Positions 1 to 64,000 of a stretch of 64,000 nt of DNA are shown here, piece by piece (position 1 is the first letter of the stretch; every line of letters starts with the position of its first letter). The DNA is from Moritella marina ATCC 15381 (GTDB lineage Bacteria; Pseudomonadota; Gammaproteobacteria; Enterobacterales; Moritellaceae): positions 496,001 to 560,000 of the forward strand of contig NZ_CP044399.1 of NCBI RefSeq assembly GCF_008931805.1, given 5' to 3'. A model generated the notes under the pieces. It was given only the letters and a program-made list of their open reading frames with translations. It had not been told where the DNA came from and made no database searches. Made by a program: the position numbers and the translations under genes.

Positions 1-887
1 CCATTCATTGGCGTGCGGATCTCGTGGCTCATATTAGCGAGAAACTCACTTTTGGCGCTATTTGATTCTTCGGCCTTTTTAGCAAGTATGTTGGTGGTGA
101 CGATATTTTCCAGCAATTCTTCATTCATTTCGCTGATTTTCTTGGCCATGACATTGGCACGGTTTGTTTCATTACTTGCTTGCAGGGCTGATTGCATTGC
201 TTCATTTTTGCTGATTAACAGTGATTCTTGGCTAGTTAAAATATTATTACGCATGATATTAAAATTTTCGGTTAACTGACCTATTTCATCTTTTGAGACT
301 GGCGGTAAACTAATATCAAAGTTACCGTTGGCCAATTCCTTGGTCGCTTGTTTCAGCTTTAATATGGGTAATTGGATTAATCGGTTTTGCATAAACAGTT
401 CAATGCAGATAATTAACAGCATCATCACGATTAAAAAAATCTTAAGTTCCCAGATGCGCTGTTCGGTAAATTCGTGCTTGGCGGTCCAATCTATGTGTAG
501 GACAAGGTAACCTATGGTTATATTTTCATTCACTAGTGGGTAATCAATGCGAATATGGTTCGGATGTTGTTCTGCCAGTATCGCTTTATTTGATGAAAAT
601 AAAGGGTACTTCTGTTTTTTATCGGCGTCGTATAATGTCAGATGGGCCCAATTTTGTTGGTGTAGCTGTTTTTGATAATCTAATGATGAATATAATGCTG
701 AAAAATCACTGGCGATTAGATGCCTAATCACATCACTTTCGATAGATCTGATTTCATTTTGCATCTGTTCTCTGAAATCTGCCTGGGCATAATTAAATAA
801 TTTTGGCGCCCAATACCAATTAATCACACTAGTGAAAACAAAAAATCCAATAAGGACTGGAACCATTAATTTAAATTTAATGCTCAT
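1..887 (-). CDS. Sensor histidine kinase, N-terminal part (cut by window edge)
   Basis: Reading the minus strand from an ATG at 887 gives 295 codons open to the window edge. Residues about 7-25 form a first membrane helix, 26-145 a periplasmic sensor region, about 147-168 a second helix, then a HAMP-like linker (about 170-225) and a coiled coil. The phosphoacceptor motif NMSHEIRTPMN follows, with the histidine at about residue 288. This motif is typical of hybrid kinases with later HATPase and receiver domains, which would lie outside the window. The start is supported by an AAGGA box, and the gene begins 8 bases after the stop of the binding-protein gene upstream, so the two are one operon. 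The likely role is sensing a ligand presented by that binding protein; this is inferred from the pairing. The ligand is unknown. Confidence 0.85.
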   Translation of the reverse strand, partial: MSIKFKLMVPVLIGFFVFTSVINWYWAPKLFNYAQADFREQMQNEIRSIESDVIRHLIASDFSALYSSLDYQKQLHQQNWAHLTLYDADKKQKYPLFSSNKAILAEQHPNHIRIDYPLVNENITIGYLVLHIDWTAKHEFTEQRIWELKIFLIVMMLLIICIELFMQNRLIQLPILKLKQATKELANGNFDISLPPVSKDEIGQLTENFNIMRNNILTSQESLLISKNEAMQSALQASNETNRANVMAKKISEMNEELLENIVTTNILAKKAEESNSAKSEFLANMSHEIRTPMN

Positions 888-895
888 CAGGTTCC

Positions 896-1738
896 TTACT
901 TTGGTTGGATATAAAATCTTTTTAGGTTCATGCTTTTCAAAGGTTCATAATCAGCCATCGTGGCGATGGTTATTTGTGGCATCGGAATACCCTGCAGTAA
1001 TACTGCTGTGGCCTCCGTTTTCCCCATGTTGATTAACGCGGCGGTTACTTTTTCAATATCGCGGCTTGCAACGCGAGGGTGCGCGGCTATTGGGTGTGAT
1101 GCTACTGGCGTGGTTTTATGTATTACTCTTAAGGCTTGCTGATATTCTATTTTTTGTTTTTTAAGGGTTTTACCGACCCCACCACCGGCTTGAGTATCAC
1201 CAAGCAATACATTGAGATAGACAGAACCATGAGTATTTACATACACAGGGGTGATCTGGATATTAAATATATCATGTAGTTCTTGGCGCATTTGTAATGA
1301 TGCACCAAGGGCATTGGGTGAAGGGAATGCAATTTTAGCGCCGTTGAGCTGTGCTACATTTTTTATTGGGCTGTCTTTTTGAACGACCAATACGCCGTGT
1401 AATTTTTTCGAACCATCTTTGACGAGGGGAATATAGCCTTGTAGCTGATTGCCTAAGACAAAATGATAAGGGTTCATGTAGACAAAATCATACGTTCCAG
1501 CCATAAATTTTTTCTCAAATTCATTTATATTGGGCGCACCTTCTAACTTAAATTGGAGACCTGTTTCAACTGTTAGCTGTTCAAGTATTGGGATCCAGAT
1601 AGCAGTTAACTTTCGTGCTTCAAACTGCGGCACCACTCCCACGATATAAACCTTTTCCTCGGCATGTACTGTGATCGAAAAGAGTAACTTTAGGCTAAAG
1701 AAAGTGATCAGCAAGAATCGTAATTTAAATATGTACAT
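896..1738 (-). CDS. PhnD-type periplasmic substrate-binding protein
   Basis: The 280-residue protein has an N-terminal signal peptide (hydrophobic segment about residues 7-25, cleavage near VHAEE). The mature part fits the PhnD / phosphate-phosphite-phosphonate binding family (type 2 periplasmic fold): the opening YIVGVVPQFEARKL, a middle segment DFVYMNPYHFVL, and HPRVASRDIEKVTAALINM near the end. No permease or ATPase genes sit beside it. Instead a membrane histidine kinase follows after 8 bases, so this is probably the sensory partner of that kinase rather than part of an importer. The ligand cannot be read from the sequence. Family call is fairly sure; sensory role is inference. Confidence 0.82.
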   Translation of the reverse strand: MYIFKLRFLLITFFSLKLLFSITVHAEEKVYIVGVVPQFEARKLTAIWIPILEQLTVETGLQFKLEGAPNINEFEKKFMAGTYDFVYMNPYHFVLGNQLQGYIPLVKDGSKKLHGVLVVQKDSPIKNVAQLNGAKIAFPSPNALGASLQMRQELHDIFNIQITPVYVNTHGSVYLNVLLGDTQAGGGVGKTLKKQKIEYQQALRVIHKTTPVASHPIAAHPRVASRDIEKVTAALINMGKTEATAVLLQGIPMPQITIATMADYEPLKSMNLKRFYIQPK

Positions 1739-2015
1739 GTAAAGGTCCTTTTATCGACGCATGTAGTGAATTGGAAAAAGCGAACTTATAAACACCTCTG
1801 CATTGAATTTGCTGTGATAAAACTTATCGCAATAGGGATCTAGGGCGCAGTAATTAAGTATTGTAGATAACTGTTAAATTGACGAAAGTTATGCGTAATA
1901 AAATCGATCAGACCGTGAGCGCGAAGCCTTATGTTTTTTCCGTCGTCGGAGGTTGAAAATATGATAGTAAATAGTGAGGGGATTCATGAGAATGTCGAGA
2001 AGACTTAATTAAATA
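1739..2015. other. Intergenic stretch, no gene seen
   Basis: Non-coding space between the PhnD-like gene (minus strand, reading leftwards) and the malK terminator. It should hold the promoter of the binding protein/kinase operon; AT-rich segments exist around 1850-1900 but I see no convincing promoter or operator. Confidence 0.4.
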
Positions 2016-2050
2016 TAAGAGAAAATAGCCAATGCCTTACACATTGGCTA
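2016..2050 (-). terminator. Intrinsic terminator of malK
   Basis: On the minus strand TAGCCAATG pairs perfectly with CATTGGCTA (arms 2042-2050 and 2026-2034, 7-base loop) and is followed by TTTTCTCTTAT. It lies 33 bases after the malK stop codon and is correctly oriented to end that transcript. Confidence 0.75.
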
Positions 2051-2083
2051 AGTTGATTGAAGTGTCTGAAATTATGTAATTGG

Positions 2084-3193
2084 TTAACTCGTTGTTTCTT
2101 TGTATAAACGCTGACAAGCTTGGCCGTCTTTATGGAACAAATGACAACGGTGTGCTGGGATACCAATATCTAGTTTCTCGCCTGCATCAATAGAGAGGGT
2201 ATCAGCAACACGATAAATTACATCCTCATCACTGCCCTCAATGTTTAGATAGACTTGGGTTTCATTGCCCAATTTTTCTACCACTATGGTTTCGCCAGTG
2301 ATCACAATATCAGCATTTTCAACCGACACTAAATGCTCAGGGCGTATACCTAGGATCATTTCATCACCGGCATTAACGGTTTCACCATCAATGGGGAGCC
2401 AAGTACTTTGACAGTTAGGCAGTAGTACTTCGACACGCAGGGCTTCAACAGTTTGAATATGGACGTTAATGAAGTTCATTTTTGGAGAACCAATAAAACC
2501 GGCCACGAAAATATTCTGCGGGTAATGATAAATATCGAGTGGGGCACCGACTTGCGCCACGTTACCACCGTCGAGTACCACAATTTTATCAGCCATGGTC
2601 ATCGCTTCAACTTGATCATGCGTCACGTAGATCATGGTGCAACCTAATTGCTTGTGTAATTTTGCCAATTCAATGCGCATTTTAACACGCAGTGCTGCAT
2701 CTAAATTTGATAGTGGTTCATCTAACAAAAATACTTCTGGTTGTGATACTAACGTACGGCCAATTGCCACTCGTTGACGTTGACCACCAGATAATGATTT
2801 TGGTTTACGATCTAATAAAGGCGTTAGTTGTAGAATATCTGCAGCATGTGCCACGCGATCTTTAATTAACTGTTTATCTGCTTTTGCTAGTTTTAAGCCA
2901 AACGACATGTTATCGGTTAAGTCTAAGTGTGGGTAAAGCGCATAAGATTGAAATACCATGCCGACACCGCGTTTAGAGGGCTCGATATCGTTCATGCGTT
3001 TGCCGCCAATAAATAAATCACCCGAGGTGATATCTTCAAGCCCAGCAATACAACGTAACAGGGTTGATTTACCACAACCTGACGGACCAACGAAAACGAC
3101 AAATTCACCATCGTTTATTTCGAGGTCTACGTTTTTGGAAATAAGTATATCATCATAGGCTTTACATACATTGTTTAACGTGACAGTTGCCAT
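2084..3193 (-). CDS. malK: Maltose/maltodextrin ABC transporter ATP-binding protein MalK
   Basis: The 369-residue protein is the ATPase of the maltose importer and normally also sequesters MalT. Visible motifs are Walker [10 protein letters not shown] (about 36-44), the Q-loop ([12 protein letters not shown]), signature LSGGQRQR, Walker [13 protein letters not shown] and switch histidine (VTHDQVEA). The C-terminal third (about 240-369) is the OB-fold regulatory domain of the MalK/UgpC family (LGIRPEHL motif). Length matches E. coli MalK (371). It is divergent from malEFG and separated by 394 bases containing MalT-box-like sequences, which distinguishes it from the generic UgpC/MsmX ATPases. 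ATG at 3193 follows an AGGA box. Confidence 0.95.
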
Positions 3194-3587
3194 CTCGCGA
3201 GTCCTTTTTATGACTAATTAGAATATCTTACACAGCATTCTTCGATGTTGATAGTGTGTTTTATACGGGTCTTAACTGCATCATCCTTGATAAGAATTTT
3301 TAGGGGGGAGTAGATAGGAGGAGTGCATAGATCACATTTTATTGATGTTTGCTTTATTATCACTCTAAATAGGTAATTTATTGCGCATTAGTGTGCGAGC
3401 CATCGCATTTTTATCGCCTTTATTAAGCAACTAAGTAAAATATATTGTTCAAGTTCACGCTTTTGGCTTTGCAGGGGCTAGGCGTAGGGTAAAGGATGAT
3501 GTTGGTAATGACTTTTTGTATGACTATAGCATCCAACACAGACAGCTTGTCTGGACAGTTTGAACGCTAATTTAATAAGGATATAAA
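3194..3587. promoter_or_regulatory. Divergent malK / malEFG promoter region with MalT-box-like motifs
   Basis: MalT boxes are asymmetric decamers around a GGAKGA core (consensus GGGGAKGAGG). Core matches here are TCATCC at 3281-3286 (minus orientation), GGAGGA at 3317-3322 (inside TAGGAGGAGT) and GGATGA at 3494-3499. A further near match, GGGGAGTAGA, starts in the G-run at 3303-3313. The stretch GGCGTAGG just before the last site recurs in the malPQ upstream region at 19782-19789. Several sites between divergent mal operons is the arrangement known from enterobacteria, where CRP also binds; I found no strong CRP palindrome. Individual sites are predictions. Confidence 0.5.
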
Positions 3588-4766
3588 GTGATGAGAAAAA
3601 CCTTAACGGCAGTTGCACTACTCACTGCAATGAACTCTTTTTCTGCCTTTGCTGCTATTGAAGAAGGCCAGTTAACAATTTGGATTAACGGTGACAAAGG
3701 TTACAACGGTCTTGCTGAAGTCGGTAAACAGTTTGAAGCTGATACCGGCATCAAGGTGACGGTTGCACATCCAGATAGCTTACAAGACAAGTTCCCACAA
3801 GTTGCTGCTACTGGTGATGGTCCAGATATCGTATTTTGGGCACATGACCGTTTTGGTGGTTATGCGCAAGCCGGTCTATTAGCTGAAGTTAAACCATCGA
3901 AAGAATTAAAAGACAGCATGGTTGATTTTACGTGGGACGCAGTTAAGTACAACGGTAAGTATGTTGGTTATCCTGTCGCGGTCGAGTCATTATCACTTAT
4001 CTATAATAAAGATTTAATTAAAACGCCACCGAAGAACTGGGAAGATGTGGCGGCATTAGACAAGCAGCTTAAAACCCAAGGTAAATCGGCAATCATGTGG
4101 AATCTAAAAGAACCGTTCTTCACTTGGCCTCTGATGGCCGCTGATGGTGGTTATGCATTTAAAACTAATGCGACTGGTTACGATGTAAAAGATGTCGGCA
4201 TAAACAATGCGGGCGTTAAAAGCAGTATGGCGCTAGTGCAAAAATTATTAGCCGATAAAGTCATTTCACCTGATATGGATTACTCGGTATCAGAATCTGA
4301 GTTCATCAAAGGTAATGTTGCGATGACCATTAATGGTCCGTGGTCATGGGGCAATATCGATAAGTCTGAGATTAATTACGGGGTTGCACAGTTACCTAAA
4401 TTTAACGGTAATCACTCTAAACCATTTGTTGGCGTATTAACGGCAGGTATCAGTACTGCGTCACCAAACAAAGATTTAGCGGTTGAGTTTATCGAAAACT
4501 ATCTATTGACCAATGAAGGTCTGGCTAAAGTGAACAGTGACAAACCACTGGGCGCTGTCGCATTGACGTCATATCAAGAACAGTTAGCGACTGATAGTCG
4601 CATTGCGGCAACGATGGATAATGCAATGAACGGTGAAGTGATGCCGAACATCCCACAGATGAATGCATTCTGGGGCGCAACTAAAAATGCCATCATTAAC
4701 ATTGTCGATGGTCGTCAATCGATTGATGCGGCATTAAGTGATGCAGAAAAGCAGATGACTAAATAG
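3588..4766 (+). CDS. malE: Periplasmic maltose/maltodextrin-binding protein MalE
   Basis: The protein has 392 residues with a signal peptide ([11 protein letters not shown] to about AFAAIEEG). The mature start [25 protein letters not shown] is the classic MalE N-terminus, followed by [37 protein letters not shown], and near the C-terminus [18 protein letters not shown]. Length matches E. coli MalE (396). It is the first gene of malEFG and delivers maltose and maltodextrins to the MalFGK2 complex. The coordinates begin at an ATG preceded by a short AAGGA box; a second ATG one codon later (ATGAGAAAAACC) is equally plausible. Confidence 0.96.
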
Positions 4767-4849
4767 GCTTTAAGCCTTTTTTTTTAAGTCTTCTTTGTTT
4801 TAATACTCTCTGTTTAGTACTTTTGTTTAATCATCGGAAGTACTGAGAT

Positions 4850-4874
4850 AAGAGGAGGGGTCATCTCTCCTCTT
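4850..4874 (+). promoter_or_regulatory. malE-malF intergenic hairpin
   Basis: AAGAGGAG at 4850-4857 pairs perfectly with CTCCTCTT at 4867-4874 around a 9-base loop; no T-run follows. A stable hairpin between a binding-protein gene and its permease genes is known to raise upstream mRNA stability and lower expression of the permease genes relative to the binding protein. The function here is inferred from position. Confidence 0.5.
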
Positions 4875-4898
4875 GCTGTTTATTAGGTAGGTTCTTCC

Positions 4899-6500
4899 AT
4901 GCAGACTGTTAAAGTAGCTGAAATTCTGGGTGATGATACACCAGACTCTCAACAGACTCCCGACCAAGTCAATTCTCGATTTATATCTCCGCATTTTATA
5001 AAATGGTGCACCCTTACGCTGATTGGGTTAATGAATGGTTATGCGTCAATATTGATGTACTCACGTGGTGAGACGTCATTTGCTGTATTAACCTTGATAT
5101 TAACTTCGTTAGCCTTGTATATTTTTGGTAGTAAAAAGACTTATGCACACCGTTATATTTACCCCGGTGTCGCGGGAATGATTTTGTTTATTATTTTCCC
5201 TCTGGTCTATACGGTTGGTATCGCCTTTACCAATTACAGTGCTACTAATCAGCTGTCTTTTGAACGCGCTCAATCTGTACTGCTGGATAATACCTATCAA
5301 AGTGGTGACAGCTATAAATTCGATTTGTATCGCAGTGAAAATGGCTATCGTTTGGCAGTCAAAGACGGTGCACAATTATTAGTAACTAGTGAAATTAATT
5401 TAACCAAGCCGGAAAGCTTGCGCTTAACGCTTAACGCGACAGATGATGTTGTCGGTAGCAAAGCGAAAATAAAAGACATTATCAAAAACCGTGCGACGTT
5501 AAATAACGTTGATTTAGTATTACCAAACGGTAACGAAATTCGCATGAGCGGGTTACGTAAATTTGCCGCAGTACAACCGCTTTATCGTGTTGAAAGCGAT
5601 GGCACGACTTTAGTTAATAATAAAGATAATACGGTATTGATTCCCAATATGGATACTGGCTTTTATCAAACGATTGATGCTGAAGGTAACTATATTGGCG
5701 ATCCGTTAGCGCCTGGTTTTACCGTGGTGATCGGTACGGCTAACTTCGAACGTATTTGGCAAGATGATGGCATTAAAGAACCTTTCATCAGTATTTTCTT
5801 TTGGACTATTATCTTCTCTGGTTTATCGGTTCTTGCGACTGTGATCATCGGGCTGGTACTCGCAAGTATTGTGCAGTGGGAAGCGTTACGCGGCCGTGCT
5901 GTCTACCGCATGCTATTAATTTTACCTTACGCGGTACCGTCATTTATTTCTATCCTGATCTTTAAAGGTTTGTTTAACCAAAGCTTCGGTGAAATTAATA
6001 TGGTGCTAGAGGCGATGTTTGGCCTGTCACCAAGTTGGTTCTCGGATCCTATCTCTGCCAAAGCCATGGTATTGATGGTGAATATTTGGTTAGGTTTCCC
6101 GTACATGATGATCTTAAGCATGGGTATGTTGAAATCAATCCCGGATGATTTATACGAAGCATCAGCGCTTGATGGTGCAGGGCCACTGCAGAACTTTAAA
6201 AACATTACTTTCCCAATGATGATGAAACCATTGTTGCCGTTAATGATTGCTAGCTTCTCGTTTAACTTTAATAACTTTGTATTGATTCAGCTGTTAACAC
6301 AGGGTGGACCAAACATGATTGGTACGAGTGAGCCTGCAGGTTATACCGACTTGTTAGTGAACTATACCTATCGCATCGCCTTTGAAGGTGCTGGTGGTCA
6401 AGACTTTGGTTTAGCTAGTGCAATCACGACGCTTATCTTCTTGTTAGTGGGTGGTTTAGCACTCTTTAACTTACGTTTCACTAAGTTGTCAGAAAAATAA
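4899..6500 (+). CDS. malF: Maltose ABC transporter permease MalF
   Basis: The 533-residue inner-membrane protein has the special MalF plan: three N-terminal helices (about 32-50, 58-75, 85-110), a large periplasmic P2 loop (about 115-290) and further helices carrying the EAA loop [20 protein letters not shown] that contacts MalK. E. coli MalF has 514 residues. The large P2 loop, which binds MalE, marks it as MalF rather than a generic sugar permease. It lies between malE and malG on the same strand, 132 bases after malE with a hairpin in the gap. Confidence 0.95.
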
Positions 6501-6550
6501 TCGCAGCAGTAACTGACAGTAGTAACAGACAAATTAGAAGGAATAATAGT

Positions 6551-7441
6551 ATGGCTATGGTACAAGGGAAATCATTAAAATATCGTGTGTGGGCTGCCCA
6601 TTTGGCGCTCTGCGCGCTGCTAGTAGTGATTATTTTCCCATTGGTAATGGTAGTGGCAATTTCGTTTCGTGAAGGTAACTTCGCAACAGGTGGCATTATT
6701 CCAACATCACCGACATTAGATCACTGGCGTTTAGCCCTAGGCTTCTCGGTAACGAATGCTGATGGCAGTATTACACCGCCGCCATTCCCAGTGTTGTTGT
6801 GGTTGTGGAACTCGGTAAAAGTCGCGGCGATATCGTCGGTGATGATTGTGGCGTTATCAACGACATCGGCTTATGCGTTCGCACGTTTACGCTTCGGTGG
6901 TAAAGACACTATCTTAAAAGCGATGATGATCTTCCAAATGTTCCCTGCGGTATTAGCGCTGGTGGCTTTGTATGCTTTGTTCGATAAGTTAGGTCAGTAT
7001 GTGCCGTTCTTGGGACTGAATACCCACGGTGGTTTGATCTTCGCTTATCTTGGCGGTATTGCACTGCATGTATGGACGATTAAAGGTTACTTCGAATCGA
7101 TTGATGGTTCATTAGAAGAAGCAGCGGCATTGGATGGGGCGACGCCTTGGCAAGCATTCCGTTTAGTGCTGTTGCCATTGTCGGTGCCTATTTTGGCTGT
7201 GGTATTTATCCTTGCGTTTATTGCGGCGGTAACCGAAGTGCCAGTGGCGTCGTTATTATTGTCTGATGTGAACAACTACACGTTAGCGGTTGGCATGCAG
7301 CAGTACTTGTATCCACAAAACTACCTGTGGGGTGACTTTGCAGCAGCGGCCGTGTTATCAGCATTACCTATCACTGCGGTGTTCTTAGTGGCACAGCGCT
7401 GGTTAGTTGGCGGCTTAACGTCTGGTGGTGTGAAAGGTTAG
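6551..7441 (+). CDS. malG: Maltose ABC transporter permease MalG
   Basis: This 296-residue permease matches E. coli MalG in length. It has six predicted membrane helices, a periplasmic insert (about 45-75) between helices 1 and 2, and the EAA loop [21 protein letters not shown]. The protein ends [11 protein letters not shown], as is typical of MalG, whose C-terminal tail reaches into the MalE sugar site. An AGAAGGAA box precedes the ATG at 6551. It pairs with MalF to form the translocation path. Confidence 0.95.
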
Positions 7442-7470
7442 TTCGTTTGTAACGATGTTTGTATAATTTA

Positions 7471-7518
7471 AGCCAGTGGGTGATGTTTCTTTTTTGAAAG
7501 AGGCGTTGCCCGCTGGCT
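7471..7518 (+). terminator. Terminator-like stem-loop after malG
   Basis: AGCCAGTGGG (7471-7480) pairs with CCCGCTGGCT (7509-7518), one mismatch or wobble, with a second small hairpin inside the loop. TTTGCTGTTTGT follows, which is only a weak T-tract. Position, 30 bases after malG, fits the end of malEFG. Confidence 0.45.
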
Positions 7519-7587
7519 TTGCTGTTTGTGGGGTGAGTGTGGAAGCGATGGCTTTGCTGTTTGTGGGGTGAGTGTGGAAGCGATGGC
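7514..7587. repeat. 35-bp tandem duplication
   Basis: Two identical head-to-tail 35-bp units at 7514-7548 and 7549-7583, starting TGGCTTTGCTGTTTGTGGGG, followed by five more matching bases. The first copy overlaps the right arm of the malG stem-loop, so the unit appears to have expanded from the terminator edge. Confidence 0.9.
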
Positions 7588-7906
7588 TGTTGGCTAGTTT
7601 AATCACTCTAAGAAGGTTTTCCCCAAACTGTGTTAGAGCAGTTACTCACTCATAATATGAAAATATTGGTTTGCGCATACATTTGCTCATGTGAGGTATT
7701 TGTCATATCACAACAGCACCCTATTGCGACTTGTATCCCATATTACAAAAGCATTATAAATAAACTTTTCAATCAAAATTAACGTGGAAGTGAGATTCAC
7801 CATAACAGTGCAAAATGATCCATCCAGTATTACGGGTTAGAATTGGTTTTAAAGGGGTAAAATAAGCGTTAGAGAGGACTTTTTGCCTGAGTGGTGAAAT
7901 GACACA
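7588..7906. other. Non-coding stretch, nothing recognised
   Basis: Between the tandem repeat and the first copy of the 31-bp repeat I see no credible reading frame, RNA gene or strong hairpin. The sequence is AT-rich towards 7750 and could carry promoters. Confidence 0.4.
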
Positions 7907-7937
7907 GCGCATTATCACCTTTATGTTCAATAGGCCG
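7907..7937. repeat. 31-bp direct repeat, copy 1
   Basis: The 31 bases beginning GCGCATTATCACCTTTATGT are repeated exactly at 8780-8810. Similarity decays after the repeat but both copies are followed within 10 bases by GACGATT. The copies lie 873 bp apart and bracket the outer-membrane barrel gene and a short membrane-peptide frame. Confidence 0.9.
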
Positions 7938-8045
7938 CTCAGGGACGATTTTATCTATATGCTGACTGAGTACACCAATATCCATATACTTTTTTTACAC
8001 CTATGAGGATATATATTTCGCATTTAATAACATTAAAGTTTTAAT

Positions 8046-8555
8046 ATGAATTATTTATATCGTTTTGTTTCCTTTTGTTGCCTATCACTACCTTTATATT
8101 CTCAAGCTTCTAAACAAGAAAACGAGCAGCCTGATAACGAACCTTTTTACCAAACTGTTTATCGTGATTTCATCGATAACTCTTTTTATGATGATAAAGG
8201 CATCGTAGTCACCTATACAGGCAGAACGTACCACCTTAGCTCTAGAGATAGAAATGAAAACAATCAAATAATGGGATTGGGATATAAAGGCTTTGAAATT
8301 TCTACTATGAACAATTCATTCTACAATCGCTCATATATGTTTTCCTACCATAAGAAATGGCCTTTAAATGATTGGGCGGATCTAGGTTTTAGGCTAGGTG
8401 GAATAACTGGATATTCAAAGGAGGATAACAGTGTGCAGCTATTTGGTATTACCCCTCTGATATCTCCAACTATTACTTTCCACTATAAAGGATTTGGTTT
8501 TGAGACTGCACTCCAAACCGATGTATTCATCTTTACGCTAAATTATCAATTTTGA
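8046..8555 (+). CDS. Small outer-membrane beta-barrel protein, possibly PagP-like
   Basis: The 169-residue protein begins with a signal peptide (about 1-21, cleavage near SQA). It has alternating hydrophobic/aromatic strands and ends with FIFTLNYQF, a terminal phenylalanine as expected for an outer-membrane barrel. By eye it aligns loosely with the lipid A palmitoyltransferase PagP: GRTYHLSSRD resembles the PagP segment with the catalytic histidine, and NNSFYNRSY resembles the PagP FKDSWNKW segment, with N in place of the catalytic Asp and Ser kept. Length is slightly below PagP (186). It is flanked by exact 31-bp direct repeats. The barrel call is fairly sure; the enzyme identity is speculative. 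Confidence 0.55.
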   Translation: MNYLYRFVSFCCLSLPLYSQASKQENEQPDNEPFYQTVYRDFIDNSFYDDKGIVVTYTGRTYHLSSRDRNENNQIMGLGYKGFEISTMNNSFYNRSYMFSYHKKWPLNDWADLGFRLGGITGYSKEDNSVQLFGITPLISPTITFHYKGFGFETALQTDVFIFTLNYQF

Positions 8556-8587
8556 TAATTTAGCACCAATGAAGAATTTAGTTGTCC

Positions 8588-8617
8588 CCCGTAAGGTGTA
8601 AATAAATACCTTACGGG
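8588..8617. terminator. Strong stem-loop after barrel gene
   Basis: CCCGTAAGGT (8588-8597) pairs perfectly with ACCTTACGGG (8608-8617) around a 10-base AT-rich loop. There is no following T-run, so termination is probable only from position, 33 bases after the barrel gene. Confidence 0.5.
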
Positions 8618-8623
8618 CCATTA

Positions 8624-8707
8624 ATGAATGTTAAAGATATTTTATTTTTGCTACTTACAATTTCAATTATATTGTTATTTAGCATCAGTGTTATGTGGTT
8701 TAATTAA
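8624..8707 (+). CDS. Possible 27-residue single-span membrane peptide
   Basis: A short frame opens with ATGAATGTTAAAGAT and encodes a peptide of 27 residues. Residues about 6-24 are almost entirely L, I, F, V, S and T, long enough to span the membrane once, with charged MNVKD at the N-terminus. It follows the hairpin at 8588-8617 directly and has no clear ribosome-binding site. A chance hydrophobic frame in AT-rich DNA cannot be excluded. Confidence 0.22.
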   Translation: MNVKDILFLLLTISIILLFSISVMWFN

Positions 8708-8779
8708 GAGCATGCTGAAGTGACATAGACCGTTTACATAAACTAAAATAGCAACATTTAGTCTGTTGATCATCGTTAT

Positions 8780-8810
8780 GCGCATTATCACCTTTATGTT
8801 CAATAGGCCG
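8780..8810. repeat. 31-bp direct repeat, copy 2
   Basis: Exact copy of 7907-7937. It lies about 90 bases upstream of the VOC-family gene and could include part of that gene's leader. Confidence 0.9.
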
Positions 8811-8903
8811 TATATCGACGATTCTAGCCCTAGATCTAAAAATCCTCCAACGAGGAAGCCAAATTAATTATTCCACTACAGTTTCAATAATCGGAGTCTA
8901 TTG

Positions 8904-9308
8904 ATGAGTTTAAGAGTTGTACCAGAGCTTTATTGTGTTGATATCGATGTAAGTAAGCACTTTTATATTGATATTCTAGGCTTTAGCATTAAGTATCAAC
9001 GTCCAGAAGAGCAGTTTCTATTTCTAACCCTAGATGGTGTTGATTTGATGCTAGAGGGGTTAAATAGCGTAGGAAGAAAGTGGCTAACGGGTGATATGAA
9101 TGTACCATTTGGCCGTGGTGTTAATTTTCAGTGGGATACAAACGATATTGATAATATATATGATCGTATTCAATCATTATCACCAAGCTCTATTTATATG
9201 GAACTGGAAACTAAAACCTACGAATGTAACAAGCAGCTAGCTATTCAAAAACAATTCATTGTGCAAGACCCTAATGGATACCTATTTCGGTTTTGTGAAG
9301 ACAGTTAG
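8904..9308 (+). CDS. VOC (glyoxalase/bleomycin-resistance) family protein
   Basis: A 134-residue single VOC module pair: VPELYCVDIDVSKHFYIDILGF at the start, FLFLTLDGVDLMLE in the first half, and the hallmark FIVQDPNGYLFRFCE at the end. This fold includes bleomycin-binding proteins, glyoxalases and dioxygenases; with one small domain and no partner enzyme the substrate is unknown. I chose ATG 8904 over an in-frame TTG at 8901 because a CGGAG box sits 7 bases before the ATG. It is the first of three closely spaced genes (28 and 27 bases apart), a set of small-molecule modification enzymes typical of accessory DNA. Confidence 0.8.
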   Translation: MSLRVVPELYCVDIDVSKHFYIDILGFSIKYQRPEEQFLFLTLDGVDLMLEGLNSVGRKWLTGDMNVPFGRGVNFQWDTNDIDNIYDRIQSLSPSSIYMELETKTYECNKQLAIQKQFIVQDPNGYLFRFCEDS

Positions 9309-9336
9309 TTCGACGTCAAATACAGGGATGATATAA

Positions 9337-9861
9337 ATGTTATTTACAGAACGACTCATATTACGAAAGTTTGTTGAAAGTGACGAAGAGGCAGTCGTGA
9401 CGCTATTAAAAGATGCTGATTTCATGGTGTACTCTCCGACAGGTGCAATGAAGCAATCGCAAGCTGAATCTCGCTTTGAATTACTCTTAAACGCCTTTAA
9501 AAATCACGGCATTGGTAAGCTTGCGGTGATCGAATTATCAACTAATGATTTAATTGGATACTGCGGTATTGAGTCATTCGAATATAACAATAATGCAGCT
9601 GTCGAATTAGGTTATCGCTTAAAACTGTCTGCTAGAGGTAAAGGTTACGCATTTGAAGCCAGTGAAGCCATATTAGTGCTTGCTGCTGAACTTGGATATA
9701 AGAATGTTTTAGCGTTAACTGAACCTGAGAATACGGCATCTCAGCATATACTTTTCAAGCTCGGCTTTGAATCTTGTGAGCAAGGAGTGTATCAAGGTAT
9801 GCCAATTCAGTATTTCGAGAAAGATATTTGTATTAAAAAAGTATTGTTTTGTTCACACTAG
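9337..9861 (+). CDS. GNAT acetyltransferase (RimJ/RimL-like)
   Basis: The 174-residue protein starts LFTERLILRKFVESDEEAV, the usual opening of the RimJ/RimL branch of GNAT N-acetyltransferases. The acetyl-CoA binding region is LGYRLKLSARGKGYAFEASEA, with the RGKGYA pyrophosphate loop, followed by ALTEPENTASQHILFKLGF. Members acetylate ribosomal proteins, other protein N-termini or small molecules; the target is not evident. It sits in the middle of the VOC / GNAT / methyltransferase cluster. Confidence 0.88.
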   Translation: MLFTERLILRKFVESDEEAVVTLLKDADFMVYSPTGAMKQSQAESRFELLLNAFKNHGIGKLAVIELSTNDLIGYCGIESFEYNNNAAVELGYRLKLSARGKGYAFEASEAILVLAAELGYKNVLALTEPENTASQHILFKLGFESCEQGVYQGMPIQYFEKDICIKKVLFCSH

Positions 9862-9888
9862 TACTTTGAAGAAAGGATTTTTTTAACA

Positions 9889-10485
9889 ATGGACAAAAAC
9901 ACCGCAATTTGGCAACAATACTACGAAAAATCACTGAACCGTAAGCATTCACCTAGGACTGAATTTGCAGTAAAGCTCAACGAGTCTGGCCTAAATGTAG
10001 CCATTGATTGTGGCTGTGGCACGGGTAGTGACGTTTCATTTCTTAACCAACAAGGTTACCAAGTTCATGGTTTCGATATAAATCCTGATTCAATCTCTAT
10101 TTGTGATGACCGTTTTAGCGACAATGCTATGATTGATATATCACAAGCTTCCTTTGAAAGTTTTAACTACCCGCAATCAGGTGTCATCATTGCTAACTCT
10201 AGCTTGTTTTTTGCTGAAGCAGCCGCTTTTGAAAGTACTTGGTTATCAATAGAATCTAACCTCCAAATTGGCGGTGTCTTTTCTGGTGATTTCATGGGTG
10301 AGAATGACAGTTGGGCAAAAGGTTATCGTAGTGATACTGCACCGTTAACCAAACAGAAAATATCTACCTTATTTGAAAATTTCGAAATTATTAGATTTCA
10401 TGAGCGCGACGAACAAGGTAATACCTCTTTGGGTAAAACCAAGTGGTGGCATACTTTTTCAGTTGTAGCGGTAAAGCGTACATAA
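9889..10485 (+). CDS. Class I SAM-dependent methyltransferase
   Basis: The 198-residue protein has SAM-binding motif I VAIDCGCGTGSDVSFL (about residues 40-55), motif II around VHGFDINPDS, and a motif IV-like segment GVIIANSSLFF. It is a short Rossmann methyltransferase of the TehB/UbiE-like general type; the substrate cannot be predicted. It follows the acetyltransferase by 27 bases with a GAAAGGA box and is probably co-transcribed with it. Confidence 0.85.
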   Translation: MDKNTAIWQQYYEKSLNRKHSPRTEFAVKLNESGLNVAIDCGCGTGSDVSFLNQQGYQVHGFDINPDSISICDDRFSDNAMIDISQASFESFNYPQSGVIIANSSLFFAEAAAFESTWLSIESNLQIGGVFSGDFMGENDSWAKGYRSDTAPLTKQKISTLFENFEIIRFHERDEQGNTSLGKTKWWHTFSVVAVKRT

Positions 10486-10514
10486 CTGCGTATAACGCAT
10501 GTTATGTTTAATCG

Positions 10515-10549
10515 GGGTGAGGGCGTTAGTTAGACGCCTTCGCTTACCC
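10515..10549 (+). terminator. Stem-loop after the methyltransferase gene
   Basis: GGGTGAG pairs with CTTACCC (one wobble) outside an inner GGCGT/ACGCC stem, with a TTCG bulge on the right side. It is 30 bases after the stop. The following TATAAAATCT is only partly T-rich, so termination is likely but not textbook. Confidence 0.5.
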
Positions 10550-10775
10550 TATAAAATCTAACGTGTTTTACCATCGGTAGTACAATAGATCTAAGCCATT
10601 CCTGTCCATCAATGGCTTAGGATGTTCAGCTTAAACTATTTTTACTCGCAGCACATATAGCAACCTATAAACTCATCACTAGTTTTACTCATCCACCACT
10701 TCAACATCACTGATTTAATCATTAAAAATAAATAATGTTGCTATAATAAAACTAAATTTTCTTAGATTATTAGCA

Positions 10776-11480
10776 ATGAAAAATAACAGAAAGTCTCATA
10801 AGAAGAGTTTTAAAAAGCGCGTATTAGGTTATGTCATGATTACTTTCTCTAGCTTGTTTATAGCTAGTATCATGCTGACCCTGCCTTTACGTTGGTTGAA
10901 TCCTTTTACCACCACCTTTATTATTCAAGAGATGTTTACCGACAAAAAAATAATCTCGCTAGATTGGGTGGCCTATGAAAACATTGCTAAAACGCTACCC
11001 ATTGCGATCATTGCATCGGAAGATCAGAAATTTCCCGACCATTTAGGTTTTGATTTTGATTCTCTTTATAAAGCATTAACAGAAAATCGAAAACAAACGC
11101 GTGGAGCGAGCACCATTAGCCAACAACTGGTTAAAAACCTTTATTTGTGGCCCGGACGCAGCCTAGTTAGAAAAGGGGTCGAAGCATACTTCACCATCTT
11201 GATAGAGGTGTTTTTACCGAAACGCAGAATTTTAGAGATTTATCTTAATGTGGTTGAATTCGCACCCGCAGTGTATGGCGTTGGAACTGCGAGTCGAAAA
11301 TTATTTTCCCGTTCAGCCGCACGCATTAGTGCTCATCAGGCCGCGCTGTTAGCTGCGGTATTACCAAATCCAAAACGAATGTCTGCGGCAAACCCTTCCT
11401 CTTATGTGTTAAGCCGCGCGGCACAAATTAACAAGGCAGTGCGATCATTAGGTGGAGCAGCTTACCTGAAAAATTTATAA
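10776..11480 (+). CDS. mtgA: Monofunctional peptidoglycan glycosyltransferase MtgA
   Basis: The 234-residue inner-membrane protein has one N-terminal helix (about 15-37) and a GT51 domain. GT51 motifs are visible: ASEDQKFPDHLGFDFDSL (catalytic Glu in the EDQ/EDxxFxxHxG motif), RGASTISQQLVKNLYLW, and LNVVEFAPAVYGVGTASRKLF. It polymerises lipid II into glycan strands in the periplasm without a transpeptidase domain. Length and order match E. coli MtgA (242). A TATAAT hexamer at 10742-10747 may be its -10 box. Confidence 0.93.
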   Translation: MKNNRKSHKKSFKKRVLGYVMITFSSLFIASIMLTLPLRWLNPFTTTFIIQEMFTDKKIISLDWVAYENIAKTLPIAIIASEDQKFPDHLGFDFDSLYKALTENRKQTRGASTISQQLVKNLYLWPGRSLVRKGVEAYFTILIEVFLPKRRILEIYLNVVEFAPAVYGVGTASRKLFSRSAARISAHQAALLAAVLPNPKRMSAANPSSYVLSRAAQINKAVRSLGGAAYLKNL

Positions 11481-11506
11481 CCAAAGCTGAAACGGTGAGC
11501 GTGCCG

Positions 11507-11671
11507 TTAACGCATATCAAATGCTTCTTGATGAAAATCATGCTGCGCTAATCCCGCCTTAACAAAATATGATTTTAGTACATGACCGAATTTGACCGGG
11601 CCACAAAACCAAACGTCGGTAGTAGGGTAATGATTAATTGCAGTCGCTATTTCAGCAGCAGTCAGTAAGTA
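11507..11671 (-). pseudogene. C-terminal relic of a ferredoxin/ferric-reductase-type oxidoreductase
   Basis: The minus strand encodes a continuous C-terminal tail of about 54 residues ending in a proper stop (FDMR, stop). It contains TTDVWFCGPVKFGHVLKSYF and AGLAQHDFHQEAFDMR. The WFCGP motif followed by a histidine-rich FH-x-E-x-F end is typical of the NAD-binding end of FAD/NAD oxidoreductases of the ferric reductase type. Nothing upstream continues the frame; at 11671-11672 it abuts a fragment of an unrelated gene on the other strand. So it is a truncated remnant left by rearrangement. Confidence 0.7.
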
Positions 11672-11790
11672 TTACAGCAGATTATAGCATTTGGCGAACA
11701 AGGTGACATGGCGCTTAGCGCATTGGCTACGTTTGGCTGGGAACCGAGTTTTGAAGTGATGAGTGTCGATAGTCACGCGTTAATACTTGC
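11672..11790 (+). pseudogene. Fragment duplicating the 14382 gene
   Basis: The plus strand translates to LQQIIAFGEQGDMALSALAT then FGWEPSFEVMSVDSHALIL, nearly identical to residues about 6-46 of the intact 107-residue protein encoded at 14382-14705. There is no start codon (TAA lies two codons upstream) and the match stops where the kinase gene begins. It is a partial copy forming a direct repeat around the 11796-14236 kinase segment. Confidence 0.85.
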
Positions 11791-11795
11791 AATAA

Positions 11796-14236
11796 TCAAT
11801 GCACAGATTCAGTGTGTTTTACATCATCCGTATTCAACTTCAGAACACGCTGAGCTTGATGGATATTAACTTGTAATCGATTGATGACCATTTGTAATTT
11901 ATCTATCTCAGGATATTTGTCATGCTCTAGTGCCGTTTCGATCTCGTGTAACAGCGACACTAACCCATCAATACCCCATGTTTCAGCGGTAGACCGTAAT
12001 ATTTTTACGCTCACGAGCATTGTTTGGCAATCTTTCTCGACATAGGAATCAAGCAATACATCTATCGCTTGATTAAATACGACAATAATCGATTCTAAGT
12101 TTTTCACTAACTCATATTGATTGTCGTAAAGTGTGTTGAAGTGTGGTGAATTAGTCAGTTCTTCTTCCGTAAGTTGCAGTTTATCTGTGGCTTCTCTGTA
12201 TAGCACGGTGACATTGCTATGGTCTTGTTTCATTAGCCTTGACGAGAAGAGCGATAGCGCTTGCTTGAAGCTATCTTTCTGCATCGGTTTAGTCAATATA
12301 TGGTCGGCACCCGCCTCGATAAAACCATCATGGGCTTCTTGAAATACATCCGCGGTATAGGCAAATAGGAGCGTATCCATACCAAGTTCTTGCCGGATAA
12401 ACCGTGTCGCTTCGATACCGTTCATTTCAGGCATATGGTTATCCATAATGATGAGGTCAAACTTTTTATCTTGTACCATTTGAGTCGCAATTAAGCCGTT
12501 GGCTGCAGTGTCGACATTAAATCCTTGTTTCGTGCAAAAGCTCTTGGCAACCATCGCATTAACACGGTTATCTTCCACGATTAGAATATTCAGTTCTGCT
12601 GTTATCTCAGTAAAAGACGTTTGTACTCCCTTATTTTCCTCTTTGCTTACAAGTCGTTTTTCAGCCCAAGGTAGGGGAAGTAATATAATGAATTTAGTGC
12701 CAGCACCTTCAACGCTACTGACCTTGATTTCTCCGCCCATCAGTTCAACTAATTTCTTCACGATCGTTAAGCCTAGTCCTGTACCACCAAACTTGCGAGT
12801 GGTTGAGGTGTCAGCCTGTTCAAAGGCGTTAAATATAGTACTTTGCTTATCTTGGGGGATACCAATGCCAGTGTCTGCGATAGTGATGGACAGCATTTTA
12901 TCTGCTTGATTTGCAAAGGTGGTTAGTGAAATACTGCCTTTTTCAGTAAATTTAATCGCATTACCAATTAGATTGTAGATGATCTGTCTCAAACGAGATA
13001 CGTCACCAGTGAATTCAACATTGGATGCTACTTTGTTATCGATAATGAGTTCAATTCCTTTCTCTTCAGCCAGCGGTTTAATTGTGCCGAAGATGGGGCT
13101 GATAATATCAGTTAAATAAAACGGGATTTTTTCAAGGCTTAACTTATGGCCCTCAATTTTGGATAAGCCTAGTATGTCGTTGAGTACTGTGACTAAATGC
13201 TTCCCAGAGTCGAGAATGATGTTGGCGTTTTGTTTCGTTTCTTCTTCCTTGGTCTCTGCTAGAATCATTTGCGAAACACCGAGCACACCATTCATTGGCG
13301 TTCTGATTTCGTGACTCATGGTCGATAAGAAATTAGACTTAGCTCTTGTTGCTGCCTCGGCTTTTGAAACGGCCTCTTTTAATTTATTATTGTACTCAAC
13401 GGCATTATTATTGTGATTGATTAACGCATCGACCATGCTAATGAAGCCAGTGGTTACGCAGCCTATCTCATCAAAACCGGCGATACGGTTAGGGGATTTT
13501 AAAATGTTAAGCCCTTGAACTAGATTACCTGATGAAACCTCGTTCGTGGCATCTAATAGGACATTAAATTGTTGTTTTAAGCGGCCTGATATCCACATTG
13601 ATATGAGCAAAACTACAAGTGCTGATAGTAAGGTGCCGAATAGCAAAGTATAAGTGGTGTTAGATGCTGACGCCTTTGCATCCGCTATCCGAGTTTCAAT
13701 TAAGGATAGCTCTATCTGAATGAAGTTATTGATTTCCACTCTAATAGCATCGATGATTTGTTTCCCGTCTGCTCCTTGGGCACTCTCAATAACCTTATTT
13801 AATGGGATAATGCCTTGGTTGACTAATTGACGCTTATTTATCTGCTGTTGTGCCACCGTGTTGAGCCATTGCTCATGTAACTGGTCTATTCTGTTCAAGC
13901 GTTCCACCTGAGGGGGGTTATCCATCACCTGTTGAGATAGTGTGTTTATTTTACTGCTCCATTCAAAAAATGCTTTGTTGTATGGTTCTAAAAATACCTC
14001 ATCCCCAGTAATGAGATAACCCCGTAGACCAGTCTCCATGTCGACAGTGAAGGTTAATAATTCATGCGTTCTGGCGATAGCTTGGTGTGTATGCGTTACC
14101 CAATCGTTATCTTTTGACATAGATTGCGTGTTTTGATAAACGAGACCAGATACTGCAATGAATAACAGGGCTGGGAGCGTGAAAGCTATTAATATTTTTT
14201 TTGAATCGATATATTGTCAAACCAAAAAGTACTCAT
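11796..14236 (-). CDS. CHASE3 hybrid sensor histidine kinase, N-terminus frameshifted at an A8 run
   Basis: The long frame (774 residues from an ATG at 14120) starts inside a CHASE3 domain (TVDMETGLRGYLITGDEVFL) and continues with a membrane helix (about 157-177), HAMP-like linker, HisKA (MSHEIRTPMNG, His about 270), HATPase, a receiver domain (ILIVEDNRVNA, IIMDNHMPEMNG, LTKPM) and a C-terminal helical tail resembling an HPt domain but lacking the histidine. The missing first membrane helix lies directly upstream in another frame: ATG at 14236 with an AAAGG box gives MSTFWFDNISIQKK, then an 8-base A run (plus-strand T8, 14195-14202), after which ILIAFTLPALLFIAVSGLVY continues in the main frame. 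One extra A would restore a full 813-residue protein. Slippage, mutation or assembly error are all possible. Confidence 0.85.
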
Positions 14237-14381
14237 AACCCAACCTTTAATTCCCTATTGAACCCTAAATATAGTTAAGCAAATGTGCTTTTTGTTATCG
14301 TATTCGTTAACGTGTTGTATTTTAGTGATAGAGTGCACATATATAGCATGCCACAAGCACAGAGAATGGTTGTAATAAACA

Positions 14382-14705
14382 ATGAATAGACAACAAGCAC
14401 TGCAGCAAATTATAACCTTTGGTGAACAGCGAGACGCGGCGGTTAGCGCATTGGCTCAGTTTGGTTGGGATCCGAGTTTTGAAGTAATTAGTGTTGATAG
14501 TCACGCGCTGATTCTGGTATTAACCAAGTACATGTCAGGTGATATCGACGCCGATGATTTAGCACTTTGGTCTAATTTTATCGAATGTCGAGATGAACTG
14601 GATTACAGCGATATAGAAGGTTATATCTACGCGTTAGCTGACCCGGAACAGATGGGCGGCATTAGCTTGGCGAATATAGACAAAATGCTTACCGTGCTGT
14701 GTTAG
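14382..14705 (+). CDS. Small conserved protein of unknown function
   Basis: I do not recognise the family. The 107-residue acidic protein has no signal peptide or membrane helix. It begins MNRQQALQQIITFGEQRDAA and contains SVDSHALILVLTKYMSGDID followed by ALWSNFIECRDELDYSDIEG, suggesting a compact helical cytosolic domain. A partial, diverged copy sits at 11672-11790 on the far side of the kinase gene, which indicates that the gene is real and was caught in a local duplication. No operon partners. Confidence 0.65.
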   Translation: MNRQQALQQIITFGEQRDAAVSALAQFGWDPSFEVISVDSHALILVLTKYMSGDIDADDLALWSNFIECRDELDYSDIEGYIYALADPEQMGGISLANIDKMLTVLC

Positions 14706-14789
14706 CCAGTAATATGCTAACGGTGCGATCTTGATATCGACCGCTAGCATCTAGGCTACCACTGGTTTTAAGAGAGCAAGTGTTTAGCG

Positions 14790-17501
14790 TTAATAGCCAA
14801 TCATCTTCAATAAATTTTCTGCAGTTTCAATCGCTTCTTTACGATTAGCAATATTCAACTTTTGATACAGATTGCGAATATGGGTTTTGATGGTCGTTGA
14901 AGCGACGTCTAATTCTATCGAGATCTGCTCATTACTGTAACGTGAGTAAATCAACCCTAATACTTGCCACTCTCGATGGGTCAGTGGGCTAGTGCGGATC
15001 AGTTCTGGCACATCTTGATTGTTCAATAGTTTATGCACAAAATCCTTATCAAAATAAACCGCTCGGTTGTGACGTTTTATCGACATTTCAGCGAGTAGTT
15101 TCTCAGCGCGATAGCGTTCTAATTCTGCCATGTGGCCTTGTTTTAATAAGCTATTAAGTAATTCTGCAATCACTTTAGCGTCAATCAAAAAGTCACAAAT
15201 AGAACTGGTGCTGTTTGCCATCGTCAATGCGGTCTGTAATTTATCTAGCGCTTGAGCTTCATCGCCTGCTTGGCTGTAAACAACGGCTTCTAAAGTGGCA
15301 TTTTTTTGTTGTTCAAAGGCCAGTTGATGTTGCGTAGCGGCCTGTTGTAAATGCGCTAACGTTTGCAATGCTTGGCTGTAATTCTCTGTCAGCAAGTAAG
15401 CTCGGGTGATATTACGACCGTGACTCTGGGTAAAGTGATTACAGGCGTTGTCAGCGACGGGTTGGCTTTGTTGTAACCACTGCTCTACAGCGCTCGTCAT
15501 GCCTTTTGCTTGCCAGTACAGCAATTGAGAAAAGTTAGCATTGGCTATCCAGTCGGCATGGAAGTCTGACTGTTCGATAAGCTCGCCACACAAGTCGATG
15601 TAACGACCGGCTTTATCCAGTTCACCACGCGATATATGCACGCGCGCTAAGATGGCATACGATTGTAGGTGTTTAGACTGGCAATATTTCGGTAATACAT
15701 TTAAGCCTTTATGCGCATATTCTTCCGCTAGGTCTAAATGATTCCAGCGCCAATAAATTTGACTGCGAATACGTTGTAAAAATTCATACAAAGGCAATTG
15801 TTGTAGATGTTGTTTATCAGCCAATTGATCGGCGCTGTCGAGTAATTCAAACGCCGATTGGATATGACCTTGAGCAATTAATATTTCGCTTTGTTGTAAC
15901 AGCGACCATAATGCTTGCGGATAAACATGATACTGACGTGCCATGCGCTCTGCTTGTTGCATCATGGATAACGCGCGATCTAAGTGACCGAGTACATGGT
16001 TTACTTCACCTATCACCGAAGTGGCGACAATGCGACTGCGGTAATTACTTGGGTCTAACTGTTCTAGTGCATTTTCAGCCAGTTGCAGGGCTAACTCTGG
16101 GTTGTTCTGATTTATCGCTACTTGTGCGCGCAGGGCATTAAACTCGCCTTGTTGGGCTATGCTAAGCTCGATATTACGCTGTGTTAATTCGATTAATGCT
16201 TGCGCCAACAAATCGCCAACTTGATCATAACTGTGTTGGCTTTGGGCTAACCAAGCGCGTAATAACGGCAGGCGCGGACTTTGATATAAGGTATCCGGCT
16301 GTAATAGACTGATGGTGGTTTCTAAGTTCTCTAATTCACCTTGATTAAACATGTGCCAACCGTGTGCTAATAAGATCTCGGCGGTTAGCGAACTGTCTTT
16401 AGCGCGTTGGGCATGGAACAGGGCTTGTTGGGGATTATCATGTTTTAACCAAGCGCGCGCGGCATCTTTATGTAACTGCTTGCTGCTTTGGGCTAGCTTG
16501 GTATGGCGCTGGTGTTTCAAAAAATCAGCGAACAAATTGTGGAAGCGATACCAGTGCTGTTCCCCCTCAAGGGAATGCAGGAATAGTCCGTGTTTGTCTA
16601 ACGATTCGAGTAAATTATTGGCGGCTTCATTATCAAAAAACTCGGTAATTAAGCTGGTATTGAAAATAGTAAAGACTGAGCACTGCATTAAAAATACTTG
16701 TAATGGTTCATCCAATAAATCAAATACTTCTTCGGCTAAATAGTCCCACAAATGCGATTGCTTGATTTGCGATATCCATTCGGTCGATTCAGCCACACTG
16801 TGCTGTTTCTGTTTTACTTGCAGGGCGATTAGCTGTAATGCCGATGGCCAGCCTTCTATCTTTTCTTGTAATGCTTTGATCTCGGCATCGCTGAGGATAG
16901 AACCAATACGTTGTTCAAAAAATTGCGCTATTTCTTGGTCATCAAAGGCTAACAGTTCACTGTCTAGTTCAATGAGCAAATCGCGAATACGTAAGTTAGC
17001 AGTATTCAACGGTGGTAAAGTACGACTGGTGACGACTAATGTGCAGTTTGCAGGCATGTATTTAAGAAAGAAACGTAGACCTTCATGGATCTCATCATTG
17101 TTAATACAGTGATAATCATCTAATACTAGATAAAAGTCACTTTGATAATTCGCTAGTTCGGCAAACAATTCACTGAATAAATTCGGCAGCGAACTGTATT
17201 GGCGACGCTCGGCCAATGCTTGCGAATTGAGGCAAGATTGCTCGGTAACCTTATTAATTGCTTGAATAAAATAGTTCACAAAACGAAAGGTATCGTTATC
17301 GGTTTCATCAATATTAAACCAAGCCACTTGGCTGTGATCTTTTAGCCACTGGGCTGCCATGGTGGTTTTACCGTAACCGGCAGGCGATCGAAATAAGACT
17401 AATTTATTAAATGCCGCTTCTTCGAGGTGACCTAAAATACGGGTGCGAGAAATCGAATTGTGTAAACGAGTTGGGCGATTTAATTTTGATGTGATCCACA
17501 T
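14790..17501 (-). CDS. malT: Maltose regulon transcriptional activator MalT
   Basis: The 903-residue STAND ATPase matches E. coli MalT (901) in length and layout. It starts MWITSKLNRPTRLHNSISR; Walker A is SPAGYGKTTMA (about 39-49) and Walker B LVLDDYH. The middle has SUPR/TPR-like helical repeats (about 400-800) that sense maltotriose, and the C-terminus a LuxR-type HTH (LTHREWQVLGLIYSRYSNEQ to IKTHIRNLYQKL). It activates mal promoters when bound to ATP and maltotriose. Its presence supports the GGAKGA-type motifs upstream of malK/malE and malP. It is divergent from the GH36 gene. Confidence 0.96.
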   Translation of the reverse strand: MWITSKLNRPTRLHNSISRTRILGHLEEAAFNKLVLFRSPAGYGKTTMAAQWLKDHSQVAWFNIDETDNDTFRFVNYFIQAINKVTEQSCLNSQALAERRQYSSLPNLFSELFAELANYQSDFYLVLDDYHCINNDEIHEGLRFFLKYMPANCTLVVTSRTLPPLNTANLRIRDLLIELDSELLAFDDQEIAQFFEQRIGSILSDAEIKALQEKIEGWPSALQLIALQVKQKQHSVAESTEWISQIKQSHLWDYLAEEVFDLLDEPLQVFLMQCSVFTIFNTSLITEFFDNEAANNLLESLDKHGLFLHSLEGEQHWYRFHNLFADFLKHQRHTKLAQSSKQLHKDAARAWLKHDNPQQALFHAQRAKDSSLTAEILLAHGWHMFNQGELENLETTISLLQPDTLYQSPRLPLLRAWLAQSQHSYDQVGDLLAQALIELTQRNIELSIAQQGEFNALRAQVAINQNNPELALQLAENALEQLDPSNYRSRIVATSVIGEVNHVLGHLDRALSMMQQAERMARQYHVYPQALWSLLQQSEILIAQGHIQSAFELLDSADQLADKQHLQQLPLYEFLQRIRSQIYWRWNHLDLAEEYAHKGLNVLPKYCQSKHLQSYAILARVHISRGELDKAGRYIDLCGELIEQSDFHADWIANANFSQLLYWQAKGMTSAVEQWLQQSQPVADNACNHFTQSHGRNITRAYLLTENYSQALQTLAHLQQAATQHQLAFEQQKNATLEAVVYSQAGDEAQALDKLQTALTMANSTSSICDFLIDAKVIAELLNSLLKQGHMAELERYRAEKLLAEMSIKRHNRAVYFDKDFVHKLLNNQDVPELIRTSPLTHREWQVLGLIYSRYSNEQISIELDVASTTIKTHIRNLYQKLNIANRKEAIETAENLLKMIGY

Positions 17502-17643
17502 AAGCTTTTCTTATTTTCCGATTATAAAGGCAAGGTCGTGTCTTATCGTTTTCAATATTTATTTTTATCATTTAATAATACCTAAATGTAATGTTAAAAA
17601 CGGTGATTGGCCCATTGTTTGTTTCACTTTGTTACATTCAAAT

Positions 17644-17676
17644 ACCACAAAAACACCACAAAAACACCACAAAAAC
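17644..17676. repeat. Three phased 11-bp A-tract repeats
   Basis: Three exact copies of ACCACAAAAAC at 17644-17654, 17655-17665 and 17666-17676, followed by a partial ACCA. Each carries an A5 tract; the 11-bp period is close to one helical turn, so the A-tracts would add up to a bend. It lies between malT and the GH36 gene, in the probable promoter region of one or both. Confidence 0.85.
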
Positions 17677-17751
17677 ACCATTAAAATCCCCCAAAGCGGG
17701 TGACTAGGAGTAACGTATTATTATTTCAACAATATTTATAAGGTTATTGAC

Positions 17752-19511
17752 ATGACTTCAATGATATTTGCTAATTCTCAAATCGCTATTCCACTGCAAT
17801 CCGACCTCAGTTATGCACTCATGAATGAGCAAATTACGCTGCAATTTAATGGGCTAGATAACCAGATAATTGATGATCACTTTGCTGTGCTGCAGTTTCC
17901 TACGCAGCTTGAACAGGATGCCAAAATCCTCGGTGATGGGTTTCAGATGTTGGCGCAAACGGGTGGTAGGTTGAATGCCCCACAAGATATTGGCCGTTGC
18001 CCCGATAATAGTGCCAGTTATCGTTTATACCCTGAACATGCAGCGAAGCGGTTTTATAATTATTTAGTCATTGAACAAACCGATGGATTTACCTTATTTG
18101 GTTTTACCTCGTGTCATCGTTTTGCTGGTTATTTTGAGATCCAACCACAGCAAGCAGGTATTAACATTACGGCTTTTATTGATGGTGAACATACGCAGAC
18201 GCAAGATTGGCGGAGTCAGCAGATGGAGGCGATTACTGTCATTAAAGGCACTGTGTTAGCTGATGTCTATGCCGATTATACTGTTAAGATCCAATCACAC
18301 CATCCGCGTCGCACTGGGGTAACTGCTGATGCGCCAGTCGGTTGGTGTTCTTGGTATGCTTATTACGCACAGGTAACAGGGCAACATATTTTAGATAATG
18401 TTGAAGTGATGTGCCATGGCCAATCTGAGTTGGAGTGGGTGCTGCTTGATGATGGTTATCAGGCTTTCATGGGGGATTGGTTAACACCTTCAGATAAATT
18501 TCCTAATGGTATTAAAAGCTTGTTACAGTCGATTAAAGCCCAGGGCAAGAAACCAGCGATTTGGTTAGCGCCGTTTATCGCTCAAGCTGAATCTGAAATA
18601 TTTAAACAGCATCCTGATTGGTTTATTCGTCATGCTAATGATGACTTGTTAAAAGGCGATTTGTTAAAAGCTGAAGATATTACCTATGGCGGTTGGCGTT
18701 GCACACCTTGGTATATCCTTGATACTTCTAATGTTGCAGTGCAAACACATTTAACTAACGTTGTTCGCACTATGCAGCAAGAGTGGGGCGTTGAGTTATT
18801 TAAGTTAGATGCAAATTACTGGGGTAGCTTACGTGGTCAGCGACTACAGAAAGGCATCACAGGTGTTGAAGCGTATCGTTTAGGCATGCAGGCGATTATT
18901 GACGGTGCGGGTGATGCCTTGGTGCTTGGTTGTAATGCGCCAATGTGGCCGTCGCTGGGATTAGTCGATGCGATGCGGGTATCTGATGATGTTGAACGTC
19001 GACCTGAGCGCTTTGAGCAAATAGCCAAAGAGACGTTTAATCGTAGTTGGCAGCATCGCCAATTATGGCAAATAGATCCTGATTGCATCACCTTAACGTC
19101 GTTAGTTGACCAAGGTACGGAGCAAGCAAACTATGTATTTCATCGTGATGTGATCTTGGCTGCTGGTGGCTTAACCTTATCTGGCGATCCGTTACCGTTA
19201 TTAACGGCATTTGCTCGACGACTTGGACTAAGCTACTTACTCGTCAGCGCTTAAGCCAAGAATCGGCACAGTTCCAATCGTTAGCCAATAACCACAGTAT
19301 TTTAAAATTAGCCCATCAGTATCAACTGCACTGTTTGTTTAATTACGCCGATAAGGTGGCCGTTGAGCACACTTTAGTGGCAGACTCTCCGGTGATGTGG
19401 CGAGATCTCTGGACTGGTGAAGCGCTGCATCCGCGGCCAATCGCTAGCTTAACGGTAAAATTGGAAGCTGGGCTAAGCAGTCGCGCTATTATTATGTCGG
19501 CTGTTTCATAA
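17752..19511 (+). CDS. GH36 glycosidase (alpha-galactosidase type), frameshifted near the C-terminus
   Basis: The first frame gives 500 residues (17752-19254) with GH36 hallmarks: an N-terminal beta-sandwich, GWCSWYAYYAQVTGQHI, the nucleophile region LFKLDANYWGS and the acid/base region MRVSDDVERRPERF. It stops soon after GDPLPLLTAFARRLGL. The missing C-terminal beta-domain follows in another frame: LLTRQRLSQESAQFQSLANN to SSRAIIMSAVS, with a stop at 19511. The shift is between about 19215 and 19240. Restored length is about 585 residues. GH36 includes alpha-galactosidase, raffinose-family and alpha-N-acetylgalactosaminidase activities; in a mal cluster an alpha-glucan role is conceivable. 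Disrupted gene or assembly indel. Confidence 0.8.
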
Positions 19512-19961
19512 CCGTTTTAATGTTAATTCCTTAGGTTAGTGCTTTTTAATCTCTGTCGCTTGTTTAACTCTCGCTTAACTCTTGTTTAATTCTCTAACGT
19601 TTAGGCAAGTGCAAGGTGATCTAGATTGGCGAATAACGCGACTTAAATCACTTAAATTAATTCATACCCCCCCATAAAACGCGAGTCATATCACGCTGAC
19701 TCGCATGCAATCTAGAAGTCGACACATCTACGCCTAGGCTAAACCTAAACTACACCTAAACGACTCCTCCTTGAATTTGTAGGCGTAGGAGGATGTTGGC
19801 ATTTACGGATTAAGGCAAGATTCATCCATCGAAAATTTATTTAGTTTTAACTTTAAATTTAACCTTAACTTTAGCCTTAACTTTGAACCTGCCGTTTTGA
19901 TCTTAAAACCAGATTAGAACCGGACTAACACAAAAGTGCCGTATTAACATTAGGATGTAAG
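19512..19961 (+). promoter_or_regulatory. malP upstream region with MalT-box-like motifs
   Basis: Opposed GGAGGA cores occur at 19765-19770 (minus strand, TCCTCC) and 19788-19793 (plus strand). CTACGCC at 19728-19734 mirrors GGCGTAG at 19782-19788. The combination GGCGTAGG with a nearby GGATG and GTTGG is also present upstream of malE (3481-3505). These are probably MalT sites controlling malPQ; they end about 170 bases before malP, rather far, and the stretch between is AT-rich with short TTAACTTTA-like repeats (about 19846-19885). No gene is visible. Confidence 0.5.
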
Positions 19962-22418
19962 ATGAAATCGACAGTAAATAAAAGCTTTGATAAAACAGCA
20001 TTCCAAGCCGCCGTTAATAGATACCTAACGACAAAACTAGTCACAGTACCAGCGCAAGCAGATGCCCACACGTGGCGCTTAGCAATGGAGTATGCGCTAG
20101 CAGAAACAACCACAATGAACTTGTTGGCTACCGAACAAGATCCGAAAATACAAAATGCCCGTAGCGTTAATTACCTCTCACTAGAATTTCTGATTGGCCG
20201 TTTGACGGGTAATAACCTGATTAGCATGGGCCTGTATGAAGACGTAACAGTTGCGATGGCTGAGTTTGGCCAAAACCTCACTGACTTATTAGAAGAAGAG
20301 CGCGACCCAGCACTCGGTAATGGTGGTTTAGGCCGCTTAGCTGCTTGTTTCATGGATTCACTCGCCGCTGAAGAATACCCAGCAGTGGGTTATGGCTTAC
20401 ATTATGAATATGGTCTGTTTAAGCAAAGCTTTGATGATGGACGTCAGCAAGAAGCGCCGGATGTATGGCGTGATGAAACGGGTTACCCTTGGGAAGTTAT
20501 TCGTCCTGAGTTAGCGCAAAAAGTCGGTTTTTATGGTCATGTTGAAGAATACACAGATAATGATCGCATCAGCCAACGCCGCTGGGTACCAGGTTTACAA
20601 GTAGAAGGTATGGCGTGGGATTTACCGATTGTTGGTTATAACAATAATTCGGTGTATCCACTGCGTTTATGGGAATGTCGAGCGCCTGCACCGTTTAATC
20701 TTGATCGTTTTGACGAAGGTAATTATGTTGCAGCGCAAGCGAGCAATATTCAAGCTGGTAACCTAACCAAAGTATTATATCCAAATGATAATCACGATAA
20801 AGGTAAAGAACTTCGCTTAATGCAGCAGTATTTTCATTGTGCTTGTTCGGTTGCGGATATTTTACGTCGCCATAAAGCAGCTGGTCATGCCATCACCGAT
20901 TTAGCTAAGTTAGAGTCTATTCAACTTAACGATACCCATCCAACGATTGCCATTCCGGAATTATTACGCATCTTGCTTGATGAGCATAAGTTAAGCTGGG
21001 ATGACGCGTGGGCGATTAGCTCAAAAACCTTTGCTTATACTAACCATACTTTACTGCCAGAGGCACTAGAGACTTGGGGTGAAAACTTGATGATGACGTT
21101 ATTACCACGTCACATGGAGATCATTTTTGATATCAACTTACGTCTAATGGGCGCAGTTGCAGACAAATGGCCAAACGATTTAGATAAATTACGCAAGCTG
21201 TCAATTATCCAAGAAGGTAGCGAGCGCCGCGTACGCATGGCGAACTTATGTGTTGCCAGTACTTACGCTGTAAACGGTGTGGCGGCAATGCACTCCGAGC
21301 TAGTGAAACGTGATTTATTCCCTGAGTTTAATGAATTATTCCCGGGTCGATTACATAACGTCACCAATGGTGTTACGCCACGTCGTTGGGTGAAGTTCTG
21401 TAACCCATTATTGTCAGATTTGATTAGCAGTAAAATTGGTAATGGCTGGATAAAAGATCTCGACCAGTTAACCAAATTAGAAAAATTTGCCGACAATAGT
21501 CAATTTCAAGCTGACTTTATGCAAGTGAAAAAAGCCAATAAACAGCGTTTAGCGGATTGGGTTGCTGAGCACATGGATATTACCTTAAATCCAGATGCCA
21601 TCTTTGATGTACAGATTAAACGCCTGCATGAATATAAGCGCCAGCACCTTAATTTATTACATATTTTATCGCTGTATCATCGTTTAATTAACGATGCTGA
21701 TTTCAGTATGCAGCCTCGAGTGTTTATTTTTGCTTCAAAAGCAGCGCCAGGATATGAGCTAGCTAAAGAAATTATCTTTGCAATTAACAAGGTGGCAGAA
21801 AAGATTAACAACGATCTGCGAATCGGTGATACCTTGAAAGTAGTATTTATGCCCGATTATCGTGTTAGCCTTGCCGAGATCATTATCCCAGCTGCAGATG
21901 TGTCAGAACAGATCTCGACAGCGGGTAAAGAAGCCTCTGGTACCGGTAATATGAAGATGGCACTTAATGGTGCATTGACGATTGGTACGATGGATGGTGC
22001 TAACGTTGAGATCCGTGAAGAAGTAGGCGATGACAACATCTTTATCTTTGGTCTTAATGTTGATGAAGTACAAGCACTACAGGCGCAAGGTTATAACGCC
22101 AATGACTATTATAATTCAGACCGATTACTGCGTGCTTCGTTAGATTTATTACAAGGTGATGAATTTACGCCGGGTCAACCTGGCTTATTGAATGCCACGC
22201 GCCATAGCTTATTAGAAGGCGGCGACCCGTATCTGGCATTAGCTGACTTTGCTGATTATGTACAAGCGCAAGCACGCATTGATAAGCAATATTGTGATCA
22301 GCAAGGCTGGGCAAAAATGGCAATTTTAAACACTGCACGTAATGGTAAGTTCAGCTCTGATCGCAGTATTCGTGATTATGCTAACAACATTTGGCAATTA
22401 AACGCGGTTAGCCGTTAA
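19962..22418 (+). CDS. malP: Maltodextrin/glycogen phosphorylase
   Basis: The 818-residue GT35 phosphorylase releases glucose-1-phosphate from alpha-1,4-glucans. Family motifs include EERDPALGNGGLGRLAACFM, YGLHYEYGLFKQ, NDTHPTIAIPELLRILLD, HNVTNGVTPRRW and the pyridoxal-phosphate lysine in EASGTGNMKMALNGALTIGT. Length is nearer E. coli GlgP (815) than MalP (797), but it is directly followed by malQ and preceded by MalT-like sites, so I name it malP; glgP is the alternative and one enzyme may serve both roles. ATG at 19962 follows TTAGGATGTAAG. Confidence 0.93.
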   Translation: MKSTVNKSFDKTAFQAAVNRYLTTKLVTVPAQADAHTWRLAMEYALAETTTMNLLATEQDPKIQNARSVNYLSLEFLIGRLTGNNLISMGLYEDVTVAMAEFGQNLTDLLEEERDPALGNGGLGRLAACFMDSLAAEEYPAVGYGLHYEYGLFKQSFDDGRQQEAPDVWRDETGYPWEVIRPELAQKVGFYGHVEEYTDNDRISQRRWVPGLQVEGMAWDLPIVGYNNNSVYPLRLWECRAPAPFNLDRFDEGNYVAAQASNIQAGNLTKVLYPNDNHDKGKELRLMQQYFHCACSVADILRRHKAAGHAITDLAKLESIQLNDTHPTIAIPELLRILLDEHKLSWDDAWAISSKTFAYTNHTLLPEALETWGENLMMTLLPRHMEIIFDINLRLMGAVADKWPNDLDKLRKLSIIQEGSERRVRMANLCVASTYAVNGVAAMHSELVKRDLFPEFNELFPGRLHNVTNGVTPRRWVKFCNPLLSDLISSKIGNGWIKDLDQLTKLEKFADNSQFQADFMQVKKANKQRLADWVAEHMDITLNPDAIFDVQIKRLHEYKRQHLNLLHILSLYHRLINDADFSMQPRVFIFASKAAPGYELAKEIIFAINKVAEKINNDLRIGDTLKVVFMPDYRVSLAEIIIPAADVSEQISTAGKEASGTGNMKMALNGALTIGTMDGANVEIREEVGDDNIFIFGLNVDEVQALQAQGYNANDYYNSDRLLRASLDLLQGDEFTPGQPGLLNATRHSLLEGGDPYLALADFADYVQAQARIDKQYCDQQGWAKMAILNTARNGKFSSDRSIRDYANNIWQLNAVSR

Positions 22419-22436
22419 GTATTCATGGAGGATAGA

Positions 22437-24632
22437 ATGGAACAAAGTAATGTGCTGAAACAAGTTGCTGCACAGGCGGGTATAGCAGATAGCTATACCA
22501 ACGCTTGGGGTAACAATGAATTAGTTTCTGATGAAACGCTAACCAGTTTATTAGCTGCGCTAGGTTATGATACCGAATCTGAACAAGCACTACTGGCGTC
22601 AGCTGATAAGAAACACCAAACACCGATTTTAGCGGCGGTAAAAGTCGTTAAAGCAGGCGAAGCTATTCACATAGAGTTGAACTTGGGCAGCAGTGCTCGA
22701 GTCAGTGACTTTAGCTGGCAGCTAACCACTGAACAAGGTGAAGTGATTGAAGGTTACTTACAATCACAAATCGTTAGCGATGCCCGTGATAAAGGCGGGG
22801 TGCTGACCTTTTCGTTACCGGGTGATTTAGCCTTGGGTTATCACCAATTGCAGGTATTACGCCGTCGTCGTAAATCACCGTATGAAATGACGCTGATTGT
22901 TGCGCCGAAAGCGTGTTACAAACAGCCTGCGATTGCACAGGGTAATAAGTCTTGGGGCCCAAGCATTCAGTTGTATACCCTAAAAACCGATCATAACTGG
23001 GGTATTGGTGACTTTGGCGATTTGAAACAGCTGGTGGCTGATATTGCTGCCCGTGGTGGTAACTTTGTTGGCTTGAACCCAATTCATTCTTTATTCCCAG
23101 CTAACCCTGAAGGCGCTAGCCCGTACAGCCCATCATCGCGTCGCTGGTTAAACCTGTTATACATTGACGTATCAGCAGTGCCTGAATTTGCTTTATGTTC
23201 TGCTGCGCAACAACGTGTTGGTAGCAATGAATTTCAACAAGGATTACATGCGGTACGTGCAACGGAGTGGGTCGATTACAGCGAAGTATCACGTTTAAAA
23301 ATGAGTGTGTTACCGCTGTTATTTATCGAGTTTCAGCAACGTCACTTAGCGACGAATAGCACTCGAGCGCAAGCGTTCACTGCGTTTGTTGCTAAAGGGG
23401 GTGAAAGCTTATTACATCAAGCAACCTTTGATGCGTTGCATCGACAACTGCATGATAAAGACGATAGCGTGTGGGGGTGGCAAGTATTCCCAGCTGAACT
23501 ACGTGATATTAACAGCGATGCAGTACAAACATTTATTAAACAAAATCAACCTGCCATTCAGCAATATATGTACTTGCAGTGGGTTGCTGATGAGCAGATT
23601 GGCGATGTGCAGAAGTTTGCTTTAGAACAAGGTATGCACATGGGACTTTACCGCGATCTAGCGGTGGGTGTTGCTGATAGTGGTGCGGAAGTGTGGGCTG
23701 ATGACGGCACCTTATGTCAAGACGTTAGCATTGGCGCGCCGCCGGATGTATTAGGTCCTTTAGGGCAGAACTGGGGATTACCACCGCTGAATCCAGCGCA
23801 GTTAAAAGCCACTGCTTATGATGCTTTTATTCAGCTATTACGTGCCAACATGCAGCATTGTGGTGCGTTGCGTATCGACCACGTATTAGGTCTTTTACGT
23901 CTGTGGTGGATACCGAAAGGTGAAAAAGCCACGTCTGGCGCTTACATGTATTATCCAGTGCAAGATATGCTGGCTATTTTGGCGTTAGAGAGCCAACGTC
24001 ATCAGTGCGCTGTGATTGGTGAAGATTTGGGTACTGTACCTGACGAGATCGTTAGCTTGTTAAGTGAAGCGGGTATTCATTCTTACAAAGTATTCTTTTT
24101 TGAAACTGCGGAGGATGGTGGTTACTTCTCACCTGCGCATTACCAACCGCAATCAATGGCAACTTTATGTACGCATGATATGCCGACATTACGTGGCTTC
24201 TGGCATTGTGAAGATCTTAAATTAGGCCAAACCATCGGCCTATATCCAGATCAATCTCAGCTAAATGGACTGTTTGATGATCGCAGCAAGTCGAAACAAG
24301 AAATACTCAATAGTGTCTCTTGGCACGGCAAACTGGCTGAATCTGTAGGCCGTAATGCCGATTATGTACCGATGGACCAAGCACTGAGTAACAGCCTGCA
24401 ATTACATTTAGCCGCAGGTTCAAGTAGCTTGTTGAGTTTACAGCTCGAAGATTGGTTAGCGATGGATAAGCCTGTTAACGTTCCTGGTACGGTGGACGAA
24501 TACCCGAACTGGCGTCGTAAACTATCTGCTACATTAGATGACATGTTTAACTGCCCGAATGTGAATTATTTAGCGGCAGAATTGACAGCTGCACGTGCTA
24601 AAGCCAGCGAATGTGCAGATGAACTGGTTTAA
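22437..24632 (+). CDS. malQ: 4-alpha-glucanotransferase (amylomaltase)
   Basis: The GH77 enzyme of about 731 residues transfers maltosyl and longer units between maltodextrins in the cytosol. Motifs: WGIGDFGDLKQLV, NPIHSLFPANPEGASPYSPSSRRW, the nucleophile in ALRIDHVLGLLRLWWIP, the acid/base in AVIGEDLGTVPDEI, and LCTHDMPTLRGFW. The N-terminal about 140 residues are the extension found in enterobacterial-type MalQ. I chose ATG 22437, not 22425, because GGAGG at 22427-22431 is an ideal ribosome-binding site for it. It starts 18 bases after malP, so the two form an operon. Confidence 0.94.
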   Translation: MEQSNVLKQVAAQAGIADSYTNAWGNNELVSDETLTSLLAALGYDTESEQALLASADKKHQTPILAAVKVVKAGEAIHIELNLGSSARVSDFSWQLTTEQGEVIEGYLQSQIVSDARDKGGVLTFSLPGDLALGYHQLQVLRRRRKSPYEMTLIVAPKACYKQPAIAQGNKSWGPSIQLYTLKTDHNWGIGDFGDLKQLVADIAARGGNFVGLNPIHSLFPANPEGASPYSPSSRRWLNLLYIDVSAVPEFALCSAAQQRVGSNEFQQGLHAVRATEWVDYSEVSRLKMSVLPLLFIEFQQRHLATNSTRAQAFTAFVAKGGESLLHQATFDALHRQLHDKDDSVWGWQVFPAELRDINSDAVQTFIKQNQPAIQQYMYLQWVADEQIGDVQKFALEQGMHMGLYRDLAVGVADSGAEVWADDGTLCQDVSIGAPPDVLGPLGQNWGLPPLNPAQLKATAYDAFIQLLRANMQHCGALRIDHVLGLLRLWWIPKGEKATSGAYMYYPVQDMLAILALESQRHQCAVIGEDLGTVPDEIVSLLSEAGIHSYKVFFFETAEDGGYFSPAHYQPQSMATLCTHDMPTLRGFWHCEDLKLGQTIGLYPDQSQLNGLFDDRSKSKQEILNSVSWHGKLAESVGRNADYVPMDQALSNSLQLHLAAGSSSLLSLQLEDWLAMDKPVNVPGTVDEYPNWRRKLSATLDDMFNCPNVNYLAAELTAARAKASECADELV

Positions 24633-24710
24633 TTTGTGATAAATTAGCAACGACAACAGTTTAAGTTAATTACGATATAAATTTAAATTAAGCATTATAT
24701 TAGTTAATGA

Positions 24711-24747
24711 AACAAGGAGTCTGGTTTACCAGCCTCCTTGTTTTGCT
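24711..24747 (+). terminator. Intrinsic terminator between malQ and glgB
   Basis: AACAAGGAG (24711-24719) pairs with CTCCTTGTT (24734-24742), with an inner CTGG/CCAG stem and a TTTA loop; TTTTGCTTTA follows. It lies about 80 bases after malQ. It should end malPQ, although partial read-through into glgB is possible because the glgB ribosome-binding site follows at once. Confidence 0.8.
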
Positions 24748-24770
24748 TTAATGAGAAGAAGGATATTTCA

Positions 24771-26711
24771 ATGCAGGCGACTTCAAAAGCAGCTGTGATC
24801 CACAACCTTGAAGCATACTCTGGCTTAATGCCGAGTATGGAAACATTACATACCCCAAAACTCATGCACAAGGAGATGGGCGCGCAGTGTGTTAGTTTTA
24901 TGCATAACGGCCTGCGTGTATCCGGTGTACGCTTTTTAGTATTTGCACCGCATGCCAGCAAAGTCAGTGTCGTGGGGGATTTTAATGACTGGAATACCAA
25001 CGATCATGCTTTGCGTCAATTAGATGCGGGTCTGTGGGGGGTATTTATTGCCGACTTACAGGTTGGTGAGCGTTATAAATTTGCTATCGTTGACCATGCT
25101 GGTAAGAGCTTACCGCATAAAGCCGATCCATGGGGCGCACATGCCGAGCAGTATCCGTCGTTTGCCTCATTGGTATATCAACAAGATAGCTATCAATGGC
25201 AAGATGATACATGGCAGCAACGCCCTGTAACAGCTAAGCACAAACAAGCATTATCATTTTATGAATTGCATGTTGGTTCGTGGTTACGTAATGACGAGGG
25301 TGAGTTCTTAACATACCGAGAATTGGCCGCAAAGCTGATCCCGTACTTACAAAAAATGCATTACACCCATGTCGAATTGATGCCGATCTCAGAACATCCA
25401 TTTTACGGTTCTTGGGGTTATCAACCTATTGGCATGTTTGCGCCGACCAGTCGCTTTGGCAATCCTGATGATTTTAAATTTTTTGTCGATCAGTGTCACC
25501 AAGCGGGTATTGGCGTGATCATCGATTGGGTACCTGCCCATTTTCCTGAAGATGACCACGGACTCGCTAATTTTGATGGTACGCCATTATTTAATGATCC
25601 AGATCCGAAACGCGGTTGGCATCAAGACTGGCACAGTTATATTTATGATTGTGGCCGTGACCATGTACAACGATTCTTAGTATCGAATAGTTTGTATTGG
25701 TTAGAGCAGTTTCATGTTGATGGTATCCGTGTTGATGCGGTGGCGTCGATGTTGTATCTGGATTATTCGCGTAATGATGGCGAGTGGATCCCGAATTGCG
25801 ATGGTGGTAATCACAACTACGATACCATTAAGGTATTAAAGTGGATGAACGAAGAAGTGTATACCCACTTTCCTAATGCGATGACGATTGCAGAAGAGTC
25901 GACAGCCTATCCAGGTGTATCGAAACCGACTTTCTTGGGCGGATTAGGGTTTGGCTTTAAATGGAATATGGGCTGGATGCACGATAGCTTGAGCTATATG
26001 CAAGAACAGCCGATTAACCGTCAATACCATCACGATACCATCACGTTCCCGTTAGTTTATGCGTTTAGTGAAAACTATGTATTGGCTTTATCGCATGATG
26101 AAGTTGTATACGGTAAAGGTTCGTTACTGGGTAAAATGCCGGGTGATGAATGGCAGAAGTTTGCTAATTTACGTGCCTATACCGGTTATATGTACGGCCA
26201 ACCGGGTAAGAAACTCAACTTTATGGGCGCTGAATTAGGCCAATTAGCCGAGTGGAACCATGATGCTCAGCTTGATTGGGGTATATTGGCTAATCCCAAT
26301 AATGTCGGTGTTCAGCGCTTAACGGCAGATTTAAATCAACTTTATCAGGCACAAGCGGCCTTGTATCAACTGGATTGCGACCCAGCTGGTTTTGAATGGC
26401 GCTTACAAGATAATAAATCTGAAAGTGTACTCGCCCATGAACGTATTAGTGACAATGGCGAACGTATCTTGGTGATCAGTAACTTTACGCCGATCCCAAG
26501 AGATAATTTCCGCCTCGGTGTACCGAATGCTGGTCGTTATGAGTTGTTATTAAATACTGATGCTGGCTGTTACGCGGGTAGTAATTATCCACTTGTTAGC
26601 AGCGCAGATAGTGAGAAAGTACAGAGTCAGGGACTTAGTGATTCAGTGCGATTAACTCTGCCGCCGTTATCGACGGTGTTTTATCGTTGGCTGCCAGTAA
26701 TAAAGGCATAA
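24771..26711 (+). CDS. glgB: 1,4-alpha-glucan branching enzyme
   Basis: The enzyme of about 646 residues introduces alpha-1,6 branches into glycogen. After a short leader comes a CBM48 domain ([20 protein letters not shown]), then a GH13 barrel with [45 protein letters not shown] (nucleophile Asp), [16 protein letters not shown] (acid/base Glu) and [15 protein letters not shown]. coli GlgB has about 728 residues and an extra N-terminal module, so this is the shorter single-CBM48 form. ATG 24771 has an AGAAGGAT box; an in-frame TTG at 24738 lies inside the terminator and is rejected. No glgC/glgA are nearby. Confidence 0.95.
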
Positions 26712-26731
26712 AATAGTCATGGCTGGAACTG

Positions 26732-26768
26732 AAAGGCAAGGTGAGTAATCTTCTTGCCTTTTTTGTTT
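26732..26768 (+). terminator. Intrinsic terminator of glgB
   Basis: AAAGGCAAG (26732-26740) pairs with CTTGCCTTT (26753-26761) and runs into TTTTTTGTTTCTT. It is 20 bases after the glgB stop and has a textbook shape. Confidence 0.85.
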
Positions 26769-26802
26769 CTTGTTATCGGACTCGCTATTAGCCGTGGTAA
26801 TG

Positions 26803-27018
26803 TTAGCGACTTGAAGGAAAGTATTTTCTTGCGTATTCCGCGGATTTAGCCAATATAATCATTGATGGGATGACAACCACAAAACCTAATGCAAATATTA
26901 GTTCGTGGTTTTCGAGTAATTCATACGCCGAATAAAAAGGAATGAGCACTAATATCAAAATATGTAACTTGTGTAGTGTTGGATTCGCGATCGAAAACTT
27001 GCAATATTGCCTAATCAT
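26803..27018 (-). CDS. Small two-helix membrane protein, unknown
   Basis: The 71-residue protein has two predicted membrane helices (about 17-34 and 40-57) separated by ELLENHE, and ends with a basic tail EYARKYFPSSR. The upstream charge pattern (MIRQYCK) fits a normal start. I do not recognise the family. It stands alone between the glgB terminator and the OmpA-family gene. A short hydrophobic frame in AT-rich DNA could be fortuitous, but the length and charge layout favour a real gene. Confidence 0.5.
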   Translation of the reverse strand: MIRQYCKFSIANPTLHKLHILILVLIPFYSAYELLENHELIFALGFVVVIPSMIILAKSAEYARKYFPSSR

Positions 27019-27309
27019 AATTATCCACAGTAAAGTGTACGGTTATACTTCTGATTCTTGATTATACGTAATTAGACATGTGTTTAAATAGCAGTAAAGC
27101 ACATAAATACTTAAATATGCATTTGGGAGTAGAGTTTATACACCAATTTTATATAAGCTATTTAGTATGTATTTAAACGCTGGTCATGACCTATTTGTGT
27201 TAACGGATGATTTCATTTTATAGTTCATGCACTTATCTCATTCGATGGAACTCTGTGCCGAAATAATCATATTTTTAATACGCATTTATTAAATTAAGCA
27301 CTTTCCATA
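27019..27309. other. Intergenic stretch, promoter region only
   Basis: AT-rich, no credible gene. It should hold divergent promoters for the small membrane protein and the OmpA-family gene. No operator recognised apart from the hairpin listed next. Confidence 0.4.
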
Positions 27310-27354
27310 TTCATCAACTAGCCTTGTTAAAAAAACAAGGAGATAGTTGATGAA
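27310..27354 (+). promoter_or_regulatory. Leader hairpin enclosing the ribosome-binding site and start codon of the OmpA-family gene
   Basis: TTCATCAACTA (27310-27320) pairs perfectly with TAGTTGATGAA (27344-27354), which contains the ATG at 27350-27352. Inside, CCTTGTT (27322-27328) pairs with AACAAGG (27334-27340), covering half of the AAGGAG ribosome-binding site, with an A5 loop. The total is 18 paired bases interrupted by a 1x3 internal loop. No T-run follows, so it is not a terminator. In mRNA it would hide both initiation signals, as in RNA thermometers and other translational switches. Confidence 0.6.
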
Positions 27355-28486
27355 CAGTTTAAATATAAAGCTAAGTGGTAAATTTAATGGCAAATTAAGT
27401 GGCAAGCTAAGTTTAATCATGTGTGGAATGCTCGCATCTTTACAGCCTGCATTGGCTGAAACAGCAGGTAAAACTTATTTAAACCCAGCTGTCGGTTATC
27501 ATATGTTTGGTTCTGAATCGGGTGTTGATGATAGTGAGGCTCTGGTGATTGGTGGTGAATATGTCATCAGTCCTAAATTTGGTGCAGAAATCAGTTATCT
27601 TTATAGTAATCCCGACGCGAAAGTTGGAAGTATTGATGTAGATGTTTCGCAGTACACGCTTGATGGACTGTATTACACACCTGAAATCGGCAATTGGCAG
27701 CCGTTTTTAAATGCGGGTGTTGGTCATGGTGCATTTGATGTTGGCTCTGTTGACGCTAAAGAAACCCAACTTAATCTCGGTCTTGGCAGCCGTTATCATT
27801 TTAATGAAAAGTGGTCGGCACGGTTACAGGCTAAAGTGATCAACAGTCTAGATGATGAGCGCTGGGATTCATTGGTTACTGCTGGCGTGAGTTATGCATT
27901 TGGTGGTAAGAGCAAGGCTGCCCCCCTCGTTTTACTCGATGGTGATGGCGATGCCGTCCTTGATGAAAATGATCAATGTCCGAGCACGCCGAGTGGTGTC
28001 CATGTCGATACTGTGGGTTGTGCGTTTGATCGTGATGGTGACGGAGTTGCCGATTACCTTGATCAATGTCCTGATAGCCCGTCACTCGATAATTTAGATG
28101 AAAATGGTTGTGCGATTGTAGTTGCTGCTGTAATCGAGCAACCTGAATCGATTAAACTAGAAGTTAAATTTGCTAATAATTCAGCAGAAATTCCAGAAAC
28201 GGCTAAAGCTGAAATTAAAGCGGTTGCTGATTTAATGACCCAGTTCCCCAACGCTAATGTTGAAATTGCAGGGCATTCCGACAGTAGCGGTAATGCTGAT
28301 TACAATAAGACACTATCACAACGCCGTGCTGATGCGGTGCGCGATACTATCGTCAATGAATATGGTGTTGAAGCGACTCGTGTTACTGCTGTAGGATATG
28401 GAGAAGAACAACCTATTGCTGATAATAATACTAAAGAAGGGCGTTTAGAAAATCGTCGTGTCATTGCTGAGATTAGTTATAAATAA
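27350..28486 (+). CDS. OmpA/OprF-family outer-membrane protein with calcium-binding repeats
   Basis: A protein of about 378 residues: signal peptide (about 1-38, cleavage near ALAETAG), an eight-stranded OmpA-type barrel (about 40-185), then TSP type-3 repeats DGDGDAVLDENDQCPSTPSG and DRDGDGVADYLDQCPDSP that bind calcium, and a C-terminal OmpA peptidoglycan-binding domain (VEIAGHSDSSGNADYNKTLS, RVTAVGYGEEQPIADN). This is the OprF-like layout linking outer membrane and cell wall. ATG 27350 is preferred over TTG 27347 because AAGGAG lies 7 bases before it; both signals are inside a strong hairpin. Confidence 0.92.
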   Translation: MNSLNIKLSGKFNGKLSGKLSLIMCGMLASLQPALAETAGKTYLNPAVGYHMFGSESGVDDSEALVIGGEYVISPKFGAEISYLYSNPDAKVGSIDVDVSQYTLDGLYYTPEIGNWQPFLNAGVGHGAFDVGSVDAKETQLNLGLGSRYHFNEKWSARLQAKVINSLDDERWDSLVTAGVSYAFGGKSKAAPLVLLDGDGDAVLDENDQCPSTPSGVHVDTVGCAFDRDGDGVADYLDQCPDSPSLDNLDENGCAIVVAAVIEQPESIKLEVKFANNSAEIPETAKAEIKAVADLMTQFPNANVEIAGHSDSSGNADYNKTLSQRRADAVRDTIVNEYGVEATRVTAVGYGEEQPIADNNTKEGRLENRRVIAEISYK

Positions 28487-28525
28487 CATCGATTAATCAT
28501 GTTCTGTTAGAACGGGTTATATAAG

Positions 28526-28549
28526 GCCAGCGCAAGCTGGCTTTTTTAT
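28526..28549 (+). terminator. Intrinsic terminator of the OmpA-family gene
   Basis: GCCAGC (28526-28531) and GCTGGC (28536-28541) form a tight stem with a GCAA loop followed by T6. It is 40 bases after the stop. Confidence 0.88.
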
Positions 28550-28745
28550 GTTTTATGATTAATAGGCAGAGCTGAGGTATTATCGATATTGATGATTTAT
28601 ATGGAATTATTTCGCCTTGATATCACATATTATTAATGTTTTATGAGGTGTTAGCGGTAAAATTATGTTTAAAACACTTTAACCACTTTATTTATAAGGT
28701 TAGTACTGGCAGAGAGGTTTTCCTCACCTATATTTATAAAGGGAT

Positions 28746-30422
28746 ATGTTTCAGATGGATTTGGAGTGTAGTGTGATTAATAAAAAACGATTTTTAGTGG
28801 TTGATGACTCAGTTGTCACGATCTCTTTAATGCGATGGATTTTAAACGGTGCAGGTGTTGCAAATGAACTTATTGATAGTACAACTGATAGTTTAAAAGC
28901 GATTCGTTTGCTGTCTCAACATTGCTACGATGTGGTGGTTTGCGACTACAATATGAATCACCATATCGATGGTGCACTTATTTTTGATGAAGTAAAACAG
29001 CGTAAATTAATTGCACCTGACACTGTGTTTATTTGTGTTACCGGGGATAGTAGCCTTTCGGTTGTGACACATTTTATTGAATTAGAACCAGATGATTACC
29101 TACTTAAACCTTTCTGCGCAAAGGAATTTATTCATCGTATTGAAGTTGTATTAGCACGTAAAGCGATCATTTCACCCTTATTATCGGGCATGGAAAATCA
29201 AGACTATCAGCAGGTTTTAAGCTTGTGTGAGCAATTTATTCATAGCCATCCTGAATACATTACGTATATAAATCGTATTTATGGCGATTGTTTATTACGA
29301 TTAAAGCGCCACGATGATGCATTATTCTTTTACCGAAAATCCTGTAAAGAAACTAACAGCATTTGGTCTGAAATAGGATTAGGGCAAACTTACCAATCAT
29401 TAGGGGATTTAGATAAAGCGGAAGATATTTTCAATAAGATATTATCGAAGCACCCTCGTCAGCCCGTTGCACGACAAAATCTTGCGAATTGTATGATGGT
29501 GAGGGATAAATTACCGGATGCGATCCGAGAATTTAATACAGCGCATAAGATTAATCCGGCTAATCCTCATCGTGAATTAATACTCGCTAATCTATATACA
29601 GCACTACAAGAGCACGGTAAGGCCGCTGCAGGATTTCAACGTTTTATTACTAAAGTTGAGAGTACGAGCCGCTATAGCTACGGCGTTGCAATGAATACTT
29701 ATGTATCACTTTTATTGGCAAGTTTATACACAGATTCGAGTAAAGAACATGCAGATTTACTTAGCCAAGCGCAATATAAGATACACGGATATAGTGTACA
29801 CATTGAAGATGATAGTGTGGCTGAGTTCAATTTATTAGTCGGGCTTGGCATCCTCGCATACATTAATGGTGATATTAAAAGTGCGTTGATTGTTATACAT
29901 AAAATCAAAGAAATAAAAGAAATTTCTGTAGACTTTTATACTGAGTTAAACATGGCTCGTTTATTTGGGCTATGTGGGATCCCCGAATTATATGACAAAT
30001 CGGTTGAACGAGCGCAGGCGCTGTGTAAAGAAACGAATGACGATATCTTAATGTTGAGCCAAATAAAGATGCTAAAAGGTGCTAAAAGTGAAATCCAGCA
30101 ACGTTTACAAGAAGGGAGGGAATTGGCTGGTATAGCGCAAGAAAAAAGGCAAGAAAATGCAGCTAATCTTGCAATCAAGTATGCCTATAAAGCCTTTCAA
30201 CGGGTACCATTTAATTATAATAATTGTCGTTTAATTATTGAATTGACAGCATTGGCAACACCTTCTGAATCACATTCTGAAACGAGTTTGCATGAGCGTG
30301 AAAGCATTCTCAAATCTTGTGTTTGGATTTATGAAAATGATAATCGTCCAACCCCTGAGGAAAAACGTTGTACACATGAATTGTTTGACCAGGCTCTTAA
30401 TAAACTAAGTGTTGGCGTCTGA
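28746..30422 (+). CDS. Response regulator with TPR output domain (VieB-like)
   Basis: The 558-residue protein has an N-terminal receiver domain (about 14-135): FLVVDDSVVTISLM acidic pocket, phospho-acceptor Asp in DVVVCDYNMN, and the conserved Lys in DYLLKPF. The rest is helical, with clear tetratricopeptide repeats (WSEIGLGQTYQSLGDLDKAE; PVARQNLANCMMVRDKLPDA). No DNA-binding or enzymatic output is seen, so it probably works by protein contacts, as proposed for VieB of Vibrio. Start: ATG 28746 sits only 2 bases from AAAGGG, so ATG 28755 (MDLEC) may be the true start. It is followed 106 bases later by a nuclease gene. Confidence 0.85.
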   Translation: MFQMDLECSVINKKRFLVVDDSVVTISLMRWILNGAGVANELIDSTTDSLKAIRLLSQHCYDVVVCDYNMNHHIDGALIFDEVKQRKLIAPDTVFICVTGDSSLSVVTHFIELEPDDYLLKPFCAKEFIHRIEVVLARKAIISPLLSGMENQDYQQVLSLCEQFIHSHPEYITYINRIYGDCLLRLKRHDDALFFYRKSCKETNSIWSEIGLGQTYQSLGDLDKAEDIFNKILSKHPRQPVARQNLANCMMVRDKLPDAIREFNTAHKINPANPHRELILANLYTALQEHGKAAAGFQRFITKVESTSRYSYGVAMNTYVSLLLASLYTDSSKEHADLLSQAQYKIHGYSVHIEDDSVAEFNLLVGLGILAYINGDIKSALIVIHKIKEIKEISVDFYTELNMARLFGLCGIPELYDKSVERAQALCKETNDDILMLSQIKMLKGAKSEIQQRLQEGRELAGIAQEKRQENAANLAIKYAYKAFQRVPFNYNNCRLIIELTALATPSESHSETSLHERESILKSCVWIYENDNRPTPEEKRCTHELFDQALNKLSVGV

Positions 30423-30528
30423 GTTCTGGATATTATGGTTTTCTGTTCTAGGCTTAATTAAGTCTTGCCAAAATACTAAATTAAGCCATGGTTGTTATGA
30501 CGTTTATATTTTAGTCGGAGCGTAAACG

Positions 30529-31884
30529 ATGAATATTACTTTTCTCGGTGGTACAGAAACGGTGACTGGGTCAAAGTACTTTGTGGAATCGGGGAATACC
30601 AAAATTTTAATTGATTGTGGCTTGTATCAAGGTTACAAATGGTTACGCGAACGTAACCGCGAACCACTACCATTAGATATTCAATCACTAGATGCAATCA
30701 TCCTTACTCATGCACATTTAGACCATTCAGGTTTTATTCCGGCATTATACAAACAGGGTTACCGAGGCCCGGTTTATGCGCATGCTGCGACCATTGCCTT
30801 ATGCACTATTCTGCTACCAGATAGTGGTAAAATTCAAGAAGAAGATGCGCGTTATTTCAGTAAATATAAAATCAGCAAACATCAATCCCCTGAGCCTTTG
30901 TATGACAAGAGTACTGCTGAAGCAAGTTTAGCCCTATTTAAAGCGGTACCATTTGAGCAGGATTTTAGTATTGGCGATATTACTGTTACTTTACAAAGTG
31001 CTGGTCATATTCTTGGTGCGGCGAGTATTATTTTACAAGCTGAAGGCAAACGGGTGGGTTTTTCAGGTGATGTAGGTCAGCCCAACGATGTCATTATGTA
31101 TCCGCCTAAACCACTACCTGCGCTGGATCTGTTAATGCTTGAATCAACCTATGGCAATCGTTTACATGGCAATGACGATCCGTATAAGCAATTAGCTAAG
31201 GTGGTTAACAATACTGCGAAAAAAGGCGGCGTATTATTAATACCAAGCTTTGCAGTGGGTCGAACCGAGGCGATTCAGCATATGTTGGCAACTTTGATTG
31301 CTGAAAAGCGTATCCCAAAATTACCGATTTATCTCGATAGTCCGATGGCGATCAGTGTATTTGATATTTACTGCCAGTTCGATGAATTGCACCGATTGAA
31401 CAGAGCGCAATGTCATGACATGACCAACTTGGTTAAATTTACTCGTGATGTTGAAGAATCGAAATTGCTGCATGATATTGTGATGCCACATATTATCATT
31501 GCCGGTAGTGGCATGGCCACTGGTGGACGCATTATCCACCACATGAAACGACGGATTGGTGATCACCGCACTACGGTATTGTTTATTGGTTATGTTAGCG
31601 GTGGTACACGTGGCGCGAAAATGTTGTTGGGTTGTGAACGTGTCAAAATCCATGGGCAATGGTTACCAATTAAAGCGGATATTGAAGTCTTACATGGTTT
31701 ATCTGGACATGGCGACTATGTTGATTTAACCAATTGGCTGGTGTCATCGCAATTGAGCAATAATACCCAGATCCAATTGGTGCATGGTGATCCCGATGCC
31801 AGTGAAGCGATGCGTGACCATCTTCGCCAACATACTAAATTTGACGTTGAAGTGGCGAGTTACCATAAAATATTACGGCTGTAG
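30529..31884 (+). CDS. Metallo-beta-lactamase/beta-CASP RNA-processing nuclease family protein
   Basis: The 451-residue protein has the MBL metal motifs TETVTGSKYFVESGNTKILIDCGLYQG, the HAHLDHSG signature, a late histidine in LQSAGHILGAASI and SGDVGQ. A beta-CASP region follows (PSFAVGRTEAIQHML, YLDSPMAISVFDIY, IIIAGSGMATGGRI) and the final GLSGHGDYVDL. This is the CPSF73/Ysh1-like group (COG1236), zinc-dependent nucleases acting on RNA; bacterial members are poorly characterised. GGAG lies 11 bases before the ATG. No processing partner nearby. Confidence 0.9.
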   Translation: MNITFLGGTETVTGSKYFVESGNTKILIDCGLYQGYKWLRERNREPLPLDIQSLDAIILTHAHLDHSGFIPALYKQGYRGPVYAHAATIALCTILLPDSGKIQEEDARYFSKYKISKHQSPEPLYDKSTAEASLALFKAVPFEQDFSIGDITVTLQSAGHILGAASIILQAEGKRVGFSGDVGQPNDVIMYPPKPLPALDLLMLESTYGNRLHGNDDPYKQLAKVVNNTAKKGGVLLIPSFAVGRTEAIQHMLATLIAEKRIPKLPIYLDSPMAISVFDIYCQFDELHRLNRAQCHDMTNLVKFTRDVEESKLLHDIVMPHIIIAGSGMATGGRIIHHMKRRIGDHRTTVLFIGYVSGGTRGAKMLLGCERVKIHGQWLPIKADIEVLHGLSGHGDYVDLTNWLVSSQLSNNTQIQLVHGDPDASEAMRDHLRQHTKFDVEVASYHKILRL

Positions 31885-31952
31885 CGCCCAAAACTCAGCT
31901 AAGTACTTGTCGTGAAGATAAATAATAGAGTATAGTCCTCAGTCTCTTATGT

Positions 31953-32028
31953 GTCCCCTTAGTTCAGCTGGATAGAACAAGGACCTCCTAAGTCTTAGAC
32001 GTGAGTTCGAATCTCGCAGGGGATACCA
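31953..32028 (+). tRNA. tRNA-Arg (anticodon CCT)
   Basis: The 76 bases fold as a cloverleaf: acceptor GTCCCCT with AGGGGAT, D-arm with AGTTCAGCTGGATAGAAC, anticodon stem AGGAC/GTCTT around loop CTCCTAA (anticodon CCT), T-arm with GTTCGAATC, discriminator A and encoded CCA. It reads AGG codons. The first pair is a G-T wobble instead of the usual G-C. It resembles E. coli argW. No integrated element is attached; the next gene converges on it 4 bases later. Confidence 0.93.
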
Positions 32029-32031
32029 TAT

Positions 32032-33723
32032 TTAATTACAATGCTCAAGCGCAGATTGCAATGCTTGTTCTCTCGACGTGCAGTGATTGTCATTTGGGAT
32101 CAAGTCCAATACGTTCAACTTCTCTAAGCGCTCACGGGTATCGATATTCGGGCATAACAATAACACCTCACAATTAGCGTCTAATGCATCTTTTATCGCA
32201 TTTTCTAGTGCTAGTCCTACGGTCACATCGATCATCGGCACATCGCTTAAATCTAATATCATTACTTCATAATCACCAATGCTGGCATGCTGGCGCGATA
32301 TTGCTTTGGATACACTAAATATCATCGGCCCTGATAAGTAGAAAAATAATACTTTACCATTGGCTTTATCTAATATGACGCGTTCAGTTTTGGTCAATGG
32401 CACATCGTTATCAGTATCGCTAATGCCTTTAACTTGGCGTGCTTGTGCTCGGCTTAACTGTTCAATAATGATGATGTTAGAAATAAATACCCCTAGGCCA
32501 ACCGCGACAATTAAATCGACAAACACGGTAAGGAACATCACGCCGTACATGATAGCCATACCTTGAATACTGACCTTGTGCGCGCGTTGAATAAAGCTCC
32601 AATCTAAAATATTAAAACCGACATACACAGCGATACCTGCTAATACCGCCATTGGGATGGGTTCTGTTAATCCGCCTGCAACTAATACCACCAGTGCTAA
32701 TACCAGTGCTCTAACCATACCTGAAAGCGGTGAGCGTGCACCAACTTGTATGTTGGTCACAGTGCCCATGGTTGCACCTGCACCTGGTAGCGCGCCGAAT
32801 AATCCTGAAATCATGTTGGCAATGCCTTGTCCGCGCAGTTCTTTGTCTGAATCATGTTCTTTACGTGTTAACGAGTCACCAATGACGGCGGTTAGCAAGG
32901 TATCAATACAACCTAGCGTGCCAAGTACTAAGGCATCGATAACCATGGTGGTGAACATGTCGGCATTAAAATGCGGTAATACTAATGACGGTAACCCTGC
33001 TGGGATCTCACCAATGCGGCGGATACTGTCGGTATCAAAAAGCAGTATTGATAACAGTGTTACAGCCACTAACGCGACCAGTTGCGCTGGCACGTACTTG
33101 CGGTATTGTTTGGGGAAATAAAACAGCACCGCTAAAGTGAGTAAACCTAAAAATAGTTCGCTGAAACTGATATTGGCTAAGATATCCGGTAATGCAGACA
33201 AGGTACCTGTAACCCCGCCAGACGGCGCAGCATGACCTAATAGTGGTGATAATTGTAAGATGATCAGAATAACACCGATGCCAGACATAAACCCTGAAAT
33301 GACGCTGTAAGGCATTAAGGTGACATATTTTCCCAGCTTTAAGGTGCCGAGTAATATTTGAAAGGCACCAGCCATCATCACCACAGTGAAGGACATCGCC
33401 ATACCTGTTTCAGGATATTTAGCCATCATGCTGGTGAGTACGGCTGTCATGATCACTGTCATTGGGCCGGTAGGTTCTGAAATTAACGTTGTTGAACCAC
33501 CAAACAGCGCCGCAAAAAAGCCGACCATAATAGCACCCCAAAGGCCTGCTTCAGCCCCTGCGCCTGAGGCCACACCAAAGGCTAGAGCCAAGGGCAGTGA
33601 TATGATCGCGGTGGTAACACCACCAAATACATCACCTTTTAAATTAATACTGTCAAAACGATGTCCAAACAAAGTCCAAATCTCCGTATCTAAACTGCAA
33701 TTAAAGGGTCTACATCCCAACAT
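32032..33723 (-). CDS. SulP-family anion transporter with STAS domain
   Basis: The 563-residue protein has about 10-14 membrane helices with the SulP signature region ISLPLALAFGVASGAGAEAG and SEPTGPMTVIMTAVL, and a C-terminal STAS domain (about 445-560: VMILDLSDVPMIDVTVGLAL). SulP proteins carry sulfate, bicarbonate, nitrate or dicarboxylates. The neighbouring divergent regulator belongs to the CbbR/CmpR-like LysR group, which favours a bicarbonate-type substrate; this is inference. The stop is 4 bases from the convergent tRNA gene. The start may lie slightly downstream of ATG 33723. Confidence 0.88.
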   Translation of the reverse strand: MLGCRPFNCSLDTEIWTLFGHRFDSINLKGDVFGGVTTAIISLPLALAFGVASGAGAEAGLWGAIMVGFFAALFGGSTTLISEPTGPMTVIMTAVLTSMMAKYPETGMAMSFTVVMMAGAFQILLGTLKLGKYVTLMPYSVISGFMSGIGVILIILQLSPLLGHAAPSGGVTGTLSALPDILANISFSELFLGLLTLAVLFYFPKQYRKYVPAQLVALVAVTLLSILLFDTDSIRRIGEIPAGLPSLVLPHFNADMFTTMVIDALVLGTLGCIDTLLTAVIGDSLTRKEHDSDKELRGQGIANMISGLFGALPGAGATMGTVTNIQVGARSPLSGMVRALVLALVVLVAGGLTEPIPMAVLAGIAVYVGFNILDWSFIQRAHKVSIQGMAIMYGVMFLTVFVDLIVAVGLGVFISNIIIIEQLSRAQARQVKGISDTDNDVPLTKTERVILDKANGKVLFFYLSGPMIFSVSKAISRQHASIGDYEVMILDLSDVPMIDVTVGLALENAIKDALDANCEVLLLCPNIDTRERLEKLNVLDLIPNDNHCTSREQALQSALEHCN

Positions 33724-33794
33724 CGCTGGCTAAGCTTTAGTTAAGGGAGATTATGGCAATGAATGGTGATAGATAAAAATAGATATTATCTATC

Positions 33795-33822
33795 CTAGCT
33801 ATAGATTAATATCTATAGCTAG
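33795..33822. promoter_or_regulatory. Palindromic operator between SulP and LysR genes
   Basis: CTAGCTATAGAT (33795-33806) is a perfect inverted repeat of ATCTATAGCTAG (33811-33822) with 4 bases between. A further ATAGATATTATCTAT segment lies just left (about 33778-33793). In the 134-bp divergent gap this is the natural binding site of the LysR-type regulator controlling both genes. Confidence 0.65.
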
Positions 33823-33857
33823 TTTGTTTTTAGTTAACGTTAGTAAGCGGAGTTATT

Positions 33858-34802
33858 ATGAAGTCACGTATTCACGCGCATGTTGGCACGATGAGGCAGC
33901 TTGAGATCTTGTTGGCTGTGCATGATCAGGGCAGTATTAATGAAGCCGCTAAAGCGTTATTTTTAACCCAGCCGACCGTGTCAATTCAGATGCGTAAACT
34001 CAGCGATGCGATTGGCGAGCCCTTGTATACATTTGTAAACCGTCTGCTTATTTTTACCGATGTGGGGTTAGAATTAGTTAAAACTGCGGTCGAAGTACTC
34101 GATAGTTTTGCGCGTTTAGACATGACTTTAGGTAATATTCGCAAGACTAAACCCGGAACCTTAAGATTGGCCGTAGTAACCACGTCAAAGTATTTTATTC
34201 CGCATTTACTGGGGCCTTTTTGCGAGCAGTTTCCTGATGTAGATATTCAATTAAACATTGGTAATCGAGAAAAAACCATTGAACGGATGAAGCAGGGTAT
34301 CGATGATTTTTATGTCTTTAGTCATCCGCCGCAAGATATCGATGTACAAAGCTTGGAGTTTCTAGATAACCCTTTGGTGGCCATTGCTCATCAAGATCAT
34401 CCGCTCGGTAAGCGTAAATCAATCAGCTTAGCTGACTTGTGTGATGAACCTTTTTTAATGCGAGAAAAAGGCTCGGGTACGCGATACGCGATTGAAGAAT
34501 TGTTTAAGAAGCATGATTTGAAACCGAATATTAAAATGACCATCGAAAGTAACGAGGCGATTAAACACGCTGTTATGTCTAAATTAGGCATCACCATTAT
34601 TTCAGCTCACACACTTACGTATGGGGGACAAAGTGGTTTGATTCGTTTGCCGGTGAAAGAGTTACCGATAGATTCGCATTGGTTTTTCTTATGGCCCACG
34701 TCTAAACGCCCGACATTAATCGCTTCTGCGTTTTTAAAGCACATTGAGACCAATGGTAGGAAATTATTGCAAAATGAATTAGATAGAAGTGCGCTGGATT
34801 AG
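33858..34802 (+). CDS. LysR-family regulator, CbbR/CmpR-like
   Basis: The 314-residue regulator has an N-terminal winged HTH (MRQLEILLAVHDQGSINEAA, ALFLTQPTVSIQMRKL) and an effector domain starting GTLRLAVVTTSKYFIPHLLG with LNIGNREKTIERM. These phrases are typical of the CbbR/CmpR subgroup that controls CO2 fixation or bicarbonate uptake genes. It is divergent from the SulP gene across a palindromic operator and therefore probably regulates it. The genus is heterotrophic, so a role in inorganic carbon or sulfate supply is a guess. Confidence 0.88.
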   Translation: MKSRIHAHVGTMRQLEILLAVHDQGSINEAAKALFLTQPTVSIQMRKLSDAIGEPLYTFVNRLLIFTDVGLELVKTAVEVLDSFARLDMTLGNIRKTKPGTLRLAVVTTSKYFIPHLLGPFCEQFPDVDIQLNIGNREKTIERMKQGIDDFYVFSHPPQDIDVQSLEFLDNPLVAIAHQDHPLGKRKSISLADLCDEPFLMREKGSGTRYAIEELFKKHDLKPNIKMTIESNEAIKHAVMSKLGITIISAHTLTYGGQSGLIRLPVKELPIDSHWFFLWPTSKRPTLIASAFLKHIETNGRKLLQNELDRSALD

Positions 34803-34838
34803 TGTCTGCTACTTTGTTTTTATATTGTCCTTTTGATC

Positions 34839-34873
34839 CCCCCTTTTTGATGCTCAACGCACTTCAAAGGGGG
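34839..34873. terminator. Possible bidirectional terminator
   Basis: CCCCCTTT (34839-34846) pairs with AAAGGGGG (34866-34873). It lies between the convergent LysR and nitroreductase genes. The stem itself carries the T/A tract; no long T-run follows on either side, so efficiency is uncertain. Confidence 0.5.
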
Positions 34874-34906
34874 CGTATTGTGTTGCTTATTCTGTAGCAG
34901 AAAAAG

Positions 34907-35563
34907 TTATAGTTTTACGATCACATCTGCCATTGCTAAACGTGATTTTGGTGGCGTGATATTGTAATCATTTTCGGCATCACGGTAACCAATTGCAAGT
35001 GCAACATCTGTCACGTAACCATCTAACTCGACAGCAAATTCTTTGCCTACTAAGTCGGTATCAATGCCTTCCATTGGGGTTGAATCAATATTCAAACGTG
35101 CCAATGTGTGCATCGTGTTACCTAGTGCCAGATACGTTTGTGCTTTAGTCCAAGCGGATGTATCGCCATCTTCACCCGTGTTTAATTCCACAAACGCAAA
35201 TGCGCCGAATGCAGCTTCTTTGTCTTCTGGTTTAGTACGTAAATCTGCAATACCTTTGTCGATAACTGCTTCGTAGTTTGCACGTGTATAAGCTGGATTG
35301 TGCGCAAAGATAATAATGTGTGAGGCCGTCATAACATGCGGTTGGTTAAACTGGAATTTATTAGCAAAGGTATTGTGCATACGCTGTTTTGCGGCATCAC
35401 TTTCGATAACAATAAACTTCCACGGTTGTGAGTTAATTGATGATGCAGATAAACGCATTGCTTCCATGATCACGGCAAGATCGTCTGGCGATACTTTTTT
35501 TGAAGCATCAAACTTTTTAGTTGTATAACGGTTACTTAAATCTTGGATAATTTGGTGTGTCAT
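34907..35563 (-). CDS. NAD(P)H nitroreductase, NfsB-like
   Basis: The 218-residue flavoprotein belongs to the NfsB/FRase I group (E. coli NfsB 217 residues). Visible are the FMN-binding start RYTTKKFDASKKVSPDD, the LSASSINSQPWKFIVIES segment, and near the end the MEGIDTDLVGKEFAVELDGYV to ALAIGYRD region. It reduces nitroaromatics, quinones or flavins with NAD(P)H. It follows the monooxygenase gene by 90 bases in the same direction; a LysR regulator is divergent upstream, suggesting an inducible quinone/nitro-compound response. Confidence 0.92.
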   Translation of the reverse strand: MTHQIIQDLSNRYTTKKFDASKKVSPDDLAVIMEAMRLSASSINSQPWKFIVIESDAAKQRMHNTFANKFQFNQPHVMTASHIIIFAHNPAYTRANYEAVIDKGIADLRTKPEDKEAAFGAFAFVELNTGEDGDTSAWTKAQTYLALGNTMHTLARLNIDSTPMEGIDTDLVGKEFAVELDGYVTDVALAIGYRDAENDYNITPPKSRLAMADVIVKL

Positions 35564-35653
35564 AATAAAACCTTAATAAATTTGTACTGATAATCAAGTA
35601 GCTTAGGTATGCAAGTCGTGATCATGTGCAATCAGGTCTAGTTTTCTAGCTGC

Positions 35654-35947
35654 TTATGCGATCTTGGTGATTTCGTTTAACTTAAAATTGACTACAGCAC
35701 CTTCGGTTGCTTGCACATACATTGCTAAATGTGGGCTATTGAGGTGAGCCTGTAATAATGCCTTACTTTCCCAAGTTTCAACAAAAGTGAACAACACTGG
35801 ATTGTTATTATCTTGATGCAAATCATATTGGATGCAACCTGCTTCAAGTCGTGTTGGTGCAACTAATTTTAATAATTCACTTTTGACAAATTCAACTTGC
35901 TCAGCTTTTGCTTCGATATTGGCGACAAGGGTTAATGGCGTAGTCAT
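35654..35947 (-). CDS. ABM-domain monooxygenase (YgiN-like)
   Basis: The 97-residue protein is a single antibiotic-biosynthesis-monooxygenase (dimeric ferredoxin-like) domain: LTLVANIEAKAEQVEFVKSE, GCIQYDLHQDNNNPVLFTFV, ETWESKALLQAHLNSPHLA. E. coli YgiN, a quinol monooxygenase, has similar size and sequence pattern. Paired with a nitroreductase it may take part in quinone turnover; this is inferred from the pairing. Confidence 0.85.
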   Translation of the reverse strand: MTTPLTLVANIEAKAEQVEFVKSELLKLVAPTRLEAGCIQYDLHQDNNNPVLFTFVETWESKALLQAHLNSPHLAMYVQATEGAVVNFKLNEITKIA

Positions 35948-36057
35948 ATAAATTTACCTTTCATGGGTAAGTATTGCGTGAGTGGCGACATTATTACTGA
36001 TTATTGCTATTCTAAAAAGATGGTAATATAACTAACAGTTTCAAAAAATATTTGATA

Positions 36058-36951
36058 ATGAATATTCAAGATCTCACTCTATTTGTGCGTACGGCACAAA
36101 CATGCAATATCACCGCATCCGCACTGCAGTTGGAAATGTCACCTGCAGCGGCGAGTGCAGCCTTAAAACGCCTAGAGAAACAACTCGGCGTGCAACTCTT
36201 TATCCGTTCGACACGTAAACTACGGATCACAGCCGAAGGTGAGCGTTATTTATTACATTGTACTGAAGCACTCGCCGCACTAGAGAAAGGCAAAGCGTCA
36301 TTAAATGAGATGCAGGGTAAAATAGCCGGTGAAATTCGTTTATCGACATCGTCTGATTTAGGCCGAAATATCGTGCTGCCTTGGCTGGATGAAGTGATGG
36401 ATGTTTACCCTGAGCTATCCATACAGTTGAATGTGGGTGATAGCTTGGCTGACTTCTTTCACGACAAGGTGGATATGGCACTGCGTTATGGTGAACCGGA
36501 AGATTCGTCGCTGGTGGCATTTCTGATTGCTAAGATTGATCGGGTAGTGTGTGCTTCACCTAGTTATTTAGCGCAATATGGCGAGCCAAAACATCCGCGT
36601 GAATTAACACTGCATAACTGTTTGCTCTACCGTTTTGCAGATCGCGCTTATGATACCTGGCCGTTTGCTGATCATACCGGTAAATATGCAGTGAAAGTGT
36701 CGGGCAATCGTTTAAGCAATGATGCCGATGTCGTGCATCGTTGGGTGGTCGCAGGCAAGGGCATTACGATGAAATCACGATTAGATATGGCGGCAGATTT
36801 AGGTAAAGGTAATGTAGTTGAATTACTGCCAGATTTTACTTCACCGCCTATTAGTTTATGGCTAATTTGCCCTAATCGTACTCAAGTAACGCCTGCAATG
36901 CTGATGTTACGCGACCTATTACGCAGTAAGTGTGAGGCCGAATTAAGTTAG
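36058..36951 (+). CDS. LysR-family regulator
   Basis: The 297-residue protein has an N-terminal HTH (MNIQDLTLFVRTAQTCNITA, MSPAAASAALKRLEKQLGVQ) and an effector-binding domain (EIRLSTSSDLGRNIVLPWLD onwards) of the large group related to DsdC/YafC/AaeR-type regulators. I prefer ATG 36058 to an in-frame TTG at 36052. It is divergent from the monooxygenase/nitroreductase pair over about 110 bases and is its likely regulator; the inducer is unknown. Confidence 0.9.
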   Translation: MNIQDLTLFVRTAQTCNITASALQLEMSPAAASAALKRLEKQLGVQLFIRSTRKLRITAEGERYLLHCTEALAALEKGKASLNEMQGKIAGEIRLSTSSDLGRNIVLPWLDEVMDVYPELSIQLNVGDSLADFFHDKVDMALRYGEPEDSSLVAFLIAKIDRVVCASPSYLAQYGEPKHPRELTLHNCLLYRFADRAYDTWPFADHTGKYAVKVSGNRLSNDADVVHRWVVAGKGITMKSRLDMAADLGKGNVVELLPDFTSPPISLWLICPNRTQVTPAMLMLRDLLRSKCEAELS

Positions 36952-37039
36952 CCCTGTTTGGTGCTACATCTCGCCATAAAGGTATGCTACAGTGAATTCA
37001 TCTATATCTCGTTAATCAAGCTGTATAATAAGGATTTTT

Positions 37040-38263
37040 ATGACTATTGGTATTGGTATTGGTGGTTCAACTGCTGAATTAGAATTAGCTAAATTGGCAG
37101 ACATGACTGCTGGCGTTAAAGCCGTCTCGTTACAAGAATTTAATGCTCGTATCGTGCAAGCACAAGCCATTATGCAACGTGAAGGCATTAACGCTATTTA
37201 TCTTAATGCGGGTACAAATTTGTATTATTTCACAGGCATGCGTTGGGGAGCAGGTGAACGATTAGTTGGCGCTATCCTACCTGCTATCGGTGATGTACAG
37301 TTTATCGCCCCGCGTTTTGAACAAGATACCATTAATGAATTTATGGTTGTAAAAGGTCCGCTACATTGCTGGCATGAGCATGAAAATCCAGCGCAGTTAT
37401 TTGGTGAGGTACTTGCACAACTAAATGTAACAACCGGTGTTGTCGGTATTGATGAAGCAACTGCCTTCTTTATGTTTAACAATATTCGTCATGCTAATCC
37501 ACAGTTTGAATATATCGATGCGAAAGCGGTAACTGCTGGTTGTCGTCAACAAAAGTCGGACACTGAAATTGCATTATTACAACGTGCAAAAGACATGACA
37601 TTAGAAGTACATAAAGCCGCTGCACGTATTCTACGTTTAGACATTTGCACGACAGAAGTTGAAGAATTTATTCATCAAGCACACAAAGTGGTAGGCGCAC
37701 CAAAGGGCTCTTATTTTTGTATTGTATTATTTGGTAAAGCAAGCTCGTTCCCACATGGCGTGAAAGATCCGCAATTCTTGAAACAAGATGATGTGGTATT
37801 GATTGATACCGGTTGTCAGCTACAAGGTTATAATTCTGATATTACCCGCACTTATGTATTTGGTGAAGCCAGTAATGAAGTGCGCGCTGCTTGGCTAAGT
37901 GAAAAAAATGCCCAGCAAGCCGCTTTTGATGCAGCGCAAATTAATGTGCCTTGTCAGGAGGTGGATGCTGCAGCACGAGTTTCACTGGAAGCGGATGGTT
38001 TTGGTCCGGGTTATGATTTACCGGGACTACCGCACCGTACTGGCCATGGTATTGGCTTAGATATTCACGAATGGCCCTATTTAGTGGGTAACGACACCAC
38101 GCCGTTAGCGAAAGGTATGTGTTTCAGTAATGAACCTATGCTCGTTATTCCAGGTAAGTTCGGTATTCGTTTGGAAGATCATTTTTATATGACGGATGCG
38201 GGGCCAAAATGGTTTACTCAACCGTCACACTCGATTGATGACCCATTTGGTTACCAAGCTTAG
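37040..38263 (+). CDS. M24-family metallopeptidase (Xaa-Pro dipeptidase/aminopeptidase type)
   Basis: The 407-residue protein has a creatinase-like N-domain (about 30-165, YLNAGTNLYYFTGMRWG) and a pita-bread catalytic domain. Metal ligands are visible in order: Asp in VLIDTGCQLQGYNSDITRTY, His in LPHRTGHGIGLDIHE, Glu in CFSNEPMLVIPGKFGIRLED. It hydrolyses Xaa-Pro or related peptides in the cytosol using two metal ions. No signal peptide. Stands alone; AAGGA lies 9 bases before the ATG. Confidence 0.9.
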   Translation: MTIGIGIGGSTAELELAKLADMTAGVKAVSLQEFNARIVQAQAIMQREGINAIYLNAGTNLYYFTGMRWGAGERLVGAILPAIGDVQFIAPRFEQDTINEFMVVKGPLHCWHEHENPAQLFGEVLAQLNVTTGVVGIDEATAFFMFNNIRHANPQFEYIDAKAVTAGCRQQKSDTEIALLQRAKDMTLEVHKAAARILRLDICTTEVEEFIHQAHKVVGAPKGSYFCIVLFGKASSFPHGVKDPQFLKQDDVVLIDTGCQLQGYNSDITRTYVFGEASNEVRAAWLSEKNAQQAAFDAAQINVPCQEVDAAARVSLEADGFGPGYDLPGLPHRTGHGIGLDIHEWPYLVGNDTTPLAKGMCFSNEPMLVIPGKFGIRLEDHFYMTDAGPKWFTQPSHSIDDPFGYQA

Positions 38264-38279
38264 TTTCATATCGATAAAA

Positions 38280-38311
38280 TATAGACTTACGCTTTAATGA
38301 GTGAGTCTATA
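38280..38311 (+). terminator. Stem-loop after the M24 peptidase gene
   Basis: TATAGACTTAC (38280-38290) pairs with GTGAGTCTATA (38301-38311), one wobble, followed by TACGTTTATTCT. It is 17 bases after the stop. The T-tract is weak. Confidence 0.5.
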
Positions 38312-38633
38312 TACGTTTATTCTAAGTCTTTAACGTTTAATTTACTCCGCAATATTCCATCCTACTATATTCCACTAGATTTCATTGTATTTCACTAAGT
38401 GCTATTATCTGCCGTTAAAACCCCTAAATATCATTAAGTTAAACTTTCTCGCTTTACTCACCATAAACCTATCGTGACACATTGTCATCATTTATTTTTT
38501 TATAAAAAAACTTTATTGATCAAGATCATAAAATAAAAAATACCTCCTTAGAGGTCTATTTTGATTGGTTGATAATACTTTTGTGTAAAAATACATAAAA
38601 TAATTTATATAAAATAAATTGGAAAAAACAACT
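38312..38633 (+). promoter_or_regulatory. Protease upstream region with an FNR-like box
   Basis: TTGAT at 38516-38520 and ATCAT at 38525-38529, separated by CAAG, match the FNR consensus TTGATN4ATCAA at nine of ten positions. The box lies about 105 bases before the protease ATG within a very AT-rich stretch, a plausible place for oxygen- or CRP/FNR-family control. No other gene is visible in this gap. Confidence 0.4.
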
Positions 38634-40676
38634 ATGAAAAAACAACATACTATTTTGTTAGGATTAACGTCTCTGGCGTTTTCGGTACAGAGTGCTACTT
38701 TTGTTAATGTGAGTAACGTTGACATTAGCGCACTGTTAAATCCGTCTGCAACTCGTATAAAATCCTCTGAATATAGCTTTACTGAGCAAACTCGCGCTCA
38801 ACAACAAGGCAAGGAATGGATTCGTCATCAGCAGCGATATCGGGGTATTCCTATATATGGAGAATCCGTGGTATCACTGAAAAATCAACATGGCGTTGCC
38901 CAACCAATTGCAGGTCGAATGGTGCAAGATATAGATCAAGATATCGATTCTATGTTGCCGTTTATCAATAAGGAACAAGCTATTTCTCTTGCCCAGGGGA
39001 CGTCTAAAAGTAATGATAAAAGTGTGGTTTCATCAGCGGATACAAATGCAGAAATCGCAGATCTAATGATTCTTATGGATGATCAGAATGTTGCACAATT
39101 AGTATATAGAGTGTCTTACCTAACAACTGAGGGGATGGAACCATCTCGCCCAATAACGTTTGTGGATGCTAAAGATGGTCGGATCCTAGACCGTTGGGAA
39201 GGCATCGCGTTTAAGCAAGCTGAAGGGCCAGGTGGTAACCAAAAAAGTGGACGCTATTATTTTGGTAATGAAACTAAATTTGGCACCTTTGAAGTAAATG
39301 ATTATTGCCAAATGGATAGTCCTAATGTCGTTACACTCGATATGAATAGTCGTCAGTCGGGAGGGCGTATTCATCAATTCACTTGCCCTGTTAATGTAAC
39401 GCGTTCTGCTAATGGTGCTTATGCGCCAATGAACGATGCGCAATATTTTGGCCAACGTGTTTTTGATATGTATCGTGATTGGCTAAATAGCCGACCGATT
39501 CGCCAGAAACTGACGATGCGTGTACATTATGGTAACAATTACGGTAATGCGTTTTGGGATGGTCAGCAAATGACGTTTGGTGATGGCGGCTGGTCTATGT
39601 ATCCACTCGCCACTTGGGATGTTATTGCGCATGAAGTGAGTCATGGCTATACCGAGCAAAATTCAAACCTAGAATATCGCGGTATGTCGGGTGGAATGAA
39701 TGAATCATTTTCTGATGTTGCAGCGGCTGCATTGAGCTATTACATCCATGGTTCGTTTAATTGGAAAATGGGTGAACATGTCATGAAGCGGACAGAAGCG
39801 ATGCGTTTTTTCATTAATCCTGAAAATGATGGATCGTCGATCGGACATGCTAGTGCGTATTATAGCGGTATGGATGTTCACAATAGCTCTGGTGTTTTTA
39901 ATAAAGCATTTTACCACTTGGCGACGAGTCAAGGGTGGGATATAAAGAAAGCTTTCTTAGTATATGCAACGGCGAATAAACTGTTTTGGCAACCACGTTC
40001 AACCTTCGTTGAAGGTGCTAACGGTGTCTGCCAGGCTGCTGAACAGTTGGGGTATGAAACACAATCTGTTATGAATGCATTTCAGCAAGTTGGGGTTACA
40101 GCACTGGATTGTGATGGTTCAGTACCAACACCAAATCCTTTGCCAAATCCGCCGACGCCAAGCGATGAAACTGATTTAGAACTTCATAAATCGGCGACGG
40201 TAGAAGGCGCTTACGGAGATAATCTACGCTTTGTTTTAAACAATGCACCGACACAAGGTTATGTCACTATTGAGACTGAAGGGGGGCTGGGAGATGCTGA
40301 TATGTTTATTGCGATTGATCGCCAACCTTCGGAAAGTGACTACGACTGCGCCTCTACTAATCTAGGGACATTTGAAAGTTGCTTGTTTTTAGATTTTCCT
40401 GCGAATAGTTATCATGTGTTAATCGTAGGTAAGTCTGATTTTGCTGGTGTGAGTTTAACTGCGTATGGAAACGATAATGAGCAACCACCAACGCCACCAT
40501 TACCACAACCTGAAGGTAATTGTGCTTATGTGCCTGAGTGGACCCCGTATTACAATTATTACTATGGTGAAATAGTGCAATATAATGGGTATATGTTTAG
40601 TGCGCTTCAAGCCTCTGCTGGTTTAGACCCTTTCACTTATAGCAGTGTCTGGCGGTATTTAGAAGTGTGTCAGTAA
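38634..40676 (+). CDS. Secreted vibriolysin-like M4 metalloprotease with PPC and chitin-binding C-terminal domains
   Basis: The 680-residue precursor has a signal peptide (1-20), an FTP/PepSY propeptide (about 30-195), a thermolysin-type M4 domain (about 200-495) and two C-terminal modules. Zinc and catalytic residues: HEVSH at 333-337, the third ligand in GGMNESFSD (Glu 357) and the catalytic His in MDVHNSSG (416). A proline-rich linker leads to a pre-peptidase C-terminal domain (about 510-612), then a second PTPPLPQP linker and a CBM5/12-like module (about 630-678: WTPYYNYYYGEIVQYNGYMF, W673). The start at ATG 38634 gives a proper signal peptide; TTG 38619 does not. A probable exoenzyme and possible virulence factor. 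Confidence 0.93.
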   Translation: MKKQHTILLGLTSLAFSVQSATFVNVSNVDISALLNPSATRIKSSEYSFTEQTRAQQQGKEWIRHQQRYRGIPIYGESVVSLKNQHGVAQPIAGRMVQDIDQDIDSMLPFINKEQAISLAQGTSKSNDKSVVSSADTNAEIADLMILMDDQNVAQLVYRVSYLTTEGMEPSRPITFVDAKDGRILDRWEGIAFKQAEGPGGNQKSGRYYFGNETKFGTFEVNDYCQMDSPNVVTLDMNSRQSGGRIHQFTCPVNVTRSANGAYAPMNDAQYFGQRVFDMYRDWLNSRPIRQKLTMRVHYGNNYGNAFWDGQQMTFGDGGWSMYPLATWDVIAHEVSHGYTEQNSNLEYRGMSGGMNESFSDVAAAALSYYIHGSFNWKMGEHVMKRTEAMRFFINPENDGSSIGHASAYYSGMDVHNSSGVFNKAFYHLATSQGWDIKKAFLVYATANKLFWQPRSTFVEGANGVCQAAEQLGYETQSVMNAFQQVGVTALDCDGSVPTPNPLPNPPTPSDETDLELHKSATVEGAYGDNLRFVLNNAPTQGYVTIETEGGLGDADMFIAIDRQPSESDYDCASTNLGTFESCLFLDFPANSYHVLIVGKSDFAGVSLTAYGNDNEQPPTPPLPQPEGNCAYVPEWTPYYNYYYGEIVQYNGYMFSALQASAGLDPFTYSSVWRYLEVCQ

Positions 40677-40710
40677 ACATTTATAATCACAGACATTAAT
40701 GAATAAGTTT

Positions 40711-40745
40711 AGCCCGCGAAGAAGATTCTTGTGGGCTTTTTTCTT
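40711..40745 (+). terminator. Intrinsic terminator of the protease gene
   Basis: AGCCCGC (40711-40717) pairs with GTGGGCT (40731-40737), with inner GAA/TTC pairing, followed by TTTTTTCTT. It lies 35 bases after the stop. Confidence 0.85.
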
Positions 40746-40756
40746 AGCAGTATGCA

Positions 40757-40940
40757 TTATAAATAAACGACTTGGTTACGACCCTTGTTCTTGGCCTTAT
40801 ATAGTGCTTCATCAAAGCAGGTGTCAGTCCCAGATAATACTGTGATGCCGATACTAATCGTCACCTTTAGGTCATCGGTCGTCGCCGAAAAATCATGATC
40901 TTGCAGCTTTTTTTGAATGCGCTCTGCCAATAATACAGCT
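40757..40940 (-). pseudogene. C-terminal relic of a GGDEF diguanylate cyclase
   Basis: The minus strand carries about 60 in-frame residues ending at a normal stop: AVLLAERIQKKLQDHDFSAT, LKVTISIGITVLSGTDTCFD, EALYKAKNKGRNQVVYL. These are the last two conserved blocks of a GGDEF domain (VTxSIGI and ALYxAKxxGRN). The GGDEF active-site block and everything upstream is missing; a stop lies three codons before the fragment. It is a decayed gene end. Confidence 0.85.
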
Positions 40941-41008
40941 TTGAATGGTTATCATTGCAGAGTGGAATAAGAGAGTGTATAGGCACCGAATACACTAACA
41001 AAAACCAA

Positions 41009-41059
41009 CCTCGTTATTTAATATTACGCAGGATTCAAGTAATAATTGCAATAACGAGG
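41009..41059 (-). terminator. Stem-loop downstream of gfa
   Basis: CCTCGTTATT (41009-41018) pairs with AATAACGAGG (41050-41059) around a long loop; on the minus strand TTGGTTTTTGTTAG follows. It lies 32 bases after the gfa stop and is oriented to end that operon. The 31-base loop makes it atypical. Confidence 0.5.
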
Positions 41060-41090
41060 TCGACCATACATTTGTACTTAACAGTATGGG

Positions 41091-41696
41091 TTATTTACTG
41101 TTTGCAACGTGTGCTGCGATCACATCCATCAGCGTTGGCGATAAGCAATCATAAGATTCAATACCTAGTGCGTTTAACTGCTCTCTGATTGCAACCATGT
41201 CTTTTGGATCTGTACCTGTTTCAATGATTGATGAAACAAATGCAGCGAACTCGGGTGCTGACCAACCTTTATCGCTAGACAGTTCTGTATGAACGAAGTC
41301 TAAACCAAAGAATGGGTGTGTTCTATCTTCAATGCGGCCATACATGTGCACGCCACAATCTTTACACGCAAAGCGTTGGATAGTTGCTGTTGCATCAACC
41401 ACATTTAGTTTCTTAGCATTGCTTGTTACGCTTAATTTATCTTTCGAAACTACAGCAACTTGTGAGAATAAAGCCCCTTTAGGTTTCCAGCATTTTGAAC
41501 AACCACAAGCATGGTTATGTGCTGTTTGGCTGTCTATTTTTACGGTTACTTTATTGCTGCTACAGTGGCACTGCAGAGTGCCGCCGCTAAAGTTACTTGC
41601 TGTTGGTGCGATACCGCGGTCCATTGCTGGGTGGATATTGATGTTATTTGCTGTGCAAAATGTACTTTTACATTTGTTGATGATTTTATTTATCAT
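41091..41696 (-). CDS. gfa: Glutathione-dependent formaldehyde-activating enzyme (GFA family)
   Basis: A protein of about 201 residues with GFA zinc motifs: [33 protein letters not shown] and [15 protein letters not shown], followed by [15 protein letters not shown] speeds formation of S-hydroxymethylglutathione from formaldehyde and glutathione. ATG 41696 is preferred to an in-frame TTG at 41708 that would overlap the preceding gene. It follows the cupin gene by 12 bases, so the two are co-transcribed. No formaldehyde dehydrogenase gene is in the window. Confidence 0.9.
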
Positions 41697-41708
41697 GTTG
41701 AATTCCAA

Positions 41709-42104
41709 TTAGTTTGATACAGGTGCGAATGATGCGTCAGCGCTTCTGTGCGCCGTGTAGATAGCTTCGCCATTACTTTCTGCATCAAAAATTACCACTG
41801 TGTATGGTGAGAACAGTAATACATCACCAACTTCGGCAACGTATTTGTTATTCTCTGCATCACGGACAACGATCTTACCTTTAGTGATAACTTTGTATTC
41901 AACTGAATCGTAAGCGTATTCAAATTCAACACCCGGTTCCATTGTAAAGTGACCAATCGTTAATGCGCTGCTATTGTTGGTGACGGCAACTTCTGCCATG
42001 TCACTTTTAAGGCCTTCCACTTCAAGCAATTTGCTTAGGTCATTTAATTTGAATGAACCTGACTTTAAAAGAAAAATACCCGGTTTGTTGGTTAATGTAG
42101 ACAT
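41709..42104 (-). CDS. Cupin-domain protein
   Basis: The 131-residue protein has a single cupin barrel: TIGHFTMEPGVEFEYAYDSV, EYKVITKGKIVVRDAENNKY and VGDVLLFSPYTVVIFDAESN. It resembles the EutQ-type cupins in outline. The usual metal histidines of motif 1 are not obvious (Y-D-S-V-E in that area), so it may be a non-metal cupin. It shares an operon with gfa. Confidence 0.75.
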   Translation of the reverse strand: MSTLTNKPGIFLLKSGSFKLNDLSKLLEVEGLKSDMAEVAVTNNSSALTIGHFTMEPGVEFEYAYDSVEYKVITKGKIVVRDAENNKYVAEVGDVLLFSPYTVVIFDAESNGEAIYTAHRSADASFAPVSN

Positions 42105-42440
42105 TTAATATCCTTTATTTAATCAAGTCACATGTGTGTTGATTATTGAGTTTGGAAAGTTGTTTCGGTTTCGATGGGGGCATTCTACATTTGGACGAGA
42201 ACAAAACAATATACTGAAATGGTAAAAGATTGTTACCTTAAAGGTAATAATGCGGCTTTAACTTATTGTTTAATTTTTAATTGTCGTTGATTTTAAGGGT
42301 AATTATCAGTGGTTAAGAGGTTATTAATGGCGAGTTTAAGGTCATGTCGAGAGGGGAGAATTGTAATTATTAATGGGTTTAACGATATTATGCGGCAGTT
42401 TACCGGGATTTACGGCAATTGTTGCTGATATAGAGAGGTG
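42105..42440. promoter_or_regulatory. Upstream region of the cupin-gfa operon with a TTACCT palindrome
   Basis: TTACCT (42233-42238), three bases, AGGTAA (42242-42247) forms a palindrome about 130 bases upstream of the cupin ATG and could be an operator for a formaldehyde- or quinone-responsive regulator; the regulator is unknown. No gene is visible in the gap. Confidence 0.35.
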
Positions 42441-42476
42441 AAGCTGTAGCCTTGTTATTTTTAACCGCTACAGCTT
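42441..42476 (-). terminator. Stem-loop after the chemoreceptor gene
   Basis: AAGCTGTAGC (42441-42450) pairs perfectly with GCTACAGCTT (42467-42476), 16-base loop. It starts 15 bases past the chemoreceptor stop on the minus strand. No T-run follows. Confidence 0.5.
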
Positions 42477-42491
42477 TGTACTTGATGCGTG

Positions 42492-44174
42492 TTATGCGTA
42501 GGTTGAAGCAAGCTTAAAGCGAGACAACATGGATTTGAGTAACTCAGCTTGCTGCGATAATTGCTCTGCTGCTGCGGCACTTTCTTGTGCTGCGCTGTTA
42601 TTTTGTTGCGTAACCCCGTCGACTTCGCTAACGCCTCGGTTAATTTCTTCAGCGCCAATCGCTTGCTCATTGCTGGCATTGGCAATTTGATCAACCAGTG
42701 CTGCGGTTTGGCTGATGCTTTCAAAAATACTTTTTAAACTGTGTGCTGTTTCACTGGCAATTAAGCTACCATTTTTAGTTTTATCGACAGAACTGGCAAT
42801 CAGTTTTGAGGTTTCTTCCGCAGCTGTGGTACTTCTAGCGGCTAAGTTGCGGACTTCATCTGCGACTACGGCGAAACCACGACCTTGTTCACCGGCTCGA
42901 GCAGCCTCAATTGCTGCATTTAAGGCCAGTAAATTAGTTTGATCGGCAATGTCATCAATGGTGTTGATGAATTCGGCGATACTTTCACTGGCGTGTGAAA
43001 TTTCAGACATTGCAGCAATCATGGTTTCCATTTTCTCGATACCTTGCTCTGCTGAACTTTGAGCAAGCATAGCTAACTCTTGCGCTTGATTTGCGTTTTG
43101 TGCATTAACACTGATTTGTGTACTTAGCTGATTCAATGATGCTGAAATGTTCTCTAGACTTGAAGCTTGTATTGATGCGCCTTCAGATAGTGCTGAACTG
43201 GTTTCGGAAACGCTATAACTGCCTTGTGAGATTTCAACACTGGTTAATTGCGTTTGGCCTAATACTTCATTTAAGTTCTGTGTCATGGCTTGTAATGCTA
43301 AGCCTACGGAGTCTTGGTCTGAGGCGAGTATCACTTTATTATCTAGTTCACCCGCAGCGATGGTCTGTGCGAGTGTTGCCTTATCTTGTAGGTTGGCGAT
43401 CATGTTTTTCATTTCAGCAAAAATACCACGATCTTTACCAGCGCTATGTAACTTCATCGTTAAATCGCCAGCCGCGACGGTTTTTGCTATCTCGGCAATA
43501 TACGCAGGCTCGCCACCAAGTAAGTTCATAATATGACGGGTTAACCACATTGCAATTAAACAACCTATGATTACCGCAAAAAGGGTACCTAAAACAGCTA
43601 TGTTGATCACTGTTGATTCTGTTTCTGCTAATGCAAGCATGCGCTTGGCCATTAAACTAGACTCAGCTTCTTTAAAGGTTGCGATTTGCTGTCTGAACTT
43701 ATCAAAATATTGTTTACCTTTAGCTTCCCCAACTATAGTTGCCACGTCATCCATGGTGGTGGTATTACCGACCTGACGTCGCAATGCTATCTGTTTCTCG
43801 GCGATGCGGTCTAGCCAATTATGTATCGTTTGTTTAGTGTCGTTAATTAAGGTAACTTGCGTAGGGTTGTCTGCGACTGTGTTAGCAAGTTCATTTATTA
43901 ATGTATCGAATTGATTTTTACCCTGTTTGTAAGGGGCTAAAAATTGTTCTTCGCCAGCGAGTAAGAATCCACGCATGCCTGTTTCCATATCAACGGCGGC
44001 AGCTTCTACTTTTGATGCTTTGGCGAGTACTTCGTGGGTATGATTAACCCAATTAAAATTTTCTTCTAATGATTTAACACTAAATAAAACGACGAGTGTA
44101 ATGCTCACCATGAGTGATAATATTACGCCATAACCGGCATACAATTTTGTTGTGAATTTAAGATTTTTTAGCAT
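42492..44174 (-). CDS. Methyl-accepting chemotaxis protein with CHASE3-type sensor
   Basis: The 560-residue receptor has a first membrane helix (about 12-34), a CHASE3 periplasmic domain ([20 protein letters not shown], about 57-76), a second helix (about 190-212), HAMP (about 215-270) and the signalling hairpin with tip sequence [20 protein letters not shown] followed by [20 protein letters not shown]. No NWETF-like CheR-docking pentapeptide is seen at the C-terminus. The CHASE3 region resembles that of the kinase at 11796-14236, so the two may sense related cues. Confidence 0.93.
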
Positions 44175-44416
44175 AGCGCCTCGCTTTACGTCCTGTAATG
44201 GTGCTGTGGAGAATAAACTTGAGAGTAAATCTGTTAATTTATAGAAGTCTAGTTAATGAAATGATGCTTTTACAAAAAGGGGGGATATAAATTTTATTTT
44301 GGCGCATGTTTGTGATCTGCGTTGTCTAACTAATATATTAAACGCAGGAAACTTAGTTATTCTTAATTTATGCTTATCAATAAGGGGCGTAAAGCGGGAG
44401 TAAGTCAAACCGTTAA
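44175..44416. other. Intergenic stretch, chemoreceptor promoter region
   Basis: No gene seen. CTGCGTT and AACGCAG form a weak 7-base inverted repeat around 44318-44350. The stretch should contain the chemoreceptor promoter (minus strand). Confidence 0.4.
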
Positions 44417-44446
44417 ACAAAAAAAAGGAAGCATTGCTGCTTCCTT
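44417..44446 (-). terminator. Intrinsic terminator of the peroxiredoxin-glutaredoxin gene
   Basis: AAGGAAGCA (44425-44433) pairs with TGCTTCCTT (44438-44446), 4-base loop; on the minus strand it runs into a T-run of about ten bases (plus-strand A-run 44417-44426). Textbook terminator about 90 bases after the stop. Confidence 0.9.
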
Positions 44447-44538
44447 AAATGACGAACGTGGCATGTGAGTATGACTATTCGTTAGTATGCTTTTGACTAT
44501 GATCTCAGTCTTATCTTGTAATGACTGAAACTAAATAC

Positions 44539-45273
44539 TTAAGCGAAGTGTGCGTCTAATTCTTCGCTACCACCGATGTGTTTACCACCGATGAAGATTT
44601 GTGGCACTGTGCTAAGACCTGTTACAGCACGTAGACTTACTGTTGTTGCGTCTTTACCTAGTACAACTTCTTCGTAGCTTAGACCTTGGTCGATTAACGT
44701 TTGTTTTGCTTTAGCGCAGAACGGGCAACCAGGTTTAGAGAATACTGTGATTGACTCTTGTACTTTGTATTCTGGCGCAACATAGCTAAGCATAGTATCA
44801 GCATCTGAAACTTTGAACGGGTCACCTGGTTCGTCAGCTTCGATGAACATTTTTGCTACCACGCCGTTTTTAACCAGCATGCTGTAACGCCACGAGCGCT
44901 TGCCAAAACCAATATCAGACTTGTCTACTAACATGCCCATGCCTTCAGAGAATGCACCGTTACCGTCTGGGATGAAAGTAATGTTTTCTGCTTCTTGCGC
45001 GTCCTTCCAAGCATTCATTACAAACGTATCGTTTACTGATACACATAGGATGTCATCAACGCCGTGTGCCGAGAATACGCTCGCTAGTTCGTTGTAACGT
45101 GGTAAATGGCTTGATGAACAGGTCGGTGTGAATGCGCCTGGCAGGCTGAATACAATCACAGTTTTGTTAGCAAATAGTTCTTCAGTTGTACGGTTAACCC
45201 ATGCGTCACCTTGACGGATTGGGAATGTAACTTGAGGAACTGCTTGGCCTTCTTTTGATACTAATGTAGTCAT
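44539..45273 (-). CDS. Hybrid peroxiredoxin-glutaredoxin
   Basis: The 244-residue fusion has a Prx5-type peroxiredoxin (about 1-165) with the peroxidatic cysteine in [16 protein letters not shown] and the conserved [14 protein letters not shown], followed by a glutaredoxin domain (about 170-244) with the CPFC active site in [17 protein letters not shown] and the [14 protein letters not shown] glutathione-binding loop. It reduces hydroperoxides with glutathione without a separate glutaredoxin, as in Haemophilus and Vibrio homologues. A strong minus-strand terminator follows. No oxyR is adjacent. Confidence 0.96.
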
Positions 45274-45679
45274 AATATATTCCTTAGTGTCGCTCTTAAT
45301 TAAGCGACTTTTATTTAAAGTATTTGGTTAAGACGTTGTCTGCCTCGTCTTGATGTAGCTATTATGCAAAACTTTAATGCATAGGTACAATCGATTAAAC
45401 TTTTTCATTTGATAGGTGGGGCTATGTCATCTATAGAAGTTTGAATTTTGATTTGTTTTAGCTACGGATCAAAATTTCAGTTAAGCGCTCAGCTACATTT
45501 TCAACTTCGTTTTCTGAGTCATGCTATTGCTCACTGTTTCTAATCTATAGTGCAAGATTATGACTGATATTGAAAGAGAAGTAAGTCATAATTACGTGAA
45601 CTCGTGGTGTTCTTAACATGACTAGAATAAGGGGGGGGAACAAACCTTGTGAAGAATTAATACGAGAGCTAACTTGATA
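45274..45679. other. Intergenic stretch between peroxiredoxin and cellulose operon
   Basis: Apart from the possible OxyR site, no gene or convincing element is visible. A run of eight or nine G near 45630 is the only compositional oddity. Confidence 0.4.
45381..45417. promoter_or_regulatory. Possible OxyR site upstream of the peroxiredoxin-glutaredoxin gene
   Basis: ATAGGTACAATCGAT (45381-45395) matches the OxyR half-site ATAGnTnnnAnCTAT except for one base. After the standard 7-base spacer the next 15 bases keep the T and A contact positions but not the ATAG/CTAT ends. It lies about 110 bases before the ATG. OxyR control of such fusions is known in relatives; here it is a prediction. Confidence 0.3.
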
Positions 45680-45713
45680 GACTTATCACTGACAGATGAT
45701 GCAATGATAAGTC
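45680..45713 (-). terminator. Stem-loop at the end of the cellulose operon
   Basis: GACTTATCA (45680-45688) pairs perfectly with TGATAAGTC (45705-45713). It lies 22 bases after the last gene of the bcs operon on the minus strand. The following TATCAAG is not T-rich, so its strength is uncertain. Confidence 0.45.
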
Positions 45714-45734
45714 TAGGATGCCAATTTGGGCAGA

Positions 45735-47174
45735 CTAATTACATGATGAACTTAATTTACTCCTAGCGCATTTTGCTACTTTTAACGCATCTTTAAATTT
45801 TGTCTCATAAGGGTAAGCGTTGGCTAAACTCTGAAACGTTTCGATAGCTTTAGTGCTTTTCTTTTGATTGTGATAAGACCAGCCTTTTATTTCAGTGAGC
45901 CATACATCTGGACCAAACTTTTTCTCATACAAAGCTGCGTTATCAATGACATATTGATAGTTCTTTTTCTCAAACGCCGCTGAAACATGCTCTGACATTG
46001 TTTGTTTTGATGCCGCAACCTGATGTGTTTGATAGGTTAACTTACTTGCCAGTTGCTGCGAATATTGCTTAAACCCAGCTTTATTTAATGCTAATGAATA
46101 ACCATATTTAGCTTGTTGATAATCATCTGTATCTTCAGAAAGCGCTTTAAGGGCATGCTCAAAACTGCGTTTAGCTGTTAAAGGACGTTGTAGTTTATAC
46201 CACTGCCAACCTGCTAATATATGTTGTTGTGGGGTTAACTCGTTTATTTCACTCAGTAGCATCAAGCAATTTGTAGGCTGTGATTGGCATGTTTTAGTTA
46301 AAGCATCGGCCTGCGGGTTGGCTGCTAATTGGGTTAGAGTGGGATATTTTTTAATCCATTGTTTTTGTAGTTGGTCAAACTCTTGATGCCGCTCTAGCCC
46401 AGATAGACTCAATAATTTACCTTCAATTAGTTTTTGGCTATTTTTTCCTGCCCACTGACTGGCTTGATTAAACCAAGATAATGATGCGGTATAATTCTTT
46501 TCGTTTAGATACTGCCAAGCTAGTAACTCTGCGCCTTTGGAGTCCTTTTTCAATGTGACAGTCTTGGCAACGGTGTTTTTGTTATTCGGGTTATTTGATA
46601 GCGTTGCTAGCTGTACTTGGTAGCTTAGTTTCGCGTAGCTCTGCGCGTCATAGCCAGTGCTTTTTTTGTATTCAGTGAGTATGTTTGGCCATGCTGAATT
46701 TGAGGTCCAAGCCATCACTTTTTGTGTTGTACTTAGTGCATGAACGGGACAGTTTTGTTGAATATAGCGATATTCTTGTTGTGCTTTAGGACCGTAACCT
46801 GTGGCAATTTCGTTTTGTAAACTTAGCCATAACCATTGAATTCTTTGGCAACTACGCCATTGGGGGTTACTGCTAAGCAGTGTTTTTGCAGCTGGTGTGT
46901 TTTTTGTCTTTAGCGCTTTGGTTAGTGCAGAGAGATTAATTTGGTAGTTAATTTCATTGTTTAATTTGTCTGATAATGGGTGGCCCTTACCTGCTGTTCG
47001 AGCAGCATCAGCCCCTGCGTTATCGAGGATCCCCCATATTTTAGACTCATCAAAATTGGTGGTATTGTGCGATGTTACTTCGACTGTAATATGGTTGTTT
47101 AATAGTTCAATATTAGCGTCTTCAGCAGCTTGGCTTGGAAGCGTGATGAGTAATACGAGATATAGAAATTTCAT
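45735..47174 (-). CDS. Periplasmic TPR protein of the cellulose operon, BcsC/BcsK-like without a barrel
   Basis: The 479-residue protein has a signal peptide (1-16, cleavage near SQAAED) and is helical throughout, with TPR-like repeats (SKGAELLAWQYLNEKNYTAS; WYKLQRPLTAKRSFEHALKA; WLTEIKGWSYHNQKKSTKAI). It occupies the place of bcsC, last in the operon, and its ATG overlaps the bcsZ stop (ATGA). BcsC normally has over 1100 residues and ends in an outer-membrane barrel; here there is no barrel and no further gene. It may act like the TPR part of BcsC, or like BcsK of barrel-less bcs operons, with an outer-membrane partner encoded elsewhere. Confidence 0.75.
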   Translation of the reverse strand: MKFLYLVLLITLPSQAAEDANIELLNNHITVEVTSHNTTNFDESKIWGILDNAGADAARTAGKGHPLSDKLNNEINYQINLSALTKALKTKNTPAAKTLLSSNPQWRSCQRIQWLWLSLQNEIATGYGPKAQQEYRYIQQNCPVHALSTTQKVMAWTSNSAWPNILTEYKKSTGYDAQSYAKLSYQVQLATLSNNPNNKNTVAKTVTLKKDSKGAELLAWQYLNEKNYTASLSWFNQASQWAGKNSQKLIEGKLLSLSGLERHQEFDQLQKQWIKKYPTLTQLAANPQADALTKTCQSQPTNCLMLLSEINELTPQQHILAGWQWYKLQRPLTAKRSFEHALKALSEDTDDYQQAKYGYSLALNKAGFKQYSQQLASKLTYQTHQVAASKQTMSEHVSAAFEKKNYQYVIDNAALYEKKFGPDVWLTEIKGWSYHNQKKSTKAIETFQSLANAYPYETKFKDALKVAKCARSKLSSSCN

Positions 47175-48196
47175 TTGCAGAACCTCTCATGGAAAGCAAT
47201 ATGGGTAAATAAAGTTAAACTTGCTGAGTAATAGTCGTCTTGTAATTTCGGTAAGGGCAGTGTGTTACGATTTTTAATCTCTGATTGATTCATTTTCACT
47301 AGCGTTGCAATCGCATAAGCAGAGGTCGGTGGCGCATGATCTGCCATGCTATTATTGTTTATGTCTACCCAAGCGGTATTATTCTGTTGTAACCATTGCT
47401 GGTAATAACCATTGATTGGATGCTGGTACCCTGCCCAGATGAGGTATAGTGGAATTCGGTAGCTAGAGTAGCTAAATCGCGATGGAAATTGTTTTGCCGG
47501 AAGCCAGTCTGTACCATTAAATTCCAACCAGTCTGATGGTAATTGATATTGACCAAATTGATTCTTGCTGAGGATATCGCGACCGCTTTTACTTAATGCA
47601 GCCCATATCTTGCCTTGTTGAACAAAATCGTCCAATGCGGGATATACCCAATAAGCAGGGTTTATGACGGTTGATTTGTTATGCTGAAAACCTATTTTGG
47701 CTGGTAAAAGCGCATATTCATTATCGAGTTTAATAATGTGGTTGCTTGCTAATTCATCAATTATCTTTTGTGCTATTTGTAGATAGTTATTACCTGGCCA
47801 GCTTCGGTCTGCTTTTAATAATGCCCAAGCGATGAGAATATCCCCATCACTGGCATTATTTCGATCGGGAATGTGTGGTTGATTTGCTTGCCACTTCCAA
47901 TAAAACAATGCGTTATCAGTTCGTTGTAGATTACTTTCAGTCCAGTTCCATATCTTTTTAAAAGACTGATGGTCCCCAAAAAAATCAGCTAACAACAACC
48001 CATAACCTTGGCCTTCACTGTGACTTATATTGGCATTGCCATTATCCACAACACGACCATCTGGCGTAATGAACTGCTGTTTGAACATGTCCCATGAGCT
48101 TGAGTATTGCAATATATTACAGCCCTGTACTGTTATATTGGCACTGGCTTGAGCAGTGAAAATTAGACTGATTAAGAGTAGCTTGAAGCATCTCAT
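47171..48196 (-). CDS. bcsZ: Periplasmic endoglucanase BcsZ (GH8)
   Basis: About 341 residues with a signal peptide (MRCFKLLLISLIFTAQASA). GH8 motifs: VVDNGNANISHSEGQGYGLL with the acid Glu, and NNASDGDILIAWALLKAD with the catalytic Asp. BcsZ trims nascent cellulose and is needed for normal fibre export. I start at ATG 48196, which overlaps the bcsB stop as ATGA and gives a clean signal peptide; a longer start at 48250 would add a non-signal extension. Its own stop overlaps the next gene in the same ATGA way. Confidence 0.93.
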   Translation of the reverse strand: MRCFKLLLISLIFTAQASANITVQGCNILQYSSSWDMFKQQFITPDGRVVDNGNANISHSEGQGYGLLLADFFGDHQSFKKIWNWTESNLQRTDNALFYWKWQANQPHIPDRNNASDGDILIAWALLKADRSWPGNNYLQIAQKIIDELASNHIIKLDNEYALLPAKIGFQHNKSTVINPAYWVYPALDDFVQQGKIWAALSKSGRDILSKNQFGQYQLPSDWLEFNGTDWLPAKQFPSRFSYSSYRIPLYLIWAGYQHPINGYYQQWLQQNNTAWVDINNNSMADHAPPTSAYAIATLVKMNQSEIKNRNTLPLPKLQDDYYSASLTLFTHIAFHERFCK

Positions 48197-50286
48197 TTTC
48201 GTGCTCCTAATCGCTGTTGAAAAAGCAAACCTAGGGGTAATATTAGGCACAATATTAATAGCGGCATAAAGTATGGGTGGCTGATTAACCCTGCGCGGAG
48301 AAGCTGTAATTCATCACGGAAGCTGGATGGTTCAGGCATTATTAGTGCACTATTTACAGCGTTTTTATTGATTGATTCAGATGCCAGAAAATCTGCGATT
48401 TTATTGGTCATTTGCGTATTTCCATCCGCTTGAAAATATACTTTTAGTTCGCCTGTATCATGTTCTCGTACTGTTGAGGCGAATATCTTTGGCGTGCCCC
48501 TATCAATAGTTTGAGGTGACTTATAAAGTACTCGAGCATTGGCGTTATTGTCTTGGTTTGTTTCATGATGAGGTTGTTGCATCATATTGAGTAGATATGT
48601 ACGTAATCTATCAACTATATTACGCTCGACTTGAGTATTAGTTGTTGGCGTTATTGTCGGTTGGTTAGTCAGATTGAATATCAGGTTTACAGGTCTTGTT
48701 TGTTTACTGTTTGTGGTTAATAAAAGCGCGGGCATAGATTGGCGAGCTTGATGGGTGATAGCGCTAATTAGCTGCCAAATTTCGGTAAACCCTGATGTTG
48801 TCGGATAATTTAAACTTAATTGAGCATTACTGCCATCATCGTTCGTGATGATAAGTAATTCATTGGCATTGACTTGGTGTGAATTGCCTAATTGGTAGCG
48901 AACCCAAGCGCCGAGCTTAAGTGTCGATGTCGGGGATAAAGATAAGATATACGGACTGTACTCTAATTGCTGAGTTAGGTTAGCGGTATTATTCAGCCCT
49001 GTTACGGCGATGTTTATATGATTCATACCCGCTTTTAGTGTCGCCATCGGAAAGGTGAGGCGGTAGTGCTGGGTTGTTCGCCAGTAACTTGCACGAAGTG
49101 GCATACTATTAATGCGTTCTCCATTAACACGTAACACCATTTCAGCTTCACCAGGTGTCACTTTAGGGTGTGTTAACTGCAAGTTTAATTGCGCTATTTC
49201 GCCTTGATTGACGATAAAATTAGCCGGCATAATAAGCGGTACGACTAATGGCTCTGGACCAAATTCTTGTTGTGAGGTTAATGAATTGAGATGATATTGA
49301 TGTTCGTTTACCACCTTATTACTGATCTTAGTCGGTAGATTAGTCACTAAAAAATGGGCTTGTTTGGGTAACAAATTATTTGCCGTGGCAAAGTATTGGG
49401 CTGCAACCTTAACGTCACTTTCATTGATGCCCGAAATCACCAACACGTTATTGTTGCTTTGATATGGCGAAGTCGCAATAAATGGCCCAGTTATGGCGTT
49501 GATTAATTTATTTGGTAACCCGGTATGGTTTTTTAACTGTGCTTTGGTGCCATAGATAAGCTGTGTCTTACTTTTTAACTGATTGTTTTTAATGTGTTTT
49601 AATTTGTTGTAGCTCGATTGATAGTTAAATTTATATTTATCTGAGCCACTGCGCAGTGTCCAGCCTTGTACTAATAAACTGGCAATGGACAATGAAGTGT
49701 CACTATTTGTAGTGAATAAGCTATCAAGATTAATCGCCTTTGCATTGGCTTGGCCACTTTGAATTAAATGCATAAAGTTGGCTAATGTTGGCTGGGTATT
49801 ATTTTTTCTATAGCTTAATTCATAAAACGATTGCTTGGCGATGATCTCGGTGGATATTTCTTTATTTTGTCGGGCGTCATCAATTGAGCTAGGTAATTGA
49901 TGATGCACAGCGATGGTCAATTGGTTGTTCGTTTGTGTAAGTAGTTCTGGCGTAAGATTCACGGTAATTTGTTGCGTTCCCTTTTTAGGTGGTAACTTAA
50001 TATTGGCTAGTGGACTGTTATTTAAGTGTAACCAAACAGTCGAGTTTGTGACGTGTTCTGAATGACTTAGGGTAAGGTAAAGGCGCATTTTTTCGACGTT
50101 TTGATTCTCTAAAATAATCAAAGGAAGCGTTAATTTGTCCCATTGACCTTGCAGTTTAGCCGTTCTTTCAGCGGGCATAATATAGGTTAATGGCACTTTT
50201 ACTGTTGTTGATTTAGTGGTTTTTGTTTCAGCAAAGACAGTGAAAGATAAAATAAAACCAAGCAGAATGAGTATGAAATTTTTCAT
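48193..50286 (-). CDS. bcsB: Cellulose synthase regulatory subunit BcsB
   Basis: The 697-residue protein has a signal peptide (1-19), a long periplasmic part with alternating carbohydrate-binding and flavodoxin-like domains (LYLTLSHSEHVTNSTVWLHL; GEAEMVLRVNGERINSMPLR; MNHINIAVTGLNN) and a single C-terminal membrane helix (about 672-690, PLLILCLILPLGLLF) that packs on BcsA. It guides the glucan through the periplasm. The start overlaps the bcsA stop (ATGA). Length is within the BcsB range (about 700-800). Confidence 0.92.
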   Translation of the reverse strand: MKNFILILLGFILSFTVFAETKTTKSTTVKVPLTYIMPAERTAKLQGQWDKLTLPLIILENQNVEKMRLYLTLSHSEHVTNSTVWLHLNNSPLANIKLPPKKGTQQITVNLTPELLTQTNNQLTIAVHHQLPSSIDDARQNKEISTEIIAKQSFYELSYRKNNTQPTLANFMHLIQSGQANAKAINLDSLFTTNSDTSLSIASLLVQGWTLRSGSDKYKFNYQSSYNKLKHIKNNQLKSKTQLIYGTKAQLKNHTGLPNKLINAITGPFIATSPYQSNNNVLVISGINESDVKVAAQYFATANNLLPKQAHFLVTNLPTKISNKVVNEHQYHLNSLTSQQEFGPEPLVVPLIMPANFIVNQGEIAQLNLQLTHPKVTPGEAEMVLRVNGERINSMPLRASYWRTTQHYRLTFPMATLKAGMNHINIAVTGLNNTANLTQQLEYSPYILSLSPTSTLKLGAWVRYQLGNSHQVNANELLIITNDDGSNAQLSLNYPTTSGFTEIWQLISAITHQARQSMPALLLTTNSKQTRPVNLIFNLTNQPTITPTTNTQVERNIVDRLRTYLLNMMQQPHHETNQDNNANARVLYKSPQTIDRGTPKIFASTVREHDTGELKVYFQADGNTQMTNKIADFLASESINKNAVNSALIMPEPSSFRDELQLLRAGLISHPYFMPLLILCLILPLGLLFQQRLGARK

Positions 50287-52514
50287 TGGTAAGTATCCTG
50301 TTTAGTTGAGTTAACCACGGTGGTAGAGGTTTTTATCTTAGTTGTTAGCACGTTGTTTAAAGCCTGTGATGCACTACTAAATGCCAGTTGGAAGAAATGC
50401 GCGATAGACATTAAAATGCTTTTGCTGCGTTGCTCTTCAAGCTGACGTTGGCGCTGCCAAGGTTCGCTACGAGAATAAATTATTTGTGTAAAAGAATTTA
50501 GATTTTCTTCATTGCTATCAACTAATTGACAGTTAATCGTTTGCATTTCACCTTGTTCATGACCACTTCTGAATTGGATGTTGGTGGCGTGCGCTTGGTA
50601 CTTAGGTTTTCCATTGGCGGCAGCATGATTAATATCAATATAATAAATGAGATTAAGCTGCTGATCTTTAATAGGTAAATTTTGTGTTGAATTTAGCTGC
50701 AGCTGGAGGCCATGCACCGAGGCGTTACAAATTTTGGCAGTCAGTTCATGGCCATCAAATTTGACTAGTGCTGGAATATGGCAAGGTACACGCGGCTCAG
50801 AGCGGCGTTGCACTTTTTCGAGCATTGCACCTAAGCTCACCATACAAAGTAATAAATTGAGAGTGTTAAATATCACCACCACGGTTAGTTGACCTTGCTC
50901 GACAGGGTAGTTGTAAATACGGTGTATACCCCATATTTCAGCAACGATGATGATTGCGAGCAGGACAAGAAGAACTGGCGTTAAAGGTGAAAAGTGGGTC
51001 TGATTGGTTGTTTCACCTTTAGGTGTAACCGTAAAGCTGGGCTTTTTAGGGTTGATAATAACTGATAGGGTGGGTAAAAATAGATATAGCGATAACACTG
51101 TTTCGTAGAATTCTGAAAACAGAGTATTACGTGTTTTACCAAATAAGTGCTGATTTATGAGTATGCTAATAGCTAAATGAGGCACGGCAAAGATGAGGAA
51201 GTCGTTACCATTACCGACAAAAATTTGTAAATTAAATAACAGATAACATAAAGGCGCAATTAAGTAAGAAACACGAAATAAAGGAAATAGCCAGAATAAG
51301 GTTGAATTCAAATAACATAGTTTTTGAGGCCAGCTTAAGCCCTTTTTAAAGATAGGATTATTAAGCAGAAAAATTTGCACCATACCTTGACCCCAACGTG
51401 AACGTTGAGTGACATACGCACCGAAAGTATCAGGTGATAAACCAGCGATCATGGCTTTGTTTAGGTAAGCGCTATCCCAACCGCGAGCGTGAATATCCAG
51501 CGCGGTATCAGCATCTTCAGTAATTGTACGAGTCGATATACCACCAACTTCTAACAAAGCTTGTCTTCTAATGACGGCTGCCGAGCCACAAAAAAAACTG
51601 GCGTTCCAAAAGTCCATGCCAGAAAGGATACGGTTATAAAACATTTCATTCTCTGGTGCGACTTGTTCATCGATACCTAAATTTCGTTCTACGGGACCAG
51701 GGGTGGAGAAAAAGTGTGGTGTTTGCACAAAACCTAAGTTGGCTTGTTGCTGAAACATGCCGATGGTATTGAGCAAGAAGTCATTTGAAGGGACATGATC
51801 AGCATCTAAAATCAAAATGAGTTCGCTACTCGTATACTCAAGGGCATGATTGATATTACCTGCTTTAGCATGTTCATTTTTTGGACGAGTTAGGTAGTTC
51901 GCGCCTAATTTTAAACAGAGATCTTGTATACTGCTGGCTCGTTGTTGCGCAGCTCTTGCAGCCTTTCCATCTTCCTGTTGAATTTTTTGTGCAGTGCCGC
52001 CATCATCTAGCACCCATATTTTTACCTGACCTGGGTATTCTAGTTGCATTGCCGCTGAAATCGTTGGTGCGAGCACCCGAATAGATTCATCATAAGTTGG
52101 AATAAAGACATCTACAGTTGGCAGTGCAAGGGCTGTATTAATTGGTGTTATTTGTCTATTTTTTTGACGGACATTAACAAACATACCGAGTAGGTAAATA
52201 GTGATTCCGTAACATTCGGTGACCAGTAATAGCATCGCAAAGGGTAAATCAAAACTGCTTTCCCACGGCAGCGTATCTGAATATCGCCAGCCGATATAAC
52301 GCAGGGGAATAAAAGCACCGGTGATCAGTACGAGTAGATGAAGCAGTTTCTTGTCACTCGATTTACTGCCTAAAAGTACTAATAGAATCGCCCCTACGGA
52401 TAGCCAAAGGTGGGTTTCGCTAGTCACTTCAATCGCTGACAGTAGGATTAGTACACATAAGATTGAGCCGATAACGATCCACTTTAGTACGTTATATAGT
52501 TTGGATTTATTCAT
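50283..52514 (-). CDS. bcsA: Cellulose synthase catalytic subunit BcsA
   Basis: The 743-residue inner-membrane GT2 enzyme polymerises UDP-glucose. Catalytic motifs: VLDDGG (168-173), DAD (237-239), TED (332-334) and QRSRW (370-374). Membrane helices flank the GT domain, and a C-terminal PilZ domain (about 570-690) binds cyclic di-GMP: RRSEPR supplies the RxxxR (571-575), while the second motif is NASVHG (597-602), with Asn in place of the usual Asp of DxSxxG. The ATG follows directly on the TAA of the upstream lipoprotein gene. Translationally coupled first enzyme of the operon. Confidence 0.96.
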   Translation of the reverse strand: MNKSKLYNVLKWIVIGSILCVLILLSAIEVTSETHLWLSVGAILLVLLGSKSSDKKLLHLLVLITGAFIPLRYIGWRYSDTLPWESSFDLPFAMLLLVTECYGITIYLLGMFVNVRQKNRQITPINTALALPTVDVFIPTYDESIRVLAPTISAAMQLEYPGQVKIWVLDDGGTAQKIQQEDGKAARAAQQRASSIQDLCLKLGANYLTRPKNEHAKAGNINHALEYTSSELILILDADHVPSNDFLLNTIGMFQQQANLGFVQTPHFFSTPGPVERNLGIDEQVAPENEMFYNRILSGMDFWNASFFCGSAAVIRRQALLEVGGISTRTITEDADTALDIHARGWDSAYLNKAMIAGLSPDTFGAYVTQRSRWGQGMVQIFLLNNPIFKKGLSWPQKLCYLNSTLFWLFPLFRVSYLIAPLCYLLFNLQIFVGNGNDFLIFAVPHLAISILINQHLFGKTRNTLFSEFYETVLSLYLFLPTLSVIINPKKPSFTVTPKGETTNQTHFSPLTPVLLVLLAIIIVAEIWGIHRIYNYPVEQGQLTVVVIFNTLNLLLCMVSLGAMLEKVQRRSEPRVPCHIPALVKFDGHELTAKICNASVHGLQLQLNSTQNLPIKDQQLNLIYYIDINHAAANGKPKYQAHATNIQFRSGHEQGEMQTINCQLVDSNEENLNSFTQIIYSRSEPWQRQRQLEEQRSKSILMSIAHFFQLAFSSASQALNNVLTTKIKTSTTVVNSTKQDTYQ

Positions 52515-53059
52515 TTATAGCCTCTTGAAGTAAAAACTAGGTTTTAAGTTATTTAGCCACGCGGAATTGTCTGTAGAATTTCCTGCTGAGTTATCGGGAG
52601 TGCAATAATGGATAAATATTGATAACCATTCATTGTCTTTACGTGAGTATTGCCGTGTGTAGGTACAGGAGTCCCCGTTGGAAAATGTTTTTGTCCAAAG
52701 CTGGTAAGGGCCTAAAGCGTTATATTTATTTTGTGCTTGATCAGTTGGTATTTGAAACGCAAAAAACGCGGGTGGTTGCTTTATTGGATTGCCACTGATT
52801 ATTTGAACGATTAAATTTTCATTTTTCTGGTATGTGCTGTTTTCTAGCTCGGACCAAAACCACATATCTTCAGTTTGGCTTTGATTCTGCTGATAGCTTG
52901 TTATCACATTAGCCCCATCGGGGAAGATAGGTAGTTGATAGCTATGTACTACGACCGGGTCTGTCATTATGACAGGGTCGGCAAGCGTATTATTTTCCTG
53001 CAGGGTATTCTGACAGGCCGTTAGCGTTATAATTACATAGAAAAAAATAAGTATTTCAT
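52515..53059 (-). CDS. Putative lipoprotein heading the cellulose operon, frameshifted at a T7 run
   Basis: The open frame (150 residues from an ATG at 52967) has no signal. Upstream in the same frame are residues FYVIITLTACQNTLQENNTL, which contain a lipobox (LTAC). A proper start, ATG at 53059 with a strong AAGGAG box, gives MKYLFF and reaches the lipobox only if one T is added to a run of seven (plus-strand A7, 53041-53047). Restored, it is a lipoprotein precursor of about 181 residues. I do not recognise the family; the body has WFWSELENSTYQKNENLIVQ and two Cys (SCTYTRQY, IHYC). Its stop touches the bcsA ATG, so a role in cellulose export is likely. Confidence 0.7.
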
Positions 53060-53267
53060 GCTGTACTCCTTGATATTAAGAGATAAGCATAAAGTGAGCC
53101 ATGTTAATAAGGTGTGATATAGGTTGGTTTTTTTAGTTGTATTTAAAGGGTTGTTTTGTTGTGTTTTTGTTTTATTCTTGATTCCATTGTGTGATGAAGA
53201 GCGAATATTTGCAAAACTATTTGCATTTTAGGAATCGGAAATTGCAAATTGCAAATCTGTTTAGCCC
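53060..53267. other. bcs promoter region, repeated TTTGCAA motifs
   Basis: Upstream of the cellulose operon. Short repeated segments TTGCAAA, TTTGCAT and TTGCAAATTGCAAAT occur at about 53210-53257; they are AT-rich and might be binding sites, but no regulator is evident. No gene is visible. Confidence 0.35.
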
Positions 53268-53270
53268 ACA

Positions 53271-53309
53271 ACAAAAAGCCCCAATGCTGATCGCTCAACA
53301 ATTGGGGCT
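53271..53309 (-). terminator. Intrinsic terminator, minus strand
   Basis: AGCCCCAAT (53277-53285) and ATTGGGGCT (53301-53309) form a perfect 9-bp stem; on the minus strand TTTTTGTTGTGG follows. It is suited to end a transcript coming from the XRE gene to the right and marks the left border of the defence island. Confidence 0.85.
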
Positions 53310-53353
53310 AGGTATTCGGTGATCTTCAAGTTATGTCATGTTATGTGCTCGAG

Positions 53354-53492
53354 TAATAAAGATGTATACCAAATTAGCTCTGAACGCAGGTATTACAGCT
53401 CAGAAAACAAAGCTATAAATAATAAAGTAGTATACTAAGCTTAGGTTACTAGGAATACGCTAAATTTATTGAGTAATAAAGTTGTATACTAA
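53354..53492. repeat. Three 19-bp repeats (TAATAAAGnnGTATACnAA)
   Basis: Copies at 53354-53372, 53420-53438 and 53474-53492 share TAATAAAG, two variable bases, GTATAC, one variable base and AA. Start-to-start distances are 66 and 54 bp. The core GTATAC is itself palindromic. They lie between the terminator and the 3' end of the XRE gene, without any gene. They could be protein-binding iterons, operators or recombination sites. Confidence 0.8.
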
Positions 53493-53519
53493 AACGAAAG
53501 ATTTGGCATGTTCATAAGG

Positions 53520-53726
53520 TTAAGGCAGTAAATATTTAGCGTCACATTCTAAAACGTCTGCAATTTCATATAATTTCTCTAGAGTAATGTTTACTTCACC
53601 ACGCTCTATACGCCCTACGTAAGAACGATCAATATCCGCTAATAAGGCGAGCTTATCCTGAGATACGCCCATTTCCTTTCGTTTTGCTTTGATCTTTAAT
53701 CCAACACTAATAGCTAAGTCTTTCAT
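53520..53726 (-). CDS. XRE-family HTH regulator, controller-protein-like
   Basis: About 68 residues from ATG 53726; an in-frame GTG at 53759 would give 79. Almost the whole protein is a Cro/CI-type HTH: LKIKAKRKEMGVSQDKLALL, ADIDRSYVGRIERGEVNITL, EKLYEIADVLECDAKYLLP. The pattern matches C-proteins of restriction-modification systems and related small defence-island repressors. ATG 53726 lies inside a perfect 15-bp inverted repeat, probably its own operator. It is divergent from the 172-residue gene. Confidence 0.85.
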   Translation of the reverse strand: MKDLAISVGLKIKAKRKEMGVSQDKLALLADIDRSYVGRIERGEVNITLEKLYEIADVLECDAKYLLP

Positions 53727-53753
53727 TTTTAATCGTTCTAAAAATGAAAGACT
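53717..53753. promoter_or_regulatory. 15-bp inverted repeat over the XRE start: probable operator
   Basis: AGTCTTTCATTTTTA (53717-53731) is repeated inverted as TAAAAATGAAAGACT (53739-53753), 7 bases between. It covers the XRE ATG (53724-53726). The inner 9 bases TCATTTTTA on both sides also form the core of the inverted repeat at 54524-54559, which suggests one regulator recognises both. In RNA it could also form a start-codon hairpin. Confidence 0.65.
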
Positions 53754-53839
53754 ATCCACGCTTGTAACGATAAAAACAACGGATTATAATCCGCATTTAT
53801 TGTTGTGAAGTATTATCTAAAATATTAGGTCAAACTATA

Positions 53840-54358
53840 ATGTCAAAAAAAGCCTTGAAAGTTACACCGCTAATATATTCAGTTCTAATCAATGATGAAT
53901 TGGATCATTTTACCGTTAGCCAAATGAGAGATGCTTATTTGGCTAAGGTCTGTAGTGGTATAGATCAAAATGAAGCACGTAAAATTGTTTATAGACAGAT
54001 TCTAAGATTGCAAAAGTTAGGTATGTTGTCAAAGCAGACTTCGGATAACGTAAAAGAGCACTGTTACAATAAAACAGAGTTGTTTTATCAAGTTGGGCTA
54101 AGAACCAATAGAGCGAATAGTAAGAATGATGAAAAAGCTAATAATCCGCTCGAAGAGAGGTTAAGGCGATGCGAAGTCGACTTACTGACAAGCATTGCCG
54201 AGTCGGAAGAATACATGCGCTTGTATGAATCATTACCTGAATTAAAAGAACACCTAGAGTGTCAATACACGAAATCTCGTGAGTGTAGTTCTAAATTGCT
54301 TGGTCAAATAAAAGCGATTAAAAGTGTGATGTTACATCAAAGTAAAAATCACTTATGA
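53840..54358 (+). CDS. Unknown defence-island protein, wHTH-like N-terminus and helical C-terminus
   Basis: The 172-residue protein is not recognised. Residues about 5-60 look like a winged-helix or similar helical domain (DHFTVSQMRDAYLAKVCSGI, EARKIVYRQILRLQKLGMLS, ending as a typical wing). From about 95 it is highly charged and helical (EERLRRCEVDLLTSIAESEE, LPELKEHLECQYTKSRECSS), likely a coiled coil. No membrane segment. It is divergent from the XRE gene (113 bases between start codons) and flanked by two inverted repeats with a shared core. It may be a regulatory or accessory part of the adjacent system. Confidence 0.65.
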   Translation: MSKKALKVTPLIYSVLINDELDHFTVSQMRDAYLAKVCSGIDQNEARKIVYRQILRLQKLGMLSKQTSDNVKEHCYNKTELFYQVGLRTNRANSKNDEKANNPLEERLRRCEVDLLTSIAESEEYMRLYESLPELKEHLECQYTKSRECSSKLLGQIKAIKSVMLHQSKNHL

Positions 54359-54523
54359 GATTAAGGCGGAATATCGGGACAGGGGCGGATGTGCAGACTC
54401 TGTACTTTATTTTGATATTTCATCACTATAAATGTCTTTAAAAACACTATGAATGACGGCGAACAGTAAATTGTTCGTTTACTTAGTCAAAAGTGTTCAA
54501 TCATAAGGTTCCTGAATTTTTAG
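54359..54523. other. Short non-coding stretch after the 172-residue gene
   Basis: No gene or clear terminator seen between the 172-residue gene and the second inverted repeat. Confidence 0.4.
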
Positions 54524-54559
54524 TTTGATCATTTTTATCATAATGTAAAAATGATCAAA
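54524..54559. promoter_or_regulatory. 14-bp inverted repeat sharing the XRE operator core
   Basis: TTTGATCATTTTTA (54524-54537) is repeated inverted as TAAAAATGATCAAA (54546-54559), 8 bases between. TCATTTTTA / TAAAAATGA is identical to the inner arms at 53717-53753. It lies downstream of the convergent 172-residue and 484-residue genes, so besides an operator it could act as a bidirectional terminator, although no long T-run follows outside the stem. Confidence 0.55.
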
Positions 54560-54660
54560 CAAATATGAACATTTAAGGGTCTAATCATTTTATCTATTCA
54601 TTAGCCAGTTATTAAGCTGCCCTCAAAATAAAAAATGTTGTTAAACAAGGTGAATTGTTA

Positions 54661-56115
54661 TCATTTAATAGATTGATTAAGTATCGGTATGAAACACTTG
54701 TTTTTGACCGTTTGATCTTCCTTCACACCTTTCTTTTCAAAAAAATCATTATATTTAGGTTGGAGGGTCGTCCAATCCAGAAGTTTGCTAGAAACTTCGG
54801 AAATAAACTTAGGTTCAAAGCTCACATAACCTACAGGAAATGAAATATCACGTTGATCATCTAGTTGTACATGAAACAAACTTGCAACCATTATACCTGG
54901 AATAATCATAAACTCGGCATCTTCTCCACCAAATTTAGCTGGTAAGTCCATGAAGTCAGCAGTTGATAGCTTCCAAAAATTATTCCTTAGAGTAATCGAC
55001 TCTTGATAACTCTCACAAGCCATGCCTAAAACAACTTTTGATGTTTTCTTTCTTTTATCGAAGAGGGTATAAACTTCATCTACCAATTTACTTAAATCAG
55101 TTGTTTTCCCCCACGTTTTAGATTCAGTATTAGTAAGCCAAATCAAACCAGAGTTCTCTGGTTTATCTTCAAATATAGCTTTAAGTCGCCCCGTTATAAT
55201 GTCTCTATTACTCTCGGTATAAAAGTTACCAAGTAGCATAAATGTATCGTCATTTAGTTTTGTTAAGCCATTTTCATAATGATTTACTAAAGCTTTAATA
55301 TTGAATGTTCTAGTGTTGTCATCCCAGTACTGAATTATAAGAGGATCATTTGATGCCTCAAGGTATTCGTTAAAACTATTATGCTGATCCTTCATGGAAT
55401 CAACTTCAATCGTCGAGTCCATAAGTGAGAACATTGCTTTTTCTTCATCCCATTCATCAACAGTATTTGAAACATATTCCATTTTTAAAATGTTGGGTGA
55501 ATCAGTATCCACAAAATATTCAACCTCTAGAGGAAGTGTTGAATCGTATCGGTCTGATACTTGATTTATTTTATAAAGTTCTTTTATTTCTGAAAAAACA
55601 TCTTCTTTCAATACAAGCTCTCTAAACAAATTAAAATTTGAATCAAAAGCACTTTGCGCTTTATTCAATAGATTACGATAGCATTCATCTGGTAAGTTGA
55701 GTGAAATACTAAAATCTTGAGAGCCAGAGCGTTTCACATCAGTAGACAGCATTTGAAAACTGTACAATTCAAATTCAACAGGAGAGACTTCATCAGTTAC
55801 TTCAAAAAAAGTAGGCCTCAGATTCCCATCTTCTTCTGTAAACTTACTCATCGCATAGTAAGTAAGTTTTATTTTCCCACCTTCCCATTCAACTAGGTTC
55901 TCTTCTTGTAAATCATCAACAATCGCCAACATTTCTTTACTCGTTAGACCAAAGTAATCCTGAATAGTCTCCAAACTTGTGGAAGACAATGAATAAATGA
56001 GTCTTATCACAAACTCTTTAACAACTGGTAACTCGCGTTTCTTACTAACGGTGTAGTCCATAAAAAAAGACTTTGTTGGTAAGCCAAAGCAAACCTTACT
56101 TAATTGGATCTTCAT
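54661..56115 (-). CDS. Partner protein of the NERD-kinase-helicase operon
   Basis: The 484-residue protein starts with an atypical strand-rich segment, then a winged-HTH-like domain (about 30-90: SLETIQDYFGLTSKEMLAIV, DDLQEENLVEWEGGKIKL). The middle is acidic. The C-terminal half (about 270-440) contains SGLIWLTNTESKTWGKTTDL, TSKVVLGMACESYQESITLR and FHVQLDDQRDISFPVGYVS, which resemble strands of a phospholipase-D-type fold, but no HxK(x)4D motif is present. In Mokosh type I the second gene encodes a PLD nuclease, so this could be a degenerate or divergent counterpart. Its ATG overlaps the helicase stop (ATGA), showing tight coupling. Function not established. Confidence 0.7.
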   Translation of the reverse strand: MKIQLSKVCFGLPTKSFFMDYTVSKKRELPVVKEFVIRLIYSLSSTSLETIQDYFGLTSKEMLAIVDDLQEENLVEWEGGKIKLTYYAMSKFTEEDGNLRPTFFEVTDEVSPVEFELYSFQMLSTDVKRSGSQDFSISLNLPDECYRNLLNKAQSAFDSNFNLFRELVLKEDVFSEIKELYKINQVSDRYDSTLPLEVEYFVDTDSPNILKMEYVSNTVDEWDEEKAMFSLMDSTIEVDSMKDQHNSFNEYLEASNDPLIIQYWDDNTRTFNIKALVNHYENGLTKLNDDTFMLLGNFYTESNRDIITGRLKAIFEDKPENSGLIWLTNTESKTWGKTTDLSKLVDEVYTLFDKRKKTSKVVLGMACESYQESITLRNNFWKLSTADFMDLPAKFGGEDAEFMIIPGIMVASLFHVQLDDQRDISFPVGYVSFEPKFISEVSSKLLDWTTLQPKYNDFFEKKGVKEDQTVKNKCFIPILNQSIK

Positions 56116-59100
56116 TTTTTTGCCTCCAGTGATTGAGAATTTACAATCGAGTATTCTTTATCACTGTGCTCAGAAATATACTTGTATACTCGACCAAATG
56201 CTGAGCCTTCATTGTTATTTTGCCACATATCCGAATTACCAATTATGAACAGTGCTTCCTTAGCACGAGAAAGTGCTACGTTTGCTCGATTCTCTGAAGA
56301 AACATAGCCTTGACTGCCCCTAGAGTTACTTCTGACTAGAGAAACAATAACAATATCGTTCTCTTTACCTTGGTAACTATCGATCGTGTCTACCTTTATG
56401 ATCCCTTTTTCTAGTAATGTTCGAGCCCATGCAACGCCATTGATTTTACGAATTAGATACCTAACTTGTTCTCCATACATACAAATAATGCCGATTTTCG
56501 GATCATCATCTTCCACAAGGAGAGCTTCCGCGTTTTTATGTGCTATGAGATTACTTAGAAGCTCTAATATAATTTCAGCTTCGTATCTATTAACATAACT
56601 TTTCTGATTTGCATTTTTAGCGGTTGGTTTAGATTCAAAAGAGTTTCTCTTAGCTTTACTAGTATCAATCCAAGTCACTGGTGTACAAGTATCTTCAAAC
56701 AATTCTAGATAAGCTTTTTTCGTTACCCCTCTACCGGTCTCTAAACCACCTTCTTCAGAGTAAAAACATTCTGATACTAGGTTTCCTACAGCCGGTATCA
56801 TTCGGTATTGAATTTTTAAAAATCGCCCTACAGTTTTCCCATAGCTGGAAACGAATGCTCTTTCAAAATCACTACGCTTAAACTCATCAGTACTAACTGT
56901 TGGTAAAATTCTTTTGGCTGCATTTATATGCTCTTCATCAAACAGGGGGGGGAGTTGCTTATGGTCACCAACTAAAAGAACCTTACGTCCTACCTGCATT
57001 GCTATTGCAAGTTCACTTGCTGGTGATCTAGCAGCTTCATCAATAACAACTAAATCGTAAATGTTCTCTTGGATTCCATAATGATTACGTCCTATACCAA
57101 CACAAGTGCCACATACTAAAGTCCGAGTCTTTGATAGAAAGTTTTGGAATTGAGACTGACTTGAAGCCATAACACTAAGCCACTCATTTGATATAGAAAT
57201 GATGTTCTTAAACTTTGACACCAAGTCACCCGAAAAAATTTCATAGTGTCTAGCTAACGCCGAATAAATAAATTCTCGATAACAATTGAGCTCAATACTG
57301 TCAAGGTTCAGTTCCATTCCTACTTTACGAGAAAAGAATTCAGGTAACTTTTCATCGAACACTTCAATTTGCTTCGTCAATGCGTTTGACGTAATACTGT
57401 CTTTATCCTTCATACGAGAAATAATACGATCTAGTTGCTTACCAAATGACCTCTCAAATTCAGTAGCAATTTTCGTAAACTCTTCATTAATACCTAATTC
57501 TCGAGCAACCCTCGTAATACGCTCCTCATATTCAGCTTTAAACCTATCTCTATAATGCTCTTGAAGCGCCTTCTCTCCCACATCATCAAGTTGCTCTGAA
57601 AGTACATGCTGATCACCAAGGCGAACAATATCTATTTCAGTATCATTTCTCCCAAATAGTGACCTCACTTTCTCTGTTGCATTATTGACAGCTTCATGAG
57701 ATTGACTGACTAAGAGTACCCTTCTAGCCCCATTAGAAATACAGTAATGGATGAAAGAGCCAATAAATGCCGTTTTACCCGTACCTGGGGGACCTTGAAG
57801 CAAGCTTACTGGACCATATTTATACAAGCCTTTGAAGGCTTCTCTCTGCTGTTCATTTAGCTTAAAGATCACGTTTTCATCACAACCTAACTCGGTATAC
57901 GAGTCTAACTCAGCATCAGTTGGCTCTGCTTGCTCAGTTGGTTTAACGGCTACTCCTGGGGAAAAGTAATCTGCAATATTACTGATAACACTTCTGTTAT
58001 TTACCAGATTTTCCGTCGCTAACTTCCTTTTATTTAATGATGATGCCGTCAGTGCACCTTCAAGAACCAAGGTATCACCTAGCTCAATTCTCGCTTTACC
58101 CCTGATGTTTATTGCCATCGAATTTGGACCAATATCAACGACAATTCCTATTCTTCGAAGCTCTCCATGCCTTTCTGCATATACAAAAACACGTTCTGTA
58201 TTAAGGTTAAAGTCTAAAGATGCGCCTTCACTAGTATATTGGAATGTATACTTATCACCTTGAATTCGCGGGTCTGTAGATATTTCAACTCTTGGGTTAC
58301 TTTCGTGCTCGGTTTCAACAAGTGCTTTCCAAACGTCTCTTGCGTCCGTTACTTTGGAGGTTTTTATATTGGTTAACGCAAGTGTCCCTTGGTTAGAGTT
58401 ACTTCCCTCCGAGCTTTCAACGCCTTTGCAAAGTTCTTGGTATACCGGACTTTCAAGTATTTCATCAAAAAACGCTTCAGAGGCTTCACTCTCAGAACTG
58501 CAAAAATGAATCTCTCCACTTAGCTCTAGGATTGATCTTTTCTTGTTTTTGATGAAATCGTTATGTCTAATCTCATCAAAATTGGCTGAAACAATAAATT
58601 TCTTTTCTGGATGAATCAGTATGCCCAAGCGATGTTTCACGCCTGTAATTCGAACAGAAACTAAATCGCCATCTTTGCCTTTGTTTATTTCTAAATCTAG
58701 GTAATATTTACCATCATCAGACAAAAGCTTGCCCTGTCTGATTTTAAGTTTTTTATGAAAAATCTTAAAAATATTTACCAACTTGAGAGGAGGAGGACTA
58801 ACGATGCCCTCTAACTCATCATGCAGTTTTATAATTTCTTGGCTTGATATTTCAGGAAGTTCAAGTAGTTGATTTACATATTTGCCTAAATGAGTTAGCT
58901 GTTTTGCAACTGACAATTCACTAATTATCTTCACAGTAGCGTAACGGTCTATGTTTGCCTTAGAAATATTTTCATGGTTATCAGGAGAATAAGTAGGCGT
59001 ATATTTACTTTCATCCAGCTCGATAATGTCTATAAATACTAAACCATTGTCGTTGATAATTATATTTTCTGGGTGGATATCACCATGATGGATGCTTGCC

Positions 59101-60956
59101 GAATGTAACTCAATTAGTGACGATAGCAACTGCTTGATCTTTAACGTAGGATCATCAATTGCTTGTGACTCAACAAACTGTTTCCAGGTACTGCCTTTTA
59201 TCCACTCAAATTGGAAAAAGGCGCAGGTCATTTGTGGGTTTAAACCATAATCAATAATTTTAGGAAGGCACTTTATATCTGCATTTTTTCTAATGTCCAA
59301 CCTATTAAAAAATGACAGTAGCTGACTATTAACTCCACCATCAGTTGATACATCACTCACCCCAAACCAAGCTTTCAGACCAAATGAATCATCGATAGCT
59401 TTTAAAAAATTGAATGTTCCATCAATCTTTACTGGACTGGTGCCTCCAAAATCGACATAGATATTCTTTGAAGAATGGTAGTTTGCTAATAGGCCTAGTT
59501 TATCTTCACCATCAGACTCACCTACATTCAATAGTTTATTAAGTTCAGTAAGAGCCTCTCGAAGGTCCTTAAAACGAGCCGCAGCTTCAAGCTCCAACCC
59601 TCTTTCAAACCATTTTTCGAGTCGTTGGCATATCGAACTATCTTTAATTGGTTCCCAGAGGTAAATGCCATCTTCTTTTATAGGCGGCTTACCGAATGCA
59701 ATATAGTGACATGCAGCAGTAGCTAGATATACATCACGAGTAAAATGTGTACCCTCAGAATCATCGTACAACTCTTCAGGTGTTGCAATCTGGTTGTGCT
59801 GAAGAATTTTACGAATATTAGACACTGTTTTATTTTGTGGGTCAGGATAGGTTGCTGTTAGGAAATTAGACAACACGACCTTACTTGGGAGCGATACCCA
59901 GATACTGTGGTTGCCAAGGTCACGATGCGCCACATCAATATCATGAAGACTAGCCAAACGACTTACCAGAGCCTGAATTAGGTTGAGTCTGTTTTCTTCA
60001 GTAAGTTTTGTACTGTTCTTTCTAATAAATGTATCGAGACGGTCTTTTTTATTCGGCCATTCATACAATTCAACAAAATCAGAAGATAGTTCGCTAGGTA
60101 AATACTCTAGTCGAAGATATGTATCTTTAAGCTCTTCATCTTGATTTGCGATATAACCAAGTACATCACTTTCTCTGTGTGCAATTAGAGATCTTTGCTC
60201 CGGTGTTCTAGCATGTTCAACGATACAAGGAGAAGTGAAGTTCCACCTGCGCATCAGCGCTTTGTAGTTATGATTATCAGAGCGTTGGCTATGGTACTCA
60301 GAATACAGTCCATCTCTATGTTGAAATAGAGGCTGTCCTTGTAATACATAATTATTAGCAGAGTAATTTTTTGCTTTGAAGTCTGCACTATTATTGGAAA
60401 AAATTTTGTCCCATTGTTTTAAGTTTTTATTAGGAGCATCCTCTTTTCGCTTTATCATCCATGAGATATCTTTGAAATATTTCTTATAGACTTTGTCCTC
60501 GCCGATTTTGGCAAACTCGTCTAGCGTGAATACATAGTCTTGCTCATCAGGGTGAAGATCATCTTTGGTTGCTGTTCCGCACAAGACAACACAATGGTCG
60601 ACCCAAGGAGCAAACCGGTTATTTAAACGTTCTTTCAATTTAGTTGCTAATATTTGAGCAGATCTTCTTGCTTGACGCACACCGTTACTTCGATGTTCTT
60701 CTCGTCCATCTGGAAATTGTACGATCCACTTTCCTTCGTTAGAGAAAATTTTTCCAGACCACTTTTTTAGCTCAACGTTTATAATTCGATCGTGTGTAAT
60801 CAAAATTAGATCGCCTTCAAACTCTTTACTTTGTCTACCTCGCATTTCCAACGAAGAATAACCTTTCCAGTTATTTGGTAGAGCAGCTTCAAGCCTTTCG
60901 TTCGCTTCTCTTTCGTAGCCATTAATCCCTAAAGGGTCTAAGCACTTTATTTCCAT
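56112..60956 (-). CDS. Giant NERD - pseudokinase - kinase - SF1 helicase defence protein (Mokosh-like)
   Basis: The 1614-residue protein has, in order: a NERD nuclease-like domain (about 10-165; Asp 49 in EGDLILI, ELK at 62-64, QARRSAQ); a kinase-like lobe (about 230-470) with AHRDLGNHS, but S at the catalytic-loop Asn position and SNF instead of DFG, so probably inactive; a second kinase (about 500-680) with Lys 519, HGDIHPEN (624-631) and Asp 643, apparently intact; a beta-rich linker (about 740-980); and a COG1112/Upf1-type helicase (about 1030-1580) with GPPGTGKT (1055-1062), VIDEAARS, GDHKQLPP, QYRMIP, DSYQGKENDI and NVALSRAK. Helicase-kinase fusion plus a second gene is the Mokosh type I plan; the NERD domain and double kinase are additions. 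ATG 60956 follows AGGAC. Confidence 0.88.
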   Translation of the reverse strand: MEIKCLDPLGINGYEREANERLEAALPNNWKGYSSLEMRGRQSKEFEGDLILITHDRIINVELKKWSGKIFSNEGKWIVQFPDGREEHRSNGVRQARRSAQILATKLKERLNNRFAPWVDHCVVLCGTATKDDLHPDEQDYVFTLDEFAKIGEDKVYKKYFKDISWMIKRKEDAPNKNLKQWDKIFSNNSADFKAKNYSANNYVLQGQPLFQHRDGLYSEYHSQRSDNHNYKALMRRWNFTSPCIVEHARTPEQRSLIAHRESDVLGYIANQDEELKDTYLRLEYLPSELSSDFVELYEWPNKKDRLDTFIRKNSTKLTEENRLNLIQALVSRLASLHDIDVAHRDLGNHSIWVSLPSKVVLSNFLTATYPDPQNKTVSNIRKILQHNQIATPEELYDDSEGTHFTRDVYLATAACHYIAFGKPPIKEDGIYLWEPIKDSSICQRLEKWFERGLELEAAARFKDLREALTELNKLLNVGESDGEDKLGLLANYHSSKNIYVDFGGTSPVKIDGTFNFLKAIDDSFGLKAWFGVSDVSTDGGVNSQLLSFFNRLDIRKNADIKCLPKIIDYGLNPQMTCAFFQFEWIKGSTWKQFVESQAIDDPTLKIKQLLSSLIELHSASIHHGDIHPENIIINDNGLVFIDIIELDESKYTPTYSPDNHENISKANIDRYATVKIISELSVAKQLTHLGKYVNQLLELPEISSQEIIKLHDELEGIVSPPPLKLVNIFKIFHKKLKIRQGKLLSDDGKYYLDLEINKGKDGDLVSVRITGVKHRLGILIHPEKKFIVSANFDEIRHNDFIKNKKRSILELSGEIHFCSSESEASEAFFDEILESPVYQELCKGVESSEGSNSNQGTLALTNIKTSKVTDARDVWKALVETEHESNPRVEISTDPRIQGDKYTFQYTSEGASLDFNLNTERVFVYAERHGELRRIGIVVDIGPNSMAINIRGKARIELGDTLVLEGALTASSLNKRKLATENLVNNRSVISNIADYFSPGVAVKPTEQAEPTDAELDSYTELGCDENVIFKLNEQQREAFKGLYKYGPVSLLQGPPGTGKTAFIGSFIHYCISNGARRVLLVSQSHEAVNNATEKVRSLFGRNDTEIDIVRLGDQHVLSEQLDDVGEKALQEHYRDRFKAEYEERITRVARELGINEEFTKIATEFERSFGKQLDRIISRMKDKDSITSNALTKQIEVFDEKLPEFFSRKVGMELNLDSIELNCYREFIYSALARHYEIFSGDLVSKFKNIISISNEWLSVMASSQSQFQNFLSKTRTLVCGTCVGIGRNHYGIQENIYDLVVIDEAARSPASELAIAMQVGRKVLLVGDHKQLPPLFDEEHINAAKRILPTVSTDEFKRSDFERAFVSSYGKTVGRFLKIQYRMIPAVGNLVSECFYSEEGGLETGRGVTKKAYLELFEDTCTPVTWIDTSKAKRNSFESKPTAKNANQKSYVNRYEAEIILELLSNLIAHKNAEALLVEDDDPKIGIICMYGEQVRYLIRKINGVAWARTLLEKGIIKVDTIDSYQGKENDIVIVSLVRSNSRGSQGYVSSENRANVALSRAKEALFIIGNSDMWQNNNEGSAFGRVYKYISEHSDKEYSIVNSQSLEAKK

Positions 60957-61072
60957 TATTTGTCCTATAAAAAGTATTACACTAGATAACCGAGAACAAA
61001 TTGGCCATTGACGTATATAAATTCTGGTTATTGTTATAATTTTATTATGAATAATTTAATTCTATTTTCGAT

Positions 61073-64000
61073 TTACGCTCTCATATTATCTTCAACCACC
61101 GCATTCGCATTCACTTCACGAATAACACTAAACAGTTCAACAACTGTTCCTTCATCAAAGAAGCCGTAGGCGCTTTCGCCGTGGTTATCGGTAAATGGTG
61201 CATCGAAAAGTTGTGACATTTCCAGAATGCCGTTATCAACCAAATAATCGATGACTTGGTCAACAAAGTTGATTTGTTCGGCGTTGTAAGATTCATTATC
61301 AAGGAAACTGCTAAATGCTTCTTTTGCTGCATTCATATCTAAACCGACTAGCTCACGGATAAATGCACCTAAAGGCTTCTCTTGTAATATTTTATCGCGG
61401 TAAGCGTCGACATTACTCATGCCGCTTGCGTCTAGCAGTAAGCCTTCTAGGACATCTAAGTCGGTTTGTGTGATGGATTTATTGCGTTTTAGTTTTTGTA
61501 TCGTTAACTGGTCTTGATGGTCTTTGATGTACAGCTCGATTTTCTTACGATATTGGGCTAAATCAACAGCTGGGTTGCTGTATACTGCTGTGACATCGTG
61601 AACACCTTGAACTTCGTCTTCAAAGTTGGTGTACACCATCTCTTTTTTGTCTTTATCCAACGCAAACATTAGGTTGCGTAATTTACGGCGTAGGTCTTCC
61701 AGCATAACTAAATGAATATCCTGCCAAAATGCTTGTGTCTGAATATCTTGAATCAGTTGCAGTTGCGCTTGTACGGCTGGAATGGTTGATTTAGCTTCTA
61801 ACTGCTCAGCAAATTCAATCACTCGAATACGACTCGCTTCCGGAAGCATGCCTTTTTCTAACAACGACAACTGCATTGTTAACAAGAGGCTATCAAAGCG
61901 GTGGGATAAATGATTAAGCTGTTCATCAGAGTTAAATGCTTCTGCTTCGGTTGGCAGAGCTGATATTTGGTTTTCTAAGTCTGTAAATTTAGCGTCATTA
62001 ATATTGTCCCAATGCTTTCTCTCTAGGAACGGTTCTACCGCTTGGCGCTTTGGTCTTACGATAAAGTTGTCGAGATTCATGCCACTAACAAGGTGATGTA
62101 ACATGTCTAGCTGATAACGGTTTAGTTCTGAATATCGCTCAAAATCTTCTGGATGTTGCTCTCGAAACGCTTCATTGTTTAGCTTACTGTTGATTAATGT
62201 GCTCAATAGGACGCGCTTTTCAAATACTTGCTGAGTAACAGGTTTTGCCACTCCCACAGGTAAGCCTTCAGGGTTGGCATCGAAATACTCAAAGTTCTGG
62301 CAGTAATCAAATACTTTAAAGGTTTTCTTGTCGTCATTAGGCCCAAACAGATCTTTACACAAACGTGTACCACGGCCAATCATTTGGGTGAACTTCACCT
62401 TTGAACGAATCACTTTGAAGAACACTAAGTTAACTACTTCGGGTACATCAATACCGGTATCTAACATATCGACAGAAATGGCGATGCGGCAAGTTGGATT
62501 TTTTGGATCGAACTCGTCAACTTTGTTTTCGTCACCACCGAATTCATCGATTAGACTTTGTGCATAGGTTTCTTTGAAGGTGATGACGCGTGCAAGTTTA
62601 CCTGCCCATTTGGGATAGTTCTTGTTGAACATTTTCTCAAGGAAAACCGCATGATCATTATTGGCTGCAAAGATAATGGTTTTACCGATGACATCGCCAC
62701 CTTCAACATGGATACCACCTCGGTCATCTTTGCTCATTAACTGAGCAAACATCTTCTCTGCGGTATCTTCATTAAACAGAAATTTATTGACTTCAGATGG
62801 CAATACTTCATCACGGTCTTCTAGTTCAGCTTTGTTTTCCCACTCATCTTGTTCTTCGTTAGACAACTCTTTGTACTTTACACCTTCACGCAAGAACTTA
62901 GTTGCGACTGAAATTTTGGTTGGTGGTACTAGATATTCTTCAGCGTATGCACTGCTGTCTTCGTAAGCGTAAGTTGGCATGCCTTTTTGTAGATCAAAAA
63001 TACCATAAGTATCTTTTTCAACTTCGTCTTTTGGTGTAGCTGTTAGCCCTACTAAGAAACCATCAAAGTATTCGAAAATCTGACGATACTTGGAATAAAT
63101 AGATCTATGTGCTTCATCGACGATGATTAAGTCAAAATGACCCACACCAAACGGGCGTTCATCAGTACCGCGATCCAGTAGATTCTTCATAGTAGGGTAA
63201 GTCGAGAAATACAAGCGACTGTCGATGTTGCTCTTGCTTTGACCTGAATTTAAAATAGAGCAACTCACGCGGGGTAACAGCTTAACGAAGTTCTTCTTGG
63301 CTTGGGTGAGTAGCGCATTACGATCGGCAAGGAACAGGACGTTCTTAACCCAATCATTTTTCACCAACAAATCAACAAGGCTGATCACGGTTCGGGTTTT
63401 ACCTGTGCCCGTCGCCATGACAAACAATCCCTTGCGTTCATGTTCTAACTCAAAGTCTTGTAATAACTTAGTGATGGCTGATTTTTGATAGTGGCGGTTG
63501 GTGATCTCGTTATTAATAACAAGATTACTGTTAGGCATGGCGTTGTCGAAAAAGGGCTTACGCTCGATTCGACGTTTAACCATCAGCTCAAGCTCGGCTT
63601 GGGTGTAAAAGCCCTGAACTTGACGCGGTGGATAAAAATGATCATCCCATAAGTGCGTATCATAGCCATTGGTGTAGAAGATAACAGGGCGCACACCGCA
63701 TTGTTTTTCTAAACAATCAGCATAAAGTTTTGCTTGTTGTTGGCCATCTTCCGCGCGGCGATGGGTGCGTTTTGCTTCCACCACAGCCAGTGCTGTGCCG
63801 TCATCGCCCCACAATACGTAATCGACAAAGCCGTTACCTTTTGGATTAGCTTTAGAAATCGGCATACCTGATACAGGGTATTCTCGGTCACGTTTATGCG
63901 CTAATTTCCAACCAGCTTCATGCAGTAGTACATCAATGAGATAAGTACGGGTTTCTGCTTCGTTGTAATCATGCGTGTCTGACGTTTTCTCTGCACTTTG
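61073..64000 (-). CDS. hsdR: Type I restriction enzyme R subunit HsdR (N-terminus beyond the window)
   Basis: The frame stays open to the right edge, giving about 975 residues. Near the N-terminal side is the nuclease core (FVDYVLWGDDGTALAVVEAK, the PD-ExK pattern), followed by a DEAD-type translocase: MATGTGKTRTVISLVD, LIIVDEAHRSIYSKYRQIFE, VGLTATPKDEVEKDTYG, and MLDTGIDVPEVVNLVFFK with MIGRGTRLCKDLFG. The C-terminal about 350 residues fit the EcoEI-type R C-terminal domain that docks on the methyltransferase. HsdS and HsdM should lie further right. It reads toward the Mokosh-like operon with 116 bases between, forming a defence island. Confidence 0.95.
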   Translation of the reverse strand, partial: QSAEKTSDTHDYNEAETRTYLIDVLLHEAGWKLAHKRDREYPVSGMPISKANPKGNGFVDYVLWGDDGTALAVVEAKRTHRRAEDGQQQAKLYADCLEKQCGVRPVIFYTNGYDTHLWDDHFYPPRQVQGFYTQAELELMVKRRIERKPFFDNAMPNSNLVINNEITNRHYQKSAITKLLQDFELEHERKGLFVMATGTGKTRTVISLVDLLVKNDWVKNVLFLADRNALLTQAKKNFVKLLPRVSCSILNSGQSKSNIDSRLYFSTYPTMKNLLDRGTDERPFGVGHFDLIIVDEAHRSIYSKYRQIFEYFDGFLVGLTATPKDEVEKDTYGIFDLQKGMPTYAYEDSSAYAEEYLVPPTKISVATKFLREGVKYKELSNEEQDEWENKAELEDRDEVLPSEVNKFLFNEDTAEKMFAQLMSKDDRGGIHVEGGDVIGKTIIFAANNDHAVFLEKMFNKNYPKWAGKLARVITFKETYAQSLIDEFGGDENKVDEFDPKNPTCRIAISVDMLDTGIDVPEVVNLVFFKVIRSKVKFTQMIGRGTRLCKDLFGPNDDKKTFKVFDYCQNFEYFDANPEGLPVGVAKPVTQQVFEKRVLLSTLINSKLNNEAFREQHPEDFERYSELNRYQLDMLHHLVSGMNLDNFIVRPKRQAVEPFLERKHWDNINDAKFTDLENQISALPTEAEAFNSDEQLNHLSHRFDSLLLTMQLSLLEKGMLPEASRIRVIEFAEQLEAKSTIPAVQAQLQLIQDIQTQAFWQDIHLVMLEDLRRKLRNLMFALDKDKKEMVYTNFEDEVQGVHDVTAVYSNPAVDLAQYRKKIELYIKDHQDQLTIQKLKRNKSITQTDLDVLEGLLLDASGMSNVDAYRDKILQEKPLGAFIRELVGLDMNAAKEAFSSFLDNESYNAEQINFVDQVIDYLVDNGILEMSQLFDAPFTDNHGESAYGFFDEGTVVELFSVIREVNANAVVEDNMRA

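Follow-up and report, generated by a model that had tools for sequence, protein, structure and literature searches.

A candidate NERD-bearing Mokosh gene pair carried by a Tn7-like element of Moritella marina

Mokosh type I has been described as a helicase and a PLD nuclease encoded by separate genes, together with a Ser/Thr kinase (PMC11672841), and NERD is tabulated under the same type in one section of a review (PMC10952713). The mechanism is listed as unknown in a passage of another review (PMC12926258), and the degradation of viral transcripts by Mokosh is stated in a passage of a further paper (PMC11291487). The part of PMC12839542 that deals with PglW of type 2 BREX describes a NERD domain followed by an inactive and then an active kinase, and gives the identical NERD-pseudokinase-kinase arrangement for a DndF subset of DndFGH. 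This domain order is, then, already in print for PglW and DndF.

The stretch of DNA analyzed here, referred to as the window, comprises 64,000 nucleotides of Moritella marina ATCC 15381 and contains a two-gene operon on the minus strand, in which mkoA (56112..60956, 1614 aa) and mkoB (54661..56115, 484 aa) overlap by 4 bases. The pair is cargo in a 22,448-bp Tn7-like element adjoining glmS, which also carries the type I restriction system HsdRSM; hsdR (61073..64000, minus strand) extends past the window, with hsdS and hsdM coming next, outside it. The hallmarks of Tn7-like transposons, namely TnsABCD(E) genes, TGT ends, a 5-bp duplication and insertion downstream of glmS, were all found: TnsA, C, D and E were identified by Pfam and TnsB was assigned by position only, the element has TGT ends, the duplication TGTTA is present twice, and insertion occurred 25 bp past the glmS stop. 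The left end (53344..53489, no strand assigned) has its TGT terminus at 53344, with the target duplication before it and three repeats resembling TnsB sites. A putative cargo ORF of 172 aa was called at 53840..54358 (plus strand), and Pfam and PADLOC searches with it gave zero matches at E 0.001.

MkoA is made up of a NERD nuclease domain, a pseudokinase, a kinase, a linker and a UPF1-like SF1 helicase. The NERD domain (residues 14-126; 60579..60917, minus strand, as are all features of the two proteins given below) matched Pfam PF08378 at E 1.5e-17 and contains the PD-(D/E)xK residues D49, E62 and K64. Both D49 and K64 are kept in 21/21 MkoA relatives, a set that includes the window and excludes L022 (mkoA truncated near an IS3), L033 (a 540-aa helicase part only), L035 (mkoA split by IS3) and L055 (contig end); position 62 is E or D. 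Kinase 1, the pseudokinase (residues 197-481; 59514..60368), has a complete kinase fold in which the catalytic-loop Asn is replaced, the DFG Asp has become S/T, and an Arg stands at the position of the V-K-x-W Lys of kinase 2; this domain filled the VIA list for MkoA. The Asn and DFG-Asp positions are lost in 21/21 relatives, window included, which is the pattern expected for a retained regulatory domain. Because the HRD Asp, D346, is retained in 21/21, we infer rather than state that kinase 1 is catalytically inactive. The second kinase (about residues 495-705, with limits from the model; 58842..59474) has K528, H624-G625-D626, N631 and D643 intact and matched Pfam Pkinase at 39.2 bits, above the Pfam cut-off; five of its catalytic residues are identical in 21/21 and K528 is found in 20/21. 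The SF1 helicase (residues 1032-1575; 56232..57863), recognized by AAA_11/AAA_12, shows Walker A K1061, DEAA and QYRM, and five of its residues are identical in 21/21.

Both proteins matched PADLOC Mokosh models end to end. MkoA reached 1653.4 bits against PDLC03921 (residues 1-1613 over model positions 1-1606 of 1607) and MkoB 349.7 bits against PDLC03923 (residues 2-457 over model positions 7-445 of 454), lengths are similar (1614 aa versus 1607 and 484 aa versus 454), and no feature compared here separates the window pair from the model pair. Judged by sequence, mkoAB is a member of the already modelled Mokosh family and not a new system. The initial annotation had read the 1614-aa chain as four domains and connected it to Mokosh; the PF08378, Pkinase and AAA_11/AAA_12 matches, together with the structure model, bear out the domains, and the PADLOC models bear out the connection. 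It had also taken the pair for a Mokosh relative with a novel partner. Since both models match at full length and NERD is tabulated within type I in the review section mentioned above, that novelty falls at this level, and neither a novel partner nor a novel system was accepted. Compared with the description of type I (PMC11672841), the window pair has the helicase (by AAA_11/AAA_12 and likeness to UPF1) and the Ser/Thr kinase, and its MkoB has no PLD (HKD) nuclease, for which reason we file it as a NERD-bearing branch and not as PLD-type Mokosh. The latter (PDLC03920/PDLC03922) also consists of a kinase-helicase chain and a partner with the MkoB N-terminal winged helix, but the window MkoA has an extra NERD domain and pseudokinase and the window MkoB is without HKD.

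MkoA was also set against other known proteins. PglW profiles match it at residues 14-400 only, and where PglW ends in winged helices and an inactive STAND ATPase, according to part of PMC12839542, residues 1032-1575 of MkoA are an SF1 helicase. MAD6, of the methylation-associated defence system, corresponds to NERD and kinase 1 only (MkoA residues 12-482 to NF047741 12-467 of 612), at 151.8 bits versus an NCBIfam cut-off of 460 bits. The same part of PMC12839542 places a P-loop nucleotide kinase after the module in DndF, which is likened to MkoA by description only.

MkoB starts with a MarR-like winged helix (residues 25-104; 55804..56043) common to PLD-type MkoB, and its C-terminal domain (about residues 286-450; 54766..55260) has a predicted PLD-like fold without the HKD motif. 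In Foldseek this domain resembled NucT and Nuc, with E values of 0.007-0.016 and TM-scores of 0.46-0.50 by target; E values for PLD-family chains were 0.006 or worse, and the MkoB model has a mean pLDDT of 71.8, lower in parts of the C-terminal domain. Sequence support was absent when the C-terminal domains of NERD-type and PLD-type MkoB were compared by hhalign under three settings (E 0.15, 0.37 and 0.23), and the PLD family was found in 0/15 MkoB, window included, at E 0.1. Searching solved structures by sequence, MkoB retrieved five chains at E up to 10, the best at 0.11 and none convincing, a silence that is no evidence, since PLD-type MkoB, two members of which are PLD by Pfam, was also blank at E 0.01. 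With MkoB as query, winged helices occupied the VIA list, whose rows do not reach the C-terminal domain. The proposal that the partner lost or never had HKD chemistry stands as to the absence, with the HKD pattern and a PLD-profile match in 0/23 MkoB of the NERD branch (those of L033 and L035 included); as to the loss, the predicted fold gives slight backing and sequence profiles are silent. Judging from the model, the C-terminal domain is perhaps a dead PLD.

Comparison of locus sets showed that the nuclease differs between two branches. NERD was found in 21/21 MkoA and PLD in 0/23 MkoB of the NERD branch, versus 0/8 and 8/8 in the PLD branch. Because the query used to collect each set bore that set's nuclease, and the profiles were likewise built set by set, the only independent part of this result is that the other nuclease is absent. 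The two branches share the MkoB N-terminal domain, with profile matches in 23/23 and 6/8, respectively. In four related loci a PP2C phosphatase gene lies beside the core; this set, defined by the presence of the PP2C gene itself, has no NERD and one weak PLD match. Locus L095, with a helicase lacking NERD or kinase matches and an MkoB lacking a PLD match, falls outside all three sets and is excluded from the NERD and PLD counts, and the partners in L132 and in kinase-helicase loci such as L074, L075, L076 and L085 are outside the comparison. What is noteworthy in the window pair is that the nuclease sits on the helicase-kinase protein and that the partner, the nuclease in other members, is without a catalytic motif.

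A kinase is present in all three sets (by Pfam or annotation, in loci other than L146) and the nuclease varies or is not evident, which could mean that the kinase itself is the effector, phosphorylating host or phage proteins so that growth or replication stops, with NERD and helicase only sensing or clearing nucleic acid. The match of the MkoA kinase region to the PADLOC PD-T4-6 anti-phage kinase models points the same way. We regard this as unlikely, however, given the identity of D49 and K64 in every relative, the mutual exclusion of NERD and PLD in the two large sets and the lack of any kinase match in L095. Our preferred reading, which we hold to be probably correct, is that the pair is a NERD-bearing Mokosh with an anti-phage role, carried as Tn7-like cargo. 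The UPF1-like helicase, aided by the winged-helix MkoB, would engage abnormal phage nucleic acid, either RNA or DNA. The pseudokinase may restrain the adjoining active kinase in a JAK-like tandem until this engagement frees it, upon which MkoA or MkoB would be phosphorylated; phosphorylation would in turn license NERD for nucleic-acid cleavage. The initial annotation had the pseudokinase possibly sensing infection and licensing the active kinase. The cutting domain of the NERD branch would reside on MkoA, with the PLD-like domain of MkoB as a dead scaffold. The PP2C gene beside the core in four loci fits such a phosphorylation switch.

A further reading, to which we give slightly less than even odds, sets NERD Mokosh apart as a branch of its own. 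The helicase chain would have taken over cutting from the partner when it captured a preassembled NERD-pseudokinase-(kinase) cassette, one that PglW and DndF also employ; the partner would keep a dead PLD as a kinase-docking or sensing scaffold; and in a third branch a PP2C phosphatase would accompany the same core. If so, one conserved core of helicase and winged helix, usually with a kinase, would be re-armed by interchangeable effectors. The comparison yields a testable rule, in which helicase and MkoB winged helix are constant and the nuclease changes place. Should the C-terminal half of MkoB prove to contain a dead PLD, mutating single residues of NERD, kinase and helicase would tell the effector, the switch and the sensor apart within one chain.

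The surroundings of the pair bear on whether it acts alone. Besides adjoining hsdRSM here, it lies inside a BREX-1 cluster in Polaromonas, beside a methyltransferase/helicase/GIY-YIG group in E. coli L028, and next to an MmeI-type enzyme and a methyltransferase in L036. HsdRSM and the BREX genes accord with an anti-phage role; these neighbors, and the resemblance of the MkoA N-terminal part to BREX PglW and MAD6, would also suit an accessory of the adjoining restriction or BREX system. Yet neighbors vary by locus, with TrlF in L027, AbiH in L029 and, hypothetical genes apart, no annotated defence system in the stretch shown of L023, L024, L025, L026, L030, L031 and L034, and the MkoA-MkoB pairing is the only constant across 12 intact annotated loci, which makes such an accessory, as opposed to a stand-alone defence, improbable.

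The nearest solved chains to the MkoA helicase are NAM7/UPF1, with SEN1 and DNA2 also among the best solved matches. These proteins have roles in RNA turnover or in DNA replication and repair, and the pair is mobile-element cargo, so that maintenance of transposon or plasmid, or nucleic-acid repair, might be its function instead of immunity. We consider this very improbable, as presence is patchy (1/11 genomes of the genus) and the family models originate from a defence database. Searching across the class, the NERD-type MkoB model matched 17/369 genomes at E 0.001, over the whole protein only in its own genome and elsewhere by short N-terminal matches; the PLD-type model matched 142/274, most among the matches listed at positions about 250-604, taken to be ordinary PLD enzymes. 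Viral contigs held three helicase relatives of MkoA, none extending to NERD or kinases, and MkoB was not found in them with the L050 protein as query. Complete NERD-type pairs numbered 8 among the best 80 of 346 matches, one locus survey covered 8 of 26 records, and the loci examined together with their mkoB comprised 13 plasmid loci (among 30 listed of 54 and 30 of 359 records) and one E. coli chromosome. Complete E. coli genomes carry a related pair, to 80% or more, in 309 of 5426 cases, which is again patchy and is frequent enough for testing in laboratory E. coli.

The operon of the window had been proposed as a relative of Mokosh with a novel partner, but both of its proteins already have models in PADLOC-DB. 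MkoA matches PDLC03921 end to end (1653.4 bits, protein residues 1-1613 to model positions 1-1606 of 1607) and MkoB matches PDLC03923 (349.7 bits, residues 2-457 to positions 7-445 of 454), so that the PADLOC comparison suggested in the initial annotation places the system in an existing defence database and removes the claim of novelty. The observation of the operon itself was correct and careful. An excerpt of PMC10952713 tabulates the NERD domain (PF08378) for both Mokosh type I and Nhi-like; for a PLD-like domain it names Mokosh types I and II together with Azaca. Mokosh type I is worded in an excerpt of PMC11672841 as a helicase and a PLD nuclease, each encoded by its own gene, with a kinase in addition. 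Compared with that wording, the window pair misses one feature, the PLD nuclease, and it is therefore assigned to the NERD-bearing MkoA/MkoB family for which PADLOC has models and not to PLD-type Mokosh. What the present analysis adds is the location of the nuclease in two branches, a possibly dead PLD domain, a phosphatase branch and an exact Tn7-like element.

PADLOC also holds the models PDLC03920 (MkoA, 1112 positions) and PDLC03922 (MkoB, 610 positions), and eight loci of this kind, L058, L129 and six plasmid loci, formed our PLD set. Pfam searches of L058 and L129 found kinase and helicase in MkoA (the L129 kinase below the cut-off) and PLDc_2 in both MkoB proteins, and did not find NERD in either MkoA. 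A NERD profile built here matched MkoA in 21/21 of the NERD set, 0/8 of the PLD set and 0/4 of a PP2C set, and a PLD profile matched MkoB in 0/23, 8/8 and 1/4 (L147, 30.8 bits), respectively; since the query behind each set bore the nuclease of that set, and the profiles likewise came from their own sets, these counts are independent only in showing that the other nuclease is absent. The HKD pattern occurred in MkoB of seven of the eight PLD-set loci (L129 was without it), one of the four PP2C loci and 0/23 of the NERD set, which, together with the PLD profile, bears out the earlier view of a partner without HKD chemistry. Outside all three sets, L095:5023-9176 encodes a Mokosh-like helicase without NERD or kinase match, adjoining a MkoB-like protein without PLD match. 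Because of this locus, the rule, read from sequence, is limited to NERD and PLD not being seen together and does not extend to one nuclease per locus.

The N-terminal part of MkoB is common to both families (hhalign probability 96.4, E 1.2e-9, residues 11-209), and its profile matches 23/23 proteins of the NERD set, 6/8 of the PLD set and 2/4 of the PP2C set. No sequence alignment was possible between the C-terminal halves of the two MkoB families, and the window MkoB possibly carries a dead PLD domain.

In the PP2C set, L146 and L147 contain MkoB, a helicase gene that bears a kinase annotation in L147, and a gene whose annotation is PP2C phosphatase; L130 and L131 carry PP2C, kinase, helicase, MkoB and one more large gene, all as separate ORFs. 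These loci were chosen by their phosphatase gene, so that its presence in 4/4 is no measure of frequency. A kinase and a phosphatase grouped with one and the same core are in keeping with a phosphorylation switch.

The NERD-pseudokinase-kinase module is already known; PglW gave a profile match to MkoA residues 14-400 and MAD6 to residues 12-482. The text of PMC12839542, which gives this order for PglW and DndF, mentions neither Mokosh nor MkoA. Excerpts from the literature on Mokosh/MkoA, NERD, pseudokinase and RNA helicase, taken from papers other than the original Mokosh report, did not describe the module in MkoA, where it may nevertheless already be published.

Residue conservation was followed in an alignment of 21 distinct full-length MkoA proteins, including that of the window. 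Of the NERD residues singled out previously, D49 and K64 are kept in 21/21, and position 62 is occupied by E in 15 proteins and by D in the other 6. The reading of two kinase-like lobes, the first altered at its catalytic-loop Asn and DFG positions and the second intact, was likewise borne out throughout the sample: in kinase 1 the Asn position is S in 18/21 (R, T and C once each) and the DFG Asp position S in 19/21 and T in 2/21, and in kinase 2 H624, G625, D626, N631 and D643 are present in 21/21 and K528 in 20/21. The helicase residues K1061, D1306, E1307, R1385 and R1564 are also found in 21/21. Judged by this conservation, catalytic activity seems to be preserved in the NERD domain, kinase 2 and the helicase, and kinase 1 has the appearance of a pseudokinase that has been retained. 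The invariant R236 of kinase 1, in an R-x-W context that parallels K-x-W of kinase 2, may replace the lost beta-3 lysine. The HRD Asp of kinase 1, D346, is retained in 21/21, which counts against a dead kinase.

Mokosh is described in an excerpt of PMC11291487 as degrading viral transcripts, and an excerpt of PMC12926258 gives its mechanism as unknown. We consider it somewhat probable that the helicase would sense together with the winged-helix MkoB, that the pseudokinase would gate the kinase and that NERD would be the putative effector. The main rival, in which the kinase itself is the effector, appears unlikely. Against our reading count the retained D346, L095, the TrmBL2 rmsd and the neighbours with defence genes; these leave the estimates as they are, the middling evidence having been allowed for from the start.

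The pair is cargo of a Tn7-like transposon that occupies the glmS site and measures 22,448 bp (contig positions 549344-571791); its left end lies at window position 53344 and it runs past 64000. Both termini carry TGT, both flanks TGTTA and each end three TnsB-site-like repeats, and insertion occurred 25 bp past the glmS stop. Upstream of mkoA follow hsdR, hsdS, hsdM, TnsE, TnsD, TnsC, a 692-aa gene, TnsA and glmS; the 692-aa gene, in the place of TnsB, had no Pfam match. The cargo comprises a 172-aa ORF, mkoB, mkoA and hsdR/S/M, the ORF (53840-54358, plus strand) lying between the left end and mkoB and having no Pfam or PADLOC match at E 0.001. According to an excerpt of PMC8649781, Tn7-like elements are well known to carry defence genes. 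A 741-bp left-flank query matched, besides its own genome, only ~50 bp in one of 10 other genus genomes and so yielded no empty site for comparison; the case for insertion is made by the TGTTA duplication alone. Left of the element, 45735-52514 looks like part of a cellulose operon, with a glycosyltransferase with PilZ, a GH8 glycosidase and a TPR protein.

Within the genus, the window MkoB was present in 1/11 genomes, its own. A tblastn search located MkoB in 54 plasmid records; for MkoA there were 359, and in 153 of these a single place covered at least 80% of the protein. In all 12 intact annotated loci examined mkoB directly follows mkoA, with the 4-base overlap of the window in seven, and a related pair is present to 80% or more of its length in 309 of 5426 complete E. 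coli genomes. On Providencia and Vibrio plasmids (L022, L148, L035), mkoA is shortened near or split by IS3 elements, the Providencia remnants having ~80-87% identity to the window gene or protein. The genome of the window encodes a second NERD protein (a 277-aa frame, G000:C2:889536-889874, 117 bits), and in Polaromonas a NERD-type mkoAB (L032:2128-8542) lies inside a BREX-1 cluster, with pglX on one side and pglZ/brxL on the other.
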